Source: Hufsiella ginkgonis (GTDB lineage Bacteria; Bacteroidota; Bacteroidia; Sphingobacteriales; Sphingobacteriaceae). Taken from it: a stretch of 64,000 nucleotides of DNA. Shown piece after piece: positions 1 through 64,000 of the stretch (positions are counted from its first letter, which is position 1; every line of letters starts with the position of its first letter). The notes under the pieces were generated by a model that saw only the letters and a program-made list of their open reading frames with translations, made no database searches and was not told where the DNA came from. Location of the stretch: assembly GCF_009834915.1 (NCBI RefSeq), contig NZ_WVHS01000005.1:248001-312000 (forward strand), read 5' to 3'. The position numbers were made by a program, and so were the translations under genes.

Positions 1-788
1 ACGAGGTTTTCCCCGCACATCGACCAGATGAAACCGTAGTTGGAAGTTCCGCCGCCGGAATGGATAGACCATGGCGGTGAGATGATCGCCTGGTTATTTT
101 GCACCACCAGGTGGCGTGTTTCCTGCGGTTGCCCCATAAAATGGAATACCACCTGGCCCTCAGGTACATCAAAATAAAAATAAGCTTCCATGCGGCGATC
201 GTGCACGTGCGAAGGCATGGTGTTCCAAACGCTTCCCTTACTTAAAATGGTGAGTCCCATTACCAGCTGGCAGCTTTTTGCACCCTCCAGGTGAATGTAC
301 TTGTAAATGGTACGCTCGTTAGCGGTATCGCCGCTGCCGATGGTGACAGGCAATGCCGCTTCCTTTTTGATCAGCTGATGCGGGAATTCCTTATGTGCCG
401 GCACGGAATAGAGGTAAAACCTGGCAGGCTCACTTGCAGACACACTTTTAAAGGTAACTTTCCTGGATCCTTTCCCTGCATATACGGCATCCAGCTTATT
501 CACTTCGTAAGTGGTGCCATCTATATTTATGGCGCCGGCGCCGCCTACGTTGATGATGCCGAGCTCGCGGCGCTCGAGGAAATACTCGGCGCGCAGGTTC
601 TCGTAATTAGGCAATTCGAGCTCCCCAGCTACCGGCACCACACTGCCCACAATGGCGCGGTCGTAATGCGAGTACGTAAAATTGAACTGGTCATCCTGCA
701 TCAGGTCCTCGAGCAGGAAATTCGCGCGGAGATCGGCGGTATTTAGGCCACTCACCTCTTTCGGGCTCTGGGCGTAGCGTTGGTTCAT
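1..788 (-). CDS. kduI: 5-keto-4-deoxyuronate isomerase KduI (3' end off window)
   Basis: Isomerises 5-keto-4-deoxyuronate to 3-deoxy-D-glycero-2,5-hexodiulosonate in the cytoplasm, a step in breakdown of unsaturated uronates from pectin and glycosaminoglycans. The 262 visible residues begin MNQRYAQSPKEV and cover most of a protein of usually about 280 residues; the C-terminus is cut by the window edge. A cupin core is visible, with the metal-binding stretch SHVHDRRMEAYFYF and, near the break, IHSGGGTSNYGFIWSMCGEN. The family's zinc ligands (two His, one Glu, one more His) are all represented. It follows kduD by 30 bp on the same strand, the usual pairing, so the two are probably co-transcribed. 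The cut end is an artefact of the window, not a pseudogene signal. Confidence 0.93.
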   Translation of the reverse strand, partial: MNQRYAQSPKEVSGLNTADLRANFLLEDLMQDDQFNFTYSHYDRAIVGSVVPVAGELELPNYENLRAEYFLERRELGIINVGGAGAINIDGTTYEVNKLDAVYAGKGSRKVTFKSVSASEPARFYLYSVPAHKEFPHQLIKKEAALPVTIGSGDTANERTIYKYIHLEGAKSCQLVMGLTILSKGSVWNTMPSHVHDRRMEAYFYFDVPEGQVVFHFMGQPQETRHLVVQNNQAIISPPWSIHSGGGTSNYGFIWSMCGENL

Positions 789-818
789 TATCATATCTTT
801 TTTGTTTTACGTGATGAT

Positions 819-1586
819 CTATCTTCCCATCCACCCACCGTCTACAGTAACGATGGTGCCATTTACATAATCGGAGGCTTTAGAGGCCAGGAAAACGGTC
901 ACTCCTTTAAAGTCTTCGGGTTCGCCCCAGCGGTTTGCGGGGATGCGATCGAGGATCGACCGGCTTCTTACGGGATCGTTACGCAAGGCCTCGGTGTTAT
1001 CCGTGGCGATATAACCCGGTGCGATCCCGTTCACGTTTACTCCTTTTGATGCCCATTCATTCGAAAATGCCTTGATGAGGCTGCCAATGGCGCCTTTGCT
1101 CGCGGCGTACCCAGGCACGTTGATCCCGCCCTGGAAGGTAAGCAGCGACGCCGTGAAGATGATCTTGCCGGATCCATGTTCCAGCATCCTGCCGCCAATT
1201 TCGCGGGTGATGATAAACTGGCTGTTCAGGTTGATGCCGATCACCTTATCCCAATATTCATCGCTATGTTCGGCGGCCGGCGCACGCATAATGGTACCGG
1301 CATTGTTCACCAGGATATCTATCCGCGGATTTTCGGCGAGCACCTTACCGGTAAAAGCGTTCACGGAACTCCGGTCTTCGAAATCGCATTGGTAAGCGGC
1401 AAATTTCCGTCCGGTGGCGGCTACTTCCTGTTCGGTATCACTGCCGGCGGTTAATGACGACGAAACACCTATAATGTCGGCACCCGCTTCCGCCAGGGCG
1501 ATCGCCATTGCTTTGCCGATGCCCCTGCTGCACCCGGTTACCAGGGCAGTTTTACCGGTCAGATCAAATAAAGAGTTCAGGCTCAT
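819..1586 (-). CDS. kduD: SDR-family 2-dehydro-3-deoxy-D-gluconate 5-dehydrogenase KduD
   Basis: Reduces 2,5-diketo-3-deoxygluconate to 2-keto-3-deoxygluconate with NAD(P)H, the step after KduI. The 255 residues show a classical short-chain dehydrogenase: cofactor motif TGCSRGIG at residues 17-24, NNAG near 88, catalytic YAASK, and the family-typical C-terminus TVDGGWMGR. An upstream in-frame start at 1631 would add 15 residues; the ATG at 1586 (MSLNSLFDL) matches the normal start and was chosen. A partial Bacteroidota -7 element (TAATTTG on the minus strand) lies just upstream. SDR specificity is hard to read from sequence, but kduI directly downstream supports the assignment. Confidence 0.9.
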   Translation of the reverse strand: MSLNSLFDLTGKTALVTGCSRGIGKAMAIALAEAGADIIGVSSSLTAGSDTEQEVAATGRKFAAYQCDFEDRSSVNAFTGKVLAENPRIDILVNNAGTIMRAPAAEHSDEYWDKVIGINLNSQFIITREIGGRMLEHGSGKIIFTASLLTFQGGINVPGYAASKGAIGSLIKAFSNEWASKGVNVNGIAPGYIATDNTEALRNDPVRSRSILDRIPANRWGEPEDFKGVTVFLASKASDYVNGTIVTVDGGWMGR

Positions 1587-1855
1587 AATTACTTCGACTT
1601 TTTTGCGTGGCAAATTACAGCTTAATCCCATAAGATTAAACAGCGCAGGCGATTTAATCTATCCGGGTTTCATGACATTAAGACGACCGATATGTATACA
1701 AAAGCAGACAGATCAATTTAAGAGAAACCCGGCAAAAAAACCGAACAAGTTCAAAATCAGCCATTTTAGATACATTTTAACCAGGTCATGGCAATCGGTA
1801 CAAAAATCGCAATACCGTTAACACAACAACGATATTAAACGCTAAACATACCGTC

Positions 1856-2026
1856 ATGAAAATCACCAACGAAACTATCAGCCATACTGTTCTCAATAAA
1901 TTTGATAAAGAGTTAAAAGCGATCCTGCTTCATGACCTTAAACAGTTCCGCAAATCGCAGGGCCAGTTCCTACGCAACACCAGCAGCAGCAAACAAGTTC
2001 CTGATCAGAACTTGATGGTTGCCTGA
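1856..2026 (+). CDS. Hypothetical 56-residue basic protein
   Basis: I do not recognise this protein. ATG at 1856 opens a 56-codon frame (MKITNETISHTVLNKFDKEL...) ending at TGA 2026. It has a helix-forming middle (KELKAILLHDLKQFRKSQ) and a Ser/Gln-rich tail, with no membrane segment, signal peptide or cysteine. A good intrinsic terminator begins 35 nt after the stop, making a self-contained monocistronic unit in an otherwise gene-free stretch. An imperfect -7 box (TACATTTT, 1771-1778) lies about 80 nt upstream. It could be a small regulatory protein, a translated leader, or a non-coding RNA with a chance frame. Confidence 0.5.
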   Translation: MKITNETISHTVLNKFDKELKAILLHDLKQFRKSQGQFLRNTSSSKQVPDQNLMVA

Positions 2027-2060
2027 TCAATCATATATATACCTTTTACAACAAGAAAAA

Positions 2061-2092
2061 GCCTCGTTTCCTTTGGGAGACGGGGCTTTTTT
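2061..2092 (+). terminator. Rho-independent terminator after the 56-residue ORF
   Basis: Arms 2061-2071 (GCCTCGTTTCC) and 2076-2086 (GGAGACGGGGC) pair over 11 positions with G-U wobbles, closed by a short T-rich loop and followed by a six-T run to 2092. An A-run lies just before the stem, so it could also work weakly on the other strand. Confidence 0.8.
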
Positions 2093-2175
2093 ATGAGGGG
2101 AGTCGTTCTGGGATCTGATAATAAGGAATCTCCCTGAACTTTATGGATCAAGCTTAGTTTCCGGGGAGTAGATTT

Positions 2176-2310
2176 GGCTGTCAGCTATCAGCATTCAGCC
2201 CGTAAGTATACCTTGTAAGATAAGTAATTGACGTTGAGCTCTTCCTGAGTAGTATTCCAGGTTTGACAGTGTAATTAAAGCTGATCGCTGATAGCTGAAA
2301 GCTAATAGCT
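2176..2310. repeat. Heptad inverted-repeat element A (TCAGC type)
   Basis: Left arm 2176-2199 reads as 7-nt units GGCTG-TCAGCTA-TCAGCAT-TCAGC. Right arm 2280-2310 is its near reverse complement (GCTGATCGCTGATAGCTG...). The arms are about 80 nt apart. The same heptad pattern recurs at 22098, 22726, 24445, 35695, 40233 and 47667. This copy has the longest spacer and lies in a true intergenic gap. Confidence 0.8.
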
Positions 2311-2459
2311 CCCAAACTTTTAAGCCTGATCCAACTTTATCTCCCGCTGGAGGGAATCCCAGAAGGGGAGGGAGTAATGGAGATCAAGCGACAAATCCGG
2401 AAAGCATTATAGGAAACTTCGTCCGCAATTTACGATCTTAGCCGTTCAAAGGCATTCGC

Positions 2460-5400
2460 ATGAAATCTTACAATCGTTTCAACAACATCACCGGCTGGTC
2501 TGTGTTTGCACTGGCTGCTTTCGTATACCTGCGGACCATGGAGCCCACCGTCAGTTTTTGGGATTGCGGGGAGTTTATCGCTTCCGCGTTCGGGCTGCAG
2601 GCGGGGCATCAGCCGGGAGCGCCGTTATTTATGATGACCGGGAAACTATTCTCGCTGGCCGCTTCCACGCCAGAGCGGGTCGCCTTTTGGGTAAATGCCA
2701 GCTCGGCACTGGCCAGCGCGGCCACTATCCTGTTCCTGTTCTGGACCATCACGGCATTTGCCTGTAAATTACTGGTAAAGCCTGGCGAAATTCTCAGCCG
2801 TGTACAGATGATCAGCGTACTGGGTGCCGGGGCCACCGGTGCGCTTGCCTATACGTTCTCCGATTCGTTCTGGTTCTCTGCGGTAGAGGCAGAGGTATAC
2901 GCTTTGTCGTCGCTCTGTACCGCCGTTGCGTTCTGGGGCATTTTAAAATGGGATGCCCGCGCAGATCAGCCGGGGGCCGACAAATGGCTTATTTTTATCG
3001 CGTACATCACCGGTCTTTCTATCGGGGTGCACCTGCTTAACCTGCTGGTGATCCCTACCATTGCACTGGTTTACTACTTCCGCAAAACAAAACGGGTCAC
3101 TTTTAAGGGAACCGTCCTTGCGCTGTTTGCCGGGTTCGGCATATTTGCCTTCGTATTATATGGGGTGATCCAGTACCTGATCTGGTTCGCCTTCCGTGCC
3201 GACCTGTTCTCGGTGAATACCCTTGGCCTCGGTTTTAACGGCGGCGCGTTCTTTTTCGCCCTCGTAGTGATCTCGGCGCTTACCTGGGCCATTTTTTATT
3301 CGGTCCGGGCAAAGAAGGTGCAGCTTAACCTAGCCCTGCTCGGGATGGCTTTCCTGCTCGTAGGATATTCTTCTTACGCCATGATCGCTATCCGCTCGAA
3401 TGCCAAAACAGCCATTAACATCAGTAACCCCGACAATGCCTTTTCACTGTTCGAGTACCTTGCCCGTGAGCAATACGGCCAGAACCCGCTTGTTTACGGC
3501 AATTATTTCGATTCCGAAGTTTCCGGCGTAAAAGAAGGCGGCGAGCTTTACCGGAAGGGGAAATCCCGTTACGAGTCGGCCGGTAAGAAATTTGATTATA
3601 CCTACGACCGCAATACCCTGCTGCCCAGGATGTACAGCCAGAAACCCGAGCACGTGAAGTTCTACAAGAATTGGATGAACATCGGCGAAGACCGGAAAGC
3701 CAATTTTGCCGATAACGTCGGGTTCCTCGGCTCCTACCAGCTGGGGTACATGTACCTACGCTATTTCCTCTGGAACTTTTCCGGCAAACAAAACGACCTG
3801 CAGGGCCAGGGCGAGCGCGAAAATGGCAACTGGATCTCGGGCGTTAAATCGCTGGATGCCCTGCGCCTGGGAAACCAGGACAAACTTTCGCCCGCCCAAA
3901 CCGCCAACCAGGGCTATAACCGTTTCTTTGCGCTTCCGCTGATGCTGGGGCTGGCAGGCGTGTTCTACCAGTTCCGCAAAAGCAGGAAAGATATCGGCGT
4001 GCTTGGCATGCTGTTCTTTTCTACCGGCATACTGATCGTGCTTTGTATCAACCAGGACCCGCTGCAGGTGCGTGAACGTGATTATGTTTACTCAGGCTCA
4101 TTCTATGTCTTCGCTATCTGGATCGGGTTAGGTGTACTGGCCGTGAGAGACCTGCTTAACCGCGTAACACCTGCCATGGTGAGCACCGGCCTGGCACTCG
4201 TGATCTGTATTGCGGCGGCTCCCGCCATTATGGGAATCGGGGGCTGGGACGATCACGACCGCTCCAGCCGCTATACCGCCCGCGACCTCGCAGCCAACTA
4301 CCTCAATTCCTGCGCACCAAACGCCATCCTGTTTACCAATGCCGACAATGATACCTATCCTTTATGGTATGTGCAGCAGGTGGAAGGTATACGAAAAGAT
4401 GTCCGCGTAGTATGTATCCAGCTGCTGTACAACGACTCGTACATCAACCAGATGAAAAAACAACTGTTCAGCTCGGCACCTCTTCCCATCACCATGCCGG
4501 AGGAAAAATACGCGCGCGGCACCCGCGATTACCTGCCGTTTGTGGATTATGGCCTCACGGATTCCGTAGAGCTTAAAGATATGCTCGAGGTGATGCTTTC
4601 TGAAAATGATGCCGATAAGGTGGAAATGCGCGACGGCTCGAAAGAAAACTTCCTGCCCTCCAAGAAGATGAAGATCTCCGTAGATGCACAGGAGGTGATC
4701 GCCTCCAAAACCATCGACCCGGCCAGGCACGCAGGTATCGCCAAAAAGATCGAATGGAACTATAACAAGAATTTTGTGACCCGCGCCGACCTGGCCGTGC
4801 TCGATATCCTGGCCAACAACCATTGGAAGCGGCCGATCTACTTCGCGGGAAGTTCCAGCAGCGACACTTATATGGGTCTCGACCGTTATTTATACTCGGA
4901 AGGTTATGCCTATCGTCTCCTGCCTATCGAACGCGCGGCAGCGGATAACCGCGATAAAACAGATATGACCAACACCGGGGCGATGTACGAGAACATGATG
5001 CACAAATTCCGGTACTCGTTTAACCAGGCCAGTTACCTCGATCCCGAGTCGCGCCGGGTAGCCAACGGCACATGGGACGCGATGAATATCCTCGCTTCGA
5101 ACCTTTACAGCGAAGGCAGGATCGCCGATTCCAAACGGGTAATGGACAAAGCCATGTCATCGCTTCCCATGAAAAATTACGGATTCGTTGATTCGGTGAA
5201 TAAGTACCAGGCGGCCGCCAACCTGTACCGGCTAAAAGAGACCGGCAAGGCCAACCAACTGATGAACAGCGTAAACGAATACATTTCGGGTGAGCTGAAC
5301 TACTATGCAAGCCTTGACGGCGAGGCACAACGCAGTTCGGTGGGCGAGCTGAGCCGATTGGTTTCGCTGCTCGAAGCCTGCAAAGCCCTCGCTGCCGGGC

Positions 5401-5483
5401 ATCGGCAGCCGCAGTTGCTGAAGGATATCGACAGGGTATATAAAAAAGCGCAGGAAGGAATGGTGTTTTCCCTGCAAGTTTAA
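2460..5483 (+). CDS. DUF2723 membrane protein, glycosyltransferase-like
   Basis: A 1007-residue polytopic membrane protein of the Bacteroidota DUF2723 family (also named glycosyltransferase family 117), remotely like protein O-mannosyltransferases. Near the N-terminus it has RTMEPTVSFWDCGEFI, whose acidic residues after the first membrane helix match the expected lipid-linked-sugar site; AGHQPGAPLFMM follows. About ten hydrophobic helices fill residues 10-580. The C-terminal 400 residues are soluble, with helical TPR-like stretches near the end. The substrate is unknown. The gene ends 5 nt before the DUF4271 gene, so the two are likely co-transcribed. Confidence 0.85.
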   Translation: MKSYNRFNNITGWSVFALAAFVYLRTMEPTVSFWDCGEFIASAFGLQAGHQPGAPLFMMTGKLFSLAASTPERVAFWVNASSALASAATILFLFWTITAFACKLLVKPGEILSRVQMISVLGAGATGALAYTFSDSFWFSAVEAEVYALSSLCTAVAFWGILKWDARADQPGADKWLIFIAYITGLSIGVHLLNLLVIPTIALVYYFRKTKRVTFKGTVLALFAGFGIFAFVLYGVIQYLIWFAFRADLFSVNTLGLGFNGGAFFFALVVISALTWAIFYSVRAKKVQLNLALLGMAFLLVGYSSYAMIAIRSNAKTAINISNPDNAFSLFEYLAREQYGQNPLVYGNYFDSEVSGVKEGGELYRKGKSRYESAGKKFDYTYDRNTLLPRMYSQKPEHVKFYKNWMNIGEDRKANFADNVGFLGSYQLGYMYLRYFLWNFSGKQNDLQGQGERENGNWISGVKSLDALRLGNQDKLSPAQTANQGYNRFFALPLMLGLAGVFYQFRKSRKDIGVLGMLFFSTGILIVLCINQDPLQVRERDYVYSGSFYVFAIWIGLGVLAVRDLLNRVTPAMVSTGLALVICIAAAPAIMGIGGWDDHDRSSRYTARDLAANYLNSCAPNAILFTNADNDTYPLWYVQQVEGIRKDVRVVCIQLLYNDSYINQMKKQLFSSAPLPITMPEEKYARGTRDYLPFVDYGLTDSVELKDMLEVMLSENDADKVEMRDGSKENFLPSKKMKISVDAQEVIASKTIDPARHAGIAKKIEWNYNKNFVTRADLAVLDILANNHWKRPIYFAGSSSSDTYMGLDRYLYSEGYAYRLLPIERAAADNRDKTDMTNTGAMYENMMHKFRYSFNQASYLDPESRRVANGTWDAMNILASNLYSEGRIADSKRVMDKAMSSLPMKNYGFVDSVNKYQAAANLYRLKETGKANQLMNSVNEYISGELNYYASLDGEAQRSSVGELSRLVSLLEACKALAAGHRQPQLLKDIDRVYKKAQEGMVFSLQV

Positions 5484-5488
5484 TTTGA

Positions 5489-6496
5489 ATGATAAAACGC
5501 TTTCTTCTTTTTCTCTGTATCTGTGCATGGACATTCACGGCCCGTCCGCAAACCCCGGACGCCCAGGGCGGTATCGCCGACAGCACCCGGGCGAAAAGGA
5601 CCTATGCGTTCCGCGATTCGGCCTCGCTGGCGCGATGGATGGCCCGCAGGGATTCGGTAAGGGAAGCGCGGGACTCGATTAAAGCGATCAGCGATTCGCT
5701 GTCGCGGGTATGGATCGGGCGCCCGGATCCGAACCGGCCCAACCAGTTCGTAGACAGCCTGGTGGAACTGTACACGGTAAAGGACCTCGACTTCCAGGCC
5801 TGGGCGAGGAAGTTCCCGCATAAAGTGAACCGGTACGACCAGGGAAAATCTCGTCCCAAAGGAGAGCCCTGGGTGATCGGGTACATCATCCTCCTGCTGT
5901 TATTCTTCGCCATCCTTAAAAAAGCCGCGGCAAAAGAGATGGTTATTATCCTGCAATCCTTTTTCAGCAACCGCATTCTCAGCCAGATCAGTAAAGAAGC
6001 CAACCTGTTCAGCTCGTGGCCGTTCATCCTCCTTTACATCCTGTTCGGTTTCACCATCGGTATGCTGCTTTACCTTTCGGGGAGATATTTCCAGCTCGCT
6101 TATGCTTACAGCGGGATCCAGCTGCTTATCCTGCTGTCGCTATCGGTGATCGGGTTGTTTACCCTCAAGATCCTGCTGTCGCTCGTGCTCGGTTACCTCT
6201 TCGATGTGCAGCGGCTGGCGCGCGAATATGTGTCGATCCTGTACCTCACCTACTTCAACGCGGCGATTCTTTACCTGCCGCTCATCCTGGCATTCAGCCT
6301 TACGCCGGGCAGGTTCGCCCAGCTTTATATCTATATAGCTATCGCACTGCTGGTGCTGATCTTTATCTTTCAATTTCTTCGCGCAGGGATAAACATTTTA
6401 TCAAATTACCGATTTCCAAAAATGTATTTATTTATCTATCTTTGCGCCCTCGAAGTTTGCCCGTTATTAATTCTAATTAAAGCACTTAGGTTTTAG
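5489..6496 (+). CDS. DUF4271 integral membrane protein
   Basis: 335 residues. A cleavable signal peptide (MIKRFLLFLCICAWTFTARPQ) is followed by a charged periplasmic region to about residue 125, then seven or so hydrophobic helices to the C-terminus. This is the DUF4271 family, which in Bacteroidota usually sits directly upstream of hemD, as here. Its molecular role is unknown; the neighbour suggests a link to heme or the envelope, but that is inference. Its 3' end contains a good promoter sequence for hemD. Confidence 0.8.
   Translation: MIKRFLLFLCICAWTFTARPQTPDAQGGIADSTRAKRTYAFRDSASLARWMARRDSVREARDSIKAISDSLSRVWIGRPDPNRPNQFVDSLVELYTVKDLDFQAWARKFPHKVNRYDQGKSRPKGEPWVIGYIILLLLFFAILKKAAAKEMVIILQSFFSNRILSQISKEANLFSSWPFILLYILFGFTIGMLLYLSGRYFQLAYAYSGIQLLILLSLSVIGLFTLKILLSLVLGYLFDVQRLAREYVSILYLTYFNAAILYLPLILAFSLTPGRFAQLYIYIAIALLVLIFIFQFLRAGINILSNYRFPKMYLFIYLCALEVCPLLILIKALRF
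6413..6444 (+). promoter_or_regulatory. Probable promoter of hemD inside the DUF4271 gene
   Basis: TATCTTTG at 6437-6444 is a perfect match to the Bacteroidota -7 element TAnnTTTG. TTTC at 6413-6416 is a fair -33 element with 20 nt between. The expected start point near 6451 gives a leader of about 60 nt before the hemD ATG at 6510. Confidence 0.6.
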
Positions 6497-6509
6497 GCCT
6501 CGGAATCAT

Positions 6510-7280
6510 ATGCAAGCAGTACCAGACGCAAGGAAAAGGAAAGTAAAGAGTATTTTGGTCACACTGCCCAAACCCGACACTGATAAGTCGCCGTATTTTG
6601 AGCTGGCTAAAAAGTATAACCTGAAGGTTGATTTCCGGTCGTTCATTCATGTGGAAGGCGTTTCGGCCAAGGATTTCCGGAAAGAGAAGATCAACCTGCC
6701 GGAATTTACCGCTGTGATCTTTACCAGCCGCAACGCCGTAGACCATTTTTTCAGGATCTGCGAAGAGATGCGTTTCGAAGTGCCCGCAGAGATGAAGTAT
6801 TTCTGTATTTCAGAAACCATCGCGCTTTATCTCCAGAAATACATCCAGTACCGCAAACGCAAGATCTTTTTCGGCAAGCAAACCGCTTCAGACCTGGCGG
6901 AAGTGTTAAAGAAACATGCCGCCGAAAAGTTCCTCTACCCCTGCTCTGACGTAGCCGCGGAAGAAACCCAGAAATTCCTCCAGGACAACGGTTACAACTT
7001 TAAACCGGCCATCCTGTTCCGCACGGTCTGCAGCGACCTTTCCGACCTGGCGGACGTATTCTACGACATCATCGCTTTTTTCAGCCCGTCGAGCATTCAA
7101 TCGCTCTATAAGAACTTCCCCGGTTTCAGCCAGAACAATACACGGATCGCCGCCTTTGGCGCCAGTACCCATAAAGCACTGGTTGAACGTGGTTTGATAC
7201 TCGATATCCCAGCTCCAACGCCCATAGCACCCAGCATGACGATGGCGATCGAGCAATATATTAAACAAGCAAATAAATAA
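6510..7280 (+). CDS. hemD: Uroporphyrinogen-III synthase HemD
   Basis: Closes hydroxymethylbilane to uroporphyrinogen III in the tetrapyrrole pathway. The 256-residue protein has the two-lobe HemD layout: VTLPKPDTDKSPYFELAKKY at the start, VIFTSRNAVDHFF in lobe one, FLYPCSDVAAEETQKFL at the hinge, and a C-terminal FFSPSSIQSLY / RIAAFGASTHKALVERG. HemD sequences are very divergent, but SRNAVDHF plus FSPSS is typical for Bacteroidota. It lies 13 nt after the DUF4271 gene and also has its own candidate promoter inside that gene. It supplies precursor for the heme used by the oxidase cluster at the right of the window. Confidence 0.88.
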   Translation: MQAVPDARKRKVKSILVTLPKPDTDKSPYFELAKKYNLKVDFRSFIHVEGVSAKDFRKEKINLPEFTAVIFTSRNAVDHFFRICEEMRFEVPAEMKYFCISETIALYLQKYIQYRKRKIFFGKQTASDLAEVLKKHAAEKFLYPCSDVAAEETQKFLQDNGYNFKPAILFRTVCSDLSDLADVFYDIIAFFSPSSIQSLYKNFPGFSQNNTRIAAFGASTHKALVERGLILDIPAPTPIAPSMTMAIEQYIKQANK

Positions 7281-7621
7281 TTTCACGCGCCCACAATTAT
7301 CCGTTGGCTACTCACGTTATTTACCAGTCTTAACAAACTTTTTACTTAGTTTATACGTATAGTTTTAAGTACTGACAGACATAACGCGACTCGTTTAATA
7401 GCCTTATGGATAGCATGATAGGCTGTAAGCACAATTGGACGGCACAATTTATAGCCGTTCGATTCTTTTGTTTATATTCGAAAAAAATTTGATTAGTATA
7501 TATTACCGGAACTTTCAGAATAAACGGATTGCCCTAATGAAACCCCGATAAGCCATTACTCACCATACATAGAATAATGGTTCATCGACGCTTCGTTGCC
7601 TTTAAAGAACAAATTATCCCA
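7281..7621. other. Intergenic region before the gld operon
   Basis: AT-rich non-coding stretch between hemD and gldK. The best promoter candidate is TTTA (7448-7451), 21 nt, then TATATTCG (7473-7480), one mismatch from the -7 consensus. No convincing terminator for hemD and no structured RNA was seen. Confidence 0.35.
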
Positions 7622-8947
7622 ATGAAAAAATTTTACTTTATCGCTCTTTTATCTTGTGCAGCAGTATGGAGTAGCTGTGGCAGCAATGCTGGTGGGGAAC
7701 TGGTAGGAGTACGCAGTAAAAAATTTAACAACCAACGTGTACCTTACGGGATGGTTTATATACCCGGCGGCTCCTTCATCATGGGACAGACCGACCAGGA
7801 TATCACCTTTGCACAGATCGCACAGAACAAACAAGTAACCGTTCAGGCTTTTTATATGGATGAAACCGAGATCACCAATGCCGAATACCGGCAATTTGTG
7901 AACTGGGTACGCGATTCCATCGCATTAACAGATTACTTACAGGACCAGAACTACTATATCCAGCCGAGGAGAGGCTCCGCGGCTTCTGCTACCGGCCAGA
8001 AATACATCGACTGGAAAAAGGTGGGCAACGGCTCGAAGCTTTGGGCCGGGACGAGAGGCACTGCGGCGGCAACCTCACAGAAGCTCCAGGCGATGTACTA
8101 CCAGGGCGATGACCGGATCTTCGACCGCAACGAGATCGATGTGCGCCTGCTCAAATACCAGTTCGCCATGATGCAGTATCGCCTGGCATCTAACGGCCGC
8201 TTCAATAAAGACCTTAAACGCGCCGACTTTATCCTGAGAGATACCGTAAGCGTTTACCCCGATACCCTCGTATGGCTGAACGATTTCACCTACGCACAGA
8301 ACGACCCGATGGTGCAGGGCTACTTTTCACACCCGTCGTTTGACAATTACCCGGTGGTAGGTGTTGACTGGAGACAAGCCCGCGCTTTTACCGTATGGCG
8401 CACCCGCTGGTACGAAGGTTACGCACATTCGCGCAAAATGCCGGCAAACGGACGTCTTCCTTACGAATTACCCAGCGAAGCAGAATTTGAATACGCCGCA
8501 AGAGGCGGAAGGATCGGCGATGCCTACCCATGGGGCGGTCCCTATATCCGCAATGCGAAAGGCTGCTTAATGGCCAACTTTAAACCAGGAAGAGGAAACT
8601 ACGTGGACGACGGCGGTGCATTTACCGTGAACGTGCGTTCCTATTTCCCCAATGATTTCGGGCTTTACAACATGGCGGGGAACGTAGCCGAATGGACGTC
8701 CTCGGCTTACGACGAGTCGTCTCCTCAATTTGTACACGACCTCAACCCCTCCTACTCATACGAAGCAAAAGCCTCTGACCCGGCTGTGCTTAAACGTAAA
8801 ACCGTGAAGGGCGGATCCTGGAAAGATATCGGTTATTTCCTCCAGAATTCGGCCAGCACCTACGAATACCAGGATACCTCCAAATCGTATATCGGTTTCA
8901 GGTGCGTAACCAAATTCCCCGGCAGAGATATCCGGGATAAGAACTAA
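7622..8947 (+). CDS. gldK: Type IX secretion lipoprotein GldK (PorK)
   Basis: Outer-membrane lipoprotein forming the periplasmic ring of the type IX secretion system with GldN. An ATG at 7577 would add 15 residues; the ATG at 7622 gives a clean lipoprotein signal (MKKFYFIALLSCAAVWSSCGS) and was chosen, leaving 441 residues. The body is an FGE-sulfatase-type fold: YIPGGSFIMGQTDQD, YMDETEITNAEYRQF, the central VVGVDWRQARAFTVWR, LPSEAEFEYAARGG, NMAGNVAEWTSSAY and IGFRCV at the end. In GldK this domain is structural. First gene of gldK-L-M-N, with short gaps to each next gene. Confidence 0.93.
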   Translation: MKKFYFIALLSCAAVWSSCGSNAGGELVGVRSKKFNNQRVPYGMVYIPGGSFIMGQTDQDITFAQIAQNKQVTVQAFYMDETEITNAEYRQFVNWVRDSIALTDYLQDQNYYIQPRRGSAASATGQKYIDWKKVGNGSKLWAGTRGTAAATSQKLQAMYYQGDDRIFDRNEIDVRLLKYQFAMMQYRLASNGRFNKDLKRADFILRDTVSVYPDTLVWLNDFTYAQNDPMVQGYFSHPSFDNYPVVGVDWRQARAFTVWRTRWYEGYAHSRKMPANGRLPYELPSEAEFEYAARGGRIGDAYPWGGPYIRNAKGCLMANFKPGRGNYVDDGGAFTVNVRSYFPNDFGLYNMAGNVAEWTSSAYDESSPQFVHDLNPSYSYEAKASDPAVLKRKTVKGGSWKDIGYFLQNSASTYEYQDTSKSYIGFRCVTKFPGRDIRDKN

Positions 8948-8992
8948 TCTTTCTATTAATCAACATTTATATCTACGAACAGGACAGACGCT

Positions 8993-9799
8993 ATGGCTGC
9001 TAAGAAAAAATTTAATGCACTGCATACCGCAATTTCATGGGGAGCGAGTATCGTAATTATCGGAGCACTTTTTAAGATCCTTCACTTAGGGGGCGTTTAC
9101 AGTAACTGGGCCATCGGTATCGGGCTTGGAGTTGAAGCATTATTATTCTTTATCACCGGTTTCAATCCGCCGGCGGAAGACGTAGAGTGGGCACGCGTTT
9201 ATCCTGAGCTTGACCCCAGCTTCAGCGGCGAGCTTCCTAAGGCTACGGTTCGCCAGCAGGTAAGCAGCGGGCCGTCGATCACCGCAGGTCTCGATAAGAT
9301 GATGGAAGACGCCAAGATCGGCCCTGAACTGATCCAGAGCCTCGGTACCGGCCTGCGTACGTTCGGCGACAAGGTAACGGCCATCTCCAACGTGGCCGAT
9401 ACTTCTTGGGCAACCACCGAGTTTACCGCGAAACTTAAAACGGCTTCCGGCAGCTATGATCAGCTGAATACCGCATTCCAGAAAGCCACCGCCAACCTGA
9501 CCGAAATGGCCGGCAGCGCCGGAGATACCAAAGCATACCACGAACAGGTAAACAACCTGGCAAAGAATCTCTCCGCACTCAACGCCGTATACGAGCTGGA
9601 ACTGCAGGATTCGAGCGCACACCTTAAATCGATGAATAAATTCTACCAGAATCTTTCCCTCACGATGCAGAACTTTAACGAGTCGCTCGAAGATTCGAAA
9701 CAATTTAAGGACGAGATCGCACGCCTGTCGAAAAACCTGTCTTCACTGAACGCGATCTATGGCAATATGCTTACCGCGATGAACCAGCCAAGAGGTTAG
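8993..9799 (+). CDS. gldL: Type IX secretion motor protein GldL (PorL)
   Basis: Inner-membrane part of the proton-driven GldLM motor. 268 residues: two membrane helices at about 11-30 and 36-57, then a long cytoplasmic helical region. Lys28 in helix one and Glu48 in helix two correspond, by my alignment from memory, to Lys27 and Glu49 of Flavobacterium johnsoniae GldL. The second conserved glutamate there (Glu59, in AFEP) aligns with Asn58 here (GFNPP). The C-terminal half repeats NLSALNAVYELELQ and NLSSLNAIYGNML, showing coiled-coil periodicity. It lies 45 nt after gldK and 43 nt before gldM. Confidence 0.93.
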   Translation: MAAKKKFNALHTAISWGASIVIIGALFKILHLGGVYSNWAIGIGLGVEALLFFITGFNPPAEDVEWARVYPELDPSFSGELPKATVRQQVSSGPSITAGLDKMMEDAKIGPELIQSLGTGLRTFGDKVTAISNVADTSWATTEFTAKLKTASGSYDQLNTAFQKATANLTEMAGSAGDTKAYHEQVNNLAKNLSALNAVYELELQDSSAHLKSMNKFYQNLSLTMQNFNESLEDSKQFKDEIARLSKNLSSLNAIYGNMLTAMNQPRG

Positions 9800-9842
9800 T
9801 TATTCTTTAAACAGACAATTACACAACTACTTAAGGTAAAAC

Positions 9843-11375
9843 ATGGCTGGAGGAAAAGAAACAACGAGGCAGAAGATGATCAACATCATGTACCTGGTAT
9901 TGCTTGCAATGCTGGCACTGAATGTCTCGGATACTATTTTAAATGCCTTTAAAAGCTTAAACGATAGTTTGGATACCTCCAAAACTAACGTGAGCTCGAG
10001 TTTGAACTCACTTTTTGACTCATTCGAAAACACCAAGCTGAAAAACGAGCCAGGCAAGGCACGTCCCCTGTGGGAAAAAGCCAACAAGGCAAAGGCGATC
10101 GGCGAAGACCTGAATAACTACGTAGAAAACCTCAAAAAGGAGTTCGTAAAAGAGGGCCAGGGATACAGCGAAGAAACCGGCGACCTCGTTGAACGTGCCA
10201 ACCTGGATATCTCGAGCACGGTAATGATCAACCGGAAAGAAGGCGAAAAACTGAAAAGCAAGATCAACTCAACCCGCGAACAGCTGCTTGCATTGCTTAA
10301 CCCGGAACAAAGAAGCGGCCTAACCTTCTCGCTTGAAGCGAAAGACCCGGCTAAGTCCGTCGAAGGCAAGAAAAAATGGGAAGAGATTAATTTTGGTGAA
10401 GGTATTCCGCTAACGGCAGCGATGACCGCCCTGACCAAGATCCAGGCAGACGTAAAAAATGCGGAATCGGACGTAGTAAAAAGGATCTTTGGTGAAATGG
10501 ATAAAGCGGTGGTGAACCTGGATAAATTCAGTGCGGTTGCCGTGGCGCCGACTTCCTACCTCATCGTAGGACAGCCTTACACGGCCGAGGTATTTTTAAC
10601 CGCTTATGACTCCCGTTCGAACCCCGCCATCACCGTTAACGGGTCTTCCCTCACCGTCAAAGATGGTAAAGGAACTTATTCCGTAAGCACGGTAAAGGAA
10701 GGGATGTTTAGCTGGAAAGGTACCGTAAGGGTAAGACAAACCGACGGAACGTTTAAAACTTACGAAACTCCTGAGCAGAAATACCAGGTAGCGCGTCCTT
10801 CAGCCGTGGTATCTCCTGATGCGATGAACGTATTTTATGTTGGCGTACCTAACCCGGTATCAGTATCGGCGCCCGGGATCCCCAAGGAAAGCTTATCTGT
10901 GAATATCTCCGCCGGCGACATTAAAGGGTCCTCGGGTAAATATTCGGTAAACGTTACCAGCCCCGGCTCTAAAGTGAGCGTGATCGTTTCCGCCAATATC
11001 GGCGGGAAAGTACAGCAAATCGGCAGCTCGGAGTTCCGCGTAAAAAGAATTCCCGACCCCATTGCAAAATGGGCCGGCAAAACCGGCGGCGCAATGGCTG
11101 CCGCGGCCATCAGGTCACAAAGCAAGCTGTTCGCCGTATTGGAGAACTTCGATTTTGCCGCCAGCTTTAACGTAACCCGGTTCACCATGCTGGTAATCCC
11201 TACCCGGGGTGACGTAGTAAAGGAAACAACCAGCGGTAACACGCTTAACCCTAAAATGCAGGCAGCTCTCGCAAAAGTAACACCTGGTTTCAGGGTAATA
11301 TTCGACGACATTGTGGCGGTCGGACCTGATGGTTCGCAGCGCCTGCTGAATGGCGTAATTTTAAATGCTAATTAA
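9843..11375 (+). CDS. gldM: Type IX secretion motor protein GldM (PorM)
   Basis: Partner of GldL; one membrane helix and a long periplasmic shaft reaching the GldK/GldN ring. 510 residues begin MAGGKETTRQKMINIMYLVL, the conserved GldM start, with the single transmembrane helix at about 13-30. A helical periplasmic domain runs to about 220, followed by three beta-rich domains (VAPTSYLIVGQPYTAEVFL, RPSAVVSPDAMNVFYVGVPN, and a C-terminal GFRVIFDDIVAVGPDG). Length and order are typical. The gene ends 9 nt before gldN. Confidence 0.94.
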   Translation: MAGGKETTRQKMINIMYLVLLAMLALNVSDTILNAFKSLNDSLDTSKTNVSSSLNSLFDSFENTKLKNEPGKARPLWEKANKAKAIGEDLNNYVENLKKEFVKEGQGYSEETGDLVERANLDISSTVMINRKEGEKLKSKINSTREQLLALLNPEQRSGLTFSLEAKDPAKSVEGKKKWEEINFGEGIPLTAAMTALTKIQADVKNAESDVVKRIFGEMDKAVVNLDKFSAVAVAPTSYLIVGQPYTAEVFLTAYDSRSNPAITVNGSSLTVKDGKGTYSVSTVKEGMFSWKGTVRVRQTDGTFKTYETPEQKYQVARPSAVVSPDAMNVFYVGVPNPVSVSAPGIPKESLSVNISAGDIKGSSGKYSVNVTSPGSKVSVIVSANIGGKVQQIGSSEFRVKRIPDPIAKWAGKTGGAMAAAAIRSQSKLFAVLENFDFAASFNVTRFTMLVIPTRGDVVKETTSGNTLNPKMQAALAKVTPGFRVIFDDIVAVGPDGSQRLLNGVILNAN

Positions 11376-11384
11376 TAAGGGCTT

Positions 11385-12254
11385 ATGAAGAAGATCATTT
11401 TATTGGTATTTGCCGGCTTGCTAAGCACCGTTGCGCTTGCACAACAGGCAAACCTTAGCAATTCCACCAAACCGATCTTAGACACCGTTCCCCTGGATGG
11501 GGTATACCGTAAAGGCAACCTCCTCGATGCAAAGGTCACCCCTTACGCCAATATCCGGGAAGCCGATGTAATTTACCGCAAGCGGATCTGGCGCCAGATC
11601 GATCTTCGCCAGAAGATGAACCGCCCGTACGCGTCTCCAAAATCAAGACTGATCGACGTGATCATGAACGCGGTGATGAGCGGGGAGCTGACAGCCTATG
11701 CCAACCTGGACGGAAAAGATTCATTGGGAAGGGACCTCGCATTTACCCAGATCCTGACCGCAACAGAAGCTAAGGCCAAATTTGCCGATAGCGTGGTAAT
11801 CCCTGAGATCGACAGCACCGGTCAGCAAATAGGCTCGCACATGGCTGCCGGTGAGTTTAACCCTGATAGTATCCTGCGTTTCCAGATTAAGGAAGACTGG
11901 CTGTTCGACAAACAGCGTTCCGTTTGGGAAAGACGCATCATCTCCATCGCCCCGATGGTGACCATCAGAGCCGCAGGACAAGACCTCGGGGAGATCGCCG
12001 CTTTCCAGATCTATTTCCCCGAAGCACGACACATCTTCGTGACCAAGGAGGTAGTGAATGCGCATAACGATGCCATCGGCCTGAGTTACGACGATATATT
12101 TGTGAAAGGGCTCTTTGACAGTTATATTGTCAAGCAGTCCAACAACGATGATCTGCGAATTAAGGATTACGCGATTGGTATCGACCGGCTTTACGAATCA
12201 GAACGGATCAAGAAAGAGCTGATGGACTGGGAGCATGACCTCTGGTCATACTAA
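11385..12254 (+). CDS. gldN: Type IX secretion protein GldN (PorN)
   Basis: Periplasmic ring partner of GldK. 289 residues with a cleavable signal peptide (MKKIILLVFAGLLSTVALAQQ). Family stretches include DGVYRKGNLLDAKVTPY, ADVIYRKRIWRQIDLRQKMN, IKEDWLFDKQRSVWERRI and FQIYFPEARHIFV. Last gene of gldKLMN. Its TAA stop (12252-12254) interlocks with the uvrC TAG stop on the other strand (12251-12253), so the two convergent genes have no spacer. Confidence 0.93.
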   Translation: MKKIILLVFAGLLSTVALAQQANLSNSTKPILDTVPLDGVYRKGNLLDAKVTPYANIREADVIYRKRIWRQIDLRQKMNRPYASPKSRLIDVIMNAVMSGELTAYANLDGKDSLGRDLAFTQILTATEAKAKFADSVVIPEIDSTGQQIGSHMAAGEFNPDSILRFQIKEDWLFDKQRSVWERRIISIAPMVTIRAAGQDLGEIAAFQIYFPEARHIFVTKEVVNAHNDAIGLSYDDIFVKGLFDSYIVKQSNNDDLRIKDYAIGIDRLYESERIKKELMDWEHDLWSY

Positions 12255-14086
12255 CTTGACGGCAGATCTATTGCCGGATCCGTTTTGTGCGCTGCAAAAT
12301 ATTCCAGCAGGGTTTTCGTCTGCCTGGTATTCAGCACCTGCATCAATTCCGGTTCCGAGGCTTCCCGGATCCGCTTTACGGATTTAAAATGCCTGAGCAG
12401 CTTTTCCGCGGAGGTCTTGCCAATACCGGCGATGCTTTCCAGCTCGGTTACCAGGGTTCCTTTATTTCTTTTCTTGCGGTGGAAAGTGATCCCGAACCGG
12501 TGCGCTTCATCCCGCAACTGCTGGATGATCTTTAATGTTTCTGATTTCTTGTCGAGGTACATGGGGTACTGGTCGCCCGGGTAAAAGATCTCTTCCAGGC
12601 GCTTGGCGATACCGATCATGGTCACCTGTGTTTCTATGCCAAGCAGCCGGAGGCTTTTTTGAGCCGAAGAGAGCTGTCCCTTTCCACCGTCTATTACGAT
12701 CAGCTGCGGCAGCGGTTCGCCTTCTTCGAGCAGCCGCCGGTACCGGCGGTGGACCGCCTCTTCCATGGTGGCGAAATCGTTCGGACCTTCCACCGTTTTC
12801 ACGTTGAAATGACGATAATCCTTTTTTGAGGGCCTTGCGTCCTTAAATACCACGATGGCCGACACCGGGTATTTGCCCTGGAAGTTAGAGTTATCAAAAC
12901 ACTCGATATGCCGCGGCAATTCCGTCATGCGCAGGTCCTTCATCATCTGTGCAAGGAGGCGCTCGGTGCGCAACTCCGGGTTCAGTTTCTCGTACTGGTC
13001 GAGCTTATCCCGCTTGAAAAAGACCACGTTCTTTTGAGAAAGTTCCAGTAATTTCTTCTTTTCTCCCTGTTTAGGTACAGTGAACCTGATTCCCGGGTCG
13101 TCGAGCTCCAGCTCAAACGGCACGATGATCTCCTTGGAGGAGCTGTTAAACCGGGTGCGGAATTCGGAGATGGCGATGGTTAACAGCTCCTCATCGGTTT
13201 CGTCCAGGCGTTTTTTGATCTCCAGTGTTTGCGTCTGGATCACGGTACCGTTCATCACCTTCAGGAAATTCACAAAGGCATAACGCTCTTCGGAGGCGAT
13301 GCTGAACACATCGATGTCGGAGATGGAAGAATTCACGATGGTGGACTTGCTCTGGTAACGGTCGAGCAGGTCGTACTGCCGTTTTAAGCGGTGGGCCAGT
13401 TCAAAATTCAGTTCGGAAGAAGCCTTCTCAAGGTCGCCGCGGAGATTGCGGATCACCCCGCTGATCTTCCCGTTCAGGATATCTTTAATGTCCTCGATAC
13501 TCCGGTTATAGTCGTCCTCCGGCTGGAATGCCTGGCAGGGACCCTTACAGTTCCCGATCTGGTATTCGAGGCAAACCTTGAACTTGCCGGCCGCGATATT
13601 TTCCGGCGTAAGCGGCAGGTTACAAGTACGCAGCGGGTAGATCTCCTTTACCATATCCAGGATGGTGTGCATCATGCTTATGGAGGCATACGGACCGAAA
13701 TACTTCGACCCGTCTTTAATGATCTTACGCGTCCAGTAAATCCTCGGATAGCGCTCATTTTTGATCACGATCCAGGGATAGGTCTTATCATCCTTCAGCA
13801 TCACGTTGTAACGTGGCTGGTGCTTTTTTATCAGGCTGTTTTCGAGCAACCAGGCATCGATCTCGGTGTCGACGATGGTAAACGTGATCTTGTTGATCTT
13901 GCTCACCAATACACGCGTTTTGGCATTTACGCGGTAGTTGTCCTTAATAAAATAACTGGTTACCCGGTTGCGAAGGTTTTTGGCTTTGCCGATATAGATC
14001 AGTTCGCCGGCGTTATCCCAATACTGGTATACACCCGGTTTATGAGGAATATTCTTAATAACAGCACGATAATCAAACTTTTCCAT
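12251..14086 (-). CDS. uvrC: Excinuclease ABC subunit C
   Basis: Makes both incisions in nucleotide excision repair. 611 residues in the standard order: GIY-YIG endonuclease (HKPGVYQYWDNAGELIYIGK) near 16-35, a Cys cluster (CNLPL...CLEYQIGNCKGPC), the UVR coiled coil (ELAHRLKRQYDLLDRYQ), the RNase H-like nuclease with IECFDNSNFQG and VIDGGKGQL, and helix-hairpin-helix motifs (LESIAGIGKTSAEKLL) at the end. Third gene of sprE-pbp1A-uvrC, 32 nt after pbp1A. Confidence 0.96.
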   Translation of the reverse strand: MEKFDYRAVIKNIPHKPGVYQYWDNAGELIYIGKAKNLRNRVTSYFIKDNYRVNAKTRVLVSKINKITFTIVDTEIDAWLLENSLIKKHQPRYNVMLKDDKTYPWIVIKNERYPRIYWTRKIIKDGSKYFGPYASISMMHTILDMVKEIYPLRTCNLPLTPENIAAGKFKVCLEYQIGNCKGPCQAFQPEDDYNRSIEDIKDILNGKISGVIRNLRGDLEKASSELNFELAHRLKRQYDLLDRYQSKSTIVNSSISDIDVFSIASEERYAFVNFLKVMNGTVIQTQTLEIKKRLDETDEELLTIAISEFRTRFNSSSKEIIVPFELELDDPGIRFTVPKQGEKKKLLELSQKNVVFFKRDKLDQYEKLNPELRTERLLAQMMKDLRMTELPRHIECFDNSNFQGKYPVSAIVVFKDARPSKKDYRHFNVKTVEGPNDFATMEEAVHRRYRRLLEEGEPLPQLIVIDGGKGQLSSAQKSLRLLGIETQVTMIGIAKRLEEIFYPGDQYPMYLDKKSETLKIIQQLRDEAHRFGITFHRKKRNKGTLVTELESIAGIGKTSAEKLLRHFKSVKRIREASEPELMQVLNTRQTKTLLEYFAAHKTDPAIDLPSS

Positions 14087-14118
14087 ACCTGGCAGAAGGG
14101 CGGGAGAAAACGACGAAG

Positions 14119-16383
14119 TTAAAACCTTATTTTGGGATCTGCAGCTTTTACCGAATCAGCGCCACCATAGGCATCGCAGTTAAGCTCAATATTCACGCCC
14201 CCGGCAGGCGGCTCGAAATCGGTTTTAGGGATATTTAGTTTAGGATCGGCGTATACCCGCTTCATATAGCGTGCGAACACCGGCAGCGCCGATTTAGCGC
14301 CTTCTCCCTGGTCGGTAGAGGCAAAATGCACGGTACGTTCCTCGAAACCTGTCCATACGCCGGTAACCAACCTCGGGGTAATGCCGATGAACCAGCCGTC
14401 GGAGTTTTCCTGGGTAGTGCCCGTTTTTCCCCCAATGGGATTGGTCAAGCCATATTCATACTGGATCCTGCGCCCGGTACCTCTTTGTACCACGCCTTTC
14501 AGCATATCGGTCATTACATAGGCCGTAGACGGATCGAGCACCATTTTTTGCTGCGGATGCTTGCCGGTATAGATCACGTTACCTTTGCGGTCTTCTATCT
14601 TCAGCAGGTAGGTAGGCGCTGTCCAGATGCCGTGATTTACGAAAGCCGAATAAGCGCCTACCATATCGTACACGCTGGCGTCGAACACCCCGAGGCAGAT
14701 CGGGTTCACTGGTTCCACGCGGCTGGTAATACCCATCTTTTCGATCAGCGTTTTAACGGCAGTGGGGCCAACCATCTTCATCATGTAAGCCGTCACATAG
14801 TTCTGGGAAAATGCCAGCGCCGTTTTAAGAGTGATAGCGCCCGGCAGCGGTTTGTATGCCTTTGGATGCCACTCCTCGCCATAACCATTGTCGAGTGTAA
14901 CAGGCTCGTTCAGCACCTGGTAACAGGGCGAATAACCGTTGCTCCCGATCGCTACAGCGTACGTAAAAGGCTTAGCGGTAGAGCCAACCTGGCGGGTACC
15001 GACTTTTACCTGGTCGTACTTGAAATACTCGAAATTATTCCCGCCGACCCAGGCTTTAATGTGCCCGTTGACCGGGTCCATAGACATCAGCGAATTGCGC
15101 AGCACCAGTTTATAGTACTTGACGGAGTCCATAGGGCGCATCACGGTATCGATGTCTCCCTTCCAGCTAAAGATCTTCATCTTAACCGGCTTCCGGAATT
15201 CGGCGAAGATCGCTTCATCAGACAAGCCGGATTCCTGCAGCTCCGCATAACGTCCCGAATTGCGCACGGCCTTGAACAACATTTTCTCAAACGCGGGGTT
15301 GGTTTTAAACGGATCGCGTCCGTGCCATTGCTGGTTAAACTGCACCTGCAGGATCTTGAGGTATTCCTTCTGGGAGGTTTCCGCATACCGCTGCATATCT
15401 GCGTTGATGGTCGTGTAGATCTTCAACCCGTCGCGATCGAGGTCATAAGGCGTACCATCTGCTTTATAGATAGATTGCTCTTCGAAGATCTTCTGGATCT
15501 CCGATTTAAGTACCGCCCTGAAATAAGGCGCCAGGCCCAGGTTGGTAGTGAGCGGGCTTACTTTTACGCCCAGCGGCATCGCTTTGTATTCTGCGGCTTC
15601 GGTTTCACCGAGATAGCCTTTTTCTACCATGCGGTTCAGCACCAGGTTTCGCCTGCGGGTGGTATTCTCCGGGTACCTGACCGGCGAGAACTTGCCCGGT
15701 CCGTTCACCATCCCTACCAGTAAGGCCGCCTGGTCTGGCTTCAACTTGGAAGGCGGGACCCTGAAATAGGTCAGCGATGCCGAGTTTATCCCGAAAGTGC
15801 TGTAGGCGCCCCAGTCAACCGTGTTCAGGTACATGGTAATGATCTCTTCCTTGGTATAGGAACGCTCCAGCTTCACCGCAAGGATCCATTCCTGCAGCTT
15901 CTGGACGATGCGTTTGATCTTGCTTCCTTTTGCGCGGCCTTCTTTGGAGAACATATTAAGCGCCAGCTGCTGGGTAATGGTACTCCCCCCCTGCTGCCTG
16001 CCGATAAGCGTATAGAAAACAGACGCGAGTGTACGGCTGAAATCTATGCCCGAGTGCTCATAGAAACGTTTATCTTCCGTGGCCACTAGGGCATTGATCA
16101 CGTTGGGAGAGATCTCATCGTAGGTGACCGGCGTACGGTTCTGGATATAATAAGTGCCCAGGGTTTCCCCGTCTTCCGAGATCACGGAGGAGGCGAGATT
16201 ACTTTTCGGGTTTTCGAGCACGCTGGTGGATGGAAGCGCCCCGAACAGGCCCAGCCCCACACTAAAAAGCAGGATGATCCCGAACGCGACACAACCGACC
16301 ACGATCTTCCAGAATCGTATGGTATAGCGCCTGATCTCTTGTTTCGTTAATTGGTTATGATGATGCCTTTGCTGCATTGCCAT
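14119..16383 (-). CDS. Class A penicillin-binding protein 1A
   Basis: Bifunctional peptidoglycan synthase anchored in the inner membrane. 754 residues: one membrane helix at about 27-50, a GT51 glycosyltransferase domain with EDKRFYEHSGIDF (catalytic Glu) and QGGSTITQQLALN, then a transpeptidase domain with GSTAKPF (active-site Ser and Lys of SxxK), SQN and KTGTT. All key residues are present. The start ATG shares one base with the sprE stop (TAATG at 16381-16385), implying translational coupling. MrcA/PonA-type; I give no symbol because Bacteroidota usage varies. Confidence 0.94.
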   Translation of the reverse strand: MAMQQRHHHNQLTKQEIRRYTIRFWKIVVGCVAFGIILLFSVGLGLFGALPSTSVLENPKSNLASSVISEDGETLGTYYIQNRTPVTYDEISPNVINALVATEDKRFYEHSGIDFSRTLASVFYTLIGRQQGGSTITQQLALNMFSKEGRAKGSKIKRIVQKLQEWILAVKLERSYTKEEIITMYLNTVDWGAYSTFGINSASLTYFRVPPSKLKPDQAALLVGMVNGPGKFSPVRYPENTTRRRNLVLNRMVEKGYLGETEAAEYKAMPLGVKVSPLTTNLGLAPYFRAVLKSEIQKIFEEQSIYKADGTPYDLDRDGLKIYTTINADMQRYAETSQKEYLKILQVQFNQQWHGRDPFKTNPAFEKMLFKAVRNSGRYAELQESGLSDEAIFAEFRKPVKMKIFSWKGDIDTVMRPMDSVKYYKLVLRNSLMSMDPVNGHIKAWVGGNNFEYFKYDQVKVGTRQVGSTAKPFTYAVAIGSNGYSPCYQVLNEPVTLDNGYGEEWHPKAYKPLPGAITLKTALAFSQNYVTAYMMKMVGPTAVKTLIEKMGITSRVEPVNPICLGVFDASVYDMVGAYSAFVNHGIWTAPTYLLKIEDRKGNVIYTGKHPQQKMVLDPSTAYVMTDMLKGVVQRGTGRRIQYEYGLTNPIGGKTGTTQENSDGWFIGITPRLVTGVWTGFEERTVHFASTDQGEGAKSALPVFARYMKRVYADPKLNIPKTDFEPPAGGVNIELNCDAYGGADSVKAADPKIRF

Positions 16384-19250
16384 TATAGCTTCCTGTAAAA
16401 ATCGTAGTAAGAATTGATCTCATTGCGGTTCATCAGCTTGTCGAGCTCCGCCTTGCTAATCACAAAGGTATTGTATTTTTCCGCCGGAACTTTCATGATA
16501 TCCCCGATCATGGGTAAGATGCGTCGTTCATACGCCTTAACGGCCGAAAGCGTGGAGAACTTGCCAACCAATACCAGCTGGTTCTCTTTGTTCACCGGCT
16601 TAAGGTCATGCCGGACGGGCAGCGACGCGAAGTTCGACCGGTTAAACTGCCCGATCCCAAAGCGGGAAGGGCTCAGGTTCACCCGCGGGTCGGCCACGCT
16701 GATCACGAAATAATACTCGGCAGTATCCGGGAGGCTGTACAAAGGGGGAGCTGCAGGGGGCCCGGAAACAGGCGGATTATTTACCGGCGGAGCAGTGACC
16801 GGCTGCGTGATCACAGGCTGTGCGGTTATTGATGGTGTGGTTACAGGCTGCGTAACGGTTGGCTGCATGGTTGCCGGTTGTGTAGCCGGCGCCTTCTCCA
16901 CAGGGTTTGCCGGCGCTTCTTTTTTCGGTTCCGCCACCGGCTCTTTACGGGGACTGGTTACAGCTACGGCGCCCACTTGTTGCGGCGCCGGTTCCGCTTT
17001 GGGCTCTATGGCAAAAACAGAGGCCGGATCGAAATCCACCAGGGCCACCGGTCGCTGCTCCAGCATCGTGCGGTTAGCGGCAATAAACTCAAGCTGCTGC
17101 TTCACCAGCGGAGTGACCATCTTATCGTCGGGGTACGTATCGGCCAGTTTCCTGAGCGAAGCCTCGAACGGATCGATCTTTTGGGTTCTGCCCGTACCCA
17201 GCGCAGCGAGATAAGCAAACTGGGAAGATAAATTTGAGCGCCCGTACCGGTCTTCCGTTTTTCCCGCAAAGTCGATAACGCCCGGGTAATTCTTTCCAAG
17301 GTACAGGTTGTAGGCGTCGGTATAGGCCTGGTTCAATGCCAGCGCGCGCTCGTCGGCTTTTTTCGAATAATCCGGGTCCAGGATGATCCTGGAATATACG
17401 CTCCCGGGAAATTTCGTAAGCAGCAGTTCCTTGTACTCCGCCGATCTTGGAGGATTAGCCGTGCTGTATAAGCGGTAAAGGTTGTAATACACCGCAGCGT
17501 TAAAGGCGTTACCCGGAAATCGTTTAGCCAGCAACTCGTATGTTTCGATGGCTGCGGCTTCGTCTTTAAGCTCGTCCTTATAAAAACCGGCGATATCATA
17601 ATAGGAATTGATGATCTTCTGGTTCGACTGCTCAAGCTGTACGCCGGTAAGCGGCAGGTTATCGGTGTAGGTTTTGGTAAGTGCGGTTTCGTTGCCGGAA
17701 GCTATCTCCTCCGGCATGGCGCTCCCAGGTGTATTGGCGTCGGGATTGGTGTTCATGGCCACCGCATCTGCCGCCGTACCGCTCCCGCGGCGCCAGTTAT
17801 CTTCCAGCTTGCGGTTGCCCCACCTGCGCTTAAAGTCCGAAAGGCCCTGGCTCAGCGCCATGGTATTGTTAAAATAGAACTTACTCCCGGCTGCGGCTGC
17901 TTTTCCCTGTATCTCGATGCCGTTACTTCCTCCGCCTGTATTCCCTGCCCCGGTCGGGGCTTGTTCAGCCGACCTGCTTACCTGTGCGCGAACCAGCTCG
18001 GCAATGCGCTTTTCACGTGCCTCGCCGGGCAGCTTCACCAGCATCTGCAGGGTATCCTGCACGGCGATCTCGCGAAAGCGGCCTGCCAGGAGATCGAGGT
18101 TGGCAGACTTGATCCTGATCGTCTCGTAACCCGGGTAGGTTTGCGGCAGCGCGTTCAGGGTACTGTCGTAATACGCTTTGGCATCTACGTAATCCGCGTT
18201 CCTGAAATTGAGCTCCGCCAGCCTGAGGTAGGTCAGTCCCTTTTGATTCTGGTTAGTGGTGAGCGCCCGAAGTGCGGCGTTGTATTCTTTCAGCGCATCC
18301 TCCTCGCGCCCGTTCGCCTGCAGTACGCCGGCCACCTGGTAATGGACCTGGTCTGCAAATTCTTTGTTCTTGCTGTCTTTCAGGAGTGCCCGAAGGCGGC
18401 TTACCTGCTGATCGACATTCGCGGCCTCGCCGTTCTCTACCCGTATGCGGCTCAGGCTTGCATTAAAGGCCATGTCAAAAGCGACATTGCTTTTCACAAC
18501 CGCCGAGTAGTGCTCAAATGCTTCCTTTAGCCTGCCATTTCTTTCTTCGAGCTGGGCAAGCACAAACGTCCAGCGGAGCTTGTTCCTTTTACTTTTAGTA
18601 AGCCTGATCGCCTTTTGCAGGGTATCGATAGCCGTCTGCGCGTTCCCGCTCCTGATATTGAACTGGGCTTCGGTTGCATATACGTCGGCCGCGAACTTTT
18701 TCGCCCTGCCAACATACTTCAGCGCCGTATCCAGTACACCGGCAGCGGTGGTAAGGTCGTTTAACCGCATCAGCGAACGGGCTTTCCAGATCAGCGCCTG
18801 CTGGCGTATCTCCTTTTCGTCGGGATAGTTCTTGTATACATAATCAAAATACTCCACCGCGTTGAAGAAGCTTGTGCGCAGGTAGTTCACCTTCCCGGTA
18901 AGAAGCCAGGCATCATCCACGTAATTACTCCTGGTTTTTTCGCTGATGATCTTGTTCGTTTTCTGGAGAATGGAGTCGAGCAGCTTTGCTTCGGCGCGGG
19001 CGCTTTCTTCCTGGGGTTCCCGGTACACGGTAAGTACCTGGGCATAGTCGTCGGGCGTGGCGCCAAGGATGGCTGTTTCGCTTTCCTTATACAGCTCACC
19101 CGCGTTGTACAGTATATTAAAGTGCGCGGTAAGGTTCTGCATATTGGTGCTTCCGCCGGCGGCGTCTTTACGCGAACTGCAGGCCTGCAGCAACGATACG
19201 CCTGCGCAGAAAATGAGGGAATATCTTAAAATTATCGTGGTGCTTTTCAA
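16383..19250 (-). CDS. sprE: TPR lipoprotein SprE/PorW, type IX secretion
   Basis: Large tetratricopeptide lipoprotein of the SprE/PorW family, needed for type IX secretion. The N-terminus is a lipoprotein signal ending LLQAC (Cys24), then TAHFNILYNAGELYKE, close to the SprE signature. TPR helices fill about 45-380 and 550-720. A Pro/Thr/Val linker with imperfect TQPV-type repeats covers about 790-850. The C-terminal domain (YYFVISVADPRVNLSPSRFG, then YNTFVISK) matches the Sphingobacteriales form. The start is TTG at 19250: an in-frame TAA lies seven codons upstream and the next ATG falls after the lipobox. At 955 residues it is long for the family. The nearby gldKLMN supports the call. Confidence 0.82.
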   Translation of the reverse strand: MKSTTIILRYSLIFCAGVSLLQACSSRKDAAGGSTNMQNLTAHFNILYNAGELYKESETAILGATPDDYAQVLTVYREPQEESARAEAKLLDSILQKTNKIISEKTRSNYVDDAWLLTGKVNYLRTSFFNAVEYFDYVYKNYPDEKEIRQQALIWKARSLMRLNDLTTAAGVLDTALKYVGRAKKFAADVYATEAQFNIRSGNAQTAIDTLQKAIRLTKSKRNKLRWTFVLAQLEERNGRLKEAFEHYSAVVKSNVAFDMAFNASLSRIRVENGEAANVDQQVSRLRALLKDSKNKEFADQVHYQVAGVLQANGREEDALKEYNAALRALTTNQNQKGLTYLRLAELNFRNADYVDAKAYYDSTLNALPQTYPGYETIRIKSANLDLLAGRFREIAVQDTLQMLVKLPGEAREKRIAELVRAQVSRSAEQAPTGAGNTGGGSNGIEIQGKAAAAGSKFYFNNTMALSQGLSDFKRRWGNRKLEDNWRRGSGTAADAVAMNTNPDANTPGSAMPEEIASGNETALTKTYTDNLPLTGVQLEQSNQKIINSYYDIAGFYKDELKDEAAAIETYELLAKRFPGNAFNAAVYYNLYRLYSTANPPRSAEYKELLLTKFPGSVYSRIILDPDYSKKADERALALNQAYTDAYNLYLGKNYPGVIDFAGKTEDRYGRSNLSSQFAYLAALGTGRTQKIDPFEASLRKLADTYPDDKMVTPLVKQQLEFIAANRTMLEQRPVALVDFDPASVFAIEPKAEPAPQQVGAVAVTSPRKEPVAEPKKEAPANPVEKAPATQPATMQPTVTQPVTTPSITAQPVITQPVTAPPVNNPPVSGPPAAPPLYSLPDTAEYYFVISVADPRVNLSPSRFGIGQFNRSNFASLPVRHDLKPVNKENQLVLVGKFSTLSAVKAYERRILPMIGDIMKVPAEKYNTFVISKAELDKLMNRNEINSYYDFYRKL

Positions 19251-19289
19251 AACTCGGTCAATCGGCTTTTACCAATAACAGCAATGCGG

Positions 19290-19297
19290 CTAAATTA
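19290..19297 (-). promoter_or_regulatory. Weak -7 element for the sprE operon
   Basis: On the minus strand TAATTTAG has one mismatch to TAnnTTTG and sits 40 nt ahead of the TTG start at 19250. No clear -33 element was found, so this is only a candidate. Confidence 0.3.
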
Positions 19298-19364
19298 TTT
19301 TGCCTGTGCTTAAATAGTGGAGTAAATATAAGGAACATGCTGAAAGTACGTCGCAGGAGCAACG

Positions 19365-19391
19365 TTTTCATGTAATATGTTTTTAGCTTTG
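19365..19391 (+). promoter_or_regulatory. Probable promoter of the ATP synthase operon
   Basis: TAGCTTTG at 19384-19391 matches the Bacteroidota -7 consensus exactly. TTTT at 19365-19368 is a weak -33 candidate 15 nt away. Transcription would start near 19398, about 90 nt before the atpZ ATG at 19491. It is the best match in the sprE/atp divergent gap. Confidence 0.55.
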
Positions 19392-19490
19392 CGTACGAAA
19401 ACCGGTTCGGGGGAAGTTTAAGATCGGAAGCTTCATTAAGCCCATAATCTTACGTCCCGGACCTTAAACCGCTAACCCAGAGGCCTGAAC

Positions 19491-19718
19491 ATGAACTCCG
19501 AACCCAACAACCTGGATGATGAAAAAGCATCGATGAAAAACTACGCCAGGTATTCGTCGATCGCTTTCCAGTTAGTAGCCATTATCGGCGTATTCGCCTT
19601 TGCGGGATACAAGATAGACCAGCATTACCAGCATAAGGTACAATGGGTTACGGCGATTTTCTGCGTAGCGGGTGTATGCCTGTCTATTTACCAAACCGTG
19701 AGACAACTGAGATCATGA
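19491..19718 (+). CDS. atpZ: AtpZ/AtpI-family ATP synthase-associated protein
   Basis: 75-residue membrane protein with two helices (about 24-40 and 51-68) and a short charged N-terminus. The pattern GVFAFAGYKIDQHY followed by a second helix ending YQTVRQLRS fits the AtpZ/AtpI family, thought to aid c-ring assembly or ion supply. It opens the atp locus. Its stop overlaps the next ATG (ATGA at 19715-19718), so the two are translationally coupled. Confidence 0.75.
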   Translation: MNSEPNNLDDEKASMKNYARYSSIAFQLVAIIGVFAFAGYKIDQHYQHKVQWVTAIFCVAGVCLSIYQTVRQLRS

Positions 19719-20098
19719 GCACTCAGCGCTTTTTTATCCTGTTCCTTGTATTTAACCTGGTATTGGCAATTCTCCCGGCAACGGCGGGAAAATATTCCGA
19801 GTTCAGGCTTATTCCCGGCTTTTGGGGCCTCTTCGTGGTATTTGATATCCTCACGCTCAATATCTGCCTCATCGCCCGGTGGCGGATGCAGATCGGCCAT
19901 AAGGCCTCGGGGCAGGTACTGCTTGGAACGATCACGGCGCGGTTCCTTTTTTGCATGGTCCTGGTGCTCATTTACGTGGTCAAAATACCCGTAAAACCGG
20001 TTCCATTTTTAGCCTGCTTCTTTTACCTCTATTTCTTTCATTTCATCTTTGAAGTTTACTGTTTGTTGCGTAACTTGCGCAACCAAAAAATTACGTAA
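19715..20098 (+). CDS. Small four-helix membrane protein of the atp operon
   Basis: 127 residues from the ATG at 19715, which overlaps the atpZ stop. A longer frame from 19643 would run through atpZ and was rejected. Hydrophobic segments lie at about 5-22, 32-50, 65-85 and 90-115. No motif identifies a function. Position between atpZ and atpB resembles AtpI (the I subunit) of other bacteria, and the four-helix layout would fit, but I see no sequence proof. Confidence 0.72.
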   Translation: MSTQRFFILFLVFNLVLAILPATAGKYSEFRLIPGFWGLFVVFDILTLNICLIARWRMQIGHKASGQVLLGTITARFLFCMVLVLIYVVKIPVKPVPFLACFFYLYFFHFIFEVYCLLRNLRNQKIT

Positions 20099-20112
20099 TT
20101 TCTTCGAATTAG

Positions 20113-21255
20113 ATGGATTTGAGCCATATTTTCAATTTAAAAAAAATAGCGATCACTGCATTTTGCGCCGTTTTTCTTGTTGCCGCCCACGCGCAGGAAC
20201 ATGAAAATACGGATTCCGCCAGCGTTGAGCCGGTAGAAACAGAAACAGGGCACGCAGATAAAGAGGCGCCAATTTCTGAAACGATCCTGCACCACATCGC
20301 CGATTCGCACGAGTGGCATTTCTGGGGAGAAGGCGAGCATAAAGTGGCCATCCCGCTTCCCGTGATCCTTGTCACTAAAAACGGCATCGTAACATTCCTT
20401 TCGAATAAACACGACCAGGACGAGCACGGCAAAGAAGTGTTCGAAGAAAAAGGACAGCAGCTGGTAAATTTCCACGGAGGTTATTACTACCCTACGGCGG
20501 CGGCAAACCACGAAGGTGAATACGTAGTGCTTGATCAATACAAAGTTCCAACCAATGAAAAACCCCTGGACCTTTCGATCACCAAGAACGTCGCGTCCAT
20601 GCTGATCTCGGTGGTGGTGATCCTTTTTGTGTTCATCAGCATTGCAAACGCATACAAAAAACGGGTGGGGAAAGCGCCGAAAGGTATGCAGTCCCTGTTC
20701 GAGCCGATCATTATTTTCGTCCGCGACGATATCGCAAAGCCACAGCTTGGTCACCGTTATAAAGGGTTTATGCCTTATTTATTAACGGTTTTCTTTTTTG
20801 TGTGGATCAACAACCTGATGGGCATTATCCCTTTCTTTCCAGGGGGCGCTAACCTTACCGGCAACATTTCGGTGACGGCGATGCTGGCGCTTTGCACCTT
20901 CATCCTTACCAACGTAAACGGTAAAAAGAACTACTGGGGCCACGTTTTCACTCCTCATGTGCCGTGGTGGCTGTACCCGCTGATGATCCCGGTAGAGATC
21001 ATCGGTTTGTTTACCAAGCCAATCGCATTAATGATCCGTTTATTTGCAAACATCACCGCAGGTCACATCCTCATCCTGAGCTTATTGTCTCTAATTTTCA
21101 TCCTGAAATCTGTTGCCGCGGCAGGCGTGGCAGTGCCTTTCGTATTGTTTATCAGTGTAATAGAGCTGGTAGTAGGTTTTATCCAGGCGTTCATCTTCAC
21201 TATTTTATCGGCGCTGTTCATCGGGATGGCGGTTGAAGAGCATGCTGAGCATTAA
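20113..21255 (+). CDS. atpB: ATP synthase F0 subunit a
   Basis: Proton-channel subunit of F0. 380 residues, longer than the usual 240-280 because of a signal-peptide-like start (CAVFLVAAHAQ) and a periplasmic extension of about 130 residues (LHHIADSHEWHFWGEGEHKV) normal for Bacteroidota. Five to six helices follow. The essential arginine is in the ALMIRLFANITAGH stretch, and the C-terminal helix carries VIELVVGFIQAFIFTILSAL. It lies 14 nt after the previous gene. Confidence 0.95.
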   Translation: MDLSHIFNLKKIAITAFCAVFLVAAHAQEHENTDSASVEPVETETGHADKEAPISETILHHIADSHEWHFWGEGEHKVAIPLPVILVTKNGIVTFLSNKHDQDEHGKEVFEEKGQQLVNFHGGYYYPTAAANHEGEYVVLDQYKVPTNEKPLDLSITKNVASMLISVVVILFVFISIANAYKKRVGKAPKGMQSLFEPIIIFVRDDIAKPQLGHRYKGFMPYLLTVFFFVWINNLMGIIPFFPGGANLTGNISVTAMLALCTFILTNVNGKKNYWGHVFTPHVPWWLYPLMIPVEIIGLFTKPIALMIRLFANITAGHILILSLLSLIFILKSVAAAGVAVPFVLFISVIELVVGFIQAFIFTILSALFIGMAVEEHAEH

Positions 21256-21520
<265 letters not shown>

Positions 21521-21524
21521 AATC

Positions 21525-21565
21525 GGAACCGGCTGCTGCGATTGGCAGCAGCCATTCCTTTTTTT
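21525..21565 (+). terminator. Terminator-like hairpin between atpE and atpF
   Basis: GGCTGCTG (21531-21538) pairs perfectly with CAGCAGCC (21546-21553) around a 7-nt loop; outer GGAA (21525-21528) and TTCC (21555-21558) can pair further. A seven-T run (21559-21565) follows at once. It has the form of an intrinsic terminator, inside an operon. Partial termination or 3'-end protection of the atpBE message are both possible. Confidence 0.75.
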
Positions 21566-21589
21566 GACTTAGTACAAAAAAACTAAAAC

Positions 21590-22099
21590 ATGTTATTAGC
21601 ATTAAATCCATTAGTTAAACCGGATCCGGGATTATTTATCTGGGCTACCGTAGCGTTCCTGCTCCTTTTCATCCTTTTAAGAGCATTTGCCTGGAAACCG
21701 ATCGTTGCAGCATTAGACGAGCGTGAGCGTAATATTGAAGACGCCCTGTCGAAAGCCGAAATGGCAAAACAGGAAATGGCAAAACTGACCAGCGAGAACG
21801 AGCAGCTGTTAAAACAGGCGCGTGCCGAGCGTGATGCCATTTTAAAAGAAGCAAAAGAGCTGAAAGACCAGATCGTAAGCGATGCCAAGAAATCCGCACA
21901 GACCGAAGGCAACAAGCTGATCGAAAAAGCGAAGCTCGAGATCAACGCACAGAAAGCGGCGGCCATGGCCGAAGTAAAAAGCCAGGTGGTTTCGTTATCG
22001 CTCGAAATTGCGGAGAAAGTACTGCGCAAGCAGTTCGAAGACCAGGGCAAGCAACAGGCACTGGTGAATGATCTTTTGAAGGAAGTAAAATTGAACTAG
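21590..22099 (+). CDS. atpF: ATP synthase F0 subunit b
   Basis: Peripheral stator stalk. 169 residues: one membrane helix at about 15-35 (GLFIWATVAFLLLFILL), the signature FAWKPIVAALDERERNIEDAL, then an uninterrupted charged helix to the end. Length is normal. The TAG stop (22097-22099) lies in the first bases of repeat element B. Confidence 0.95.
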   Translation: MLLALNPLVKPDPGLFIWATVAFLLLFILLRAFAWKPIVAALDERERNIEDALSKAEMAKQEMAKLTSENEQLLKQARAERDAILKEAKELKDQIVSDAKKSAQTEGNKLIEKAKLEINAQKAAAMAEVKSQVVSLSLEIAEKVLRKQFEDQGKQQALVNDLLKEVKLN

Positions 22100-22180
22100 C
22101 TATCAGCTGTCAGCTATCAGTCCTCAGCGCCGTTAACGCGCCGGAAAGAGCTGATAGCCGACAGCTGGTAACTGATAGCT
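22098..22180. repeat. Heptad inverted-repeat element B (TCAGC type), atpF-atpH
   Basis: Left arm reads in 7-nt steps TAGCTA-TCAGCTG-TCAGCTA-TCAGTCC-TCAGCGC. The right arm ends CTGATAGCT, a perfect complement of the first nine bases. The spacer (GTTAACGCGCCGGAA) resembles those of elements D and F. It fills nearly the whole gap and overlaps the last two bases of the atpF stop codon. Confidence 0.85.
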
Positions 22181-22189
22181 AAACAAACA

Positions 22190-22729
22190 ATGTCAGAAAT
22201 ACAAGTAGCCAGCCGTTACGCCAAATCCCTGATCGATCTCGCCCAGGAGGAAAACGCTTTAGAGGCGGTACGCGGCGACATCGAGCTGTTTTTGAAGGTT
22301 TGCCGCTCGAACCGCGAGCTGCAGGCGGTGTTGAAGAACCCGATCATCAGCCCTTCAAAAAAGATCGTTATCCTGGAAGAGCTTTTCGGAAATACGGTGC
22401 ATAAAGTGGTGCTCTCTTTCTTCCGTATCGTTACCTCGAAAATGCGCTCGGGAATCCTGTTCGCTACCGCGAAGGAGTTCATTAACGAGTACAACAAGCG
22501 CAAAGGCATCGTAAAGGCGTCGGTTATTTCGGCCGTTCCGCTGAGCGAAGAAAACAAACAGCAGATAACCGATACGATAAAGGCAGCCATGAACGGCGAA
22601 GTATTGCTGGAAGCGAAAGTTGACCCGAACCTGATTGGCGGATTTATCCTCAAAGTGGGCGATCGCCAGTTCGACGCCAGCATTGCCAGTAACCTGAGGA
22701 AACTGAAGAAGGAATTTGCGGAGGGGTGA
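22190..22729 (+). CDS. atpH: ATP synthase F1 subunit delta
   Basis: Links the b stalk to the top of F1. 179 residues with the OSCP/delta pattern: VASRYAKSLIDLAQEENAL at the start, LKNPIISPSKKIVILEELF, and the C-terminal VDPNLIGGFILKVGDRQFDASI. Normal length. Its ATG is 9 nt after element B and its TGA lies inside element C. Confidence 0.95.
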   Translation: MSEIQVASRYAKSLIDLAQEENALEAVRGDIELFLKVCRSNRELQAVLKNPIISPSKKIVILEELFGNTVHKVVLSFFRIVTSKMRSGILFATAKEFINEYNKRKGIVKASVISAVPLSEENKQQITDTIKAAMNGEVLLEAKVDPNLIGGFILKVGDRQFDASIASNLRKLKKEFAEG

Positions 22730-22831
22730 TCAGTTGCCTGGAAAGGCAGGAAATACTACAAGATCACAGACAGATGACCAAAGGAATGAAAGCAGTTGGA
22801 ACTGATCACTCACAACCGACTACTGATAACT
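22726..22831. repeat. Heptad repeat element C (TCAGT type), atpH-atpA
   Basis: GTGATCAGTT (22726-22735) and AACTGATCAC (22800-22809) are perfect inverted copies. Read on the minus strand, 22800-22831 gives heptads TCAGTTA-TCAGTAG-TCGGTTG-TGAGTGA-TCAGTT. The left arm is degraded, so this looks like an older copy. The atpH stop TGA (22727-22729) is within the first bases. Confidence 0.7.
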
Positions 22832-22863
22832 AAAAAGATTTAACACTATAACAACAAACTATA

Positions 22864-24438
22864 ATGGTAGAAGTAAGACCAGATGAAGTTTCGGCAATTT
22901 TGAGACAACAATTGTCGGGCTTTAAATCAGAGGCCGAACTGGAAGAAGTAGGAACGGTGCTGCAGGTAGGCGACGGTATTGCCCGTGTTTATGGCTTAAC
23001 CAAAGTTCAGTCAGGCGAACTGGTTGAATTTGCAAACGGGCTGCAGGGCATCGTATTGAACCTTGAAGAGGACAACGTGGGTGTGGTATTGCTGGGTGCT
23101 TTCGATGAGATCAAAGAGGGCGATACGGTAAAACGTACCAACAAGATCGGATCGATCAAAGTCGGCGACGGGATGCTGGGCCGCGTAGTAAACACGCTTG
23201 GTCAGCCGATCGACGGCAAAGGTCCTATCACCGGTACTACTTACGAAATGCCTTTGGAGCGTAAAGCCCCGGGTGTAATTTACCGCCAGCCGGTAAACGA
23301 GCCGCTTCAAACCGGTATCAAGGCCATCGACGCCATGATCCCCATCGGCCGCGGACAGCGCGAGCTGGTGATCGGTGACCGCCAGACTGGCAAAACCGCG
23401 GTTTGTATCGACACCATTATCAACCAGAAAGAATTTTATGAAGCAGGCCAGCCGGTGTATTGTATCTATGTAGCTATCGGTCAGAAAAACTCTACCGTAG
23501 CGAACATCGTGCGTACGCTCGAAGAGAATGGTGCGATGCCTTACTCGGTAGTTGTTGCCGCTTCCGCGGCAGATCCTGCACCTATGCAGTTCTTTGCTCC
23601 TTTCGCAGGTGCAGCTATCGGTGAGTTCTTCCGCGATACCGGTCGTCCTGCGCTGATCATTTATGATGACCTGTCGAAACAGGCGGTTGCTTACCGTGAG
23701 GTGTCCCTGCTCCTTCGTCGCCCGCCAGGCCGCGAAGCTTATCCCGGTGACGTATTCTACCTGCACAGCCGTTTGCTCGAAAGAGCTGCAAAGATCAACT
23801 CAAATGACGACATCGCGCAGGCGATGAATGACCTTCCAGATTCGATCAGGCATATCGTAAAAGGCGGCGGTTCGTTAACCGCACTTCCGATCATTGAAAC
23901 ACAGGCCGGTGACGTCTCTGCCTACATCCCAACCAACGTGATCTCGATCACCGATGGCCAGATCTTCCTCGAATCGAACCTGTTTAACGCAGGTGTTCGT
24001 CCCGCTATCAACGTTGGTATCTCCGTATCGCGTGTAGGTGGTAACGCGCAGATCAAGTCTATGAAGAAAGTAGCGGGTACGCTTAAGCTCGACCAGGCAC
24101 AGTACCGTGAGCTTGAGGCGTTCTCGAAGTTCGGTTCAGACCTGGACGCAGCGACCAAATCGGTATTGGACAAAGGCGTTCGTAACGTAGAGATCCTTAA
24201 ACAAGGACAGTTCTCGCCGGTAGCTGTTGAGAAACAGGTAGCGATCATCTACGCCGGAACTAAAGGGTTGCTGCGCAGCGTTCCGATCAACAAAGTGAAA
24301 GAATTCGAAACAGAATATATCCAGCAGCTGGAAGCCCGTTATCCCGAGGTATTGCCAGGCCTTAAAGCCGGTAAACTCGACGACACGATCACCGGCGCAC
24401 TGGAAACGGTAGCGAAAGAGTTAGCAGGAAAGTATTAA
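22864..24438 (+). CDS. atpA: ATP synthase F1 subunit alpha
   Basis: Non-catalytic nucleotide-binding subunit of F1. 524 residues with the N-terminal barrel ([16 protein letters not shown]), P-loop GDRQTGKTA near 170, [13 protein letters not shown], and the alpha signature [14 protein letters not shown] near 375. All normal for the family. Flanked by elements C and D. The beta and epsilon genes are not downstream. Confidence 0.98.
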
Positions 24439-24444
24439 GTAATC

Positions 24445-24515
24445 AGCTGTCAGCTCTCAGCCCTCAGCTCCTGTTAAGGCGCTTTAAGGAAGCTGATGGC
24501 TGATGGCTGACAGCT
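24445..24515. repeat. Heptad inverted-repeat element D (TCAGC type), atpA-atpG
   Basis: Left arm 24445-24469 (AGCTG-TCAGCTC-TCAGCCC-TCAGCT) and right arm 24491-24515 (AGCTGATGGCTGATGGCTGA...) are inverted copies with three mismatches in 25. The 21-nt spacer (CTGTTAAGGCGCTTTAAGG) resembles elements B and F. It starts 6 nt after the atpA stop and ends 8 nt before the atpG ATG. Confidence 0.88.
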
Positions 24516-24523
24516 AAAAAAAA

Positions 24524-25405
24524 ATGGCAAATTTAAAAGAAGTAAGAAACCGGATCTCATCGGTAACCTCCACACAGCAGATCACCAAAGCCATGAAAAT
24601 GGTTTCGGCGGCAAAGCTCAAGAGGGCTACTAATGCGATCGTTCAATTACGTCCGTATGCTGATAAGCTGAAAAGCATTCTTGCGAATCTTTCGGCCAGC
24701 CTGGAAGAATCCAACTCCCCATTTATCGTGGAGCGGGAGCCGGTAAGGGTGCTGATCGTTGCTGTGTCTTCAAACCGCGGGCTGGCGGGCGCGTTCAACA
24801 TGAACGTGATCAAGGCCACTAACGTGCTTATTTCTGAGAAGTACGCAGAGCAGCATAAAAAAGGTAACGTAAGTATCGTAGCCATCGGTAAGAAAACACA
24901 GGATTTTTACGAAAAACGCAAATACAAAGTAGTTGGTAACAACAATGAGCTATACAGTGCATTAGACTTCGAAAACACATCGAAGATCACTGAACAGATC
25001 ATGAAAGGTTTCGCTGACGGCGATTACGACCGCGTAGAACTGGTGTACAACGAGTTTAAAAACGCGGCGGTACAGATCCTCAAAACAGAACAGCTGCTTC
25101 CGGTGCCCCGTGCACCTAAAGTAGCAGAAACCGCCGGTAAAACAGATTATATCCTCGAGCCTTCGCAGGAAGAGATCGTGGAGCTGCTGATCCCTAAGTC
25201 GATCAAGACGCAGTTGTACAAGGCGGTGCTCGATTCGCATGCTTCTGAACACGGCGCGCGTATGACGGCCATGGATAAAGCTACCGAGAACGCGGGCGAC
25301 CTGCTTAAAGCGCTGAAACTTTCGTACAACCAGGCACGCCAGGCAGCCATTACCACGGAGCTTACAGAAATCGTGAGCGGTGCGGCAGCATTGTCGAACG
25401 GGTAA
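24524..25405 (+). CDS. atpG: ATP synthase F1 subunit gamma
   Basis: Central rotor shaft of F1. 293 residues: the N-terminal helix has MANLKEVRNRISSVTSTQQI and TKAMKMVSAAKLKRA; the Rossmann-like middle has AVSSNRGLAGAFN; the C-terminal helix has SEHGARMTAMDKATENAGDL and NQARQAAITTELTEIVSGAAAL. Normal length. Last atp gene here; a strong terminator follows. Confidence 0.97.
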   Translation: MANLKEVRNRISSVTSTQQITKAMKMVSAAKLKRATNAIVQLRPYADKLKSILANLSASLEESNSPFIVEREPVRVLIVAVSSNRGLAGAFNMNVIKATNVLISEKYAEQHKKGNVSIVAIGKKTQDFYEKRKYKVVGNNNELYSALDFENTSKITEQIMKGFADGDYDRVELVYNEFKNAAVQILKTEQLLPVPRAPKVAETAGKTDYILEPSQEEIVELLIPKSIKTQLYKAVLDSHASEHGARMTAMDKATENAGDLLKALKLSYNQARQAAITTELTEIVSGAAALSNG

Positions 25406-25430
25406 AAACGCTTAAAAACCTAATAAGAAG

Positions 25431-25455
25431 CCCGGCAATTTTGCCGGGTTTTTTT
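25431..25455 (+). terminator. Terminator of the atp operon
   Basis: CCCGGCAA and TTGCCGGG (25431-25448) are perfect complements around a tiny loop, followed by a seven-T run. Together with the missing atpD/atpC it marks the operon's end. The T-run reaches the 3' end of the convergent gene. Confidence 0.92.
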
Positions 25456-26098
25456 ATTTTACGGTCGCCATCTCGCTGATGATCTTTGCCACGTGTATCC
25501 TGGGATACTCCCCGTAATGAGCATAATAACTCCCGTCTGGCTTTATAACCACAAAGCTTCCGCAGGGGAAATGATAGTTAAAGAAGAGTTTTTTTACCAG
25601 CTGTTCAGTATCAGGGTAATAGGTTTTGACCTTACGTAAGTACTTTAAGCCGTCAAATGATTCGCATATATTGAACCGCGATACGTTTTTATAACCTTTC
25701 ACCAACATCTGATAGTAGTTTTCATCCCTGATGACAAAATCTTTCATACGACCAGGTTCCTCAAAATGCTTATTGCAAGGATCTACACCCGGGTAATACT
25801 CGATCAGCAGCACTTCATCCGATGGAATAACTGTTTTTGAAATCAGTTGCAAGTAATTTCTTAACATCACCAGGCTATCGGCCGGCTTAACTCCCCTGCC
25901 ACTGCTGCCAAATACACGGTATTCTTTCCTGCCGTTTGCCGCCAGGTAACCTTCTATCATACCCGGCTTTCTCGCGGCAATTAAAAATTCCCCTTTCGAA
26001 ACCTGCTTCCCATCCACTTCATAATATTCCGTCTCCTGCGAAAAGGCAGCACAGACCCCCGTTAACATAAAAAACATTATCACCAGCAGATTTTTCAT
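25454..26098 (-). CDS. Hypothetical exported protein
   Basis: I do not recognise the family. 214 residues from the ATG at 26098, giving a signal peptide (MKNLLVIMFFMLTGVCAAFSQ); an earlier start at 26125 would spoil it. The mature protein has five cysteines, including PGVDPCNKHF, FNICES and FPCGSF. Its C-terminal strand pattern (GSFVVIKPDGSYYAHYGEYP) looks like the last part of a thioredoxin-like fold, without a CxxC site; this is only a resemblance. Convergent with atpG, divergent from the 26155 gene. Confidence 0.7.
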   Translation of the reverse strand: MKNLLVIMFFMLTGVCAAFSQETEYYEVDGKQVSKGEFLIAARKPGMIEGYLAANGRKEYRVFGSSGRGVKPADSLVMLRNYLQLISKTVIPSDEVLLIEYYPGVDPCNKHFEEPGRMKDFVIRDENYYQMLVKGYKNVSRFNICESFDGLKYLRKVKTYYPDTEQLVKKLFFNYHFPCGSFVVIKPDGSYYAHYGEYPRIHVAKIISEMATVK

Positions 26099-26154
26099 TT
26101 TGACATTTTCAGGTAAATTACGCAATCCGTTGATTTTTTCTCTATCATTATAAC

Positions 26155-27009
26155 ATGAAACGGTTACTCGTTCTCCAGCTATGGCTGTCGTTATCGGCTT
26201 CCGTTGTTTTTGCGCAACACGATTCGCTGGCGGTAAGGAAAGCTAAATGGGAAAAGGCAAAGATCGCGCGCGGCGTTACCCTGAAACAGCATAGTTTCGC
26301 AGGAAACCTGTTCGCTTCTACCCAGTATATTTCGATCCTCGAGATAAAAAAACGTAGACATCATACATTTCAGCTTGCGTATAAACCCACCAAACTGGTA
26401 GTTACCAGCCAGTTTGGAAAGGAGGCTAACGCACTGGCGGCTTTGAACGGTTCATTCTTTGACGTAAAGAACGGAGGCTCGGTAGACTACCTCCGTGCCG
26501 GCGGCGTAATCATCAGCGAAAACCGGCCGGACAAGGACAGCACCCGGGCACACCACCAAAAAGCCGCGTTCGTACTCACGAAGGGGAAACTCAGCATCGC
26601 GGTATGGGACGGCACCCCGGATTGGGAGAAACACCTTACCGGCGACGACGTACTGCTAACCGGCCCTTTGCTGATCCGCCATAACCGGTATGCGGAATTG
26701 GATACCGCGGCATTTAACAGGCTGCGTCACCCGCGCACCGCCATCGCGTTCATCAAAAACAAGATCTTCCTGGTAGCCGTGGACGGAAGGAGCGATAATG
26801 CCGCAGGGATGAGCCTCTTCGAGCTCGCAAACGTTTTTAAATGGCTGGGCGCCTATGAGGCGATCAATCTCGACGGAGGCGGCTCGACCACTTTATGGGT
26901 GGATGGCAAAAAGCGGAAAGGGGTAGTAAATCACCCATCCGATAATAAAAAATGGGACCACGAAGGTGAAAGAAAAGTAGCCAATGCGTTACTCCTGCTA
27001 AAACGTTGA
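26155..27009 (+). CDS. Phosphodiester glycosidase (NAGPA-like) exported protein
   Basis: 284 residues, with signal peptide MKRLLVLQLWLSLSASVVFAQ. The body fits the phosphodiester glycosidase domain related to the uncovering enzyme NAGPA: ALAALNGSFFDVKNGGSVDYL, LLTGPLLIRHNRY, HPRTAIAF, FLVAVDGRSDNAAGMSLFEL and the strongly conserved NLDGGGSTTLWVDG with VNHPSDN after it. It is probably periplasmic, removing sugars from phosphodiester-linked glycans; the natural substrate is unknown. Ends 6 nt before the acid phosphatase gene. Confidence 0.87.
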   Translation: MKRLLVLQLWLSLSASVVFAQHDSLAVRKAKWEKAKIARGVTLKQHSFAGNLFASTQYISILEIKKRRHHTFQLAYKPTKLVVTSQFGKEANALAALNGSFFDVKNGGSVDYLRAGGVIISENRPDKDSTRAHHQKAAFVLTKGKLSIAVWDGTPDWEKHLTGDDVLLTGPLLIRHNRYAELDTAAFNRLRHPRTAIAFIKNKIFLVAVDGRSDNAAGMSLFELANVFKWLGAYEAINLDGGGSTTLWVDGKKRKGVVNHPSDNKKWDHEGERKVANALLLLKR

Positions 27010-27015
27010 TCGCTT

Positions 27016-27801
27016 ATGATGAAAGCAGCTAAACTCATCGCGGCAGTATTGCTGCTAAGTCCTTACACATTGCAGGCCCAGGAAAAGCCCGCTTACACCC
27101 GCGACAATGTGAACGCGGTGCTCTGGCAGCAGCATTCCGGTGAATACCGTGCATTGGCATACCAGGCTTATACGCTGGCGCGCTACCGGCTCGACGAAAT
27201 ACTAAAGGTAAGGTCGGCAAAACCCCGTTGTGTGATCGTGGATATCGACGAAACGGTGCTCGATAACGCACCTTTCCAGGGACACGAGCTGCAAAAAGGC
27301 GTCTCTTACGATCAGAACGACTGGCTGGAATGGACCGCCAAGGCCTCGGCAGATACCGTACCCGGCGCCCTCAGCTTCCTGAAATACGCCGCCAAAAAAA
27401 ATGTACAGGTATTTTATGTCACTAACCGGTTAAAAACCGAATTCGATGCTACGCTAAAGAATCTTAAGGCCCTTAACTTTCCTTTCGCCGACGAAAAACA
27501 CTTACTAGTAAAAGACGCTACCTCCGATAAAGAGCCCCGCAGGAAGCTGATCGCGGAGAAATACAACATCGTGCTTCTTTGCGGCGATAACCTGAACGAC
27601 TTCTCCGACCTCTTTTACCTAAAAAGCGATACCGACCGTTCTTCCGCAGTAGACCAGGCCCGCGCATGGTTCGGCAAACGTTTCATCGTCCTCCCCAACC
27701 CCATGTATGGCGATTGGGAAGCGCCTTTGTACGATTATAAAAAGGGGCTTACGGAGGATGAAAAAGCGGGGAAGAGAATAGAAGCGCTAAAGGGGTATTA
27801 A
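27016..27801 (+). CDS. 5'-nucleotidase/acid phosphatase, e(P4) class C family
   Basis: Secreted HAD-type phosphomonoesterase that removes phosphate from nucleotides and other small esters. 261 residues. The catalytic DxDxT motif is VDIDETVLDN; WLEWTAKASADTVPGALSFL and FYVTNRL follow; the metal-binding acidic motif is CGDNLNDFSD. The signal peptide ends LLLSPYTLQAQ and has no lipobox Cys, unlike Haemophilus lipoprotein e(P4). A second ATG at 27019 is an equally good start. Likely co-transcribed with the NAGPA-like gene. Confidence 0.9.
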   Translation: MMKAAKLIAAVLLLSPYTLQAQEKPAYTRDNVNAVLWQQHSGEYRALAYQAYTLARYRLDEILKVRSAKPRCVIVDIDETVLDNAPFQGHELQKGVSYDQNDWLEWTAKASADTVPGALSFLKYAAKKNVQVFYVTNRLKTEFDATLKNLKALNFPFADEKHLLVKDATSDKEPRRKLIAEKYNIVLLCGDNLNDFSDLFYLKSDTDRSSAVDQARAWFGKRFIVLPNPMYGDWEAPLYDYKKGLTEDEKAGKRIEALKGY

Positions 27802-27881
27802 AAATTGGACGTAGCGCGTAACACGTTTAGCGCCGCTAGCTTCCACTTATGGACTTTATCCTTTGAATTTGATGGCCATAC

Positions 27882-27912
27882 TTGGTATCTCCGGTGAAGA
27901 TTAGTAATTTAG
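27882..27912 (+). promoter_or_regulatory. Candidate promoter of the 68-residue membrane protein gene
   Basis: TTG (27882-27884), a 20-nt spacer, then TAATTTAG (27905-27912), one mismatch from the -7 consensus. The start point near 27919 would leave a leader of only about 13 nt before the ATG at 27932. Confidence 0.45.
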
Positions 27913-27931
27913 CGCACCAAATAAGATCAAC

Positions 27932-28138
27932 ATGGCAGAATACGATAACACCGAAAGCTTAAAAAATGCGAACACGACCAAACATTACGTGCTGATCACC
28001 ATCGCTGTGATCGTTGGCATGGTTGGCGTTTTGCTCCGTTTTGTGAACGATTCTACGGTGATCAATTACGCATCAAACATTATCCTGGTAATCGGGGTAG
28101 TGCTTGCATTAAAAGCGGTAAAAGACATTTTAGGGTAG
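27932..28138 (+). CDS. Hypothetical 68-residue membrane protein
   Basis: Unrecognised, but coding is well supported: its own promoter candidate, a clean frame and a terminator right behind. A polar N-terminus (MAEYDNTESLKNANTTKHYV) is followed by two hydrophobic helices at about 20-37 and 46-60. No charged residue lies inside the helices apart from the loop RFVNDST. Probably an inner-membrane protein; function unknown. Confidence 0.72.
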   Translation: MAEYDNTESLKNANTTKHYVLITIAVIVGMVGVLLRFVNDSTVINYASNIILVIGVVLALKAVKDILG

Positions 28139-28153
28139 TTATCCCTTTATAGA

Positions 28154-28188
28154 AAAACGCCGTCAGTACTTAATTGGCGGCGTTTTTT
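28154..28188. terminator. Bidirectional terminator between 68-aa gene and patatin gene
   Basis: GCCGTCAG (28159-28166) pairs with TTGGCGGC using G-U wobbles. Flanking AAAAAC and GTTTTTT extend the stem and supply a T-run on either strand. It can serve both convergent genes and touches the patatin stop. Confidence 0.82.
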
Positions 28189-28969
28189 ATTGCGTAAGTT
28201 TTGAGGCGATCAGCTGTTTAAGGGCGGGATCATTCTTTACCTTTTTAATGGCCGCGTTATAACCGAGCCAGAAAACTTCTTCCGCCTTCTTTACATCGAA
28301 ATCGCTCGTAGAGCCCAGTCCTTCCGGCTCGATCATTACGTCGCATTCCATGGCTTTTAATTTTACGTCGGCATTGGTCGTCATTACCGCCGCCCGCTCG
28401 AGCAACTTCCTGAAGTTTACGATCTTGTCTACCACCGGTAAATGATTGCAGGACGATCCAATAATAAAGTCGCAATTCTTTTGCAGGGGCTTAATGGGGA
28501 AATTATCGAATAAGCCGCCATCAACATACATCTGCCCATCCATCATTACCGGTTTAAAAACACCCGGGATGGCGCTCGATGCCTGGATAACCGGGATCAG
28601 CTTCCCCGAAGAAATATACACCAGCTTCCCCTCGCTGAAATTGGTGACCGCCACACTCAGCCTGATATTCAGCTCCTCGAATGAGTTATGCGGGATATAT
28701 TCGAGAAAAAGCTTTCCGGTGTTGGTTAGCGACATTAAACCTGTTGCGCCCGGCCACGGAAGAATAAATTTAAAAAGCTTTGTTTTAAGAAATACGTCGA
28801 GGATCGTTTGCGGGCTGTTGCCGGCAGCAAACAGCGCTCCCACGATAGAGCCCGCACTGGTGCCGCTAATCATGTGAAACGTTATTCCTGCTTCCGTTAA
28901 TGCCTGCAGCACGCCCAGGTGAGCTATTCCCCGGATACCTCCGCCTGAGAGGACGATGCCTGTTTTCAT
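28187..28969 (-). CDS. Patatin-like phospholipase
   Basis: Single-domain bacterial patatin, a lipid acyl hydrolase. 260 residues with every signature part: oxyanion hole GGGIRG near residue 9, nucleophile elbow GTSAGS near 40, and the catalytic Asp in VDGG near 150. There is no signal peptide or barrel domain, so it is cytoplasmic or membrane-associated like other RssA/YchK-type proteins. Substrate unknown. Single gene, convergent with the small membrane protein gene. Confidence 0.92.
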   Translation of the reverse strand: MKTGIVLSGGGIRGIAHLGVLQALTEAGITFHMISGTSAGSIVGALFAAGNSPQTILDVFLKTKLFKFILPWPGATGLMSLTNTGKLFLEYIPHNSFEELNIRLSVAVTNFSEGKLVYISSGKLIPVIQASSAIPGVFKPVMMDGQMYVDGGLFDNFPIKPLQKNCDFIIGSSCNHLPVVDKIVNFRKLLERAAVMTTNADVKLKAMECDVMIEPEGLGSTSDFDVKKAEEVFWLGYNAAIKKVKNDPALKQLIASKLTQ

Positions 28970-29054
28970 TTTTATTGCTTTGATTGAACGTCGTATGTTC
29001 CTATCCCCTGGTTATTAAGCGCAGCTAAGCTACGGCCACGTCCAACGTCACCTC

Positions 29055-30080
29055 CTACGGTTTATACTTCGATCTCCTCATGATCGACTGGTAATCAGGA
29101 TCTTTCATAAGCTCCTGGATGGTCACGCCCGGGTTCTTCTCCATATACTTTTTGATGATCTGCCATCCTGTCCATACGGCGAGTTTAGGCGCTGATTCGT
29201 TATGCTCGCCGATACCGGGTGTAAAGGGCGCATCGGTAAGGTATTTCTGGATCTTCATATAATCGCTTTCGTATAAAAGCTCCGAATCGATAAAATACGC
29301 CCAAATATTCGATTCGTTTTCTTTTGCCCAATTTACCTGGCTCGCGGTGTAGCTGATCTTCAGCGAATCCTGCACATCGGGCATCACCGCATCCATCAGG
29401 TAAAGGATCTTGCCGTTATAGACCATCCGGGCAAGCAACGTCTGATCTTCGGTACGTTCAGGAAACAGGTCCTCGCGAATGAAGGTCTCCATCACCCGGG
29501 GTGTGATATTTTCCGGCGTATAGCGTCGCGACATATACGCAGGAATACTCTGGCGCAGCGCCGGGTAGAATTTCGAGTTCGCGCCGAGGAACATGTCGAG
29601 GCCGATGCCGAGGTAATCATTTCCCACCACCGTCTGTGTATAGAACCCGGAGAAAAAAGAAATCAACCGCGGGATCTTTTGCGCCGGGTAATAATAGCGG
29701 ATATGTTTGAAGGCATCCGTCAGCTCCGCCTCGCGCGAAGAAAGATCCGGGTATATGCGCGCAACTTCTTCCTTTAGCGCAAAAAAGTCTTTACTGGTGA
29801 GGACCTGGCGGAGGGTTTGATAATAACCGGTGTCGGCAGTACTTCCTGCACCTAACATTTTAGTCACAAGGTCGTCGTAGAAATCGCCATACCGGGCTTT
29901 AATGGACGGAGCCGCAGCAGCAAGGGTGGCTGGCGAAAGGTTGCCCATCACCACATCGAAGCGCTCGATCTTCACCGAAAGGTCGATATGACTTACGTCT
30001 ATTCTTTTACGATCGCCGCAGCCGGAGAGTAAGAAGCTTATAAAAAAAAACAGGTAAATTTGCTTGCGACTAAAAAACAT
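29055..30080 (-). CDS. gldB: Gliding motility lipoprotein GldB
   Basis: 341-residue lipoprotein with signal IYLFFFISFLLSGCGD (Cys21). The pattern HIDLSVKIERFDV, the helical middle (RYYYPAQKIPRLISFFSGF), GNDYLGIGLDMFLG, IREDLFP and the end PDYQSIMRRSKYKP are typical of GldB. GldB is required for gliding in Flavobacterium johnsoniae, where gldB also lies next to nadE; nadE is two genes away here. Its precise role is unknown. Its ATG is only 14 nt from the divergent ATG at 30095, so its promoter must lie inside that gene. Confidence 0.88.
   Translation of the reverse strand: MFFSRKQIYLFFFISFLLSGCGDRKRIDVSHIDLSVKIERFDVVMGNLSPATLAAAAPSIKARYGDFYDDLVTKMLGAGSTADTGYYQTLRQVLTSKDFFALKEEVARIYPDLSSREAELTDAFKHIRYYYPAQKIPRLISFFSGFYTQTVVGNDYLGIGLDMFLGANSKFYPALRQSIPAYMSRRYTPENITPRVMETFIREDLFPERTEDQTLLARMVYNGKILYLMDAVMPDVQDSLKISYTASQVNWAKENESNIWAYFIDSELLYESDYMKIQKYLTDAPFTPGIGEHNESAPKLAVWTGWQIIKKYMEKNPGVTIQELMKDPDYQSIMRRSKYKP
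30055..30062 (+). promoter_or_regulatory. -7 promoter element of the PorT-like gene
   Basis: TAAATTTG matches TAnnTTTG exactly, inside the 5' coding region of the opposite gldB gene. Expected start point near 30069, 26 nt before the ATG at 30095. The -33 element is not clear. Confidence 0.5.
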
Positions 30081-30094
30081 GTCCCCACTTAATA

Positions 30095-30772
30095 ATGAAC
30101 GAAAATATGAATCCTATACGGAATTACCGCTTATGTCCCGCCGCGAAAAATTGTTTGATACTTGTTTTCCTGCTGCTGCCCTTACTGACGTTGGCGCAGA
30201 GGTCCCGTTCCCGCGGCAATTTCAACCTGGGGTTTACCGTTTCTCCTAACCTCGGTTGGATCAAGTTCGACGAAAATAATGGTAGTTATACAGGAAATGG
30301 CGCCGCAGTGGGCTATTCATACGGCATCCTGGGCGATTTTGGCTTTACCGACAATTACTTTTTCGGAACAGGTTTCACCATCACGACGATGGCGGCCGAC
30401 GCCGATGTAGTACCGACGTCCGGGGGTGCGGCAATGCCCGCCGAAAGCATCAACTACAAATTCAAATACATCGAGATCCCTCTCACCCTGAAGCTTAAGA
30501 CATCGCCGGATGGTGATGCGCGTTTCTACGGCCAGTTCGGACCAGACCTTGGGATTAAAGTATCGTCAAAACATACCGTTACCCGGTACAATATTGAGGA
30601 TGATGCCAGCCTTGTAAGATTCGGTTTGCTGATCGGCGCGGGCGCCGAATGGAAATTAAAAAACTCAACGGTACTTACCGGGTTATCTTTTAATAACCCG
30701 ATCAACAAGGTATTTACAGATCCTGGTGCCAGGAACTATGTGATAGCCTTAAATCTCGGGGTGTTTTTTTAA
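30095..30772 (+). CDS. Outer-membrane beta-barrel protein, PorT-like
   Basis: 225 residues. After a longish N-terminus, a signal peptide (LILVFLLLPLLTLAQRS) precedes alternating amphipathic strands: FNLGFTVSPNLGWIKFDE, YFFGTGFTITTM, FKYIEIPLTLKLKT, FYGQFGPDLGIKV and the terminal NYVIALNLGVFF, which ends in Phe as barrel proteins do. It fits the small porin/PorT domain family, a broad group of which only some members act in type IX secretion. A second ATG at 30107 is a possible start. Confidence 0.82.
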   Translation: MNENMNPIRNYRLCPAAKNCLILVFLLLPLLTLAQRSRSRGNFNLGFTVSPNLGWIKFDENNGSYTGNGAAVGYSYGILGDFGFTDNYFFGTGFTITTMAADADVVPTSGGAAMPAESINYKFKYIEIPLTLKLKTSPDGDARFYGQFGPDLGIKVSSKHTVTRYNIEDDASLVRFGLLIGAGAEWKLKNSTVLTGLSFNNPINKVFTDPGARNYVIALNLGVFF

Positions 30773-30820
30773 TAAGATACCGCCCTGCACAACCATGCAG
30801 GATGCCTTAAATTCCTTTCT

Positions 30821-32461
30821 ATGAAGATCGCATTGGCGCAGTTAAATTACCACATCGGTAATTTCGAATCAAATACCTCAAAAATTATCGCTGCCATTGG
30901 CAAAGCGAAAGAAATGGGCGCTGATCTCGTCGTTTTCGCCGAGCTTGCCGTTTGTGGTTATCCCCCGCGGGATTTCCTTGAGTTTTCGGAGTTTATCGAA
31001 ATGTGCGGCCAGGCGGCTAAACAGATCGCGGTAGCCTGCCAGGATATCGCCTGTATTATCGGCATTCCAACGGTAAACCCCGGCCCAAAGGGCAAAGATC
31101 TTTTTAATTCTGCCCATTTTATAGAAAACGGGGAGATTAAACAAACTGTCAATAAGGCTTTGCTTCCCACTTACGACGTATTTGACGAGTACCGGTATTT
31201 TGAACCTGCCACTTCTTTTAAATGTATCGAGTTCCAGGGACATACCATCGCGCTCACTATTTGTGAGGACCTTTGGAATATTAAAGATAACCCGCTGTAT
31301 GTGTCGAGCCCCATGGATATTCTCATTAATGAGGCCCCGGAGCTGATGATCAACATCGCGGCCTCCCCCTTCTCGTATAACCACGATGAAGAGCGGGTAG
31401 TGGTATTAAGTGATAACTGCCGGACCTACCAGTTGCCGATGCTTTATGTAAACCAGGTAGGATCGCAAACCGAGATCTGTTTCGATGGCGGATCGCTGGT
31501 ATTCGACGCCAGCGGGGAGCTGCTGGACGAGATGAACTATTTTAGCGAAGACCTGCGTGTTTACGATTTCAGCGACGGCGCCATCCAAGGGCTTTCCCCA
31601 ATCCGGCACAACGCGCAAAACGACATCGAGCAGATCCATGATGCGCTGGTATTAGGCATCCGCGATTATTTCTACAAATCCGGTTTTACCAAGGCGGTGC
31701 TCGGGCTTTCGGGAGGTATCGATTCCGCGCTGGTATGCGCCCTGGCCGCGGAAGCGCTAGGCCCGGAAAATGTGACCGGTATCCTGATGCCTTCCATGTT
31801 TTCAACCGGGCATTCCGTGGACGACGCCGTGGCCCTGGCCAGCAATATCGGGTGTAAATATGAGATCATTCCCATTAAGGAAGCCGCCGTGGCCTTCGAA
31901 AAAATGATGGCGCCGGTATTTAAGAACCTTCCTTTTAACATTGCCGAGGAGAACATCCAGGCCAGGAGCCGTGCCATCGTGGTAATGGCCTATTCCAACA
32001 AGTTTGGAAATATCCTGCTTAATACTTCTAACAAAAGTGAATGCGCGGTAGGTTATGGGACACTTTACGGGGATATGGCCGGCGCGATCGGTGTACTTGG
32101 CGACGTTTATAAAACGCAGGTTTACCAGCTTTGCGTATATATTAATCGAAATGGCGAAGTGATCCCGCAAAATACGATCAGCAAACCGCCCTCCGCAGAA
32201 CTGCGCCCCGACCAAAAGGACTCCGACTCCCTGCCGGACTATGATACCCTTGATAAGATCCTCTACCAATACATCGAACTGCGGAAGAGCTCGCGCGAGA
32301 TCATCGCCGCCGGCTTCGACGAGCAAACCGTTCGCCGGATCTTAAAAATGGTGAACGTAGCCGAGTTTAAGCGATACCAGACGCCCCCGATACTGCGGGT
32401 CTCTCCAAAGGCCTTTGGAATGGGCCGCAGGATGCCGATCGTTGGCAAGTACCTGTCATAA
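30821..32461 (+). CDS. nadE: Glutamine-dependent NAD+ synthetase
   Basis: Amidates nicotinate adenine dinucleotide to NAD+ using glutamine. 546 residues in two domains. The N-terminal nitrilase-fold glutaminase carries the triad Glu41 (VVFAELAVCGYPP), Lys112 (NKALLPTYDVFDE) and Cys148 (ALTICEDLW). The C-terminal synthetase has the ATP-binding LSGGIDSALV near 290, NTSNKSE and the GDMAGAIG loop. Complete and of normal length. The hemW GTG start lies 11 nt after its stop. Confidence 0.97.
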   Translation: MKIALAQLNYHIGNFESNTSKIIAAIGKAKEMGADLVVFAELAVCGYPPRDFLEFSEFIEMCGQAAKQIAVACQDIACIIGIPTVNPGPKGKDLFNSAHFIENGEIKQTVNKALLPTYDVFDEYRYFEPATSFKCIEFQGHTIALTICEDLWNIKDNPLYVSSPMDILINEAPELMINIAASPFSYNHDEERVVVLSDNCRTYQLPMLYVNQVGSQTEICFDGGSLVFDASGELLDEMNYFSEDLRVYDFSDGAIQGLSPIRHNAQNDIEQIHDALVLGIRDYFYKSGFTKAVLGLSGGIDSALVCALAAEALGPENVTGILMPSMFSTGHSVDDAVALASNIGCKYEIIPIKEAAVAFEKMMAPVFKNLPFNIAEENIQARSRAIVVMAYSNKFGNILLNTSNKSECAVGYGTLYGDMAGAIGVLGDVYKTQVYQLCVYINRNGEVIPQNTISKPPSAELRPDQKDSDSLPDYDTLDKILYQYIELRKSSREIIAAGFDEQTVRRILKMVNVAEFKRYQTPPILRVSPKAFGMGRRMPIVGKYLS

Positions 32462-32471
32462 TATCGACCCG

Positions 32472-33599
32472 GTGGCCGGTATCTATATTCATATTCCTTT
32501 CTGCAAAAAAGCCTGTCACTACTGTGATTTCCACTTCAGTACGTCGCTGACCTATAAAGCCGGGATGCTTGATGCCATCCGTAAAGAGATCGTACTGCGC
32601 AAAAGCTATCTGCGGGGCGAGGCGGTAGAGACCATCTATTTAGGTGGCGGTACTCCCTCGCTGCTCTACGCCGGTGAGCTTACACAGATCATTGACACCA
32701 TCGGCAATACACATACCGTTTCGCCAACGGCCGAGATCACGATAGAAGCTAACCCCGACGACCTCGATCCCGCCCGGGTCCGGGCGCTCCGGGCAACCGA
32801 CGTTAACCGGTTCAGTATCGGGATCCAGTCGTTTTTTGAAGAGGACCTGCGCTGGATGAATCGCGCCCATACTGCGCAGGAAGGGGAAGATGCCCTTAAA
32901 AGGGTGCTCGATGCGGGGTTTACCAACATTACTACCGACCTTATTTATGGTTTCCCACAATTGTCCCCGGAGAAGTGGACAGCCAACATGGAGAAAACCA
33001 TCGGGTTCGGCATCCCCCACATTTCCGCTTATGCGATGACGGTGGAACCTAAAACCCCGCTGGCCTCTTTTATCACCAGGGGAAAAGAAGCGCCCATGAA
33101 CGATCTACAAAGCGCCAGGCAATTCACGGAGCTAATGAACGTGCTCAGGTCGGCTGGCTTTGAGCATTACGAGATCTCTAATTTCGCGTTGCCTGGCAAA
33201 CGCTCTAAACACAACTCCAATTACTGGAATGGTGTACCATACCTGGGCATCGGTCCGTCCGCTCATTCGTACAATGGCGATAGCCGGCAGTGGAACGTAG
33301 CGAACAATGCGAAGTACATGTCCTCGATCGCCGAAGGGGCGATACCCCGCGAGATCGAAGTATTAACCGTCAGCAACCGCATCAATGAATACCTGATGAC
33401 GGCCCTCCGGAAAATAGAAGGCATTGATCTTGACCATGTTTCGGCCGCCTTCGGTACCCCTTACAGCAGGTTGATCGAGGCAGATCTCCGCCAGTTCACC
33501 GGTAACAATTGGATAATAAAGTCGGGGATGCGCTTTACCCTCACAGACGAGGGTAAATTATTTGCCGATCATATTGCTTCGGAGATCATGGTTGAGTAA
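32472..33599 (+). CDS. hemW: Radical SAM heme chaperone HemW
   Basis: Radical SAM protein of the HemN/HemW group, thought to insert heme into respiratory proteins. 375 residues. The [4Fe-4S] motif CKKACHYCDF lies 10 residues from the start; then ETIYLGGGTPSLL, RFSIGIQSF and GFEHYEISNFALPG. The start is GTG at 32472: the ATG at 32415 overlaps nadE by 47 nt and adds an unrelated N-terminus, and the next ATG is past the Cys motif. Length and the short C-terminal domain favour HemW over coproporphyrinogen oxidase HemN. Confidence 0.9.
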   Translation: MAGIYIHIPFCKKACHYCDFHFSTSLTYKAGMLDAIRKEIVLRKSYLRGEAVETIYLGGGTPSLLYAGELTQIIDTIGNTHTVSPTAEITIEANPDDLDPARVRALRATDVNRFSIGIQSFFEEDLRWMNRAHTAQEGEDALKRVLDAGFTNITTDLIYGFPQLSPEKWTANMEKTIGFGIPHISAYAMTVEPKTPLASFITRGKEAPMNDLQSARQFTELMNVLRSAGFEHYEISNFALPGKRSKHNSNYWNGVPYLGIGPSAHSYNGDSRQWNVANNAKYMSSIAEGAIPREIEVLTVSNRINEYLMTALRKIEGIDLDHVSAAFGTPYSRLIEADLRQFTGNNWIIKSGMRFTLTDEGKLFADHIASEIMVE

Positions 33600-33608
33600 T
33601 TTACCCGG

Positions 33609-34493
33609 ATGAACGCAATCACCTGCTTCGGCGAAATCCTTTGGGATTGTTTTGAAAACCAGGAAATACCTGGCGGCGCACCCATGAATGTGGCCCTGCA
33701 CCTGCTCCGGCAGGGGAATAAAAGCACCATGATCAGCGCCGTGGGAAACGACCAGGCGGGTGAGTTATTACTCCGTTATCTTTTTGAGCAGGGCCTGTCG
33801 ATCGATCACATCCAGGTGCACCCGGGAAAACCCACCGGCAAGGTAACGGTAGTGATCGATGAGCGGAAACAAGCCTCTTATACCATTCACCAGCCGGTAG
33901 CCTGGGATGAGATCCAACCGCCGGGAGACGATCTTCCACCCATGGACGCCCTGGTATTCGGTTCACTGGCGTGCAGGTCGGGGGTTTCAAGATCGACCTT
34001 ATCCGGGTTGCTTCAACAACCCGGGTTAAAGGTTTTCGACATGAATATTCGTCCCCCGTACGTATCCGCCGACCTGATCGACGCCTTATTAGTGGCTTCA
34101 AATATACTGAAGATCAACGAGCACGAGCTTGCCTATTTAGAGGAGCATTACAGGCTGAAGGGATCTTCTGATAAAGAAAAACTGCAGGACCTGCAAAACA
34201 GGTTCAGTTTACAACTGATCTGTGTAACCCTTGGCGAAAAAGGTGCAGTAGTTTTATCCGGCAACGAACTTTTCAGTCACCCGGGCTATCCTGTTGAAGT
34301 AGCCGATACGGTGGGTGCAGGCGACTCCTTCCTTGCCGCGTTTATAACCGGTTTACTTAACCATGATCCTATCGGCCAGGCACTTGAGCGGGCATGCGCT
34401 ACCGGCGCCTTGGTCGCTTCGCGGCATGGCGCCAACCCGGATTATACGTTGCGGGACATTGATCGGATCATTGCGGGACCAGGCAACGCCTGA
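33609..34493 (+). CDS. PfkB-family sugar kinase, fructokinase-like
   Basis: 294 residues of the ribokinase/PfkB family. The N-terminus has CFGEILWDCFENQEIPGGAP, where PGGAPMNVA is the usual sugar-binding stretch. Near the C-terminus DTVGAGDSF holds the catalytic Asp and anion hole. The start resembles fructokinases, but specificity is not proven. It lies 9 nt after hemW, likely the third gene of the nadE-hemW unit, with no obvious functional link. Confidence 0.87.
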   Translation: MNAITCFGEILWDCFENQEIPGGAPMNVALHLLRQGNKSTMISAVGNDQAGELLLRYLFEQGLSIDHIQVHPGKPTGKVTVVIDERKQASYTIHQPVAWDEIQPPGDDLPPMDALVFGSLACRSGVSRSTLSGLLQQPGLKVFDMNIRPPYVSADLIDALLVASNILKINEHELAYLEEHYRLKGSSDKEKLQDLQNRFSLQLICVTLGEKGAVVLSGNELFSHPGYPVEVADTVGAGDSFLAAFITGLLNHDPIGQALERACATGALVASRHGANPDYTLRDIDRIIAGPGNA

Positions 34494-34591
34494 TACCCGA
34501 CTTTATGACACTTCGTCGACCATTACTCCGCCACAACATACGCTAACACTCCCTACAAACTTTTAACTTCGAATATTCGTTAGTAAAGAGC

Positions 34592-35689
34592 ATGAGAGGA
34601 TATACTTTTTCAAATTTCAACCCAAACCACGTGCCGAAAGGCGGCTTCGAAGAGTTGTTAAAGCTTTTCCTGGAGTTGTTAAACTATACCTCCGGCGATG
34701 CGAACGAAGCCCTGGCATGGATGAACGAACTGGATAAACAGTACAAATTCACCACGAATGAATATGGAATGGGTAATTTCATCGAGGACCTGAAAAAACA
34801 AGGGTATATTGATGACAACCAGGGAGGCGGCGATTTTAAGATCACCGCCAAGACCGAGCAGGGCATCCGGCAATCGGCGCTGGAAGAGATCTTCGGCAAG
34901 CTGAAGAAATCGGGAAAGGGCAGTCACAATACCAATACTTCCGGCCTGGGAGAAGAGAAAAACGCCGACCGCCGCGAGTACCAATTTGGCGACGCTTCCG
35001 ACCAGATAGACATGACGGCCTCGATCCATAATGCGCAGATCAATCACGGGATCGGCGATTTTACGATGACCGAGCGCGACCTCGAGGTGGAGGAGAAAGA
35101 CTTTAAGACCCTCACCTCTACGGTACTGATGATCGACATCTCGCATTCCATGATCCTTTACGGCGAGGACCGTATCACGCCGGCAAAAAAGGTGGCCATG
35201 GCCCTTGCCGAAATGATCCGCACAAAGTATCCGAAAGACACCCTCGATATCGTGGTATTTGGCAATGATGCCTGGCCGATCTCCCTCAAAGACCTTGCCT
35301 ACCTGCAGGTAGGTCCCTATCATACCAATACATACGCAGGACTCGAACTGGCCACCGACCTGCTCCGCCGCCGTAAAACAACCAACAAGCAGATCTTTAT
35401 GATCACCGACGGTAAGCCCACCTGCTTAAAAGAAAACGGTAAATATTACAAAAACAGCATCGGCCTCGACCGCAAGGTGGTGAACAAAACACTAAACATG
35501 GCCGCGCAATGCAAGCGGCTTAATATCCCGATCACTACGTTCATGATCGCTAAAGACCCTTACCTCCAGCAGTTCGTGCGCCAGTTTACGGAGATAAACG
35601 GGGGGAAAGCGTTTTACAGCTCGTTAAAAGGATTGGGAGAATACATTTTTGAGGATTATATCAGGAACAGGCGGAGAACGGTGAGGTAG
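34592..35689 (+). CDS. VWA-domain protein, partner of MoxR-type ATPase
   Basis: 365 residues. The first 180 are charged and helical (GGFEELLKLFLELLNYT; Gly/Ser-rich linker near 105-120). A von Willebrand A domain follows from about 180: MIDISHSM is the MIDAS DxSxS motif, TNTYAGLELA supplies the Thr ligand, and FMITDGKPT the Asp. No signal peptide or membrane helix, so cytoplasmic. MoxR ATPases with VWA partners act as metal-insertion or complex-remodelling chaperones; the client here is unknown. The ATPase gene follows after element E. An imperfect -7 box (TAACTTCG, 34564-34571) precedes it. Confidence 0.88.
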   Translation: MRGYTFSNFNPNHVPKGGFEELLKLFLELLNYTSGDANEALAWMNELDKQYKFTTNEYGMGNFIEDLKKQGYIDDNQGGGDFKITAKTEQGIRQSALEEIFGKLKKSGKGSHNTNTSGLGEEKNADRREYQFGDASDQIDMTASIHNAQINHGIGDFTMTERDLEVEEKDFKTLTSTVLMIDISHSMILYGEDRITPAKKVAMALAEMIRTKYPKDTLDIVVFGNDAWPISLKDLAYLQVGPYHTNTYAGLELATDLLRRRKTTNKQIFMITDGKPTCLKENGKYYKNSIGLDRKVVNKTLNMAAQCKRLNIPITTFMIAKDPYLQQFVRQFTEINGGKAFYSSLKGLGEYIFEDYIRNRRRTVR

Positions 35690-35694
35690 GATAA

Positions 35695-35833
35695 TAGCCG
35701 ACGGCTGATAGCTGACAGCTGAAGCTTGCAACGTACAATAAATCATGATTAAGACATAACGGGTTGATAAAACTGAAACAAGCTAATGGCCAATAGCCAT
35801 CAGCTCTCAGCCATCGGCCGATGCTAATAGCTA
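35695..35833. repeat. Heptad repeat element E, reversed arms, VWA-MoxR gap
   Basis: Left arm 35695-35722 carries GCTGATAGCTGACAGCT and right arm 35796-35833 reads A-TAGCCA-TCAGCTC-TCAGCCA-TCGGCCG-ATGCTAA. The arms are inverted copies about 73 nt apart, but their polarity is opposite to elements A, B and D: the GATAGCT-type arm comes first. It may be two half-elements or an inside-out copy. It fills almost the whole gap. Confidence 0.75.
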
Positions 35834-35837
35834 AGGA

Positions 35838-37328
35838 ATGATACTAACACTAGGTGAATTAAAAAAATCAGGTTATAAACCGAGGTCCGTAAAAGAGGAG
35901 CTTCGGGAGAACCTGATCTCTCAGTTAAAAAATAAAGAAGCGGGTTTCGAAGGGATCATAGGGTATGAAGAAACCGTGATCCCGGACCTCCAGACAGCCA
36001 TTCTCTCGCGTCACAATATCCTGTTACTTGGCTTACGCGGTCAAGCAAAAACCCGGATCGCGAGGCTGATGATCAACCTGCTCGACGAATATGTGCCCTA
36101 TGTTTCCGGATCGGAGCTGTTTGACGACCCGATGAACCCGATCTCCTGGTTTGCCCGGACCCGCATTGCGGAGCAGGGCGACGATACCCCGATCTCCTGG
36201 CTGCATCGCTCTGAACGGTATACCGAAAAGCTGGCCACGCCGGACGTAACCGTAGCCGACCTGATCGGTGACGTCGACCCCATCAAAGCAGCCACGCTCA
36301 AGCTTACTTACTCTGACGAACGGGTGCTGCATTTCGGGCTTATTCCACGCGCGCATCGCGGCATTTTCGTCATCAACGAACTTCCTGATCTCCAGGCGAG
36401 GATCCAGGTGGCATTATTTAATATCCTGCAGGAAAAAGACATCCAGATCAGGGGATTTAAGCTGAGACTACCGCTGGACCTGCAGTTCGTGTTTACCGCG
36501 AACCCCGAAGATTATACCAACCGCGGGTCTATCGTAACGCCGCTGAAAGACCGGATCGAAAGCCAGATCCTCACCCATTACCCGCGAACTACCGAGATCT
36601 CGCTCAAGATCACGCAGCAGGAAGCCTCACTGGCCAAATCACAGCGGGAAACCGTTGAAGCCGACGGCCTGGTAAAAGACCTGGTAGAACAGATCGCCTT
36701 TGAAGCGCGCGATTCCGAATATGTGGATAAGAAATCCGGCGTTTCGGCGCGTCTTACCATCTCGGCTTATGAAAATCTCGTGAGTAACGCCGAACGGCGG
36801 ATGCTGATCAACAACGAAAAACGGACATTCGTAAGGATCTCCGATTTCCTGGGCGTGATCCCCGCCATCACCGGTAAGATCGAGCTGGTATACGAAGGTG
36901 AGCTGGAAGGTCCTGCGAAGGTGGCCAACATCCTGATCGGGAAAGCGGTAAAGAACCTGATGCTCCGTTACTTCCCGGATCCCGAGAAGTTGAAAAAATC
37001 GAAAGGTGTAAATCCCTACAGCGAAATTATTAACTGGTTCGGGGCGGGCAATACCATCGACCTGCTTGATGGGCTCACCCAGCCGGCGTATTCTGCTGCC
37101 CTGCAGTCTGTTCCGGGCTTAAAGCATGTGGTGAAGCAGTTCCATCCCCGCCTGACGGAAAACCAGCAACTGCTGCTGATGGAGTTCCTGCTGCATGGGC
37201 TGGCCGAGTTTTCACAGCTCAGCAAGTCGTACCTCGACAACGGCTTTGCGTTCAAAGACATGTTTAACAGCCTCTTTAATGCGGAGTTCGATGAAGACGA
37301 CGATTACGATGACAAAGGGCGCTATTAG
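35838..37328 (+). CDS. MoxR-type AAA+ ATPase
   Basis: 496 residues. The Walker A region reads LLLGLRGQAKTRIARL, with the AKT ending typical of MoxR rather than GKT. The Walker B strand is GIFVINELPDLQARIQVALF, with Asn-Glu where most have Asp-Glu. FVFTANPEDYTNRGSIVTPL is the sensor-1 region, and a helical lid follows. Magnesium-chelatase-like fold. The C-terminal 150 residues are extra helices ending in an acidic tail (FDEDDDYDDKG). It must work with the VWA protein upstream; client unknown. Confidence 0.9.
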   Translation: MILTLGELKKSGYKPRSVKEELRENLISQLKNKEAGFEGIIGYEETVIPDLQTAILSRHNILLLGLRGQAKTRIARLMINLLDEYVPYVSGSELFDDPMNPISWFARTRIAEQGDDTPISWLHRSERYTEKLATPDVTVADLIGDVDPIKAATLKLTYSDERVLHFGLIPRAHRGIFVINELPDLQARIQVALFNILQEKDIQIRGFKLRLPLDLQFVFTANPEDYTNRGSIVTPLKDRIESQILTHYPRTTEISLKITQQEASLAKSQRETVEADGLVKDLVEQIAFEARDSEYVDKKSGVSARLTISAYENLVSNAERRMLINNEKRTFVRISDFLGVIPAITGKIELVYEGELEGPAKVANILIGKAVKNLMLRYFPDPEKLKKSKGVNPYSEIINWFGAGNTIDLLDGLTQPAYSAALQSVPGLKHVVKQFHPRLTENQQLLLMEFLLHGLAEFSQLSKSYLDNGFAFKDMFNSLFNAEFDEDDDYDDKGRY

Positions 37329-37351
37329 CCGCACTGCCTCATAATAATTAA

Positions 37352-38608
37352 ATGGTTAACCGCCTTTACCTGCTGATAGGCATCAGCATCGCATCCCTCC
37401 TGGTAGACGTGTACCTAAGCAACGCAGTACGTACCCTGCGGCCCTCCTGGAGCGGCAGGTACCGCACATTATTCACGGCGGCGTGGTGGGGAACTTCCGC
37501 GGCCCTGGTTATAGCGGTCGGAGTGGCCTTCTTCATGAACCTGAGGCTGGGCGCCCGGTCTATCTCGCTGGTGGCTTTTTTTATCACGTTCGTAGCGAAG
37601 ATCGCTTTAACCATCTTTGTACTGCTCGACGACATCCGCCGTGCGGTAATTTATCTAAAAAGAAACAGGTCGTTAAAGAAAGAAAAAGAATCAGCTACTG
37701 CACTTCCCGGCGAAAAGATCCCGCGGTCAAAGTTCCTCTTACAGGCCGGTGTGCTCGCCGCCGGCGTGCCCTTCGCTTCCCTGGGCTATGGGGTGATCTC
37801 GGGCGTGTACGATTACCGGGTACGCCGTAAAACGCTTGTATTGCCCAACCTGCCGCAGGAGTTTGACGGCATACGGCTCGGGCAGATCTCCGACATACAC
37901 TCCGGCAGCTTTTATAACCGGAAAGCCGTGTTGGGCGGCGTAGAAATGCTCCTCGCTGAAAAACCTGACCTGGTATTTTTCACCGGCGACCTGGTGAACT
38001 TCGTTGCCCGCGAAATGCGCGACTACCAGGATATCTTTACAAAAGTAAAGGCGCCGCTCGGTGTATTTTCCACCCTGGGCAACCACGACTACGGAGATTA
38101 CCACTACGGCTTTGGTCCTACGCCCGATAAAGCGCAGAATTTGCGTGACCTGAAAACAACCCACAAGAACATGGGCTGGCAATTGCTGATGAATGAACAC
38201 AGGCGATTAAAGGTAGATGGCCGGGAAATAGGCATCCTCGGAGTCGAGAACTGGAGCGCCAACGGCTTTGTGCGGCACGGGCGCATGGACCTCGCCACGA
38301 AACATACCGGCGACCTGCCTGTAAAATTGTTACTATCGCACGATCCTTCCCACTGGCGGGCACAGGTCTTAGAACAATACCCGGATATCGACGTCATGTT
38401 TAGCGGCCATACCCATGGGATGCAGCTGGGCGTCAGGACCGAACATTTCCAGTGGAGCCCGGTAAAGTATATTTATAATGAATGGGCAGGCCTGTATCGC
38501 GAGCGGCACCAGCAACTTTACGTGAATGTTGGCTACGGTTTCCTGGGCTACCCTGGCCGGGTTGGAATATTACCCGAAATTACGATCTTTGAATTAAAGC
38601 GAAGCTAA
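37352..38608 (+). CDS. Membrane-anchored metallophosphoesterase
   Basis: 418 residues. Three or four N-terminal membrane helices (about 5-22, 40-60, 68-90, 125-145) carry a calcineurin-like phosphoesterase: GQISDIHSGSF, FFTGDLVNF, TLGNHDYGDY, LLSHDPSHW and FSGHTHGMQLG supply all the metal ligands (DxH, GD, GNHD, H, GHxH). Related to YaeI/YkuE-type enzymes; likely acts outside the inner membrane on a phosphoester or lipid. 23 nt after the MoxR gene. Confidence 0.92.
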   Translation: MVNRLYLLIGISIASLLVDVYLSNAVRTLRPSWSGRYRTLFTAAWWGTSAALVIAVGVAFFMNLRLGARSISLVAFFITFVAKIALTIFVLLDDIRRAVIYLKRNRSLKKEKESATALPGEKIPRSKFLLQAGVLAAGVPFASLGYGVISGVYDYRVRRKTLVLPNLPQEFDGIRLGQISDIHSGSFYNRKAVLGGVEMLLAEKPDLVFFTGDLVNFVAREMRDYQDIFTKVKAPLGVFSTLGNHDYGDYHYGFGPTPDKAQNLRDLKTTHKNMGWQLLMNEHRRLKVDGREIGILGVENWSANGFVRHGRMDLATKHTGDLPVKLLLSHDPSHWRAQVLEQYPDIDVMFSGHTHGMQLGVRTEHFQWSPVKYIYNEWAGLYRERHQQLYVNVGYGFLGYPGRVGILPEITIFELKRS

Positions 38609-38637
38609 CTGTGCAGGCGGCATTCCTGTTCATCCAA

Positions 38638-39525
38638 ATGAGAAAACTGTTCCGGCAATCACTCGATTTCCTGTTATTCAGTAACCTGTTCATCGCGTTA
38701 TGCGCGGTGGCGCAAGCGTTGGTGACTTATAAGCTGCTAAACGCAGATCCCGACCAGTACGTGCTGGGGATCCTATTCTGCGCTACGCTGGCCCTGTACA
38801 ACTTCAGTATCATTTTCTCGAAGCCCAAGAATCCCGGGAAGTCGCCGTTTAAACGTGCGAGGTGGTTCTTTGGGCATTACCGGCTCATGATCTCGCTCAC
38901 CATCATCGTGATCGTTTCGCTGGTGCCGTTGTTTTTCTTTCTCTCGGCGCCTTCTAAATTCCTGCTGGTTTTTCTCGGTGTGGTGGCCATTGCTTATAAC
39001 ATCCCGCTTTTTACGCTGGGCGACCGGCAATTCTGCCTGCGTAACATTCCGGGCATTAAGCTTTTTATCATCGCACTGGTATGGTCGTTAAGCTGTGTGG
39101 TATTGCCGGTGCTAGAGCTTGAAAGTCACCACATCATTGCTATTTCCTCCCGCGACACCACGCTCCTGCTCGCAAAACGGTTCCTGTTTATCGCAGCTAT
39201 CGCGGTGCCCTTCGATATCCGCGACCTGTTTCACGATCGCTTTAACGATCTCAAAACTATCCCTGTATTATTCGGGGAAAAGAAAGCTTATATATTCTGC
39301 CAGTTCCTGCTGGCCGCATATGTGGTGATGCTGTTCGTGTTTAACCCGGGATTTAATCTCAACTTCCTGGGGCTTACGCTTACCATCATCGCCGCGGGAT
39401 GGCTGATCTTCCACGCAGGGGCAACAAAGGATGAGTACTATTATTTTCTTTACCTTGACGGGATCCTGGTGATGCAATACGTATTGCTGGTGCTGTGCGG
39501 GTTATTGCAGCCTTATACCTGGTAG
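38638..39525 (+). CDS. UbiA-like prenyltransferase-family membrane protein
   Basis: 295 residues with eight or nine hydrophobic helices. The segment VPFDIRDLFHDRFNDLKTIP resembles the second Asp-rich motif of UbiA prenyltransferases. The first motif (normally NDxxD) is not clear: the equivalent region reads LYNFSIIFSKPKNPG. It may therefore lack prenyltransferase activity or be a divergent branch. A GTG at 38611 would add nine residues; ATG at 38638 is preferred. Follows the metallophosphoesterase gene by 29 nt. Confidence 0.68.
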   Translation: MRKLFRQSLDFLLFSNLFIALCAVAQALVTYKLLNADPDQYVLGILFCATLALYNFSIIFSKPKNPGKSPFKRARWFFGHYRLMISLTIIVIVSLVPLFFFLSAPSKFLLVFLGVVAIAYNIPLFTLGDRQFCLRNIPGIKLFIIALVWSLSCVVLPVLELESHHIIAISSRDTTLLLAKRFLFIAAIAVPFDIRDLFHDRFNDLKTIPVLFGEKKAYIFCQFLLAAYVVMLFVFNPGFNLNFLGLTLTIIAAGWLIFHAGATKDEYYYFLYLDGILVMQYVLLVLCGLLQPYTW

Positions 39526-39541
39526 CCGGGAAATATTTGCG

Positions 39542-40231
39542 TTATTCTACTACGAACTTATAGCCGACCCCGCGTACGGTTTGCAGGTATTGCGGCCGGT
39601 CAGGGTTTTCCTCGATCTTTTTACGGAGACGAACGATGTGCATATCGAGCGTACGGGTATTCACATCCGAATTATAGCCCCACACTACCATCATCAGCTC
39701 GTCGCGGTTTATCACTTTGTTGATATTCTTGAGAAAATAGAGCAGTATCCTGTTCTCGAGGATGGTCAGCTCGATCTTGCGGCCTTTCTTTAACAGGGAG
39801 TGGGTATTTGGATGATGTTCCATGTCCCCAAACTTGCTTACCTCGCTTTTCTCATTGTTGATGCTGAATTTCACCTTGTTCTCGATGATCGCCACCAGCA
39901 CGTCCATGTTGAAAGGTTTGGTTACGTAATCCGAAACCCCAAAGCTGTAAGCATCGATCTTATCTACATCCTGGGCTTTCGCCGTCATCATGATCACAAG
40001 ATTGGTAAAGCCTCTTTCACGGACCCCTTTGCAAACGTCGGCGCCCTGTTTGCCGGGAAGCATCCAGTCGAGCAGCACAATATCAGGGTTCTCTGCCATG
40101 ATCAGCTCTTCCGCACTGTCTCCGTCACCGGCTTCCGTAACAGCGTATCCTTCGGCCTGGAGCCTGTGGGAAACCAGGAAACGAAGGTTCTCATCGTCTT
40201 CGATCAAGGCAATTTTTATTTCTTTCTTCAT
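39542..40231 (-). CDS. OmpR-family response regulator (RprY-like)
   Basis: 229 residues. The receiver domain has the acidic pair Asp12/Asp13, phospho-acceptor Asp55 (VLLDWMLPGKQG), a switch Thr in MMTAKAQD and Lys in VTKPFNMD. The C-terminal winged helix has LTILENRILLYFLK, VINRDELMMVVWGY, DVNTRTLDMHIVRLRKKI and TVRGVGYKF. Domain type and Bacteroidota context match RprY, but orthology is not proven. Gene order S9 peptidase, kinase, regulator suggests one transcript, with element F between kinase and regulator. Confidence 0.92.
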   Translation of the reverse strand: MKKEIKIALIEDDENLRFLVSHRLQAEGYAVTEAGDGDSAEELIMAENPDIVLLDWMLPGKQGADVCKGVRERGFTNLVIMMTAKAQDVDKIDAYSFGVSDYVTKPFNMDVLVAIIENKVKFSINNEKSEVSKFGDMEHHPNTHSLLKKGRKIELTILENRILLYFLKNINKVINRDELMMVVWGYNSDVNTRTLDMHIVRLRKKIEENPDRPQYLQTVRGVGYKFVVE

Positions 40232-40232
40232 A

Positions 40233-40327
40233 GTCAGTTATCAGTTGTCAGTTGTCAGTTTCCGGTAACCAGTTGTCATTCCCTAAACGCCTTACCGGAA
40301 CTGACAATTGGTTACAGGAAACTGATT
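40233..40327. repeat. Heptad inverted-repeat element F (TCAGT type), kinase-regulator gap
   Basis: Plus-strand units TCAGTTA-TCAGTTG-TCAGTTG-TCAGTTT-CCGGTAA-CCAGTTG keep a strict 7-nt step. The right arm (TTACCGGAACTGACAATTGG...AAACTGAT) is the inverted copy. The core CTAAACGCCTTACCGGAA resembles B and D. It fills the whole gap: it begins 1 nt from the regulator ATG and runs into the kinase stop codon (TAA, minus strand 40326-40328). Confidence 0.85.
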
Positions 40328-41996
40328 ACTCCTCAAATGGTAAAGATAGCGTAAATACCGAACCTGTTCCTTCTTTACTTTCTACGACAATATCACCGCC
40401 CATAAAGTTAGCCAGTTCTTTACAAAATGCCAACCCCAGACCTACACTTCCCTGCTGATTATACTGGCTTTGGATGCGATAGAATTTCCTGAAAATATTC
40501 GTGAGCTCATTTTTAGGGATCCCGATGCCCCGGTCTGTAAAAGTGAACACGATGTTTTTCCGGTCGCGGGCGATGCGGATGTTCAGCTCTTTGCGGTCGG
40601 GAGGCGAATACTTGTAGGCATTGTCGATCAGGTTGTGGAAAACGCTTCCAAGCAGAACGGGATCTGTTTTAAAATATTCTACCTCATCAATCTCGTAATC
40701 TACCAGGAAGGACGGGTACTTCAGTTGAAAGGTATCGATGATATTCTGGGTGAACACCTCGATATTGATCATCTCCTCCTTCACTTTGATCGCTTTATTT
40801 TCGATCTGCGTAAAGGAAAGCAACTTATTCATCAGGTCGTTCAGCTTATCGGCCTCTTCGTCGAGGATCTTGCCATAGTGCAGCCGTTCCCTGTCAGACA
40901 GTTGTTTGGAGCTCCGGATATTGTTGCCCGCGATCTTGATCACGCTTACCGGCGTTTTAAACTCATGGGTAAGGTTATTGATAAAATCATACTGCAGCTT
41001 AAACATCCGGCTATTGATGTTCAGGTTGCGGAAAATGAGGTATGCGATGAACACCAGCACCGCGTAGATCAGCAGGAGCGCCAGGGCGATCGGCCAGAAC
41101 CGGCGATTGATCTCTTCACTCAGGAACACCTTCGAGGTGCTGAAATAGAGCTTGTAGTCGGCAAATGCCCCGGGCAACGGGATGTCGGTAGTGATCAGGT
41201 CAGGATCCGTATCCAGTGACTCGTAAACCAGCGGCCGGATACTGATCTTCTGGTAAAGTTCCGGGTGCGAGTTATGGATCTTCAGCTTAAAGGGATCGAC
41301 AAAAAAGGTAAATACGTCCTGTTCGTACAGCGGCGACCGCGGCGATCGCTTTAGCATCAGGTCCTTAAAGATCTTCAGCTCCTCCCGCCGCGGGTTGCTC
41401 ATGTAAGTGATCCTGTTGGGCGTGATGCTATAAAAGATGCTGAAAAGCTCATCGGGCGTAATGGTTTTGGTAGTATCGTAAGATTCGACAAACCCAAGGA
41501 ACTTCACCGCGATCTTGTTAAACTCATCCGCTGTTTTCAGCGACAGGGTATTCGGCCGTGTATTTTTAAAAAGTACGACCGAGTCCGGCGGAAGGTTTTT
41601 CTTAAACTGGTACACCGCTTTCGGCGCGAACGAAATGTGGTAAACCTGGTACCCGTCCGCTATCGCGTGATTGCTGATCTGCGAGTCATAAAAGATCACC
41701 TTGTTTAAAAACGCATACTTCCTGAAAAGGGTATCCACGTATTTCACAACCGACGCTGAATCCTGGAATCCCTGGTAATAGGAGATCTCGGGAACTTTAT
41801 TCTGGAAGAAGTCGTTGTACGGGCGCACGCTTTCCTCCATTACCTCGATCTTTCTCGACGAAAATTCGTTTTCTACGTGGCGGGTGGTTAATGAATAATC
41901 GATGGACAAAGCTGCCACTAACGAAACGGAGATCAGCACGAGGAAAGCCAGGATAAGGAGAAAATTCTTCCTGTAAAATGGTTTCTGGTCGTTCAT
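40326..41996 (-). CDS. Sensor histidine kinase (RprX-like)
   Basis: 556 residues. Membrane helices at about 11-30 and 300-322 flank a periplasmic sensor domain of about 270 residues without a recognised fold. The kinase core has LTHEFKTPVSVIKIAG (phospho-His), NLIDNAYKYSPP (N box), FTDRGIGIPKNEL (G1) and GSVGLGLAFCKEL (G2). All catalytic motifs are intact. Its ATG follows the S9 peptidase stop by 1 nt. The paired regulator is downstream. Confidence 0.93.
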   Translation of the reverse strand: MNDQKPFYRKNFLLILAFLVLISVSLVAALSIDYSLTTRHVENEFSSRKIEVMEESVRPYNDFFQNKVPEISYYQGFQDSASVVKYVDTLFRKYAFLNKVIFYDSQISNHAIADGYQVYHISFAPKAVYQFKKNLPPDSVVLFKNTRPNTLSLKTADEFNKIAVKFLGFVESYDTTKTITPDELFSIFYSITPNRITYMSNPRREELKIFKDLMLKRSPRSPLYEQDVFTFFVDPFKLKIHNSHPELYQKISIRPLVYESLDTDPDLITTDIPLPGAFADYKLYFSTSKVFLSEEINRRFWPIALALLLIYAVLVFIAYLIFRNLNINSRMFKLQYDFINNLTHEFKTPVSVIKIAGNNIRSSKQLSDRERLHYGKILDEEADKLNDLMNKLLSFTQIENKAIKVKEEMINIEVFTQNIIDTFQLKYPSFLVDYEIDEVEYFKTDPVLLGSVFHNLIDNAYKYSPPDRKELNIRIARDRKNIVFTFTDRGIGIPKNELTNIFRKFYRIQSQYNQQGSVGLGLAFCKELANFMGGDIVVESKEGTGSVFTLSLPFEE

Positions 41997-41997
41997 T

Positions 41998-43887
41998 CTA
42001 CTTTTTGTTCAGGTTGTCGGCAAGAAATTTCTCCAGGCTCCTGTAAAATTCCTGCCTGTTTTCCTGGTTCCTGAAATTGTGTCCTTCGTTCTCCTTCAAA
42101 ATATAGGTAATAGGAACACCTCGTTTTTTAAGTTCTTTTACAAACTGGTTGGTTTCGTTTACGTTTACGCGGGGGTCCTTCGCTCCCTGCGCGATCAGCA
42201 CGGGCGCCTTAAACCTGTCGGTATGGAACACCGGTGATACGGCCCTGAAATAATCTGCGTCCTTCTCCGGGCTGCCCACTTTCTCGTAGATCATCTGCAG
42301 GTACGGTTTAAAATACGGAGGCACCGCCTTTAAATGGGTAAACAGGTTGGTTAACCCCGAATAAGACACCCCGCACTTATAAAGCTCCGGGTGCGAATAG
42401 AGGCCCACCAACGCAGAATAACCGCCAAAACTATTTCCATAGATGGCAATGCGTTTAGGGTCGGCAATCTTTTGGCCGATCAGCCATTTTACGCCATCCG
42501 TCATATCATCCTGGATCCCGGTGCCCCATTTTTTAAAGCCGGCTATCCAGAACTCTTTGCCATAACCGAGCGACCCGCGGCAATTCACCTGGAACACGGC
42601 GTACCCGCGGTTTGCCAGGAACTGCACCTCCGAGTTAAATCCCCAGGAATTGCGGTACTCAGGATTGCTCCTCGGGATCACCACCACCGGCAGATCGGTT
42701 ACTTTCTTTCCTTTTGGCAGGGTGAGGTAACCATTCAGCAGTAAACCGTCGCGGCTTTTAAACGAAATAGGCTTCATCTCGCAAAGCTCGCTTTCTGGCA
42801 GCAGCGCATTTACGTCGCTTAGTTTTAACAGTTTATTGTCTGCCAGCGTGTATAAATAAAAAGCACCCGGCGACCGGTCGGTAAAGGTCCTGATAATGAA
42901 TTTTTTCTCTGCCGCGTCCCGGCCGTTTATCCGCACTTCGGTATTCGGCAGTTGTTTCTCGAGCTGCTGGTACACGTTCTTTACGCTGTCGTCCAGGTAG
43001 TGACGGTGCTTTTTCGAGGTCTCGTAAGTAGCGTACAATACCCGGCGCGTGGTGGTCGAGTAACCGCCTTCTATCACATCTACGTCAGGGTGACTAAAAA
43101 TGATCTTCTCCTCTTTCCCCGTTTTACAGTTGAACTCCACAAGCGCCATCTTGTCGCGGTTTTGGTTAGAAAGCGCATAAATACATGTACGTTCCTTTCC
43201 GCAAAAACCTACAGGGGCAATGGTGGTTTTAAAATTGCTGGTTATCACCGGTTTAAATCCCTGGCCTTCGCTTTCGCGGAAAAGCAGCGTTTCGTTTACC
43301 CCGTCGCTGGAAAGGGCGAGACGGATCTGCCCGTCCTCATCGGCATACCATTCGGTGATATTACCCGGATTTTGCGCAGCCATCTCCAGTTTCCGTTTCG
43401 GGATATTGAGCCGGTACACATCGAAAACAGATGAGTCCCGTTTATTCAGCGCGATAATCAGCTCATTGTTTTTTAACCGGTTAGGATTGATCAGCTTGGC
43501 CTTGAACTTCCCGGGCGGAAGAAGGTCCTGCGGAGCCCCTTTTACCTTATCGACCACGAACAACCGTACGCCTTCATCGTCGGCACGGTCTTTCATGTAC
43601 ACCATTTCGTTGTTGTTGGCCCAGAAATAGGAGGAAATGTTGCGATCCGTTTCGTTGGTGATCCGGTTCACCTGTTTCCCGTCCACCGTTTGTACATACA
43701 GGTTGAGCCGGTTCTTATAAGGCTGCAGGTACGAGATAAAATTTCCATCCGGCGATATCAGGAACGATGTCTTCACGGGGTTAGCAAAAAACGACTCGAA
43801 CGGCAGCATCTTCGCTTCTTCGCCTGTGCAGGCAACACACACACACAATATCAACCAAGCGGAAAGCCTCTTGAATTTTAACAGCAT
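41998..43887 (-). CDS. S9-family prolyl oligopeptidase-like peptidase
   Basis: 629 residues from the ATG at 43887; an ATG at 43905 would add six. The N-terminus (LSAWLILCVCVACTGEE) looks like a lipoprotein signal. A seven-bladed propeller-like region runs to about 380, then an alpha/beta-hydrolase domain: GNSFGGYSAL holds the Ser, DPRVNVNET the Asp and NEGHNFR the His. It should release dipeptides or cut short peptides in the periplasm. Coupled to the kinase gene, which starts 1 nt after its stop. Confidence 0.92.
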   Translation of the reverse strand: MLLKFKRLSAWLILCVCVACTGEEAKMLPFESFFANPVKTSFLISPDGNFISYLQPYKNRLNLYVQTVDGKQVNRITNETDRNISSYFWANNNEMVYMKDRADDEGVRLFVVDKVKGAPQDLLPPGKFKAKLINPNRLKNNELIIALNKRDSSVFDVYRLNIPKRKLEMAAQNPGNITEWYADEDGQIRLALSSDGVNETLLFRESEGQGFKPVITSNFKTTIAPVGFCGKERTCIYALSNQNRDKMALVEFNCKTGKEEKIIFSHPDVDVIEGGYSTTTRRVLYATYETSKKHRHYLDDSVKNVYQQLEKQLPNTEVRINGRDAAEKKFIIRTFTDRSPGAFYLYTLADNKLLKLSDVNALLPESELCEMKPISFKSRDGLLLNGYLTLPKGKKVTDLPVVVIPRSNPEYRNSWGFNSEVQFLANRGYAVFQVNCRGSLGYGKEFWIAGFKKWGTGIQDDMTDGVKWLIGQKIADPKRIAIYGNSFGGYSALVGLYSHPELYKCGVSYSGLTNLFTHLKAVPPYFKPYLQMIYEKVGSPEKDADYFRAVSPVFHTDRFKAPVLIAQGAKDPRVNVNETNQFVKELKKRGVPITYILKENEGHNFRNQENRQEFYRSLEKFLADNLNKK

Positions 43888-44080
43888 AAATATCCTTGGG
43901 TTCAAATTACGTAAATCCCTTCTTTAGGCTATAGAGCATGACGTAACAATTAGAATACAGCTTAAAGTATGATAAAAATATGATTACAAAACACCGCCGT
44001 ACACAAATATTGCCGGTTATTTCGTTACTTTAAGAAAAGTAAAGATCCGGTCATCACATCACCTTTTCAGCTATTGAAGC

Positions 44081-45922
44081 ATGACGAAACTGCAGTTCAA
44101 ATTTAGCCGGCGACCCTTGCGGGCGCTGGTCTTCGCGGTAACAGCGGTACTCGCATCGCTGAACGTACATGCACAAAACACCGATGAAGCCCTGGCTGCG
44201 CAATATTACCAGAACGCTGAATATGATAAGTCAGTAGTACTGTACCGTAAACTATTTAACGACGGGAAGAACCAGGCTTTTTATGATCCTTTTTTCAACG
44301 TCATGCTGAAGCTGAGGCTGTATGATGAGGCAGGTAAAGTCGTTAAAAAACAGATCAAAAATAACCCCGGCAACTACGCTTTCTCCGTGGATTACGGGCG
44401 TTTACTGCGCGAGGGAGGGAATGAGGAAAAGGCCAATCAATGGTTTGATGACCTGATCAGCAACCTGCCAAAAAACGAAGGCGCCATTCGCGACCTGGCC
44501 AACACTTTTTACCGTGCAGACGGGTTCGACTACGCGGTGAAAGCCTTCCTCGCGGGGCGCAAATCGCTGGGCGATAACGATGCTTTCGCTTTTGAGCTGA
44601 TCTCGCTCTACCGTTACCAAAAAAACAAGGTGATGCTCGTAGAGGAATACCTCAATGTGCTCGACAAAAACCCTGACGTACTCCAAACCGCCAAGAATGT
44701 GCTGGGCAACGTGTTCGACAACAACGCTGATTACGAGCTTTTAAAAAGCACCTTGCTTCGCCGGCTGCAGAAAAGCCCTCAAAATGTTGCCTATTCCGAA
44801 TTGCTCACCTGGCAATACCTGCAGCAGAAGGATTTTGATATGGCACTCCGGCAGGCCATCGCGTTAGACAAACGCCTCAAAGAAACCGGCGACCGGATCT
44901 ACGATCTTGCGGCGCTGCTCTTAGCCAACCAAGCCTATCCTACGGCAGCCGATGCACTGCAATACCTCATTGGCAAAGGCACCGAAAATGCCTATTACAT
45001 TCCTGCCAAGGTACAATTGTTAAATACCAAGAACCAGATGCTCACTACCGGCAAATTTACCATGCCCGAGCTGCAGCAGCTGGAAAAAGAATATTTATCG
45101 TTGCTAACGGAGATCGGCCGCTCAGGAAGTACGGCATTTGCCATCCAGCAGTTGGCTAATCTTCAGGCATTTTACATGGGTAAACCCAACGAGGCACAGG
45201 AACTACTCGAAGGCCTGCTCCAAAAACCCGGGTTAACAGCCGCCGTAACCGGCCAGACCAAGCTCGATCTCGGCAACATCTATATTTTAACAGGCGAAGT
45301 GTGGGAGGCGGCTTTAATTTACGGCCAGGTAGAGAAAGATTTTCCGGGCCAGCCCATGGGCCAGGAAGCCAAATTCCGCAATGCGCGGTTGTCGTACTTC
45401 CTGGGCGATTTTAGCTGGTCAAAAGCACAGGTAGATGTATTGAAAAGCTCTACGTCGCAATTAATTGCCAACGATGCGTTAAATCTCGGACTGCTGATCA
45501 CCGAGAATACCGAAACCTCTGCCGATAGCGCTGCCCTGAAAAGCTTCGCACGGGCGGATATGCTGATCTTTAAGAACCAGCTTCCCGCATCGCTGGCGGC
45601 ACTTGACAGCATTAACATCAACTTTCCCAACAATAGCCTGAACGACGATATCCTGATGGCGAAAGCACGGATCTACATCAAGCAGGGAGACCTGCAAAAA
45701 GCCGTTCCCCAACTGGAAGGCATCATGAACAATTATCGCACCGATCTTTGGGCCGACGATGCCATCTTTATGCTCGCCGACCTGTATGAAACCAGGCTGA
45801 ACGATCCCGAAAAAGCAAAAACCTATTTCGAGAAAATCATTACCGAATATCCTTCGAGCCTGTACGTGATCGATGCACGCAAGCGTTTCCGTGCGCTCCG
45901 CGGCGATAAACTCGGCAGCTAA
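44081..45922 (+). CDS. Exported tetratricopeptide-repeat protein
   Basis: 613 residues. The N-terminal signal (ALVFAVTAVLASLNVHAQ) is followed by TPR-like helical pairs across nearly the whole chain, for example AAQYYQNAEYDKSVVLYRKL at the start, LDLGNIYILTGEVWEAALIY in the middle and DDAIFMLADLYETRLNDPEK at the end. Periplasmic or envelope-associated. Function unknown beyond protein binding. 47 nt before the DUF4286 gene. Confidence 0.85.
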   Translation: MTKLQFKFSRRPLRALVFAVTAVLASLNVHAQNTDEALAAQYYQNAEYDKSVVLYRKLFNDGKNQAFYDPFFNVMLKLRLYDEAGKVVKKQIKNNPGNYAFSVDYGRLLREGGNEEKANQWFDDLISNLPKNEGAIRDLANTFYRADGFDYAVKAFLAGRKSLGDNDAFAFELISLYRYQKNKVMLVEEYLNVLDKNPDVLQTAKNVLGNVFDNNADYELLKSTLLRRLQKSPQNVAYSELLTWQYLQQKDFDMALRQAIALDKRLKETGDRIYDLAALLLANQAYPTAADALQYLIGKGTENAYYIPAKVQLLNTKNQMLTTGKFTMPELQQLEKEYLSLLTEIGRSGSTAFAIQQLANLQAFYMGKPNEAQELLEGLLQKPGLTAAVTGQTKLDLGNIYILTGEVWEAALIYGQVEKDFPGQPMGQEAKFRNARLSYFLGDFSWSKAQVDVLKSSTSQLIANDALNLGLLITENTETSADSAALKSFARADMLIFKNQLPASLAALDSININFPNNSLNDDILMAKARIYIKQGDLQKAVPQLEGIMNNYRTDLWADDAIFMLADLYETRLNDPEKAKTYFEKIITEYPSSLYVIDARKRFRALRGDKLGS

Positions 45923-45969
45923 CGGGTACTGATCGCCATTTCTAACGCATTATTCATTATTTTGCGGGC

Positions 45970-46272
45970 ATGTTTTTATTCAACACTACCATCATGGTTG
46001 AAGAGCCGGCGCACGAGGAGTGGCTCAGCTGGGCCCGGGCGTACCTGGTACCCGAAACCATGGATTCCGGTTGCTTTGTTTCCAGCCGGCTGCTACGTGT
46101 AGTCGATAGCCCGAATGAAGGAGTGACCTATTGCCTGCAGTACGTAGCGGATAACCGCGGGAAGATCGATGAGTTCCTCACGCGCCACGACCCGCAAATA
46201 CAACGAACACATATCGCCAATTTCCCAAACAGGTTTGTATCTTTCAGCACTATTATGGAGTATATCGATTAG
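45970..46272 (+). CDS. DUF4286 family protein
   Basis: 100-residue cytoplasmic protein with the DUF4286 pattern: FNTTIMVEEPAHEEWLSWAR, GCFVSSRLLRVV, GVTYCLQYVAD and NRFVSFSTIMEYID. No known activity. Its stop is 1 nt before the rfbC ATG, so translation is probably coupled. Confidence 0.85.
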   Translation: MFLFNTTIMVEEPAHEEWLSWARAYLVPETMDSGCFVSSRLLRVVDSPNEGVTYCLQYVADNRGKIDEFLTRHDPQIQRTHIANFPNRFVSFSTIMEYID

Positions 46273-46273
46273 C

Positions 46274-46822
46274 ATGAATTTTATAGAAACCCCTTTTGAA
46301 GGCCTCGTGGTAATAGAGCCAAAGATCTGGAAAGATGACCGCGGATATTTTTACGAAAGCTACAACCAGGAACGCTTTGAAGCCGCCGGCATCCCGGCAA
46401 ATTTCGTGCAGGATAACCAATCATTTTCCCAAAAAGGCGCCTTGAGAGGGTTACATGCACAAGCGCCGCCTCATGCCCAGGGTAAATTGGTAAGGGTGAT
46501 ACAGGGAAGCGTAAAGGATGTGGTGGTCGATATCCGCAAGAATTCTGCTACCTATGGCAAACACTTTTCGATAACGCTCAGCGCCGAAAACTTTAAGATG
46601 CTGTGGATCCCGCCGGGTTTCATCCATGGCTTTGTAACCCTCGAAGACAATACCATCTTTTCGTATAAAGTGACCTCGTTATACAATAAAAACTCAGAGC
46701 TCGGCGGTCTCTGGAATGATCCCGACCTGGGAATTGATTGGGGCATTAGCAGCAACGAGGTGATCCTGTCTGACAAAGACAAGATCTTACCCCTGCTAAA
46801 AGACCTGCAAAGCCCTTTCTGA
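46274..46822 (+). CDS. rfbC: dTDP-4-dehydrorhamnose 3,5-epimerase
   Basis: Epimerises dTDP-4-keto-6-deoxyglucose on the way to dTDP-L-rhamnose for surface polysaccharide. 182 residues from the ATG at 46274; a longer frame from 46169 runs into the DUF4286 gene. Motifs: FIETPFEGLVVIEPKIW, RGYFYESYNQERF, QDNQSFSQKGALRGLH (catalytic His), KLVRVIQGSVKDVVVDIRK and WIPPGFIHGFVTLEDN. The other rfb genes are not in the window, so this copy is isolated. It ends exactly where the convergent OmpA-like gene ends. Confidence 0.95.
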   Translation: MNFIETPFEGLVVIEPKIWKDDRGYFYESYNQERFEAAGIPANFVQDNQSFSQKGALRGLHAQAPPHAQGKLVRVIQGSVKDVVVDIRKNSATYGKHFSITLSAENFKMLWIPPGFIHGFVTLEDNTIFSYKVTSLYNKNSELGGLWNDPDLGIDWGISSNEVILSDKDKILPLLKDLQSPF

Positions 46823-47659
46823 TTACTTGATCAGGTTATACAGCTCGTCGAGCTTTGGCGAAAGCACGATCTCGATACGGCGGTTATGGCTCCTCGCTTC
46901 CGGCGTACCTGCAGCATCTACCGGCTGATACTGTCCTTTACCTGTTGCGGTTACGCGGCTGTTTTCGAGTTTCTGTTCATCCGTTAAGAAACGTACCACA
47001 GACGTTGCGCGAAGTACGCTCAGGTCCCAATTATCCTTGATCTGGCCGAGGTTTACGATCCGCTGATCGTCCGTATGTCCTTCCACGGAAATATTGATCT
47101 CCGGCTGTGTCTTCAACACGTCGGCGAGGCCTTTCAGCGCCTGCTTGCCTTTATCGTCGATCACGATACTGCCCGAGGCAAATAACAACTTGTCTGTTAA
47201 CGAAACATATACCTTACCGTTCCTGATATCAACTGATAACCCGCTTTGCTGGAAACCAAGCAATGCCTTTTGCAGCTTATCGCGAAGCGCATTGGTCGCC
47301 TCGTCACGTTTACGAAGCACATCTTCAACTTCTTTCAGTCTTGCTTCGCGCTTCTTCAGGTCTTCTGACAGTTTACTGATCTCGGTCGAGCTGTTTGCAC
47401 GCAAGGCAGAATAATTCGAGTTCAGGCCTGCGAGTGACGATTGCAGGTCAATAATCCTTGCATTCAGACGTGCGGTATCTGCCTGCAGCCGCCCGATCTC
47501 TTCCTCAAGGCTCGAGACCTTCACCTTTGCTGCGTCCCATCCCGCGGAAAGCGAGTCCTTCTGCGAAAGCAGCGTTTTATATTTCTTGTTAGAGAGCACT
47601 ACACACGAAGAAAACGACGAAGCTGCCAGGATGGTGGTGATAAATAAAATACGTTTCAT
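46823..47659 (-). CDS. OmpA-family lipoprotein with coiled coil
   Basis: 278 residues. A lipoprotein signal (ILAASSFSSC, Cys19) precedes a long coiled coil (about 30-130), then an OmpA C-terminal domain with peptidoglycan-binding features: LLFASGSIVIDDKG, ISVEGHTDDQRI, NWDLSVLRATSVVRFL, and the final RRIEIVLSPKLDEL. It likely tethers the outer membrane to the wall. Last gene at the 3' end of the long minus-strand cluster, separated from the DUF2461 gene by element G. Confidence 0.92.
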   Translation of the reverse strand: MKRILFITTILAASSFSSCVVLSNKKYKTLLSQKDSLSAGWDAAKVKVSSLEEEIGRLQADTARLNARIIDLQSSLAGLNSNYSALRANSSTEISKLSEDLKKREARLKEVEDVLRKRDEATNALRDKLQKALLGFQQSGLSVDIRNGKVYVSLTDKLLFASGSIVIDDKGKQALKGLADVLKTQPEINISVEGHTDDQRIVNLGQIKDNWDLSVLRATSVVRFLTDEQKLENSRVTATGKGQYQPVDAAGTPEARSHNRRIEIVLSPKLDELYNLIK

Positions 47660-47666
47660 GGTGTTA

Positions 47667-47700
47667 TCGGTTGTGGTTGTCAGTAATCAATTGTCAGTTC
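47667..47700. repeat. Heptad repeat element G, single arm (TCAGT type)
   Basis: Reads TCGGTTG-TGGTTG-TCAGTAA-TCAATTG-TCAGTTC on the plus strand, a one-armed, partly decayed copy. It fills the gap between the OmpA-like and DUF2461 genes and contains the DUF2461 stop codon (47694-47696). Confidence 0.6.
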
Positions 47701-48356
47701 ACCGCATTCCTCAAAAAAACCACCAGCGGGTGTAAAGTTTCGAACATATCGACAACTTGTTCCGCGGCCTGGTCGCCGGTTAACAGGCTATCGGGCAGGT
47801 TGGCGACGGCATTAAAGCTCTTAAGCTTCAGGTAATGGATCATCGGGTGATCGGCCGGATAGCCTTTCGGCATCGTCTTCAGCTGATCTTCGGCCGAAAG
47901 ATCACCGGCCAGCTTTACAAAACGCTCGTTATTAAGTAGTTCCAGCAGGTCTGCACCGTTGTAATCGATCTCCTGGCGGATGGCTTTCAGCTGCTGAGTC
48001 TCAGGTTGCCATGAGCCGGCCGCTATGAATGACTCCCCGGGCTGGATGTGCAGGTAATAACCGGCGCCATCGAAATTCTTGCCCTGCCTGGAAATCCCGA
48101 TGCCGAAATTATTTTTGTAAGGTGTCTTGTTCTTGCTAAAGCGGATATCGCGGTAAATCCGCATCACGCAGCTTTTAGGATCAAGGTCCGCAGGCACGGT
48201 AGCATCGAACAGGGCGATGCCACGGATAACGGATCGGGTAAACTCCAGGACATTTTCACGCGCCTTGTCGTAATCCGCTTTATGATCCTGGAACCAGTCA
48301 CGGTCGTTGTGTTCGGCAATGCCTACCAGGAAAGTAAGGGTAGAAGGAAGTATCAT
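47694..48356 (-). CDS. DUF2461 family protein
   Basis: 220 residues matching DUF2461: FLVGIAEHNDRDWFQDHKAD at the start, then SCVMRIYRDIRFSKNKTPYK, FGIGISRQGKNFDGAGYYL and FIAAGSWQPETQQLKAIR. Cytoplasmic, function unknown. Its ATG overlaps the DUF983 stop by 4 nt (48353-48356). Confidence 0.88.
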   Translation of the reverse strand: MILPSTLTFLVGIAEHNDRDWFQDHKADYDKARENVLEFTRSVIRGIALFDATVPADLDPKSCVMRIYRDIRFSKNKTPYKNNFGIGISRQGKNFDGAGYYLHIQPGESFIAAGSWQPETQQLKAIRQEIDYNGADLLELLNNERFVKLAGDLSAEDQLKTMPKGYPADHPMIHYLKLKSFNAVANLPDSLLTGDQAAEQVVDMFETLHPLVVFLRNAVN

Positions 48357-48748
48357 GGCTTATCAATATCATACCCGGCGTTATAGTGCACCTTCGGCGA
48401 AAGCCAATGAAGAAGTATCACCCGGGAATACCGGAAATTAAAAGGCGCCAATACCACGCAGCCGGTCAGAATGGTAGCGAAATAAAGCCACATATCTTCG
48501 AATTCCAGCCGGTGCGTTAACACATAAGTACCCACACCCACCGTCACCATCTCGGCCACGTTTAACGCATAGCTCACGTACATCGCCGCGTAAAAATAAC
48601 CCGGCTCTATCTCGAATTTTAACCCGCAATGCGGACAATGCTCGTTCATGTGCTGCTTCAGGGAATAGATCTTCCCGTAAAACATCTTTCCCCGCCTGCA
48701 CCTTGGGCATTTGCATTGGGCGATGGCAGAAAGCTTTGAGGTAGGCAT
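48353..48748 (-). CDS. DUF983 zinc-ribbon membrane protein
   Basis: 131 residues. The N-terminal half has two CxxC pairs (CKCPRCRRGKMF and HCPHCGLKF) forming a zinc ribbon; two hydrophobic helices follow (about 52-72 and 85-102). DUF983 proteins often sit beside cytochrome oxidase assembly genes, as here. Role unproven. Confidence 0.85.
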   Translation of the reverse strand: MPTSKLSAIAQCKCPRCRRGKMFYGKIYSLKQHMNEHCPHCGLKFEIEPGYFYAAMYVSYALNVAEMVTVGVGTYVLTHRLEFEDMWLYFATILTGCVVLAPFNFRYSRVILLHWLSPKVHYNAGYDIDKP

Positions 48749-48775
48749 AGGTGTCGACGGTTATTTTTACGGTTC

Positions 48776-49048
48776 TTAATTCAGGTTGATCCGCTCGTCC
48801 TTTATTTCCAGGGCAATGTTGCGACGGCGGTATTTCCTGTACCATACGGTGCCGATAATGCCCACAGCCACATAGGGGGCGGCAAGCAGGTAAAGTATCG
48901 CTTTGTTGAGACCCCTGCCGTCCATATTCCCGTTCTGAACGGAGTTATCTGCTGTTAATGTACACATGGCACACTGCGCCTTTGCTTCCGGCTGACCGGA
49001 AAATAAAACTGAGATAAATACTATGGCAAAAAAGTGTTTGATTTTCAT
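48776..49048 (-). CDS. Small exported membrane protein with CAMC motif
   Basis: 90 residues. Signal peptide (IVFISVLFSGQPEAKA) then QCAMCTLTADNS, one membrane helix (about 52-70) and a basic cytoplasmic end (RKYRRRN). The CxxC directly after the cleavage site could bind metal or form a disulfide. Its place between oxidase-assembly genes suggests a role there, but I know of no characterised homologue. Confidence 0.72.
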   Translation of the reverse strand: MKIKHFFAIVFISVLFSGQPEAKAQCAMCTLTADNSVQNGNMDGRGLNKAILYLLAAPYVAVGIIGTVWYRKYRRRNIALEIKDERINLN

Positions 49049-49055
49049 TTCGACG

Positions 49056-49628
49056 TTAAAAATTATAATAAGGCGATATCATCAGGTACACTACCACCCC
49101 GGTTACCGTTACATACAGCCAGATCGGGAAAGTCCACCTCACCAGCCTCTTGTGGCGTTCCACCTGCATTTGTAAACCGCGGTAAAAACTCAGTAACACT
49201 AACGGTAAAACAACTGCGGCAAGTATGATATGCGTCACGAGAATAACATAATAAATATACCTGAGGTTTCCCGCTTCTGCAACCTCTTCCGGCGAAAGAA
49301 TGCCATCGCTATTCAGGTCGCCATACCGGGTCTCTGGCGCCAGGTAGTGGAACCCGATGTACGATACCAGGAACAATGCCGAAAGCACGAACGTAAGCAG
49401 GTTGATCCGCTTGTGCATGGTGATGTTCCGCCGCCTGATAAAGTATAGCGACAACAACAGGAGCACGCTGCAGGTCCCATTGATAATGGCGTTAAACTTA
49501 GGCAGGAAAAACGTAAAGGAGGGCAACCCGGCCGGGGCAGGGATCACTTTCCTGTTCAATATCACTACCACCAGGAAAACGAAAATGGAAATGGCGGCTA
49601 CAATGCGGAATAAGATCTTATCATTCAT
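49056..49628 (-). CDS. DUF420 membrane protein of the oxidase cluster
   Basis: 190 residues with about five helices: IVAAISIFVFLVVVIL, INGTCSVLLLLSLYFI, LLTFVLSALFLVSYIGFH, YYVILVTHIILAAVVLP, and IWLYVTVTGVVVYLM. This is the DUF420 family, regularly found with heme-copper oxidase genes and including the CtaM oxidase-assembly factor of firmicutes. His residues in membrane helices (VTHIILA) could bind heme or copper. Confidence 0.86.
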   Translation of the reverse strand: MNDKILFRIVAAISIFVFLVVVILNRKVIPAPAGLPSFTFFLPKFNAIINGTCSVLLLLSLYFIRRRNITMHKRINLLTFVLSALFLVSYIGFHYLAPETRYGDLNSDGILSPEEVAEAGNLRYIYYVILVTHIILAAVVLPLVLLSFYRGLQMQVERHKRLVRWTFPIWLYVTVTGVVVYLMISPYYNF

Positions 49629-49651
49629 TTGTTGAGTAACTGGAAGAGTCC

Positions 49652-50356
49652 TTATCCAGGATTCTTTACTTTTCTTAATTCTTCGACGATCAGCACTTTA
49701 ATCTCATCGTTCAATTTATCTACCTGTTCTTTAATGCCTGAGTCATAGTATCCGCGAATGCGTCTCAGCGGATCTACGAGGATAAACATCGGGCTATAGA
49801 TGAAGTTTCCTTGCTCTAAGGTATCGCGCAAAGCGTCGACCAGGAATCCCCTGCGGGCGATTTCGTAGATCTTATCCTGGTCCCCGGTCAGGAAACTCCA
49901 TTTACCCGCCCTCGCGGAATAGGTCATCGAATACTTTTTTAACTCCGGAGGCGTATCAAACTCCGGGTCGACCGAGATGGTAAGAAACTGCATCCGCTTG
50001 TTCCGGTCGTATTCTTTTACAAGCCCCGAAAGCGCGTAGTTCATGTAAGCACAAGGCTGCCCGCCGCGGGTATAAAAAAAACTCACTACGGTGATACTGC
50101 CGGAATCCGCCGGAAATTTTGTCGGCAACCCATTCTGGTTGGTTAGTAAAAATGACGGTACCGTATGGTAGAGCGTATCCCGGATTTTCTTTCCCCGTTT
50201 CTTATGAAAGGTGCCGGCGAGTTGTTTCGGACCGAATATGGCCAGCGGATGATACCGGTTCTTGCCTTTCTCCTGGAGTAAATAATATAAAAATCCCGGT
50301 AGTGCCAGTATGACTACCAGGATCAGGATCTTTTTTACCGGAAAATTACCGCCCAT
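49652..50356 (-). CDS. SCO-family protein with degenerate copper site
   Basis: SCO proteins deliver copper to the CuA site of oxidase subunit II. 234 residues: one N-terminal membrane anchor and a thioredoxin-like domain (VVSFFYTRG, FLTISVDPEFDTPPELKKY, FILVDPLRRIRGYYD). The family's CxxxC copper motif reads GGQPC here: Gly98 replaces the first Cys and only Cys102 remains. The conserved His near the end of the fold is replaced by Tyr187 (FIYSPMF). Classical copper binding is therefore unlikely. The ATG overlaps the subunit IV stop by one base (TAATG). Confidence 0.87.
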   Translation of the reverse strand: MGGNFPVKKILILVVILALPGFLYYLLQEKGKNRYHPLAIFGPKQLAGTFHKKRGKKIRDTLYHTVPSFLLTNQNGLPTKFPADSGSITVVSFFYTRGGQPCAYMNYALSGLVKEYDRNKRMQFLTISVDPEFDTPPELKKYSMTYSARAGKWSFLTGDQDKIYEIARRGFLVDALRDTLEQGNFIYSPMFILVDPLRRIRGYYDSGIKEQVDKLNDEIKVLIVEELRKVKNPG

Positions 50357-50709
50357 TATTTCAGGTGGAACATGTGCGTATTGAGGTAAGAACCCTCAGT
50401 AAGCATCAGCACGATAAAGTAAATGATAAAAACAAAAACGACGATGATCCCTGATTTTAATGCGACTTTCTCAAACTTAAGGTGCATAAAGTATGCCACG
50501 ATGTAAAATGCTTTTACCAGGGTAAGAATGATATAAGCAAAATTACCGATGCTGCGGGGAAGTATCCCTTTGGGGATCAATACAAGTGCGATGATAAACT
50601 CTACTATGGTAATTCCCAGCAGGATAAAGAAAACCTGCCAGATATTACCCTTGGTCATGGTTGCATGCTCTTCGTCGTGCCCGTGTTCTGTTGTATGTTC
50701 TGTGTTCAT
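50356..50709 (-). CDS. Cytochrome c oxidase subunit IV-type protein
   Basis: 117 residues with a His/Glu-rich N-terminus (TEHTTEHGHDEEH) and three helices: IWQVFFILLGITIVEFIIAL, AYIILTLVKAFYIVAYFMHL and SGIIVVFVFIIYFIVLMLT. Matches the prokaryotic subunit IV/CyoD-like family, which stabilises the oxidase. 12 nt after the subunit III gene. Confidence 0.87.
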   Translation of the reverse strand: MNTEHTTEHGHDEEHATMTKGNIWQVFFILLGITIVEFIIALVLIPKGILPRSIGNFAYIILTLVKAFYIVAYFMHLKFEKVALKSGIIVVFVFIIYFIVLMLTEGSYLNTHMFHLK

Positions 50710-50721
50710 AGTGATCTTGAA

Positions 50722-51423
50722 TTAAACCAGGTAGAAAAATGTAAATACGAATACCCAAACGAGGTCTACAAAGTGCCAGTAAAGGCCCACTTTTTCCACC
50801 ATCAGGTAACTTCCTCTTTTTTGGAAGGTCCCTGAAAGGGTCATGATTAAGATGATGATATTGATGATCACCCCGCTGAATACGTGGAAACCATGGAAAC
50901 CGGTAATGGTAAAGAACAGGTTAGCGAACTGGGTAGCGCCAACATGATTGGTGCCGAGATGGTGGATCTCTTCTGCTGAAGGAACAGCTCCCCACCAGAA
51001 ACCTTCATGGTGAAGGTGTGTCCATTCAAGCGCCTGGCAGCCCAGGAACATGAAACCGCCGATAATGGTTGCTACCATCCACCAGGCAACTTCTTTTTTC
51101 GCCCCGCGGTGGCCCGCCTCCACCGCCAGGACCATGGTAACGGAGCTGGCGATCAATATAAACGTCATGATACCTACAAAGACAAGCGGGTATCCGGCAT
51201 CGGCAAGGCCAGGTATCGACTGGAACACCACGTCGGGATTAGGCCATGATAATTTGCTGAAACGCTGTGCGCCGTAGTAGATCAGGAACGAAGAGAAAGT
51301 GAACGCGTCTGATACAAGAAAAAACCACATCATCAGCTTCCCGTATTCAACGGAAAAGGGCGATTTCCCCCCGCTCCAGGGCCCGGTTTTTACTTCATCT
51401 AAAGGTGATACGATAGTACTCAT
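50722..51423 (-). CDS. Cytochrome c oxidase subunit III
   Basis: 233 residues and about six helices. Family features: YGKLMMWFFLVSDAFTFSSF, FLGCQALEWTHLHHEGF, FFTITGFHGFHVFSGVIINI and the terminal VGLYWHFVDLVWVFVFTFFY. This is the longer of two adjacent subunit III-type genes; both are normally present in Bacteroidota oxidase clusters. Confidence 0.93.
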   Translation of the reverse strand: MSTIVSPLDEVKTGPWSGGKSPFSVEYGKLMMWFFLVSDAFTFSSFLIYYGAQRFSKLSWPNPDVVFQSIPGLADAGYPLVFVGIMTFILIASSVTMVLAVEAGHRGAKKEVAWWMVATIIGGFMFLGCQALEWTHLHHEGFWWGAVPSAEEIHHLGTNHVGATQFANLFFTITGFHGFHVFSGVIINIIILIMTLSGTFQKRGSYLMVEKVGLYWHFVDLVWVFVFTFFYLV

Positions 51424-51433
51424 GTATAGTAAG

Positions 51434-52015
51434 TTATTGGTTCAAAAGTAAGAAAACATATAGATAAATCCATAGGATATCGATAAAATGCCAGAAGATG
51501 GAAGTGATCTCCAGCCTGAACACGTTACGTATTTGAGCGATATTACGCACCCTGCCGAGCATAGCACCAACGATAAGGCCGAGTCCGGCGAGGATATGCG
51601 CCAGGTGCGACCACACGAACACATACACGAAAGATTGCGACGCATTTTTATTAAAACTGAACATGATGCCGCGACTGGCCAGCACGTTCCATGCCTTCCA
51701 CTGGATAACAAAAAATACGATGCCCAGCACGAACGTTAACGCCAGGAACAGCTGCTGGCTGCCAAAACGGAGGCCCTTACCCGCGCGTACGGCCAGGTGC
51801 ATGGTAAGGCTGCTGAGTATGATCGCCGCCGTGCTGTACATAAATTCTTCCGGGAGAATGGTTTTTATACCGCGGTTGGCGCTGCCCGCGGTATAAACGA
51901 TGAACCCGCTTGTTAACCCGGCGAAATAAATAAAAGACGACACCAGGAAAAGCCACATCAGGAATTTCTTGGCCTTAAGGTTCGTTTTGGTCTCTTCTAT
52001 ATTCAATTGTGCCAT
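51434..52015 (-). CDS. Cytochrome c oxidase subunit III-type protein, short form
   Basis: 193 residues, five helices. KKFLMWLFLVSSFIYFAGLT, QSFVYVFVWSHLAHILAGLG and EITSIFWHFIDILWIYLYVF are subunit III features. It lies between ctaB (2 nt) and the longer subunit III gene (10 nt). The two share the fold but differ clearly in sequence, so this is an old paralogue rather than a fresh duplication. Confidence 0.9.
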   Translation of the reverse strand: MAQLNIEETKTNLKAKKFLMWLFLVSSFIYFAGLTSGFIVYTAGSANRGIKTILPEEFMYSTAAIILSSLTMHLAVRAGKGLRFGSQQLFLALTFVLGIVFFVIQWKAWNVLASRGIMFSFNKNASQSFVYVFVWSHLAHILAGLGLIVGAMLGRVRNIAQIRNVFRLEITSIFWHFIDILWIYLYVFLLLNQ

Positions 52016-52017
52016 GT

Positions 52018-52887
52018 TTATTTACTTATAAAATCAAATAATAAGGCCAGCTGCACCAGCGGCAAATAGCCAAACGAACCGAACATTACCTTTTGTGCCG
52101 ACGGAATGTCGAGATTACGGGTCAGTTTAAATCCGCACCAGCAAAAATAAAGCCCCGCGGCAAGTGAGATCCCTCCTATATAATAACCTCCAAAGCCCAT
52201 AATAGTTGGTAAAAGGCTTACCGGTATTAGGACAAGGGTAGAAATAAATACAAACCAGGCACTCACGGCATCGCGCCTGGTGGTGGGCAGGAGCCTGAAC
52301 CCCGCTTTTTTATAATCATCGTCCAATACCCATGCGATGCCCCAGAAATGCGGGAACTGCCATACGAACTGGATAAGGAACAGCACGATGGGGATCCAGG
52401 AGATCGACGGCCTGTCGAACGCGGCAAAATAACCGATCAGTGGCGGCAAAGCCCCTGGAAATGCCCCGATAAACACCGCGATCGGCGACTTCCGCTTCAT
52501 CGGTGTATAAATAAACGCATACAAAAAGATGGAAAAAACCGAAAGCACACCGGTTAGGAAGTTAAGCTGTACCAGCATCAGCGTTCCTGCCAACCCCATG
52601 AACAGGCTGAGCACCAACGCCTGCCCGGTAGTCATCCGCCCTGCGGGAATCGGCCGCCCCATGGTACGCTTCATCAGCTTGTCCAGGTCTTTCTCGATGA
52701 TCTCGTTAAATCCGTTGGCCGCGGAGGTAACCAGGAAACCGCCAACGGTTAAAATAACCCACTGACCCCAATCATACCCGCCCTGCTGCCTGCACCCGAT
52801 AAGAAATGAAACCGAAGCTGAGAAAGCCACCAGAAAGGTGAGCCGCAGCTTGATCAATTCCTTAAAGTCCTTTAAAAAATCCTTCAC
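52018..52887 (-). CDS. ctaB: Protoheme IX farnesyltransferase (heme O synthase)
   Basis: UbiA-family enzyme attaching farnesyl to heme B to make heme O. 289 residues, eight or nine helices. Asp-rich motif one is seen as NGFNEIIEKDLDKLMKRT with MGRPIPAGRM after it; the second is WVLDDDYKKAGFRLLP. The start is GTG at 52887: an in-frame TGA (the ctaA stop) lies only two codons upstream. Heme O goes to CtaA, encoded just upstream. Confidence 0.95.
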   Translation of the reverse strand: MKDFLKDFKELIKLRLTFLVAFSASVSFLIGCRQQGGYDWGQWVILTVGGFLVTSAANGFNEIIEKDLDKLMKRTMGRPIPAGRMTTGQALVLSLFMGLAGTLMLVQLNFLTGVLSVFSIFLYAFIYTPMKRKSPIAVFIGAFPGALPPLIGYFAAFDRPSISWIPIVLFLIQFVWQFPHFWGIAWVLDDDYKKAGFRLLPTTRRDAVSAWFVFISTLVLIPVSLLPTIMGFGGYYIGGISLAAGLYFCWCGFKLTRNLDIPSAQKVMFGSFGYLPLVQLALLFDFISK

Positions 52888-52893
52888 TTCGAG

Positions 52894-53970
52894 TCATTTG
52901 GTTTGCACCGCCGAAATCACCGCAGAACGGGACCTCAACAGTAACATCAGGTAAAACTGTGCCGAAAACAACAACGTCGCCAGCACCAAGTGCGCCGCCT
53001 GCGCAACCGGCGGTAACGCCAGGTAAGCGAGAACGACACCGGTAACCACCTGGAGCACGATTAACATACCCGAGTAAGTTACATATCTGTATTGAAAGGC
53101 CGTTGCCGCAAATTTCTTCCGCACGATATAAAAAAGCGTAAACTGGCCGGCCGTTAGTATCAGGGCAGAATCCCGGTGAAGGTTAAATGTCGCTCCCACC
53201 TGCTGCACCCAGCTGGCGCGATTTAAACGTGCCATCGCATCAGCCACAAAATCCACCTGCTCGCGTACCCCGGTACCAAGCGTAACCTGCACCAGGGTAA
53301 GCAAACAAAGCAATAGCGCTATCAATTGCAGCCTGCTCATCTGCCCGCCGCTCAGCAGCGCCTGGTTCCTGAGCACCTGCGCCTCGAAAAGCGTATAAAT
53401 GCTGATAGCCACGATACCCAGGGCCAGCAGCATATGTACCGTTACCACCCACGCCAGCAAATTGGTAGATACCACGATGGAACCCAGCCACGCCTGGAAG
53501 ATTACCAGGACGATATTGAACAGGCTGGCAAAGAATATACGTTTCCGGGTGCGGAGATATACACGCGACCGGATAACACATCCCAGCAAAAATACGCCGG
53601 TGACGGCTCCCACCAACCGGTTGATGTACTCGGTCCAGGTTTTTGCGGCGTTAAAATCTTCAGGCTCGCGGATGCTTTTATCGCTCCTGATCTTTGCCGC
53701 CATCTCTCCGTAACCCAATACGTCGAGCGTTTTGGCGAATCGCTCGTTTTTCGCGACGCGTTTCTCTACGTATTTCTCTTTATACCCTTCCGGCAGCTGA
53801 CTGGCAGATACCGGCGGCACGTAACTTTCGAAACATTTAGGCCAATCCGGACACCCCATACCCGACCCGGAGGTTCGCACGATCCCGCCTGCCAGGATCA
53901 ACGCAAACAAAGAGAGGATGGTGATGCGGTTAACCGCTAAAAATTTTCTTTCTCCCGGAGAGAACATCAT
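52894..53970 (-). CDS. ctaA: Heme A synthase, COX15/CtaA family
   Basis: Oxidises heme O to heme A for the aa3 oxidase. 358 residues, eight helices. The signature RTSGSGMGCPDWPKCFESYVP near the start marks the family's extracytoplasmic Cys pair; EYINRLVGAVTG, HMLLALGIVAI, FNLHRDSALIL and AHLVLATLLF carry the heme-binding His residues. Two ATG codons (53970 and 53967) are possible starts. It begins only about 12 nt after the T-run of a strong terminator. Confidence 0.94.
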   Translation of the reverse strand: MMFSPGERKFLAVNRITILSLFALILAGGIVRTSGSGMGCPDWPKCFESYVPPVSASQLPEGYKEKYVEKRVAKNERFAKTLDVLGYGEMAAKIRSDKSIREPEDFNAAKTWTEYINRLVGAVTGVFLLGCVIRSRVYLRTRKRIFFASLFNIVLVIFQAWLGSIVVSTNLLAWVVTVHMLLALGIVAISIYTLFEAQVLRNQALLSGGQMSRLQLIALLLCLLTLVQVTLGTGVREQVDFVADAMARLNRASWVQQVGATFNLHRDSALILTAGQFTLFYIVRKKFAATAFQYRYVTYSGMLIVLQVVTGVVLAYLALPPVAQAAHLVLATLLFSAQFYLMLLLRSRSAVISAVQTK

Positions 53971-53981
53971 GGATAAGGGTT

Positions 53982-54030
53982 AAAAAAAACCGGGGTATCT
54001 GTAAGCAATTACTTACGGCAGATACCCCGG
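53982..54030 (-). terminator. Strong terminator after coxI, just before ctaA
   Basis: On the minus strand a 12-bp perfect stem (CCGGGGTATCTG, plus strand 53990-54001, with CAGATACCCCGG, 54019-54030) extends through GTAAG/CTTAC with a two-base bulge and closes on a short loop. A run of seven or eight T follows to about 53982. It ends the act-cox transcript, yet the ctaA ATG is about 12 nt further, leaving little room for a separate promoter. Confidence 0.9.
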
Positions 54031-54049
54031 CATATTTATACGGTGCAAG

Positions 54050-55930
54050 TTAAACTTTTTCTGCCTGGTGGGTTTTCACCCATTCCTGCTGAATCCGTTC
54101 AGCTTCCACATTTCCTTCAAAATCATGCGGAAGGTTCGAGCTCATGGTTTCGGAGAAAGGAACGGTTTGTGGGATAAAATCTTCGTGGTGACCAGGCTTG
54201 CTGTAATCATATGGCCAGCGGTAAACGGTTGGGATCTCTCCCGGCCAGTTACCATGCAGGTGTTCAACCGGTGTGGTCCACTCCATGGTGTTAGAGCCCC
54301 AGGGATTCTGTACCGCTTTTTTACCAAAGAACATAGAATGGAAGAAGTTATAGAGGAACGCCACCTGGCCCAATGCCGCGATGATGGCTGCCCATGAAAT
54401 GAACTTGTTCACAGTTAACCACTCTTTCATAAATGCGAACTCGGTGAACGCATAGTACCTTCTCGGAACGCCGTCGAGGCCCATAAAGTGCATCGGGAAG
54501 AAAACCAGGTAAGCGCCGATAAAAGTAACCCAGAAGTGCAGGTAGCCCAACTTATCGTCCATCATACGTCCGAACATTTTAGGGAACCAGTGGTAAACAC
54601 CGCACAACATTCCAAAGATCGCCGCAGAGCCCATTACCAGGTGAAAGTGTGCAACAACGAAATAAGTATCGTGCAGGGGAATGTCCAGCGCCGCGTTTCC
54701 AAGGAACACACCGGTAAGACCACCGGAGATAAAGAACGAAACGAGCCCGATACCGAACAGCATGGCCGGCGTAAAGCGCAGGTTACCGCGCCAAAGCGTA
54801 GCCAGGTAGTTAAACGTTTTTACAGCCGACGGCACCGCGATAATGAGCGTAGTGATCATGAAAACCCCTCCCAGGAATGGGTTCATACCGGTTACGAACA
54901 TATGGTGCCCCCAAACGATGAACGACAGGATAGCGATACCGATCAGCGAGTAAACCATCGCATGGTAACCGAAGATCGGTTTGCGCGAGTTGGTCGCGAT
55001 CACTTCAGAAGTGATACCCAACGCCGGCATGATAATGATGTATACCTCGGGGTGGCCCAGGAACCAGAACAAGTGCTGGAACAGGATCGGGCTGCCGCCT
55101 TCGTTAGGCAATACCTGTCCCTGTAAAACGATGTCTGATAAGTAGAAGCTGGTACCAAAGCTGCGGTCGAAAATAAGCAGTACCACACCCGCAACCAGTA
55201 CGGGGAATGACAGTACACCCAATACAGCGGTAAGGAAGAACGCCCAGATAGTAAGCGGCATCTTCCACATATCCATTCCTTTGGTGCGCATGTTTAACAC
55301 GGTACTGATGTAATTCAGGGAACCGATCAGCGACGATGCGATGAACAGCACCATACTGATCAGCCACAGCGTCATCCCCAGCCCGGAGCCGGAAATCGCC
55401 GTCGGCAGGGCCGATAATGGCGGATAGATCGTCCAACCCGCACTTGCAGGGCCGCTTTCAACGAAGAAAGCGCCCACCATGATAAGGCTTGATATAAAGA
55501 ACAGCCAGTAAGAAAGCATGTTCAGGAACGGCGACGCCATATCACGGGCACCCAGCTGCAGCGGGATCAGCAGGTTACTGAATGTACCGCTCAAACCGGT
55601 GGTTAGCACGAAGAACACCATGATGGTACCATGGATGGTGACGAGTGCCAGGTAAAACTCCGGTTTAATACGGCCGCCTTCGGCCCATTTGCCTAAAAAC
55701 GCCTCTAATATCGGGAATGATTTTTCCGGCCAGCCTAACTGGATACGGAAAAGGATCGATAAAACCATCCCGATCACCGCCATTACGATCCCTGTTACCA
55801 GGAACTGCTTAGCGATCATCTTATGATCCTGGCTAAAAATATACTTCGTAATGAACGTTTCCTTATGATGGCCGTGATCATCGTGATGACCATGGAGTTC
55901 TAACGTAGTATGCTTTGCTGTGCTTGACAT
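54050..55930 (-). CDS. ctaD: Cytochrome c oxidase subunit I
   Basis: Catalytic subunit holding heme a and the heme a3-CuB site. 626 residues, twelve helices. Low-spin heme His in TIHGTIMVFF; WFLGHPEVYI carries the CuB His, the Glu of the proton channel and the cross-linked Tyr, so the enzyme is A1-type; WGHHMFVTG holds the two further CuB His; HDTYFVVAHFHLVMG carries the a3 and second heme a ligands. The His-rich N-terminus (HGHHDDHGHHKE) is common in Bacteroidota. Confidence 0.97.
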   Translation of the reverse strand: MSSTAKHTTLELHGHHDDHGHHKETFITKYIFSQDHKMIAKQFLVTGIVMAVIGMVLSILFRIQLGWPEKSFPILEAFLGKWAEGGRIKPEFYLALVTIHGTIMVFFVLTTGLSGTFSNLLIPLQLGARDMASPFLNMLSYWLFFISSLIMVGAFFVESGPASAGWTIYPPLSALPTAISGSGLGMTLWLISMVLFIASSLIGSLNYISTVLNMRTKGMDMWKMPLTIWAFFLTAVLGVLSFPVLVAGVVLLIFDRSFGTSFYLSDIVLQGQVLPNEGGSPILFQHLFWFLGHPEVYIIIMPALGITSEVIATNSRKPIFGYHAMVYSLIGIAILSFIVWGHHMFVTGMNPFLGGVFMITTLIIAVPSAVKTFNYLATLWRGNLRFTPAMLFGIGLVSFFISGGLTGVFLGNAALDIPLHDTYFVVAHFHLVMGSAAIFGMLCGVYHWFPKMFGRMMDDKLGYLHFWVTFIGAYLVFFPMHFMGLDGVPRRYYAFTEFAFMKEWLTVNKFISWAAIIAALGQVAFLYNFFHSMFFGKKAVQNPWGSNTMEWTTPVEHLHGNWPGEIPTVYRWPYDYSKPGHHEDFIPQTVPFSETMSSNLPHDFEGNVEAERIQQEWVKTHQAEKV

Positions 55931-55946
55931 ATCTCTCTTCTGTATA

Positions 55947-57272
55947 TTATTTATTTAACGCAATCTTGTTATCCGCGGCAGCTTCATTGGCAGAAGCAGT
56001 CTGCATTTTCTTCTTTACATCATCACTGTAATATAAAGTTTGCTTGGCAAGCCATTCTTTATACTCGGCTTCGCTTACTACGATCACCTTTTTCTGCATG
56101 TTGTAGTGACCAGATCCGCAGATCTTCGCGCAAAGCAGGATGTAATCATACTCGGGCTCGTTACGTTCCGCACGTACTTGCGCAGTCGTTTTGGTCGGTG
56201 TAAACTGGAAAGAAGTGGTCATTCCCGGAACGGCGTTGATCTGCGCCTTAAAATCAGGAATGTAAAAGCTGTGCAGGATGTCTTTTGAATTAACGGTAAC
56301 ACGTACCGCTTTATTCACCGGGAGTACGATATCAGTGCTCATTTTATCGTCCCAGCTCTTGCTGTCGGTAAAATCGATACCCAGTCCGTTGGTAGGCGTA
56401 GTAAGCTTATAGTTACGCAAGCCCAGCAGGTTATCGTCGCCCGCATAACGGACGTTCCAGCTAAACTGCTCACCGGTAACTTCGAGGCTGATCGCTGCTT
56501 TCCGGGCATCTTCAGAAACCTCGGTAATGCTTCTCCAGGTAAAGAACCCGAATAGTACCAATCCCGCCAGTACCACGGCCGGAACGATGGTCCAGATACG
56601 CTCTACGGTATTGTTATGCGGATAGTAATAAGCTTTGCGTTTCGAAGATCCTGCGTAGATGTAAGAAAATCCGAACAGCAGGATATGGGTCAGCACAAAT
56701 ACGATCGTAGTGATCACCAGGGTTACGGTGAACATCAGGTCGAGCGTCTGGCCGTGTTTACTTGCCGAAGGCGTTACGCTCATCGGGCCCTGCACGGTAT
56801 ATGACCAGTAAGCGCCATATATACCCACTACCAGCGCGATCGCGAAGATCATACCCTGGATACGGTTCCAGTTAATTGCTGTTTTCTTGCCCTGTACCTC
56901 TTTGGTAAGCTCGTATAACCGGAGCGCTTTTCCAACAATCCCCAGGAACACACAGAACAGGAAGAACAACAGGAAGTAGTACCAGAATGCTTTGTACTCT
57001 GCCGAATGATCTGCGGGAGGTTTCGGTGCATCAGGTCCGCCGCCTGTCCATGATAACTTGGTGGTATCGATATCGGTACTTACCAGCGGCTCACCGGCGG
57101 CTACGGTCGATCCTGAATCTGCCTGCGCAACTTCTTCGGTCGTAGCGGCGGTATTAGAGGCGGCGGTCGAATCGGCCGGCTCCTGTGCCAGCGCATGCGA
57201 ACCTACACTGAATGCGCAAACAAGCAGTATAACGACTAATGGCCTGATCTTAAAATAATTTCTTAAACCCAT
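55947..57272 (-). CDS. ctaC: Cytochrome c oxidase subunit II
   Basis: Receives electrons at CuA. 441 residues, long for the family: a signal peptide, an acidic Ala/Thr-rich linker (about 30-90), and four membrane helices before the cupredoxin domain. CuA ligands appear as HSFYIPDFK (His) and CAKICGSGHYNM (two Cys, His, Met). The usual Glu between the two Cys is Lys here; that Glu bridges CuA and the Mg site in mitochondrial-type enzymes. No fused cytochrome c domain, so it should receive electrons from ActE or another carrier. Confidence 0.95.
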   Translation of the reverse strand: MGLRNYFKIRPLVVILLVCAFSVGSHALAQEPADSTAASNTAATTEEVAQADSGSTVAAGEPLVSTDIDTTKLSWTGGGPDAPKPPADHSAEYKAFWYYFLLFFLFCVFLGIVGKALRLYELTKEVQGKKTAINWNRIQGMIFAIALVVGIYGAYWSYTVQGPMSVTPSASKHGQTLDLMFTVTLVITTIVFVLTHILLFGFSYIYAGSSKRKAYYYPHNNTVERIWTIVPAVVLAGLVLFGFFTWRSITEVSEDARKAAISLEVTGEQFSWNVRYAGDDNLLGLRNYKLTTPTNGLGIDFTDSKSWDDKMSTDIVLPVNKAVRVTVNSKDILHSFYIPDFKAQINAVPGMTTSFQFTPTKTTAQVRAERNEPEYDYILLCAKICGSGHYNMQKKVIVVSEAEYKEWLAKQTLYYSDDVKKKMQTASANEAAADNKIALNK

Positions 57273-57316
57273 TTTCTTGACAATACGTATGTGCGTAAAC
57301 TAATCTGGTTGTACAA

Positions 57317-58588
57317 TTAAATATGATGATGCAAACTTTCCTCGAGGAAAGGGTGATTTTTCGGCACCAGCGGCCGTTTGCTCAGCGCGTTCAGCATAAA
57401 GAAGGCGAAGGTCCCGGCAAAGCCGATAGCGATCCCTATTTCGGTAATGCCAAATGTACGATGTTTTGACACTGTGCCAGGCATGATCATCATGTAGTAG
57501 TCAAGCCAGTGGCCGCAAAGCAACAGGATCGCAACGAACATCATGAGGTTTTCCTTCCGTTTGTTATCGCGCGACATCAGGATTAGTACCGGCGACAAGA
57601 AGTTGATCACGATATTCAGCCAGAACCAGGGTTTAAACTCCGGTTCCCATCTTTCGTAGAAATAAACGGTTTCTTCCGACATGTTGGCATAATAGATCAG
57701 CAGGAACTGTGCAAACCACACATACGTCCAGAAGATCGAAAAGGCAAACATAAACTTTCCAAGGTCGTGCAGGTGGCTGTCATTGGTCCAGGTAAAATAC
57801 CCTGCTTTTCTTAACAGGATCAGCGTTAAAGCGATCGCGCTTAGTCCGCTCACCCACATGGCGGCAAAGTTATACCAGCCAAACATGGTAGAGAACCAAT
57901 GCGCTTCCAGCGACATCACCGTATCGAACGACCAGATCGGGGTAGTAAATCCGAAGATCACCAGGAAAATACAGGCATATTTAAAGCTTTTCTGGTAGTT
58001 GTTCATCCCGCCTTCCAGGTCCTCGTTATATGAGAACCTGGTGAACAGCATCGCGAAAATGCTGTACAATCCCAGGAAGATCACCATCCTCGAAAGGAAG
58101 AAAGGCACATTGAGGAAGGATGCCTTCCCGGCGATCACCTCATCGTAATGCTCAGAAGCAGGATCCGCCAGGCCATGTGTTGCCCAATGCTTGTACAATA
58201 AAGGAGCCGACACTTTAACGCCTTCCTCTTCTATTTCATGATGTGTAAAAAGGCCGGCCGCACAGATTAAAACCAGGATGACGGCCGCGATCGGCAGCAC
58301 CCTGGCAAAAGCCTGCGGAATACGCAGGATACTTGCCGACCATCCCGCCTGTGCCACATATTGAACCGCTAAGAAGAAAGTTCCGGCCGCACAAACGCAG
58401 GTGAAATAATATCCCATCAGGAGGAGATTCGCAAAAGTTCTTTCTGCATGTGTCTCCGATGTATCGATCAGGAAACCGTAGGCAATAGCCACGATACCGA
58501 TCACGATGGCAATTAAGCTCCAGGTCTTTGGCTTACCTGTAAACTCGAATTGCTGTGAGAAATTATGAGTATGATTATGAGTTCCCAT
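57317..58588 (-). CDS. actF: Alternative complex III subunit ActF
   Basis: Membrane subunit of quinol:electron-acceptor oxidoreductase (alternative complex III). 423 residues and about ten helices: KTWSLIAIVIGIVAIAYGF, LLLMGYYFTCVCAAGTFFLA, VQYVAQAGWSASILRIPQAF, IWSFDTVMSLEAHWFSTMFG and a His-ending C-terminus. Paralogous to ActC but lacking part of the quinol site. 17 nt after actE and 44 nt before ctaC. Confidence 0.92.
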   Translation of the reverse strand: MGTHNHTHNFSQQFEFTGKPKTWSLIAIVIGIVAIAYGFLIDTSETHAERTFANLLLMGYYFTCVCAAGTFFLAVQYVAQAGWSASILRIPQAFARVLPIAAVILVLICAAGLFTHHEIEEEGVKVSAPLLYKHWATHGLADPASEHYDEVIAGKASFLNVPFFLSRMVIFLGLYSIFAMLFTRFSYNEDLEGGMNNYQKSFKYACIFLVIFGFTTPIWSFDTVMSLEAHWFSTMFGWYNFAAMWVSGLSAIALTLILLRKAGYFTWTNDSHLHDLGKFMFAFSIFWTYVWFAQFLLIYYANMSEETVYFYERWEPEFKPWFWLNIVINFLSPVLILMSRDNKRKENLMMFVAILLLCGHWLDYYMMIMPGTVSKHRTFGITEIGIAIGFAGTFAFFMLNALSKRPLVPKNHPFLEESLHHHI

Positions 58589-58605
58589 CGGTCTATTAGC
58601 AGTTT

Positions 58606-59193
58606 CTATTGTAATTTTTGTAATTCATGTACGAACTGAACGATTTTCCAGCGTTCGGTAGGCGTTAATTGGTAACGATGCGGGCCCATCATATTTACCC
58701 CGTAGGTGATCGTGTGGAAGATCTTGCCATCGGAAAGCTCATTCATACCTCCACCGCGGGAAGACTGCCCGGTAGAATAGGAAGGCGGCGCAGGGAATTT
58801 CTCCAGTTTCACGATCGATCCGTCGCCCTTGCCGGTAAGACCATGGCATTGGGTACACATTTGTGCGTACAGCATCTTGCCTTCTTCCAGGTTCGCTTTG
58901 GTAAGCGGAAGCGGGTTCTTCAGGTTCAAACCAGCTGACTGGTAACCTTCAGGAGTATTCGGGTAATCGGTTTCCGGCTCGTCGAAACCTACAGGCATGG
59001 TATGCGCCGGCGGCGTTTGAGCGGTTTGTCCGTTTGCGAAATGTTTATTAGGCTGGTCAGGGTTAAAAGCCAGCGGATCGTACATATTTCGGGCATACTC
59101 CCAACCGGTGCTTTTTTTATCAGAGCAGGAGGATACAACGGCAGCTGCAGCCACAGTTAAAAAAATGACCCCGGTTATTCTGAGTTTATTCAT
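58606..59193 (-). CDS. actE: Alternative complex III monoheme cytochrome ActE
   Basis: 195-residue lipoprotein c-type cytochrome. Signal GVIFLTVAAAAVVSSC (lipobox Cys), then heme motif CTQCHG near 115 and axial Met in GVNMMGPHRYQ. The start at 59193 gives the cleaner lipoprotein signal; ATG at 59202 would add three residues. The gene overlaps actD by 8 nt. Likely the exit point of electrons from complex III toward the oxidase. Confidence 0.93.
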   Translation of the reverse strand: MNKLRITGVIFLTVAAAAVVSSCSDKKSTGWEYARNMYDPLAFNPDQPNKHFANGQTAQTPPAHTMPVGFDEPETDYPNTPEGYQSAGLNLKNPLPLTKANLEEGKMLYAQMCTQCHGLTGKGDGSIVKLEKFPAPPSYSTGQSSRGGGMNELSDGKIFHTITYGVNMMGPHRYQLTPTERWKIVQFVHELQKLQ

Positions 59194-59722
59194 AGCTAAC
59201 ATATTTTCTATCGTTGTGCAATACTTCTACAGCACCCGCCTCTTTTAACAGGTCATCAATTTTATCGTGGTAAGGATTGGTTCTGGCATCGATGGCGATC
59301 ACAAAACGATCATCTGTGGCGCGGAAGTCCATCACACGTGGTGCACGTCCCGGGAACAGGTGATTCTTAAAAAAGTAGGTGATGATCATTCCGAAGGAAG
59401 CAAAAAGCACCGTTAATTCGAACATGATCGGCACGAAATCCGGCATAGCGAACGAAGGCTTACCGCCGATATTCATAGGCCAGTCATAAACCAGCATGTA
59501 ATAGATCATGGAAAATGCCGTACAGGTACCGGTAAGACCGAAGCAAAAAGCAGCGATCGGCAAACGCGAGCGTTTGTAACCCAGCTTATCCTCGATCCCA
59601 TGGATGGGCATAGGGGTAAATACATCGTAAATGGTGATGTTGTTCTCCTGCAGCCTGTCGATCCCGTGCATCATATCATCAGGATCCTCGAAATGGCCTA
59701 GTATATATTTTGTGTTGCTCAT
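59186..59722 (-). CDS. actD: Alternative complex III subunit ActD (DUF3341)
   Basis: 178 residues, DUF3341 family. The N-terminus (YILGHFEDPDDMMHGIDRL, IYDVFTPMPIHGIEDKLG) is cytoplasmic, followed by two helices (about 57-77 and 95-120) and a short C-terminal domain with DDRFVIAID. It is an accessory membrane subunit of complex III. Overlaps actE, 10 nt after actC. Confidence 0.92.
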   Translation of the reverse strand: MSNTKYILGHFEDPDDMMHGIDRLQENNITIYDVFTPMPIHGIEDKLGYKRSRLPIAAFCFGLTGTCTAFSMIYYMLVYDWPMNIGGKPSFAMPDFVPIMFELTVLFASFGMIITYFFKNHLFPGRAPRVMDFRATDDRFVIAIDARTNPYHDKIDDLLKEAGAVEVLHNDRKYVSYE

Positions 59723-59732
59723 TGTCTCTGGA

Positions 59733-61199
59733 TTAAACGGTTTCCGATGCCGGTACGCTATCGTATTTGGTCAACGACTCTTTGTAGTACTGTGCCTGTA
59801 CCGGGTCTACTTTACCTTCGGCCATCAGCTTTTTCTTCGCCTGGTGGCTTGCGCTCTTCAGCAGCAGTTTCACTTCCGCCATTGCGATAGCGGGCAGCAC
59901 TCTTAAAAAGAGCAGGAACAAGGTAAAGAACACGCCGATCGACCCGATGAACACGCAAACGTCAATGATGGTCGGGTGGAACATTACCCAGCTTGAAGGG
60001 ATATAGTCGCGGTGCAGCGAGGTAACGATAATTACGAAACGCTCGAACCACATACCGATGTTTACCACGATAGAGAGCACCCACGACCAGAAGATGCTGG
60101 TACGGATCTTCTTGAACCAGAACAGCTGCGGAGAGATCACGTTACAGGTCATCATGCTCCAGTATGCCCACCAATAGGGTCCGCTTACGCGGTTAAGGAA
60201 CGCATATTGCTCGTATTCCGCACCTGAGTACCAGGCGATAAAAAGCTCCGTCAAATAAGCTACACCTACGATAGAGCCTGTGAGGATGATGATCTTGTTC
60301 ATCGCCTCGATGTGGAACATGGTGATGTAGTTCTCAAATCCAAGGACCTTCCTGGCGATAAGCAACAGCGTCTGTACCATCGCGAAACCTGAGAAGATCG
60401 CCCCGGCCACGAAATAAGGCGGGAAGATGGTGGTATGCCATCCCGGCTCGAGCGAGGTAGCGAAGTCCATGGATACGATGGTGTGTACCGAAAGTACCAG
60501 CGGTGTAGAAACACCTGCCAGGATCAGCGAAACCGCCTCGAAACGCTGCCAGGTTTTAACTGAGCCATTCCATCCGAAAGAAAGTACCGAGTAAACGCGG
60601 CGGCGGGTGCCTTTCGCCCTGTCGCGGATAGAAGCGATATCGGGCAATAAACCGGTGTACCAGAATACCAGCGATACGGAGAAGTAAGTAGAGATGGCGA
60701 ATACGTCCCAGATCAGCGGCGAGTTAAAGTTCACCCACAACGACCCGAACTGGTTTGGTAGCGGCAAACAGAAATAAGCGAGCCACGGACGCCCCATATG
60801 CGATACTACGTAAGTGGCGGCGCAGATTACGGCGAAGATCGTCATCGCCTCCGCAGACCGGTTAATGGAGTTACGCCAGTTCTGGCGGAAGAGGAGCAGT
60901 ACGGCGGAGATCAGCGTACCCGCGTGACCAATACCTACCCACCAAACGAAGCCGGTGATATCCCACGCCCAGCCTACTGTTTTGTTAAGCCCCCAGGCGC
61001 CGATCCCGGTCCAGAAAGTATAGCTTACCGCTACCACCCACAGCAAGGCGCCGAGTGCCGCAACGGTAAAGCCGATCCACCAGGCCTTGTTGGGTTTATT
61101 TTCTACAGGGATCAACACTTCATTGGTAACGCGGGCGTAGGTAATGTTATCGCCGGTTACTAAGGGTTCCCTGATAATTGATTCGTGATGAGATGACAT
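59733..61199 (-). CDS. actC: Alternative complex III quinol-binding subunit ActC (NrfD-like)
   Basis: 488 residues, ten helices, NrfD/PsrC family. Typical stretches: WAWDITGFVWWVGIGHAGTL, AICAATYVVSHMGRPWL, WDVFAISTYFSVSLVFWY and PHFVAG-like PPYFVAGAIFSGFAMVQTLL. It holds the quinol site and passes electrons to the ActB iron-sulfur clusters. 30 nt after actB. Confidence 0.95.
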   Translation of the reverse strand: MSSHHESIIREPLVTGDNITYARVTNEVLIPVENKPNKAWWIGFTVAALGALLWVVAVSYTFWTGIGAWGLNKTVGWAWDITGFVWWVGIGHAGTLISAVLLLFRQNWRNSINRSAEAMTIFAVICAATYVVSHMGRPWLAYFCLPLPNQFGSLWVNFNSPLIWDVFAISTYFSVSLVFWYTGLLPDIASIRDRAKGTRRRVYSVLSFGWNGSVKTWQRFEAVSLILAGVSTPLVLSVHTIVSMDFATSLEPGWHTTIFPPYFVAGAIFSGFAMVQTLLLIARKVLGFENYITMFHIEAMNKIIILTGSIVGVAYLTELFIAWYSGAEYEQYAFLNRVSGPYWWAYWSMMTCNVISPQLFWFKKIRTSIFWSWVLSIVVNIGMWFERFVIIVTSLHRDYIPSSWVMFHPTIIDVCVFIGSIGVFFTLFLLFLRVLPAIAMAEVKLLLKSASHQAKKKLMAEGKVDPVQAQYYKESLTKYDSVPASETV

Positions 61200-61229
61200 A
61201 GTTCCTTCTAAATTCTGATATGCAATTTA

Positions 61230-64000
61230 TTAAGCTTCCGTTGTTGCTGCCGCTGGTGTGTTCCTTACCTTAACCTGGTAGCCGATGCCTGGCTGAACGT
61301 CGATTTCTTCGAGCACATAATAAGTACGCTCGCTTTTCAGGGCTTTGGCAACCTCAGATCCAGGATCATTTACATCTCCGAAAATGATGGCGTTTGAAGT
61401 ACATGCCTGCTGGCAAGCCATCTTGATGTCGCCATCTTTAACCGGGCGTTTCTCGATCTTCGCCTGGAGCTTGCCGCCCTGGATCCGCTGGATACACATG
61501 GTACATTTTTCCATTACCCCCCTGAAACGGGTAGTAACGTCAGGGTTAAGCACCAACTGGGTGAACTCTTCCTGCAGGTAGTTCTCGAAACGGGAGTCAT
61601 TCCAGTAGTTGAACCAGTTGAAGCGGCGAACTTTGTACGGGCAGTTATTTGCGCAGTAACGTGTACCTACGCAACGGTTATAGGCCATGTGGTTCAACCC
61701 TTCGGTTGAGTGCACTGTTGCCAATACCGGGCAAACGGTTTCGCAGGGCGCATGGTCGCAATGCTGGCAAAGCATAGGCTGGTGTACTACCGACACGTTG
61801 TCCATGTTGTTAGGTGCGTCTTTATTCTCCTGCAGCTCGCCGATCTCGTTCTCCTCGGTTACCGATTTACCTTCTTCGTTGAAGCTATAGTAACGGTCTA
61901 TACGGATCCAGTGCATTTCCCTGCGGCGGCGGACTTCGTCCTTACCCACTACCGGGATATTATTTTCTACGTTACAAGCCACGATACATGAACCGCAACC
62001 GGTACAGGCGTTCAGGTCGATCGCCATTACCCAGTTATGACCCGGCATTTCGCGTTTGTACCAGAGGTCGTATTTTTTATGACCGCCATGCTTGCCTGAA
62101 CCTGCATGCGGATCTTTTGCATATTCCGCGAAGGTGGTTTCACGAATCACGTTGCGTCCTTCGTAAGAATGGTGCGTTTGTGTTTGCGCAAGTTCTTCCC
62201 TGCCGCCCGCTTTTTCGATGGTTACGGTACCATTAAACTGGACGGTACCATTCTGTACGGTTGCGAAAGGATAAGCGTTCTTGCCTACGCCGTTCCCAAC
62301 CTTACCGGCTGCGGTGCGGCCGTAGCCAACGGCGATAGAGATAGTTCCCTGCGCCTGCCCGGGCTGAAACAATACCGGGAGTGTTACGCTGTACCCGTTG
62401 GCGCCTTTTACGGTTACCAGGTCAAATTCTTCGAGGTCCAGTTTCTCGCCGAATTTAGGGGCGATGGCCACGAAATTGTCCCAGGTGACTTTCGAAACAG
62501 GGTCGGGAAGCTCCTGCAGGAATGCGTTGTTGGCATGTTTACCATCGCGCAACGGTACGTTCTGGTATACCTGCAGCTCTATATCTTTCGCCAGCGCCCT
62601 ACCCTGGTTCATGATGGTAGGGATCACGTTGCCCAGCGATAAACTGAAGGTGTAAGTACCTACCGGCTTTTCGCCGGTGTATACGAAACCGGTCTGCAGC
62701 ACGCTCTTCCAGGTTTTTCCTGTAGCGGCGAGTACGGTTTTTTCCCAGTTGTTACGAACGTACTGGTAGTAATCGGTTACGGCGTTGTCAGACCAGGTAA
62801 GCAGGCTCACTTCCGCCTGGCGGCTGTTGTGAACCGGGTTAATAGCCGGCTGGATCACGGTGTAATATCCCTCGAACGCGTTCTGGTCGCCCCATGCCTC
62901 GAGGTAGTTATGATTAATGGCTACTACATTACAAAGTGCGGCTGTTTCATCGGCCCTTTCGGCGAAGGAAACACGCAGGCCTACTTTTGCGAGTGCGTCC
63001 GTAAATGCTTTTGCGTTAAAATAATCGTAAGCGGGGTTGCTGTCGAGGAAAAAGATAGCGCCTACTTCGCTACGGTTCATTTCGCTGATCAGCTCGGCGA
63101 ACTCCGCATCGTTACCGGTGTACTGGTATGACGGATTGTCGAGGTCGATGGTAGTACCGTAGCTTCCCAGTACCGAGTTGATGGCGTTTACCAGGATCTG
63201 TACCGAAACATCGTTAGAGCCCGAAACTACCAGCGCTTTTCCTTTCGCCTGCAGCAGTTCTTTTGCAGCAAGCTTCACCACGTTAGCGGCAGCCTTGTTC
63301 GCGGTCAGCAAAGGAGTACCCGGGGTACCTGTCAATTCCTGGTACAGGGCGATGATCGCCTGTCCTTCTTCAGACGGTTTTACAGGAACACGCGAATCGG
63401 CATTGGTACCGGTCATGCTCATGCCTGTTTCCAGCTGGATATGGCGCGACATTTTCTTTCTTTCGAGCGAAGCCGCGTTCCTGTTGCTTACATATTGTTT
63501 TGAAAACTCTTCCGGGGTGATCCAGGTCCCGAGGAAATCGGCGCCAAAGCTTACGATCACGTCCGCCTTGTCAAAACGGTACCGCGGAAGCACCGATTTA
63601 CCGAAGCTGTTTTCGTTGGCTTTGATGATACCGGTATAAGAAATGGCATCATTGATCACCACTTTAGTGGAAGGATATTGCGCGGTAAAGTCAGCGATCA
63701 CCGATTTAGTGGAAGGACTGTTGATAGTAGCGGAAACGATCCTGATCTTCTTACCGGAGGCCTGAACTTTATTAAGCTCGCCTTTTACGAAGGCGTCGAT
63801 CTCGCTCCAGGAAGCCTTGCTGCCGTTCTTGGTTGGATCTTTTAATTTAGAAGCATCGTACAGGTCGAGCACCGACGCCTGGGTAGTGGCATCTGTTCCG
63901 CCATTGCCCAGCAAACCTGCAGGGTTGCCTTCGATCTTGATGGGGCGGCCTTCACGCGTTTTTACCAGGATGCTTTGCCCGTTAAAGCTGGAAACATAGT
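61230..64000 (-). CDS. actB: Alternative complex III iron-sulfur subunit ActB (5' end off window)
   Basis: The visible 923 residues lack the N-terminus, which lies beyond base 64000; the frame is open to the edge (TREGRPIKIEGNPAG seen 28 codons in). The first two thirds resemble a molybdopterin oxidoreductase large subunit that carries no molybdenum in this family. The last third is a ferredoxin domain with CTGCGSCIVACNVEN, CQHCDHAPCETVCP, CVGTRYCANNCP and CTMCIQRIQGGK, enough Cys for four clusters. It extends to the periplasmic side of the complex. actA should lie further upstream. Confidence 0.95.
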   Translation of the reverse strand, partial: YVSSFNGQSILVKTREGRPIKIEGNPAGLLGNGGTDATTQASVLDLYDASKLKDPTKNGSKASWSEIDAFVKGELNKVQASGKKIRIVSATINSPSTKSVIADFTAQYPSTKVVINDAISYTGIIKANENSFGKSVLPRYRFDKADVIVSFGADFLGTWITPEEFSKQYVSNRNAASLERKKMSRHIQLETGMSMTGTNADSRVPVKPSEEGQAIIALYQELTGTPGTPLLTANKAAANVVKLAAKELLQAKGKALVVSGSNDVSVQILVNAINSVLGSYGTTIDLDNPSYQYTGNDAEFAELISEMNRSEVGAIFFLDSNPAYDYFNAKAFTDALAKVGLRVSFAERADETAALCNVVAINHNYLEAWGDQNAFEGYYTVIQPAINPVHNSRQAEVSLLTWSDNAVTDYYQYVRNNWEKTVLAATGKTWKSVLQTGFVYTGEKPVGTYTFSLSLGNVIPTIMNQGRALAKDIELQVYQNVPLRDGKHANNAFLQELPDPVSKVTWDNFVAIAPKFGEKLDLEEFDLVTVKGANGYSVTLPVLFQPGQAQGTISIAVGYGRTAAGKVGNGVGKNAYPFATVQNGTVQFNGTVTIEKAGGREELAQTQTHHSYEGRNVIRETTFAEYAKDPHAGSGKHGGHKKYDLWYKREMPGHNWVMAIDLNACTGCGSCIVACNVENNIPVVGKDEVRRRREMHWIRIDRYYSFNEEGKSVTEENEIGELQENKDAPNNMDNVSVVHQPMLCQHCDHAPCETVCPVLATVHSTEGLNHMAYNRCVGTRYCANNCPYKVRRFNWFNYWNDSRFENYLQEEFTQLVLNPDVTTRFRGVMEKCTMCIQRIQGGKLQAKIEKRPVKDGDIKMACQQACTSNAIIFGDVNDPGSEVAKALKSERTYYVLEEIDVQPGIGYQVKVRNTPAAATTEA

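Follow-up and report, generated by a model that had tools for sequence, protein, structure and literature searches.

Cyanobacterial STRR sequences and long simple sequence repeats are heptanucleotide, intergenic and arranged in tandem direct arrays, with several motifs per genome; unlike for the elements described here, inverted pairing and a G-rich 5′ arm are not known to belong to their definition. Heptamer repeats themselves are already known from MacGregor 2015 (PMC4679880), which describes intergenic direct repeats of TAACTGA in Beggiatoaceae, Cyanobacteria and five Bacteroidetes, mixed heptamers in Microcystis and some Bacteroidetes, and 7-nt indels between Cyanothece strains. According to the same paper, some relatives have shorter gaps without the repeats, and one indirect repeat occurs in the BOGUAY genome. 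Read on the opposite strand, TAACTGA is TCAGTTA, a heptad of our TCAGT flavour, and the TAACTGA repeats are likewise intergenic, heptad-periodic, often near start codons and patchy. However, the paper concerns a near-invariant direct heptamer, whereas the present elements have inverted arms, a variable dinucleotide, a conserved core, a MITE subfamily and an exchange of words at orthologous gaps, and TCAGTTA is one of several heptads.

In Geobacter metallireducens, the annotation (PMC2700814) lists paired tandem heptads and octads as "predicted global regulator binding sites", one class of which (16 sequences) has the heptad consensus MTYCTGA. These arrays resemble ours in their 7- or 8-nt tandem units, mostly paired with strand switching, but they belong to another phylum and are predicted only. 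REP and REPIN sequences (PMC3733652, PMC12306157) are also high-copy extragenic palindromes; the elements here differ in their period-7 arms and in a genome in which no Y1_Tnp was detected. In the mostly open literature we found no account of an inverted heptad design with this core, of its G-rich polarity or of word exchange at orthologous gaps, nor, in searches aimed at other features, of the MITE.

Heptad palindromes in the window and its genome

The stretch of DNA analyzed (the window; 64,000 nt, G000:C21:248001-312000) contained 10 exact matches to the TCAG triplet pattern TCAGNNNTCAGNNNTCAG, which was absent from each of 100 dinucleotide shuffles. Throughout the source genome (5,208,024 bases, 25 contigs) the pattern matched 426 times (214 + 212), compared to 2 matches of a reversed control pattern; several triplet matches can fall in one element, and 426 is not an element count. 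When TCAG triplets were counted by spacing in a 464-kb sample composed of the window and a further 400 kb, 13 were found at period 7, none at periods 5, 6 and 8 to 13, and one each at periods 14 and 15. The matches were clumped, since 400 kb of contiguous DNA chosen independently of them held only three more clusters. The preliminary description had proposed, from the window alone, a dispersed intergenic family of mostly inverted pairs with a period of seven. Both the dispersal and the inverted pairing were borne out, the former by the 426 triplet matches and by at least 70 places found with the core model described below.

We examined 49 clusters of the source genome, in a sample mostly picked where matches lie, and found 32 in tandem gaps, 8 in divergent gaps and 7 in convergent gaps; of the other two, one lay at the edge of a region and one within a called gene. 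Many clusters had a gene within 20 nt to one side or to both. Genes were called and gaps listed with a home-made hexamer caller rather than from annotation, except for the atp gaps, which were cut by tblastn. The AtpG protein matched a Sphingobacteriales MAG (86%) and Pedobacter and Daejeonella (76-83%), and the window was assigned to the Sphingobacteriaceae on the basis of these matches. A search of the window against Rfam 15 at the gathering score gave no matches.

Seven sites had been thought to follow one design (Table 1). Five of them (2176, 22098, 24445, 35695 and 40233) carry at least three TCAG heptads plus a facing arm, which is imperfect at 22098 and 40233, while 22726 and 47667 do not. 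Folding into a hairpin, also predicted, was strong for single-stranded DNA of sites B, D, E and F (z = -4.8, -5.8, -3.8 and -7.1, respectively), but for site C (22726) the shuffled sequences did equally well in 47 of 200 cases (z = -0.69). A partial fold of site A (2145-2294) gave z = -0.3. The proposed division into TCAGC and TCAGT flavours was confirmed, though site B includes some TCAGT-type heptads. The usual order of an element is TCAG arm, loop and CTGA arm, with site E as the exception. Arrays are incompatible with a CRISPR, as the preliminary description had held, being inverted and made of 7-nt units as opposed to direct repeats of 20 or more nt with unique spacers.

Table 1. Coordinates in the window of the seven heptad sites and of the target duplications bordering site A.
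Feature	Position	Strand	Description
Site A	2145..2332	+	188-bp MITE; ends GGATCAAGCT / AGCCTGATCC; internal heptad arms TCAGCTATCAGCATTCAG, GCTGATCGCTGATAGCTGA
Left 8-bp target duplication AACTTTAT of site A	2137..2144	+	Left and right flanks identical 8/8
Right 8-bp target duplication AACTTTAT of site A	2333..2340	+	
Site B	22097..22182	+	Heptad palindrome, mainly TCAGC; fills atpF-atpH gap; core TCAGCGCCGTTAACGCGCCGGAAAGAGCTGA
Site C	22728..22833	+	Decayed, TCAGT flavour, atpH-atpA gap; 1 good left heptad, degenerate right arm
Site D	24439..24515	+	Heptad palindrome, TCAGC; fills atpA-atpG gap; core TCAGCTCCTGTTAAGGCGCTTTAAGGAAGCTGA
Site E	35695..35832	+	Reversed arm order: CTGA arm, then TCAG arm; gap between VWA-domain gene and AAA/chelatase-like gene
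Site F	40232..40325	-	Heptad palindrome, TCAGT; fills gap between histidine kinase and response regulator genes
Site G	47667..47693	-	One imperfect TCAGT arm, weak; between OmpA-family gene and DUF2461 gene

Some elements, sites B and D among them, share the core TCAG-TTCCTTTATGGCGCYATAAAGGAA-CTGA. A search of the sample with this core gave 13 matches, with one place counted twice via overlapping stretches; 11 of the 13 came from the window plus the first 20 stretches, and in this part of the sample none of five shuffled palindromes had a match. A covariance model of the core produced 132 strand matches (E ≤ 0.01) at 70 places, a hand count that includes 14 training elements and is a lower bound, with 150 of 2335 candidates scored. 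Sites B (G000:C21:270103-270175) and D (E = 7e-16) were matched as training elements, and site F (G000:C21:288234-288325) from outside the training set. The first structure obtained with RNAalifold was out of register, so the model based on it (R1) was left unused; the model employed (R2) was built on a hand-set symmetric structure, and its pair counts therefore depend on that choice. In this structure, the arms covary at heptad position 5, which is T or C.

To assess arm agreement we used 19 elements whose arms are both exact; 5 of these elements are MITE copies. The flavour letter agreed in all 125 arm-to-arm heptad pairs, compared to 57% between elements. For the two variable letters, the agreement was 0.43 when facing each other and 0.37 between elements. 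These results indicate that the heptad is a near-fixed pentamer followed by two loose letters, and that the arms are not mirror copies. Flavours were mixed within one array at site B, L036:1522 and L049:5603. A series at L042:12746-12956 (G000:C1, about 852746) contains 16 TCAG units of TCAGCTA, and the unbroken run of 13 of them (L042:12771) suggests a recent expansion; this stretch is probably a hot spot where copy number changes. A compound arrangement was seen at L036:1522-1756, with a TCAGT array, three TCAGC arrays with repeated TGTTTATAAGTTAAGATCATGTTAG-like spacers and one CTGA arm.

The mobile repeat of site A

MITEs are multicopy, non-coding elements with inverted ends and target duplications that are mobilised by a related transposase. 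The repeat at site A is a MITE, distinct from the elements of the other sites. Its left end identified 22 copies in the genome (≤3 mismatches), and both ends were found in 13 copies of 179-194 bp. The terminal inverted repeats GGATCAAGCT and AGCCTGATCC are complementary at 9 of 10 positions, and an alignment of six copies has sharp borders. Target duplications of 8 bp with at least 6 of 8 identical positions flank 8 of the 13 complete copies, 5 of them perfectly, compared to 2 of 156 mismatched flank pairs; in the remaining 5 copies the flanks match at 1-5 of 8 positions. Exactly one right-arm heptad is missing in 3 of the 6 aligned copies. Together, the target duplications and the single-heptad differences demonstrate DNA transposition and 7-nt changes in copy number within one heptad-bearing family.

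The preliminary description, which called a period of seven unusual for MITE palindromes, had not foreseen that site A is a MITE. Its family is MITE-like in having inverted ends, 8-bp target duplications, a length of about 190 bp and multiple copies, and differs from MITEs in that its arms hold heptads in varying number, with no autonomous partner among the 22 copies. The assignment concerns site A; the edges of the core-type elements are fuzzy.

The same design with different words

Loci of relatives were fetched by AtpG alone and hence were not chosen for repeats. Intergenic self-similarity in these loci peaked at lags 7, 14 and 21. We collapsed similar gaps and scored a gap as positive when at least 15 of 21 positions matched at a given lag. 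By this measure, 81 of 678 deduplicated gaps from the source genome, its family and other Bacteroidota were positive at lag 7 and 56 at lag 14, with 1, 4, 17, 4 and 3 at lags 5, 6, 8, 9 and 10, respectively; in E. coli K-12, none of the 36 gaps in two stretches of 50 kb was lag-7 positive. Of 37 Sphingobacteriaceae loci, 27 had at least one lag-7 gap, as did 19 of 43 loci of other Bacteroidota. The gaps of the other Bacteroidota also showed a smaller excess at lag 8 (13/290), as if octads were used in some lineages. The heptad stems have a polarity, with more G than C in the 5′ arm of 47 of 53 informative stems (47:6; p = 6e-9) compared to 59 of 111 other stems (59:52); this bias is absent in the elements of the source genome (4:3).

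TCAG is only one of many heptads in use among the relatives, which the preliminary description had not foreseen, and the dialects differ from genome to genome. The 426 TCAG triplets of the source genome compare with 103 in G021, 61 in G026, 8-41 in six others and no more than 7 in the remaining 51 of 59 other genomes. The TGAGA pattern TGAGANNTGAGANNTGAGA matched 80 times in G003 but never in its congener G027, 45 times in G025, once in G001 and never in the source genome. Among 26 genomes belonging to one genus, 14 had 4-58 strand matches to an 82-nt AGTATCA element and 12 had none. The reversed control pattern GACTNNNGACTNNNGACT had 113 matches in G014 and was also found in some other relatives, perhaps as another heptad dialect.

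Orthologous atp gaps were compared in 116 family loci, where lag-7 arrays occupied the atpA-atpG gap in 84, the atpF-atpH gap in 50 of 76 and the atpH-atpA gap in 20 of 76; gaps shorter than 45 nt were seen in 18, 15 and 19 loci, respectively. Ten of the 116 loci were genomes fetched twice and one was the source genome, and the recount used 106 distinct loci, or 73 in the case of the latter two gaps. Lag-7 positive gaps then numbered 79/106 for atpA-atpG, 49/73 for atpF-atpH and 19/73 for atpH-atpA, with 0-4 at lags 5, 6, 8, 9 and 10, and a stem accompanied the lag-7 signal in 78/106 atpA-atpG and 43/73 atpF-atpH gaps. The heptad types in these gaps include GAGATTT, AGTATCA, AGTTTTA, AAAGTTG, AGTATTT, GGATTTC, GCGTTAA and GATGTGC. 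Arms of one element agree at a mean of 6.1 of 7 letters after rotation, compared to 4.4 for random pairs. The same sequences at identical sites in other genera would, according to the preliminary description, have spoken against a dispersed family, and this is half true, since the design and the atp gaps are shared while the heptads differ.

In some related species of one genus the orthologous gap is short and the element absent. Changes of word were counted on an atpA tree that covers 34 genomes of a single genus and has 9 of its 31 inner branches starred. At atpA-atpG, with short gaps treated as a state, the 30 labelled rows require at least 14 changes; at atpF-atpH, the 28 labelled rows require at least 7. 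Labels were assigned as fits to 15 reference heptads, and 4 and 6 rows, respectively, that could not be given one were dropped. The whole gap differs from stop codon to start codon in the pairs L260/L261, L263/L264, L257/L259, L238/L253 and L240/L088. For L260/L261 the flanks have identities of 0.98, 0.97 and 0.98 while the gap is wholly different; the L260 gap has a lag-7 score of 11, below the threshold, yet a strong stem. L088, L246, L262 and L264, although from different clades, carry recognisably the same atpA-atpG allele; the identity of about 0.3 upstream of the L246 gap was read as an artefact of ungapped comparison. Swaps by recombination through long flanks were rejected because the L260/L261 flanks follow the species tree, but species recombining over short tracts could have produced the whole-gap swaps, as the allele shared between clades suggests. 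The third base of the last atpA codon differs (TAC/TAT) in L260/L261, L263/L264 and L262/L254, so that the exchanged stretch may extend a few bases into atpA.

Over 200 kb, we compared 90 orthologous gaps between the sister genomes L260 and L261, whose genes have a median identity of 92.7%. Fifteen were lag-7 positive, some of which by eye look low-complexity rather than heptad palindromes: 8 were positive and alike in both genomes, 4 positive in one and alike, and 3 positive in one and different. The 75 lag-7 negative gaps included 69 that were alike. Since 8 + 4 of the 15 positive gaps are alike, most copies are stable at this distance.

Mobile palindromes as the proposed reading, and the alternatives

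We read these elements as dispersed non-coding DNA palindromes with tandem-heptad arms that are duplicated, lengthened by 7 nt and replaced whole, a reading to which we give about an even chance. They seem to be a little-described kind of DNA element that spreads and replaces itself in gene gaps. Their arms are built of tandem heptads with about five near-fixed and two variable letters, and the elements lie mostly in co-directional gene gaps. The core type would, like the MITE, spread as DNA, with an enzyme acting in trans, and heptads would multiply by replication slippage. Most copies would be tolerated rather than needed, so that tolerance in operon gaps would set their placement. The fuzzy edges of the core type, the stability of most copies in the sister genomes, the lack of G-rich polarity in the source genome's own elements and the possible origin of whole-gap swaps by short-tract recombination count against this reading, and the searches for Y1_Tnp and RVT_1 in the source genome brought up no mover. 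If the reading is true, a sizeable share of the co-directional gene gaps in Bacteroidota is filled by palindromes defined by design, and elements of this sort can escape sequence-based repeat searches. Dozens of related species with the same gene pair and design but a different word would amount to a natural experiment, in which the origin of the seven-base register, the stop-to-start exchange of gaps and the effect of the gap on ATP synthase subunit ratios become testable.

A broader version would have a phylum-wide class of palindromes with its own enzyme, which lays down or moves heptads in a fixed register (5 letters specified, 2 loose), with few words per genome and exact stop-to-start exchange. 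The heptads would mostly form a facing pair of G-rich 5′ arms, so that an element would resemble a head-to-head joint between two ends, each capped by repeats. We regard this version as distinctly improbable. A reverse transcriptase templating the heptads was considered and rejected, as RVT_1 is absent from the source genome, G021, G015, G025 and G036, all of which have heptad matches; the search covered that Pfam family, and reverse transcriptases outside RVT_1 lie beyond its reach. With neither RVT_1 nor Y1_Tnp detected in the source genome, some different type of enzyme would have to be at work.

The strongest rival, because it is the pentamer and not full pairing that is kept, is that the elements are arrays of pentamer sites at 7-nt spacing, recognised by a DNA- or RNA-binding protein, with dialects reflecting changes of specificity. 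Arrays of binding sites also fit pentamers that hardly vary and dinucleotides that vary freely, and the perfect agreement of the flavour letter between arms, next to the near-background agreement of the variable letters, is what a conserved motif would give. Two earlier reports point the same way: MacGregor 2015 proposed sites for a post-transcriptional regulator for the TAACTGA repeats, and the paired heptad arrays of Geobacter metallireducens are annotated as predicted regulator sites. However, several dialects occur in one genome, as the two atp gaps carry the same heptad (≥6/7) in only 11 of 38 distinct loci with elements at both, flavours are mixed in some arrays and no candidate protein emerged. 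Overall, we consider recognition sites unlikely.

Alternatively, the elements could be intercistronic RNA hairpins selected for mRNA processing, stability, termination or translational insulation, which we judge rather unlikely. Strong stems (score ≥12) were found in 9/14 lag-7 gaps of the source genome, 45/58 of the family and 21/34 of the other Bacteroidota, compared to 0-3% of shuffled gaps and 11-29% of lag-7 negative gaps (up to 100 per set), which favours hairpins. Lag-7 gaps were also rare between divergent genes (4/106), compared to 67/492 tandem (Fisher p = 0.003) and 10/80 convergent gaps, and the heptad stems of relatives start at a median of 2-5 nt after the stop codon and end 8-9 nt before the start codon. 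Rarity in divergent gaps is equally expected if insertions into promoters are purged, though, and related congeners have the same gap short and free of the element. On the transcribed strand, the ratio of G.U to A.C was 57:52 in heptad stems and 76:47 in other stems after deduplication, with no clear excess of G.U in the heptad stems and no significant difference between the two (p = 0.18). Before deduplication the contrast had looked informative: the counts in relatives were 69 G.U and 70 A.C for heptad stems and 86 and 44 for other stems, and those in the source genome were 8:8 and 5:11, respectively.

Local mutation as the sole cause, with arrays made in place by 7-nt slippage and template switching across hairpins, is very unlikely. 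MITE copies differing by single heptads fit it, as do perfect tandem runs, including an unbroken run of seven TTTAGTC units in one of the three differing sister gaps that is absent from the other genome. It leaves the shared core and the target-duplicated MITE unexplained, the facing variable letters are hardly mirrored, and one heptad recurs at many places of G003 with none in its congener (80 versus 0), a genome-wide dialect that argues against it.

A REP/RAYT system is scarcely credible: the elements are high-copy short intergenic palindromes, but their arms are tandem heptads and Y1_Tnp is missing from the source genome and three others, which leaves only a diverged RAYT that escapes Pfam. 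The preliminary description had suggested looking for a REP-associated tyrosine transposase, and the profile of Y1_Tnp (PF01797, RAYT family) gave 0 matches in the source genome at E ≤ 0.001 and none in G003, G015 and G051, which have 80, 20 and 11 heptad-pattern matches. The same profile was positive in 5 of 14 control genomes, and Y1_Tnp was present in 35 of 60 genomes.
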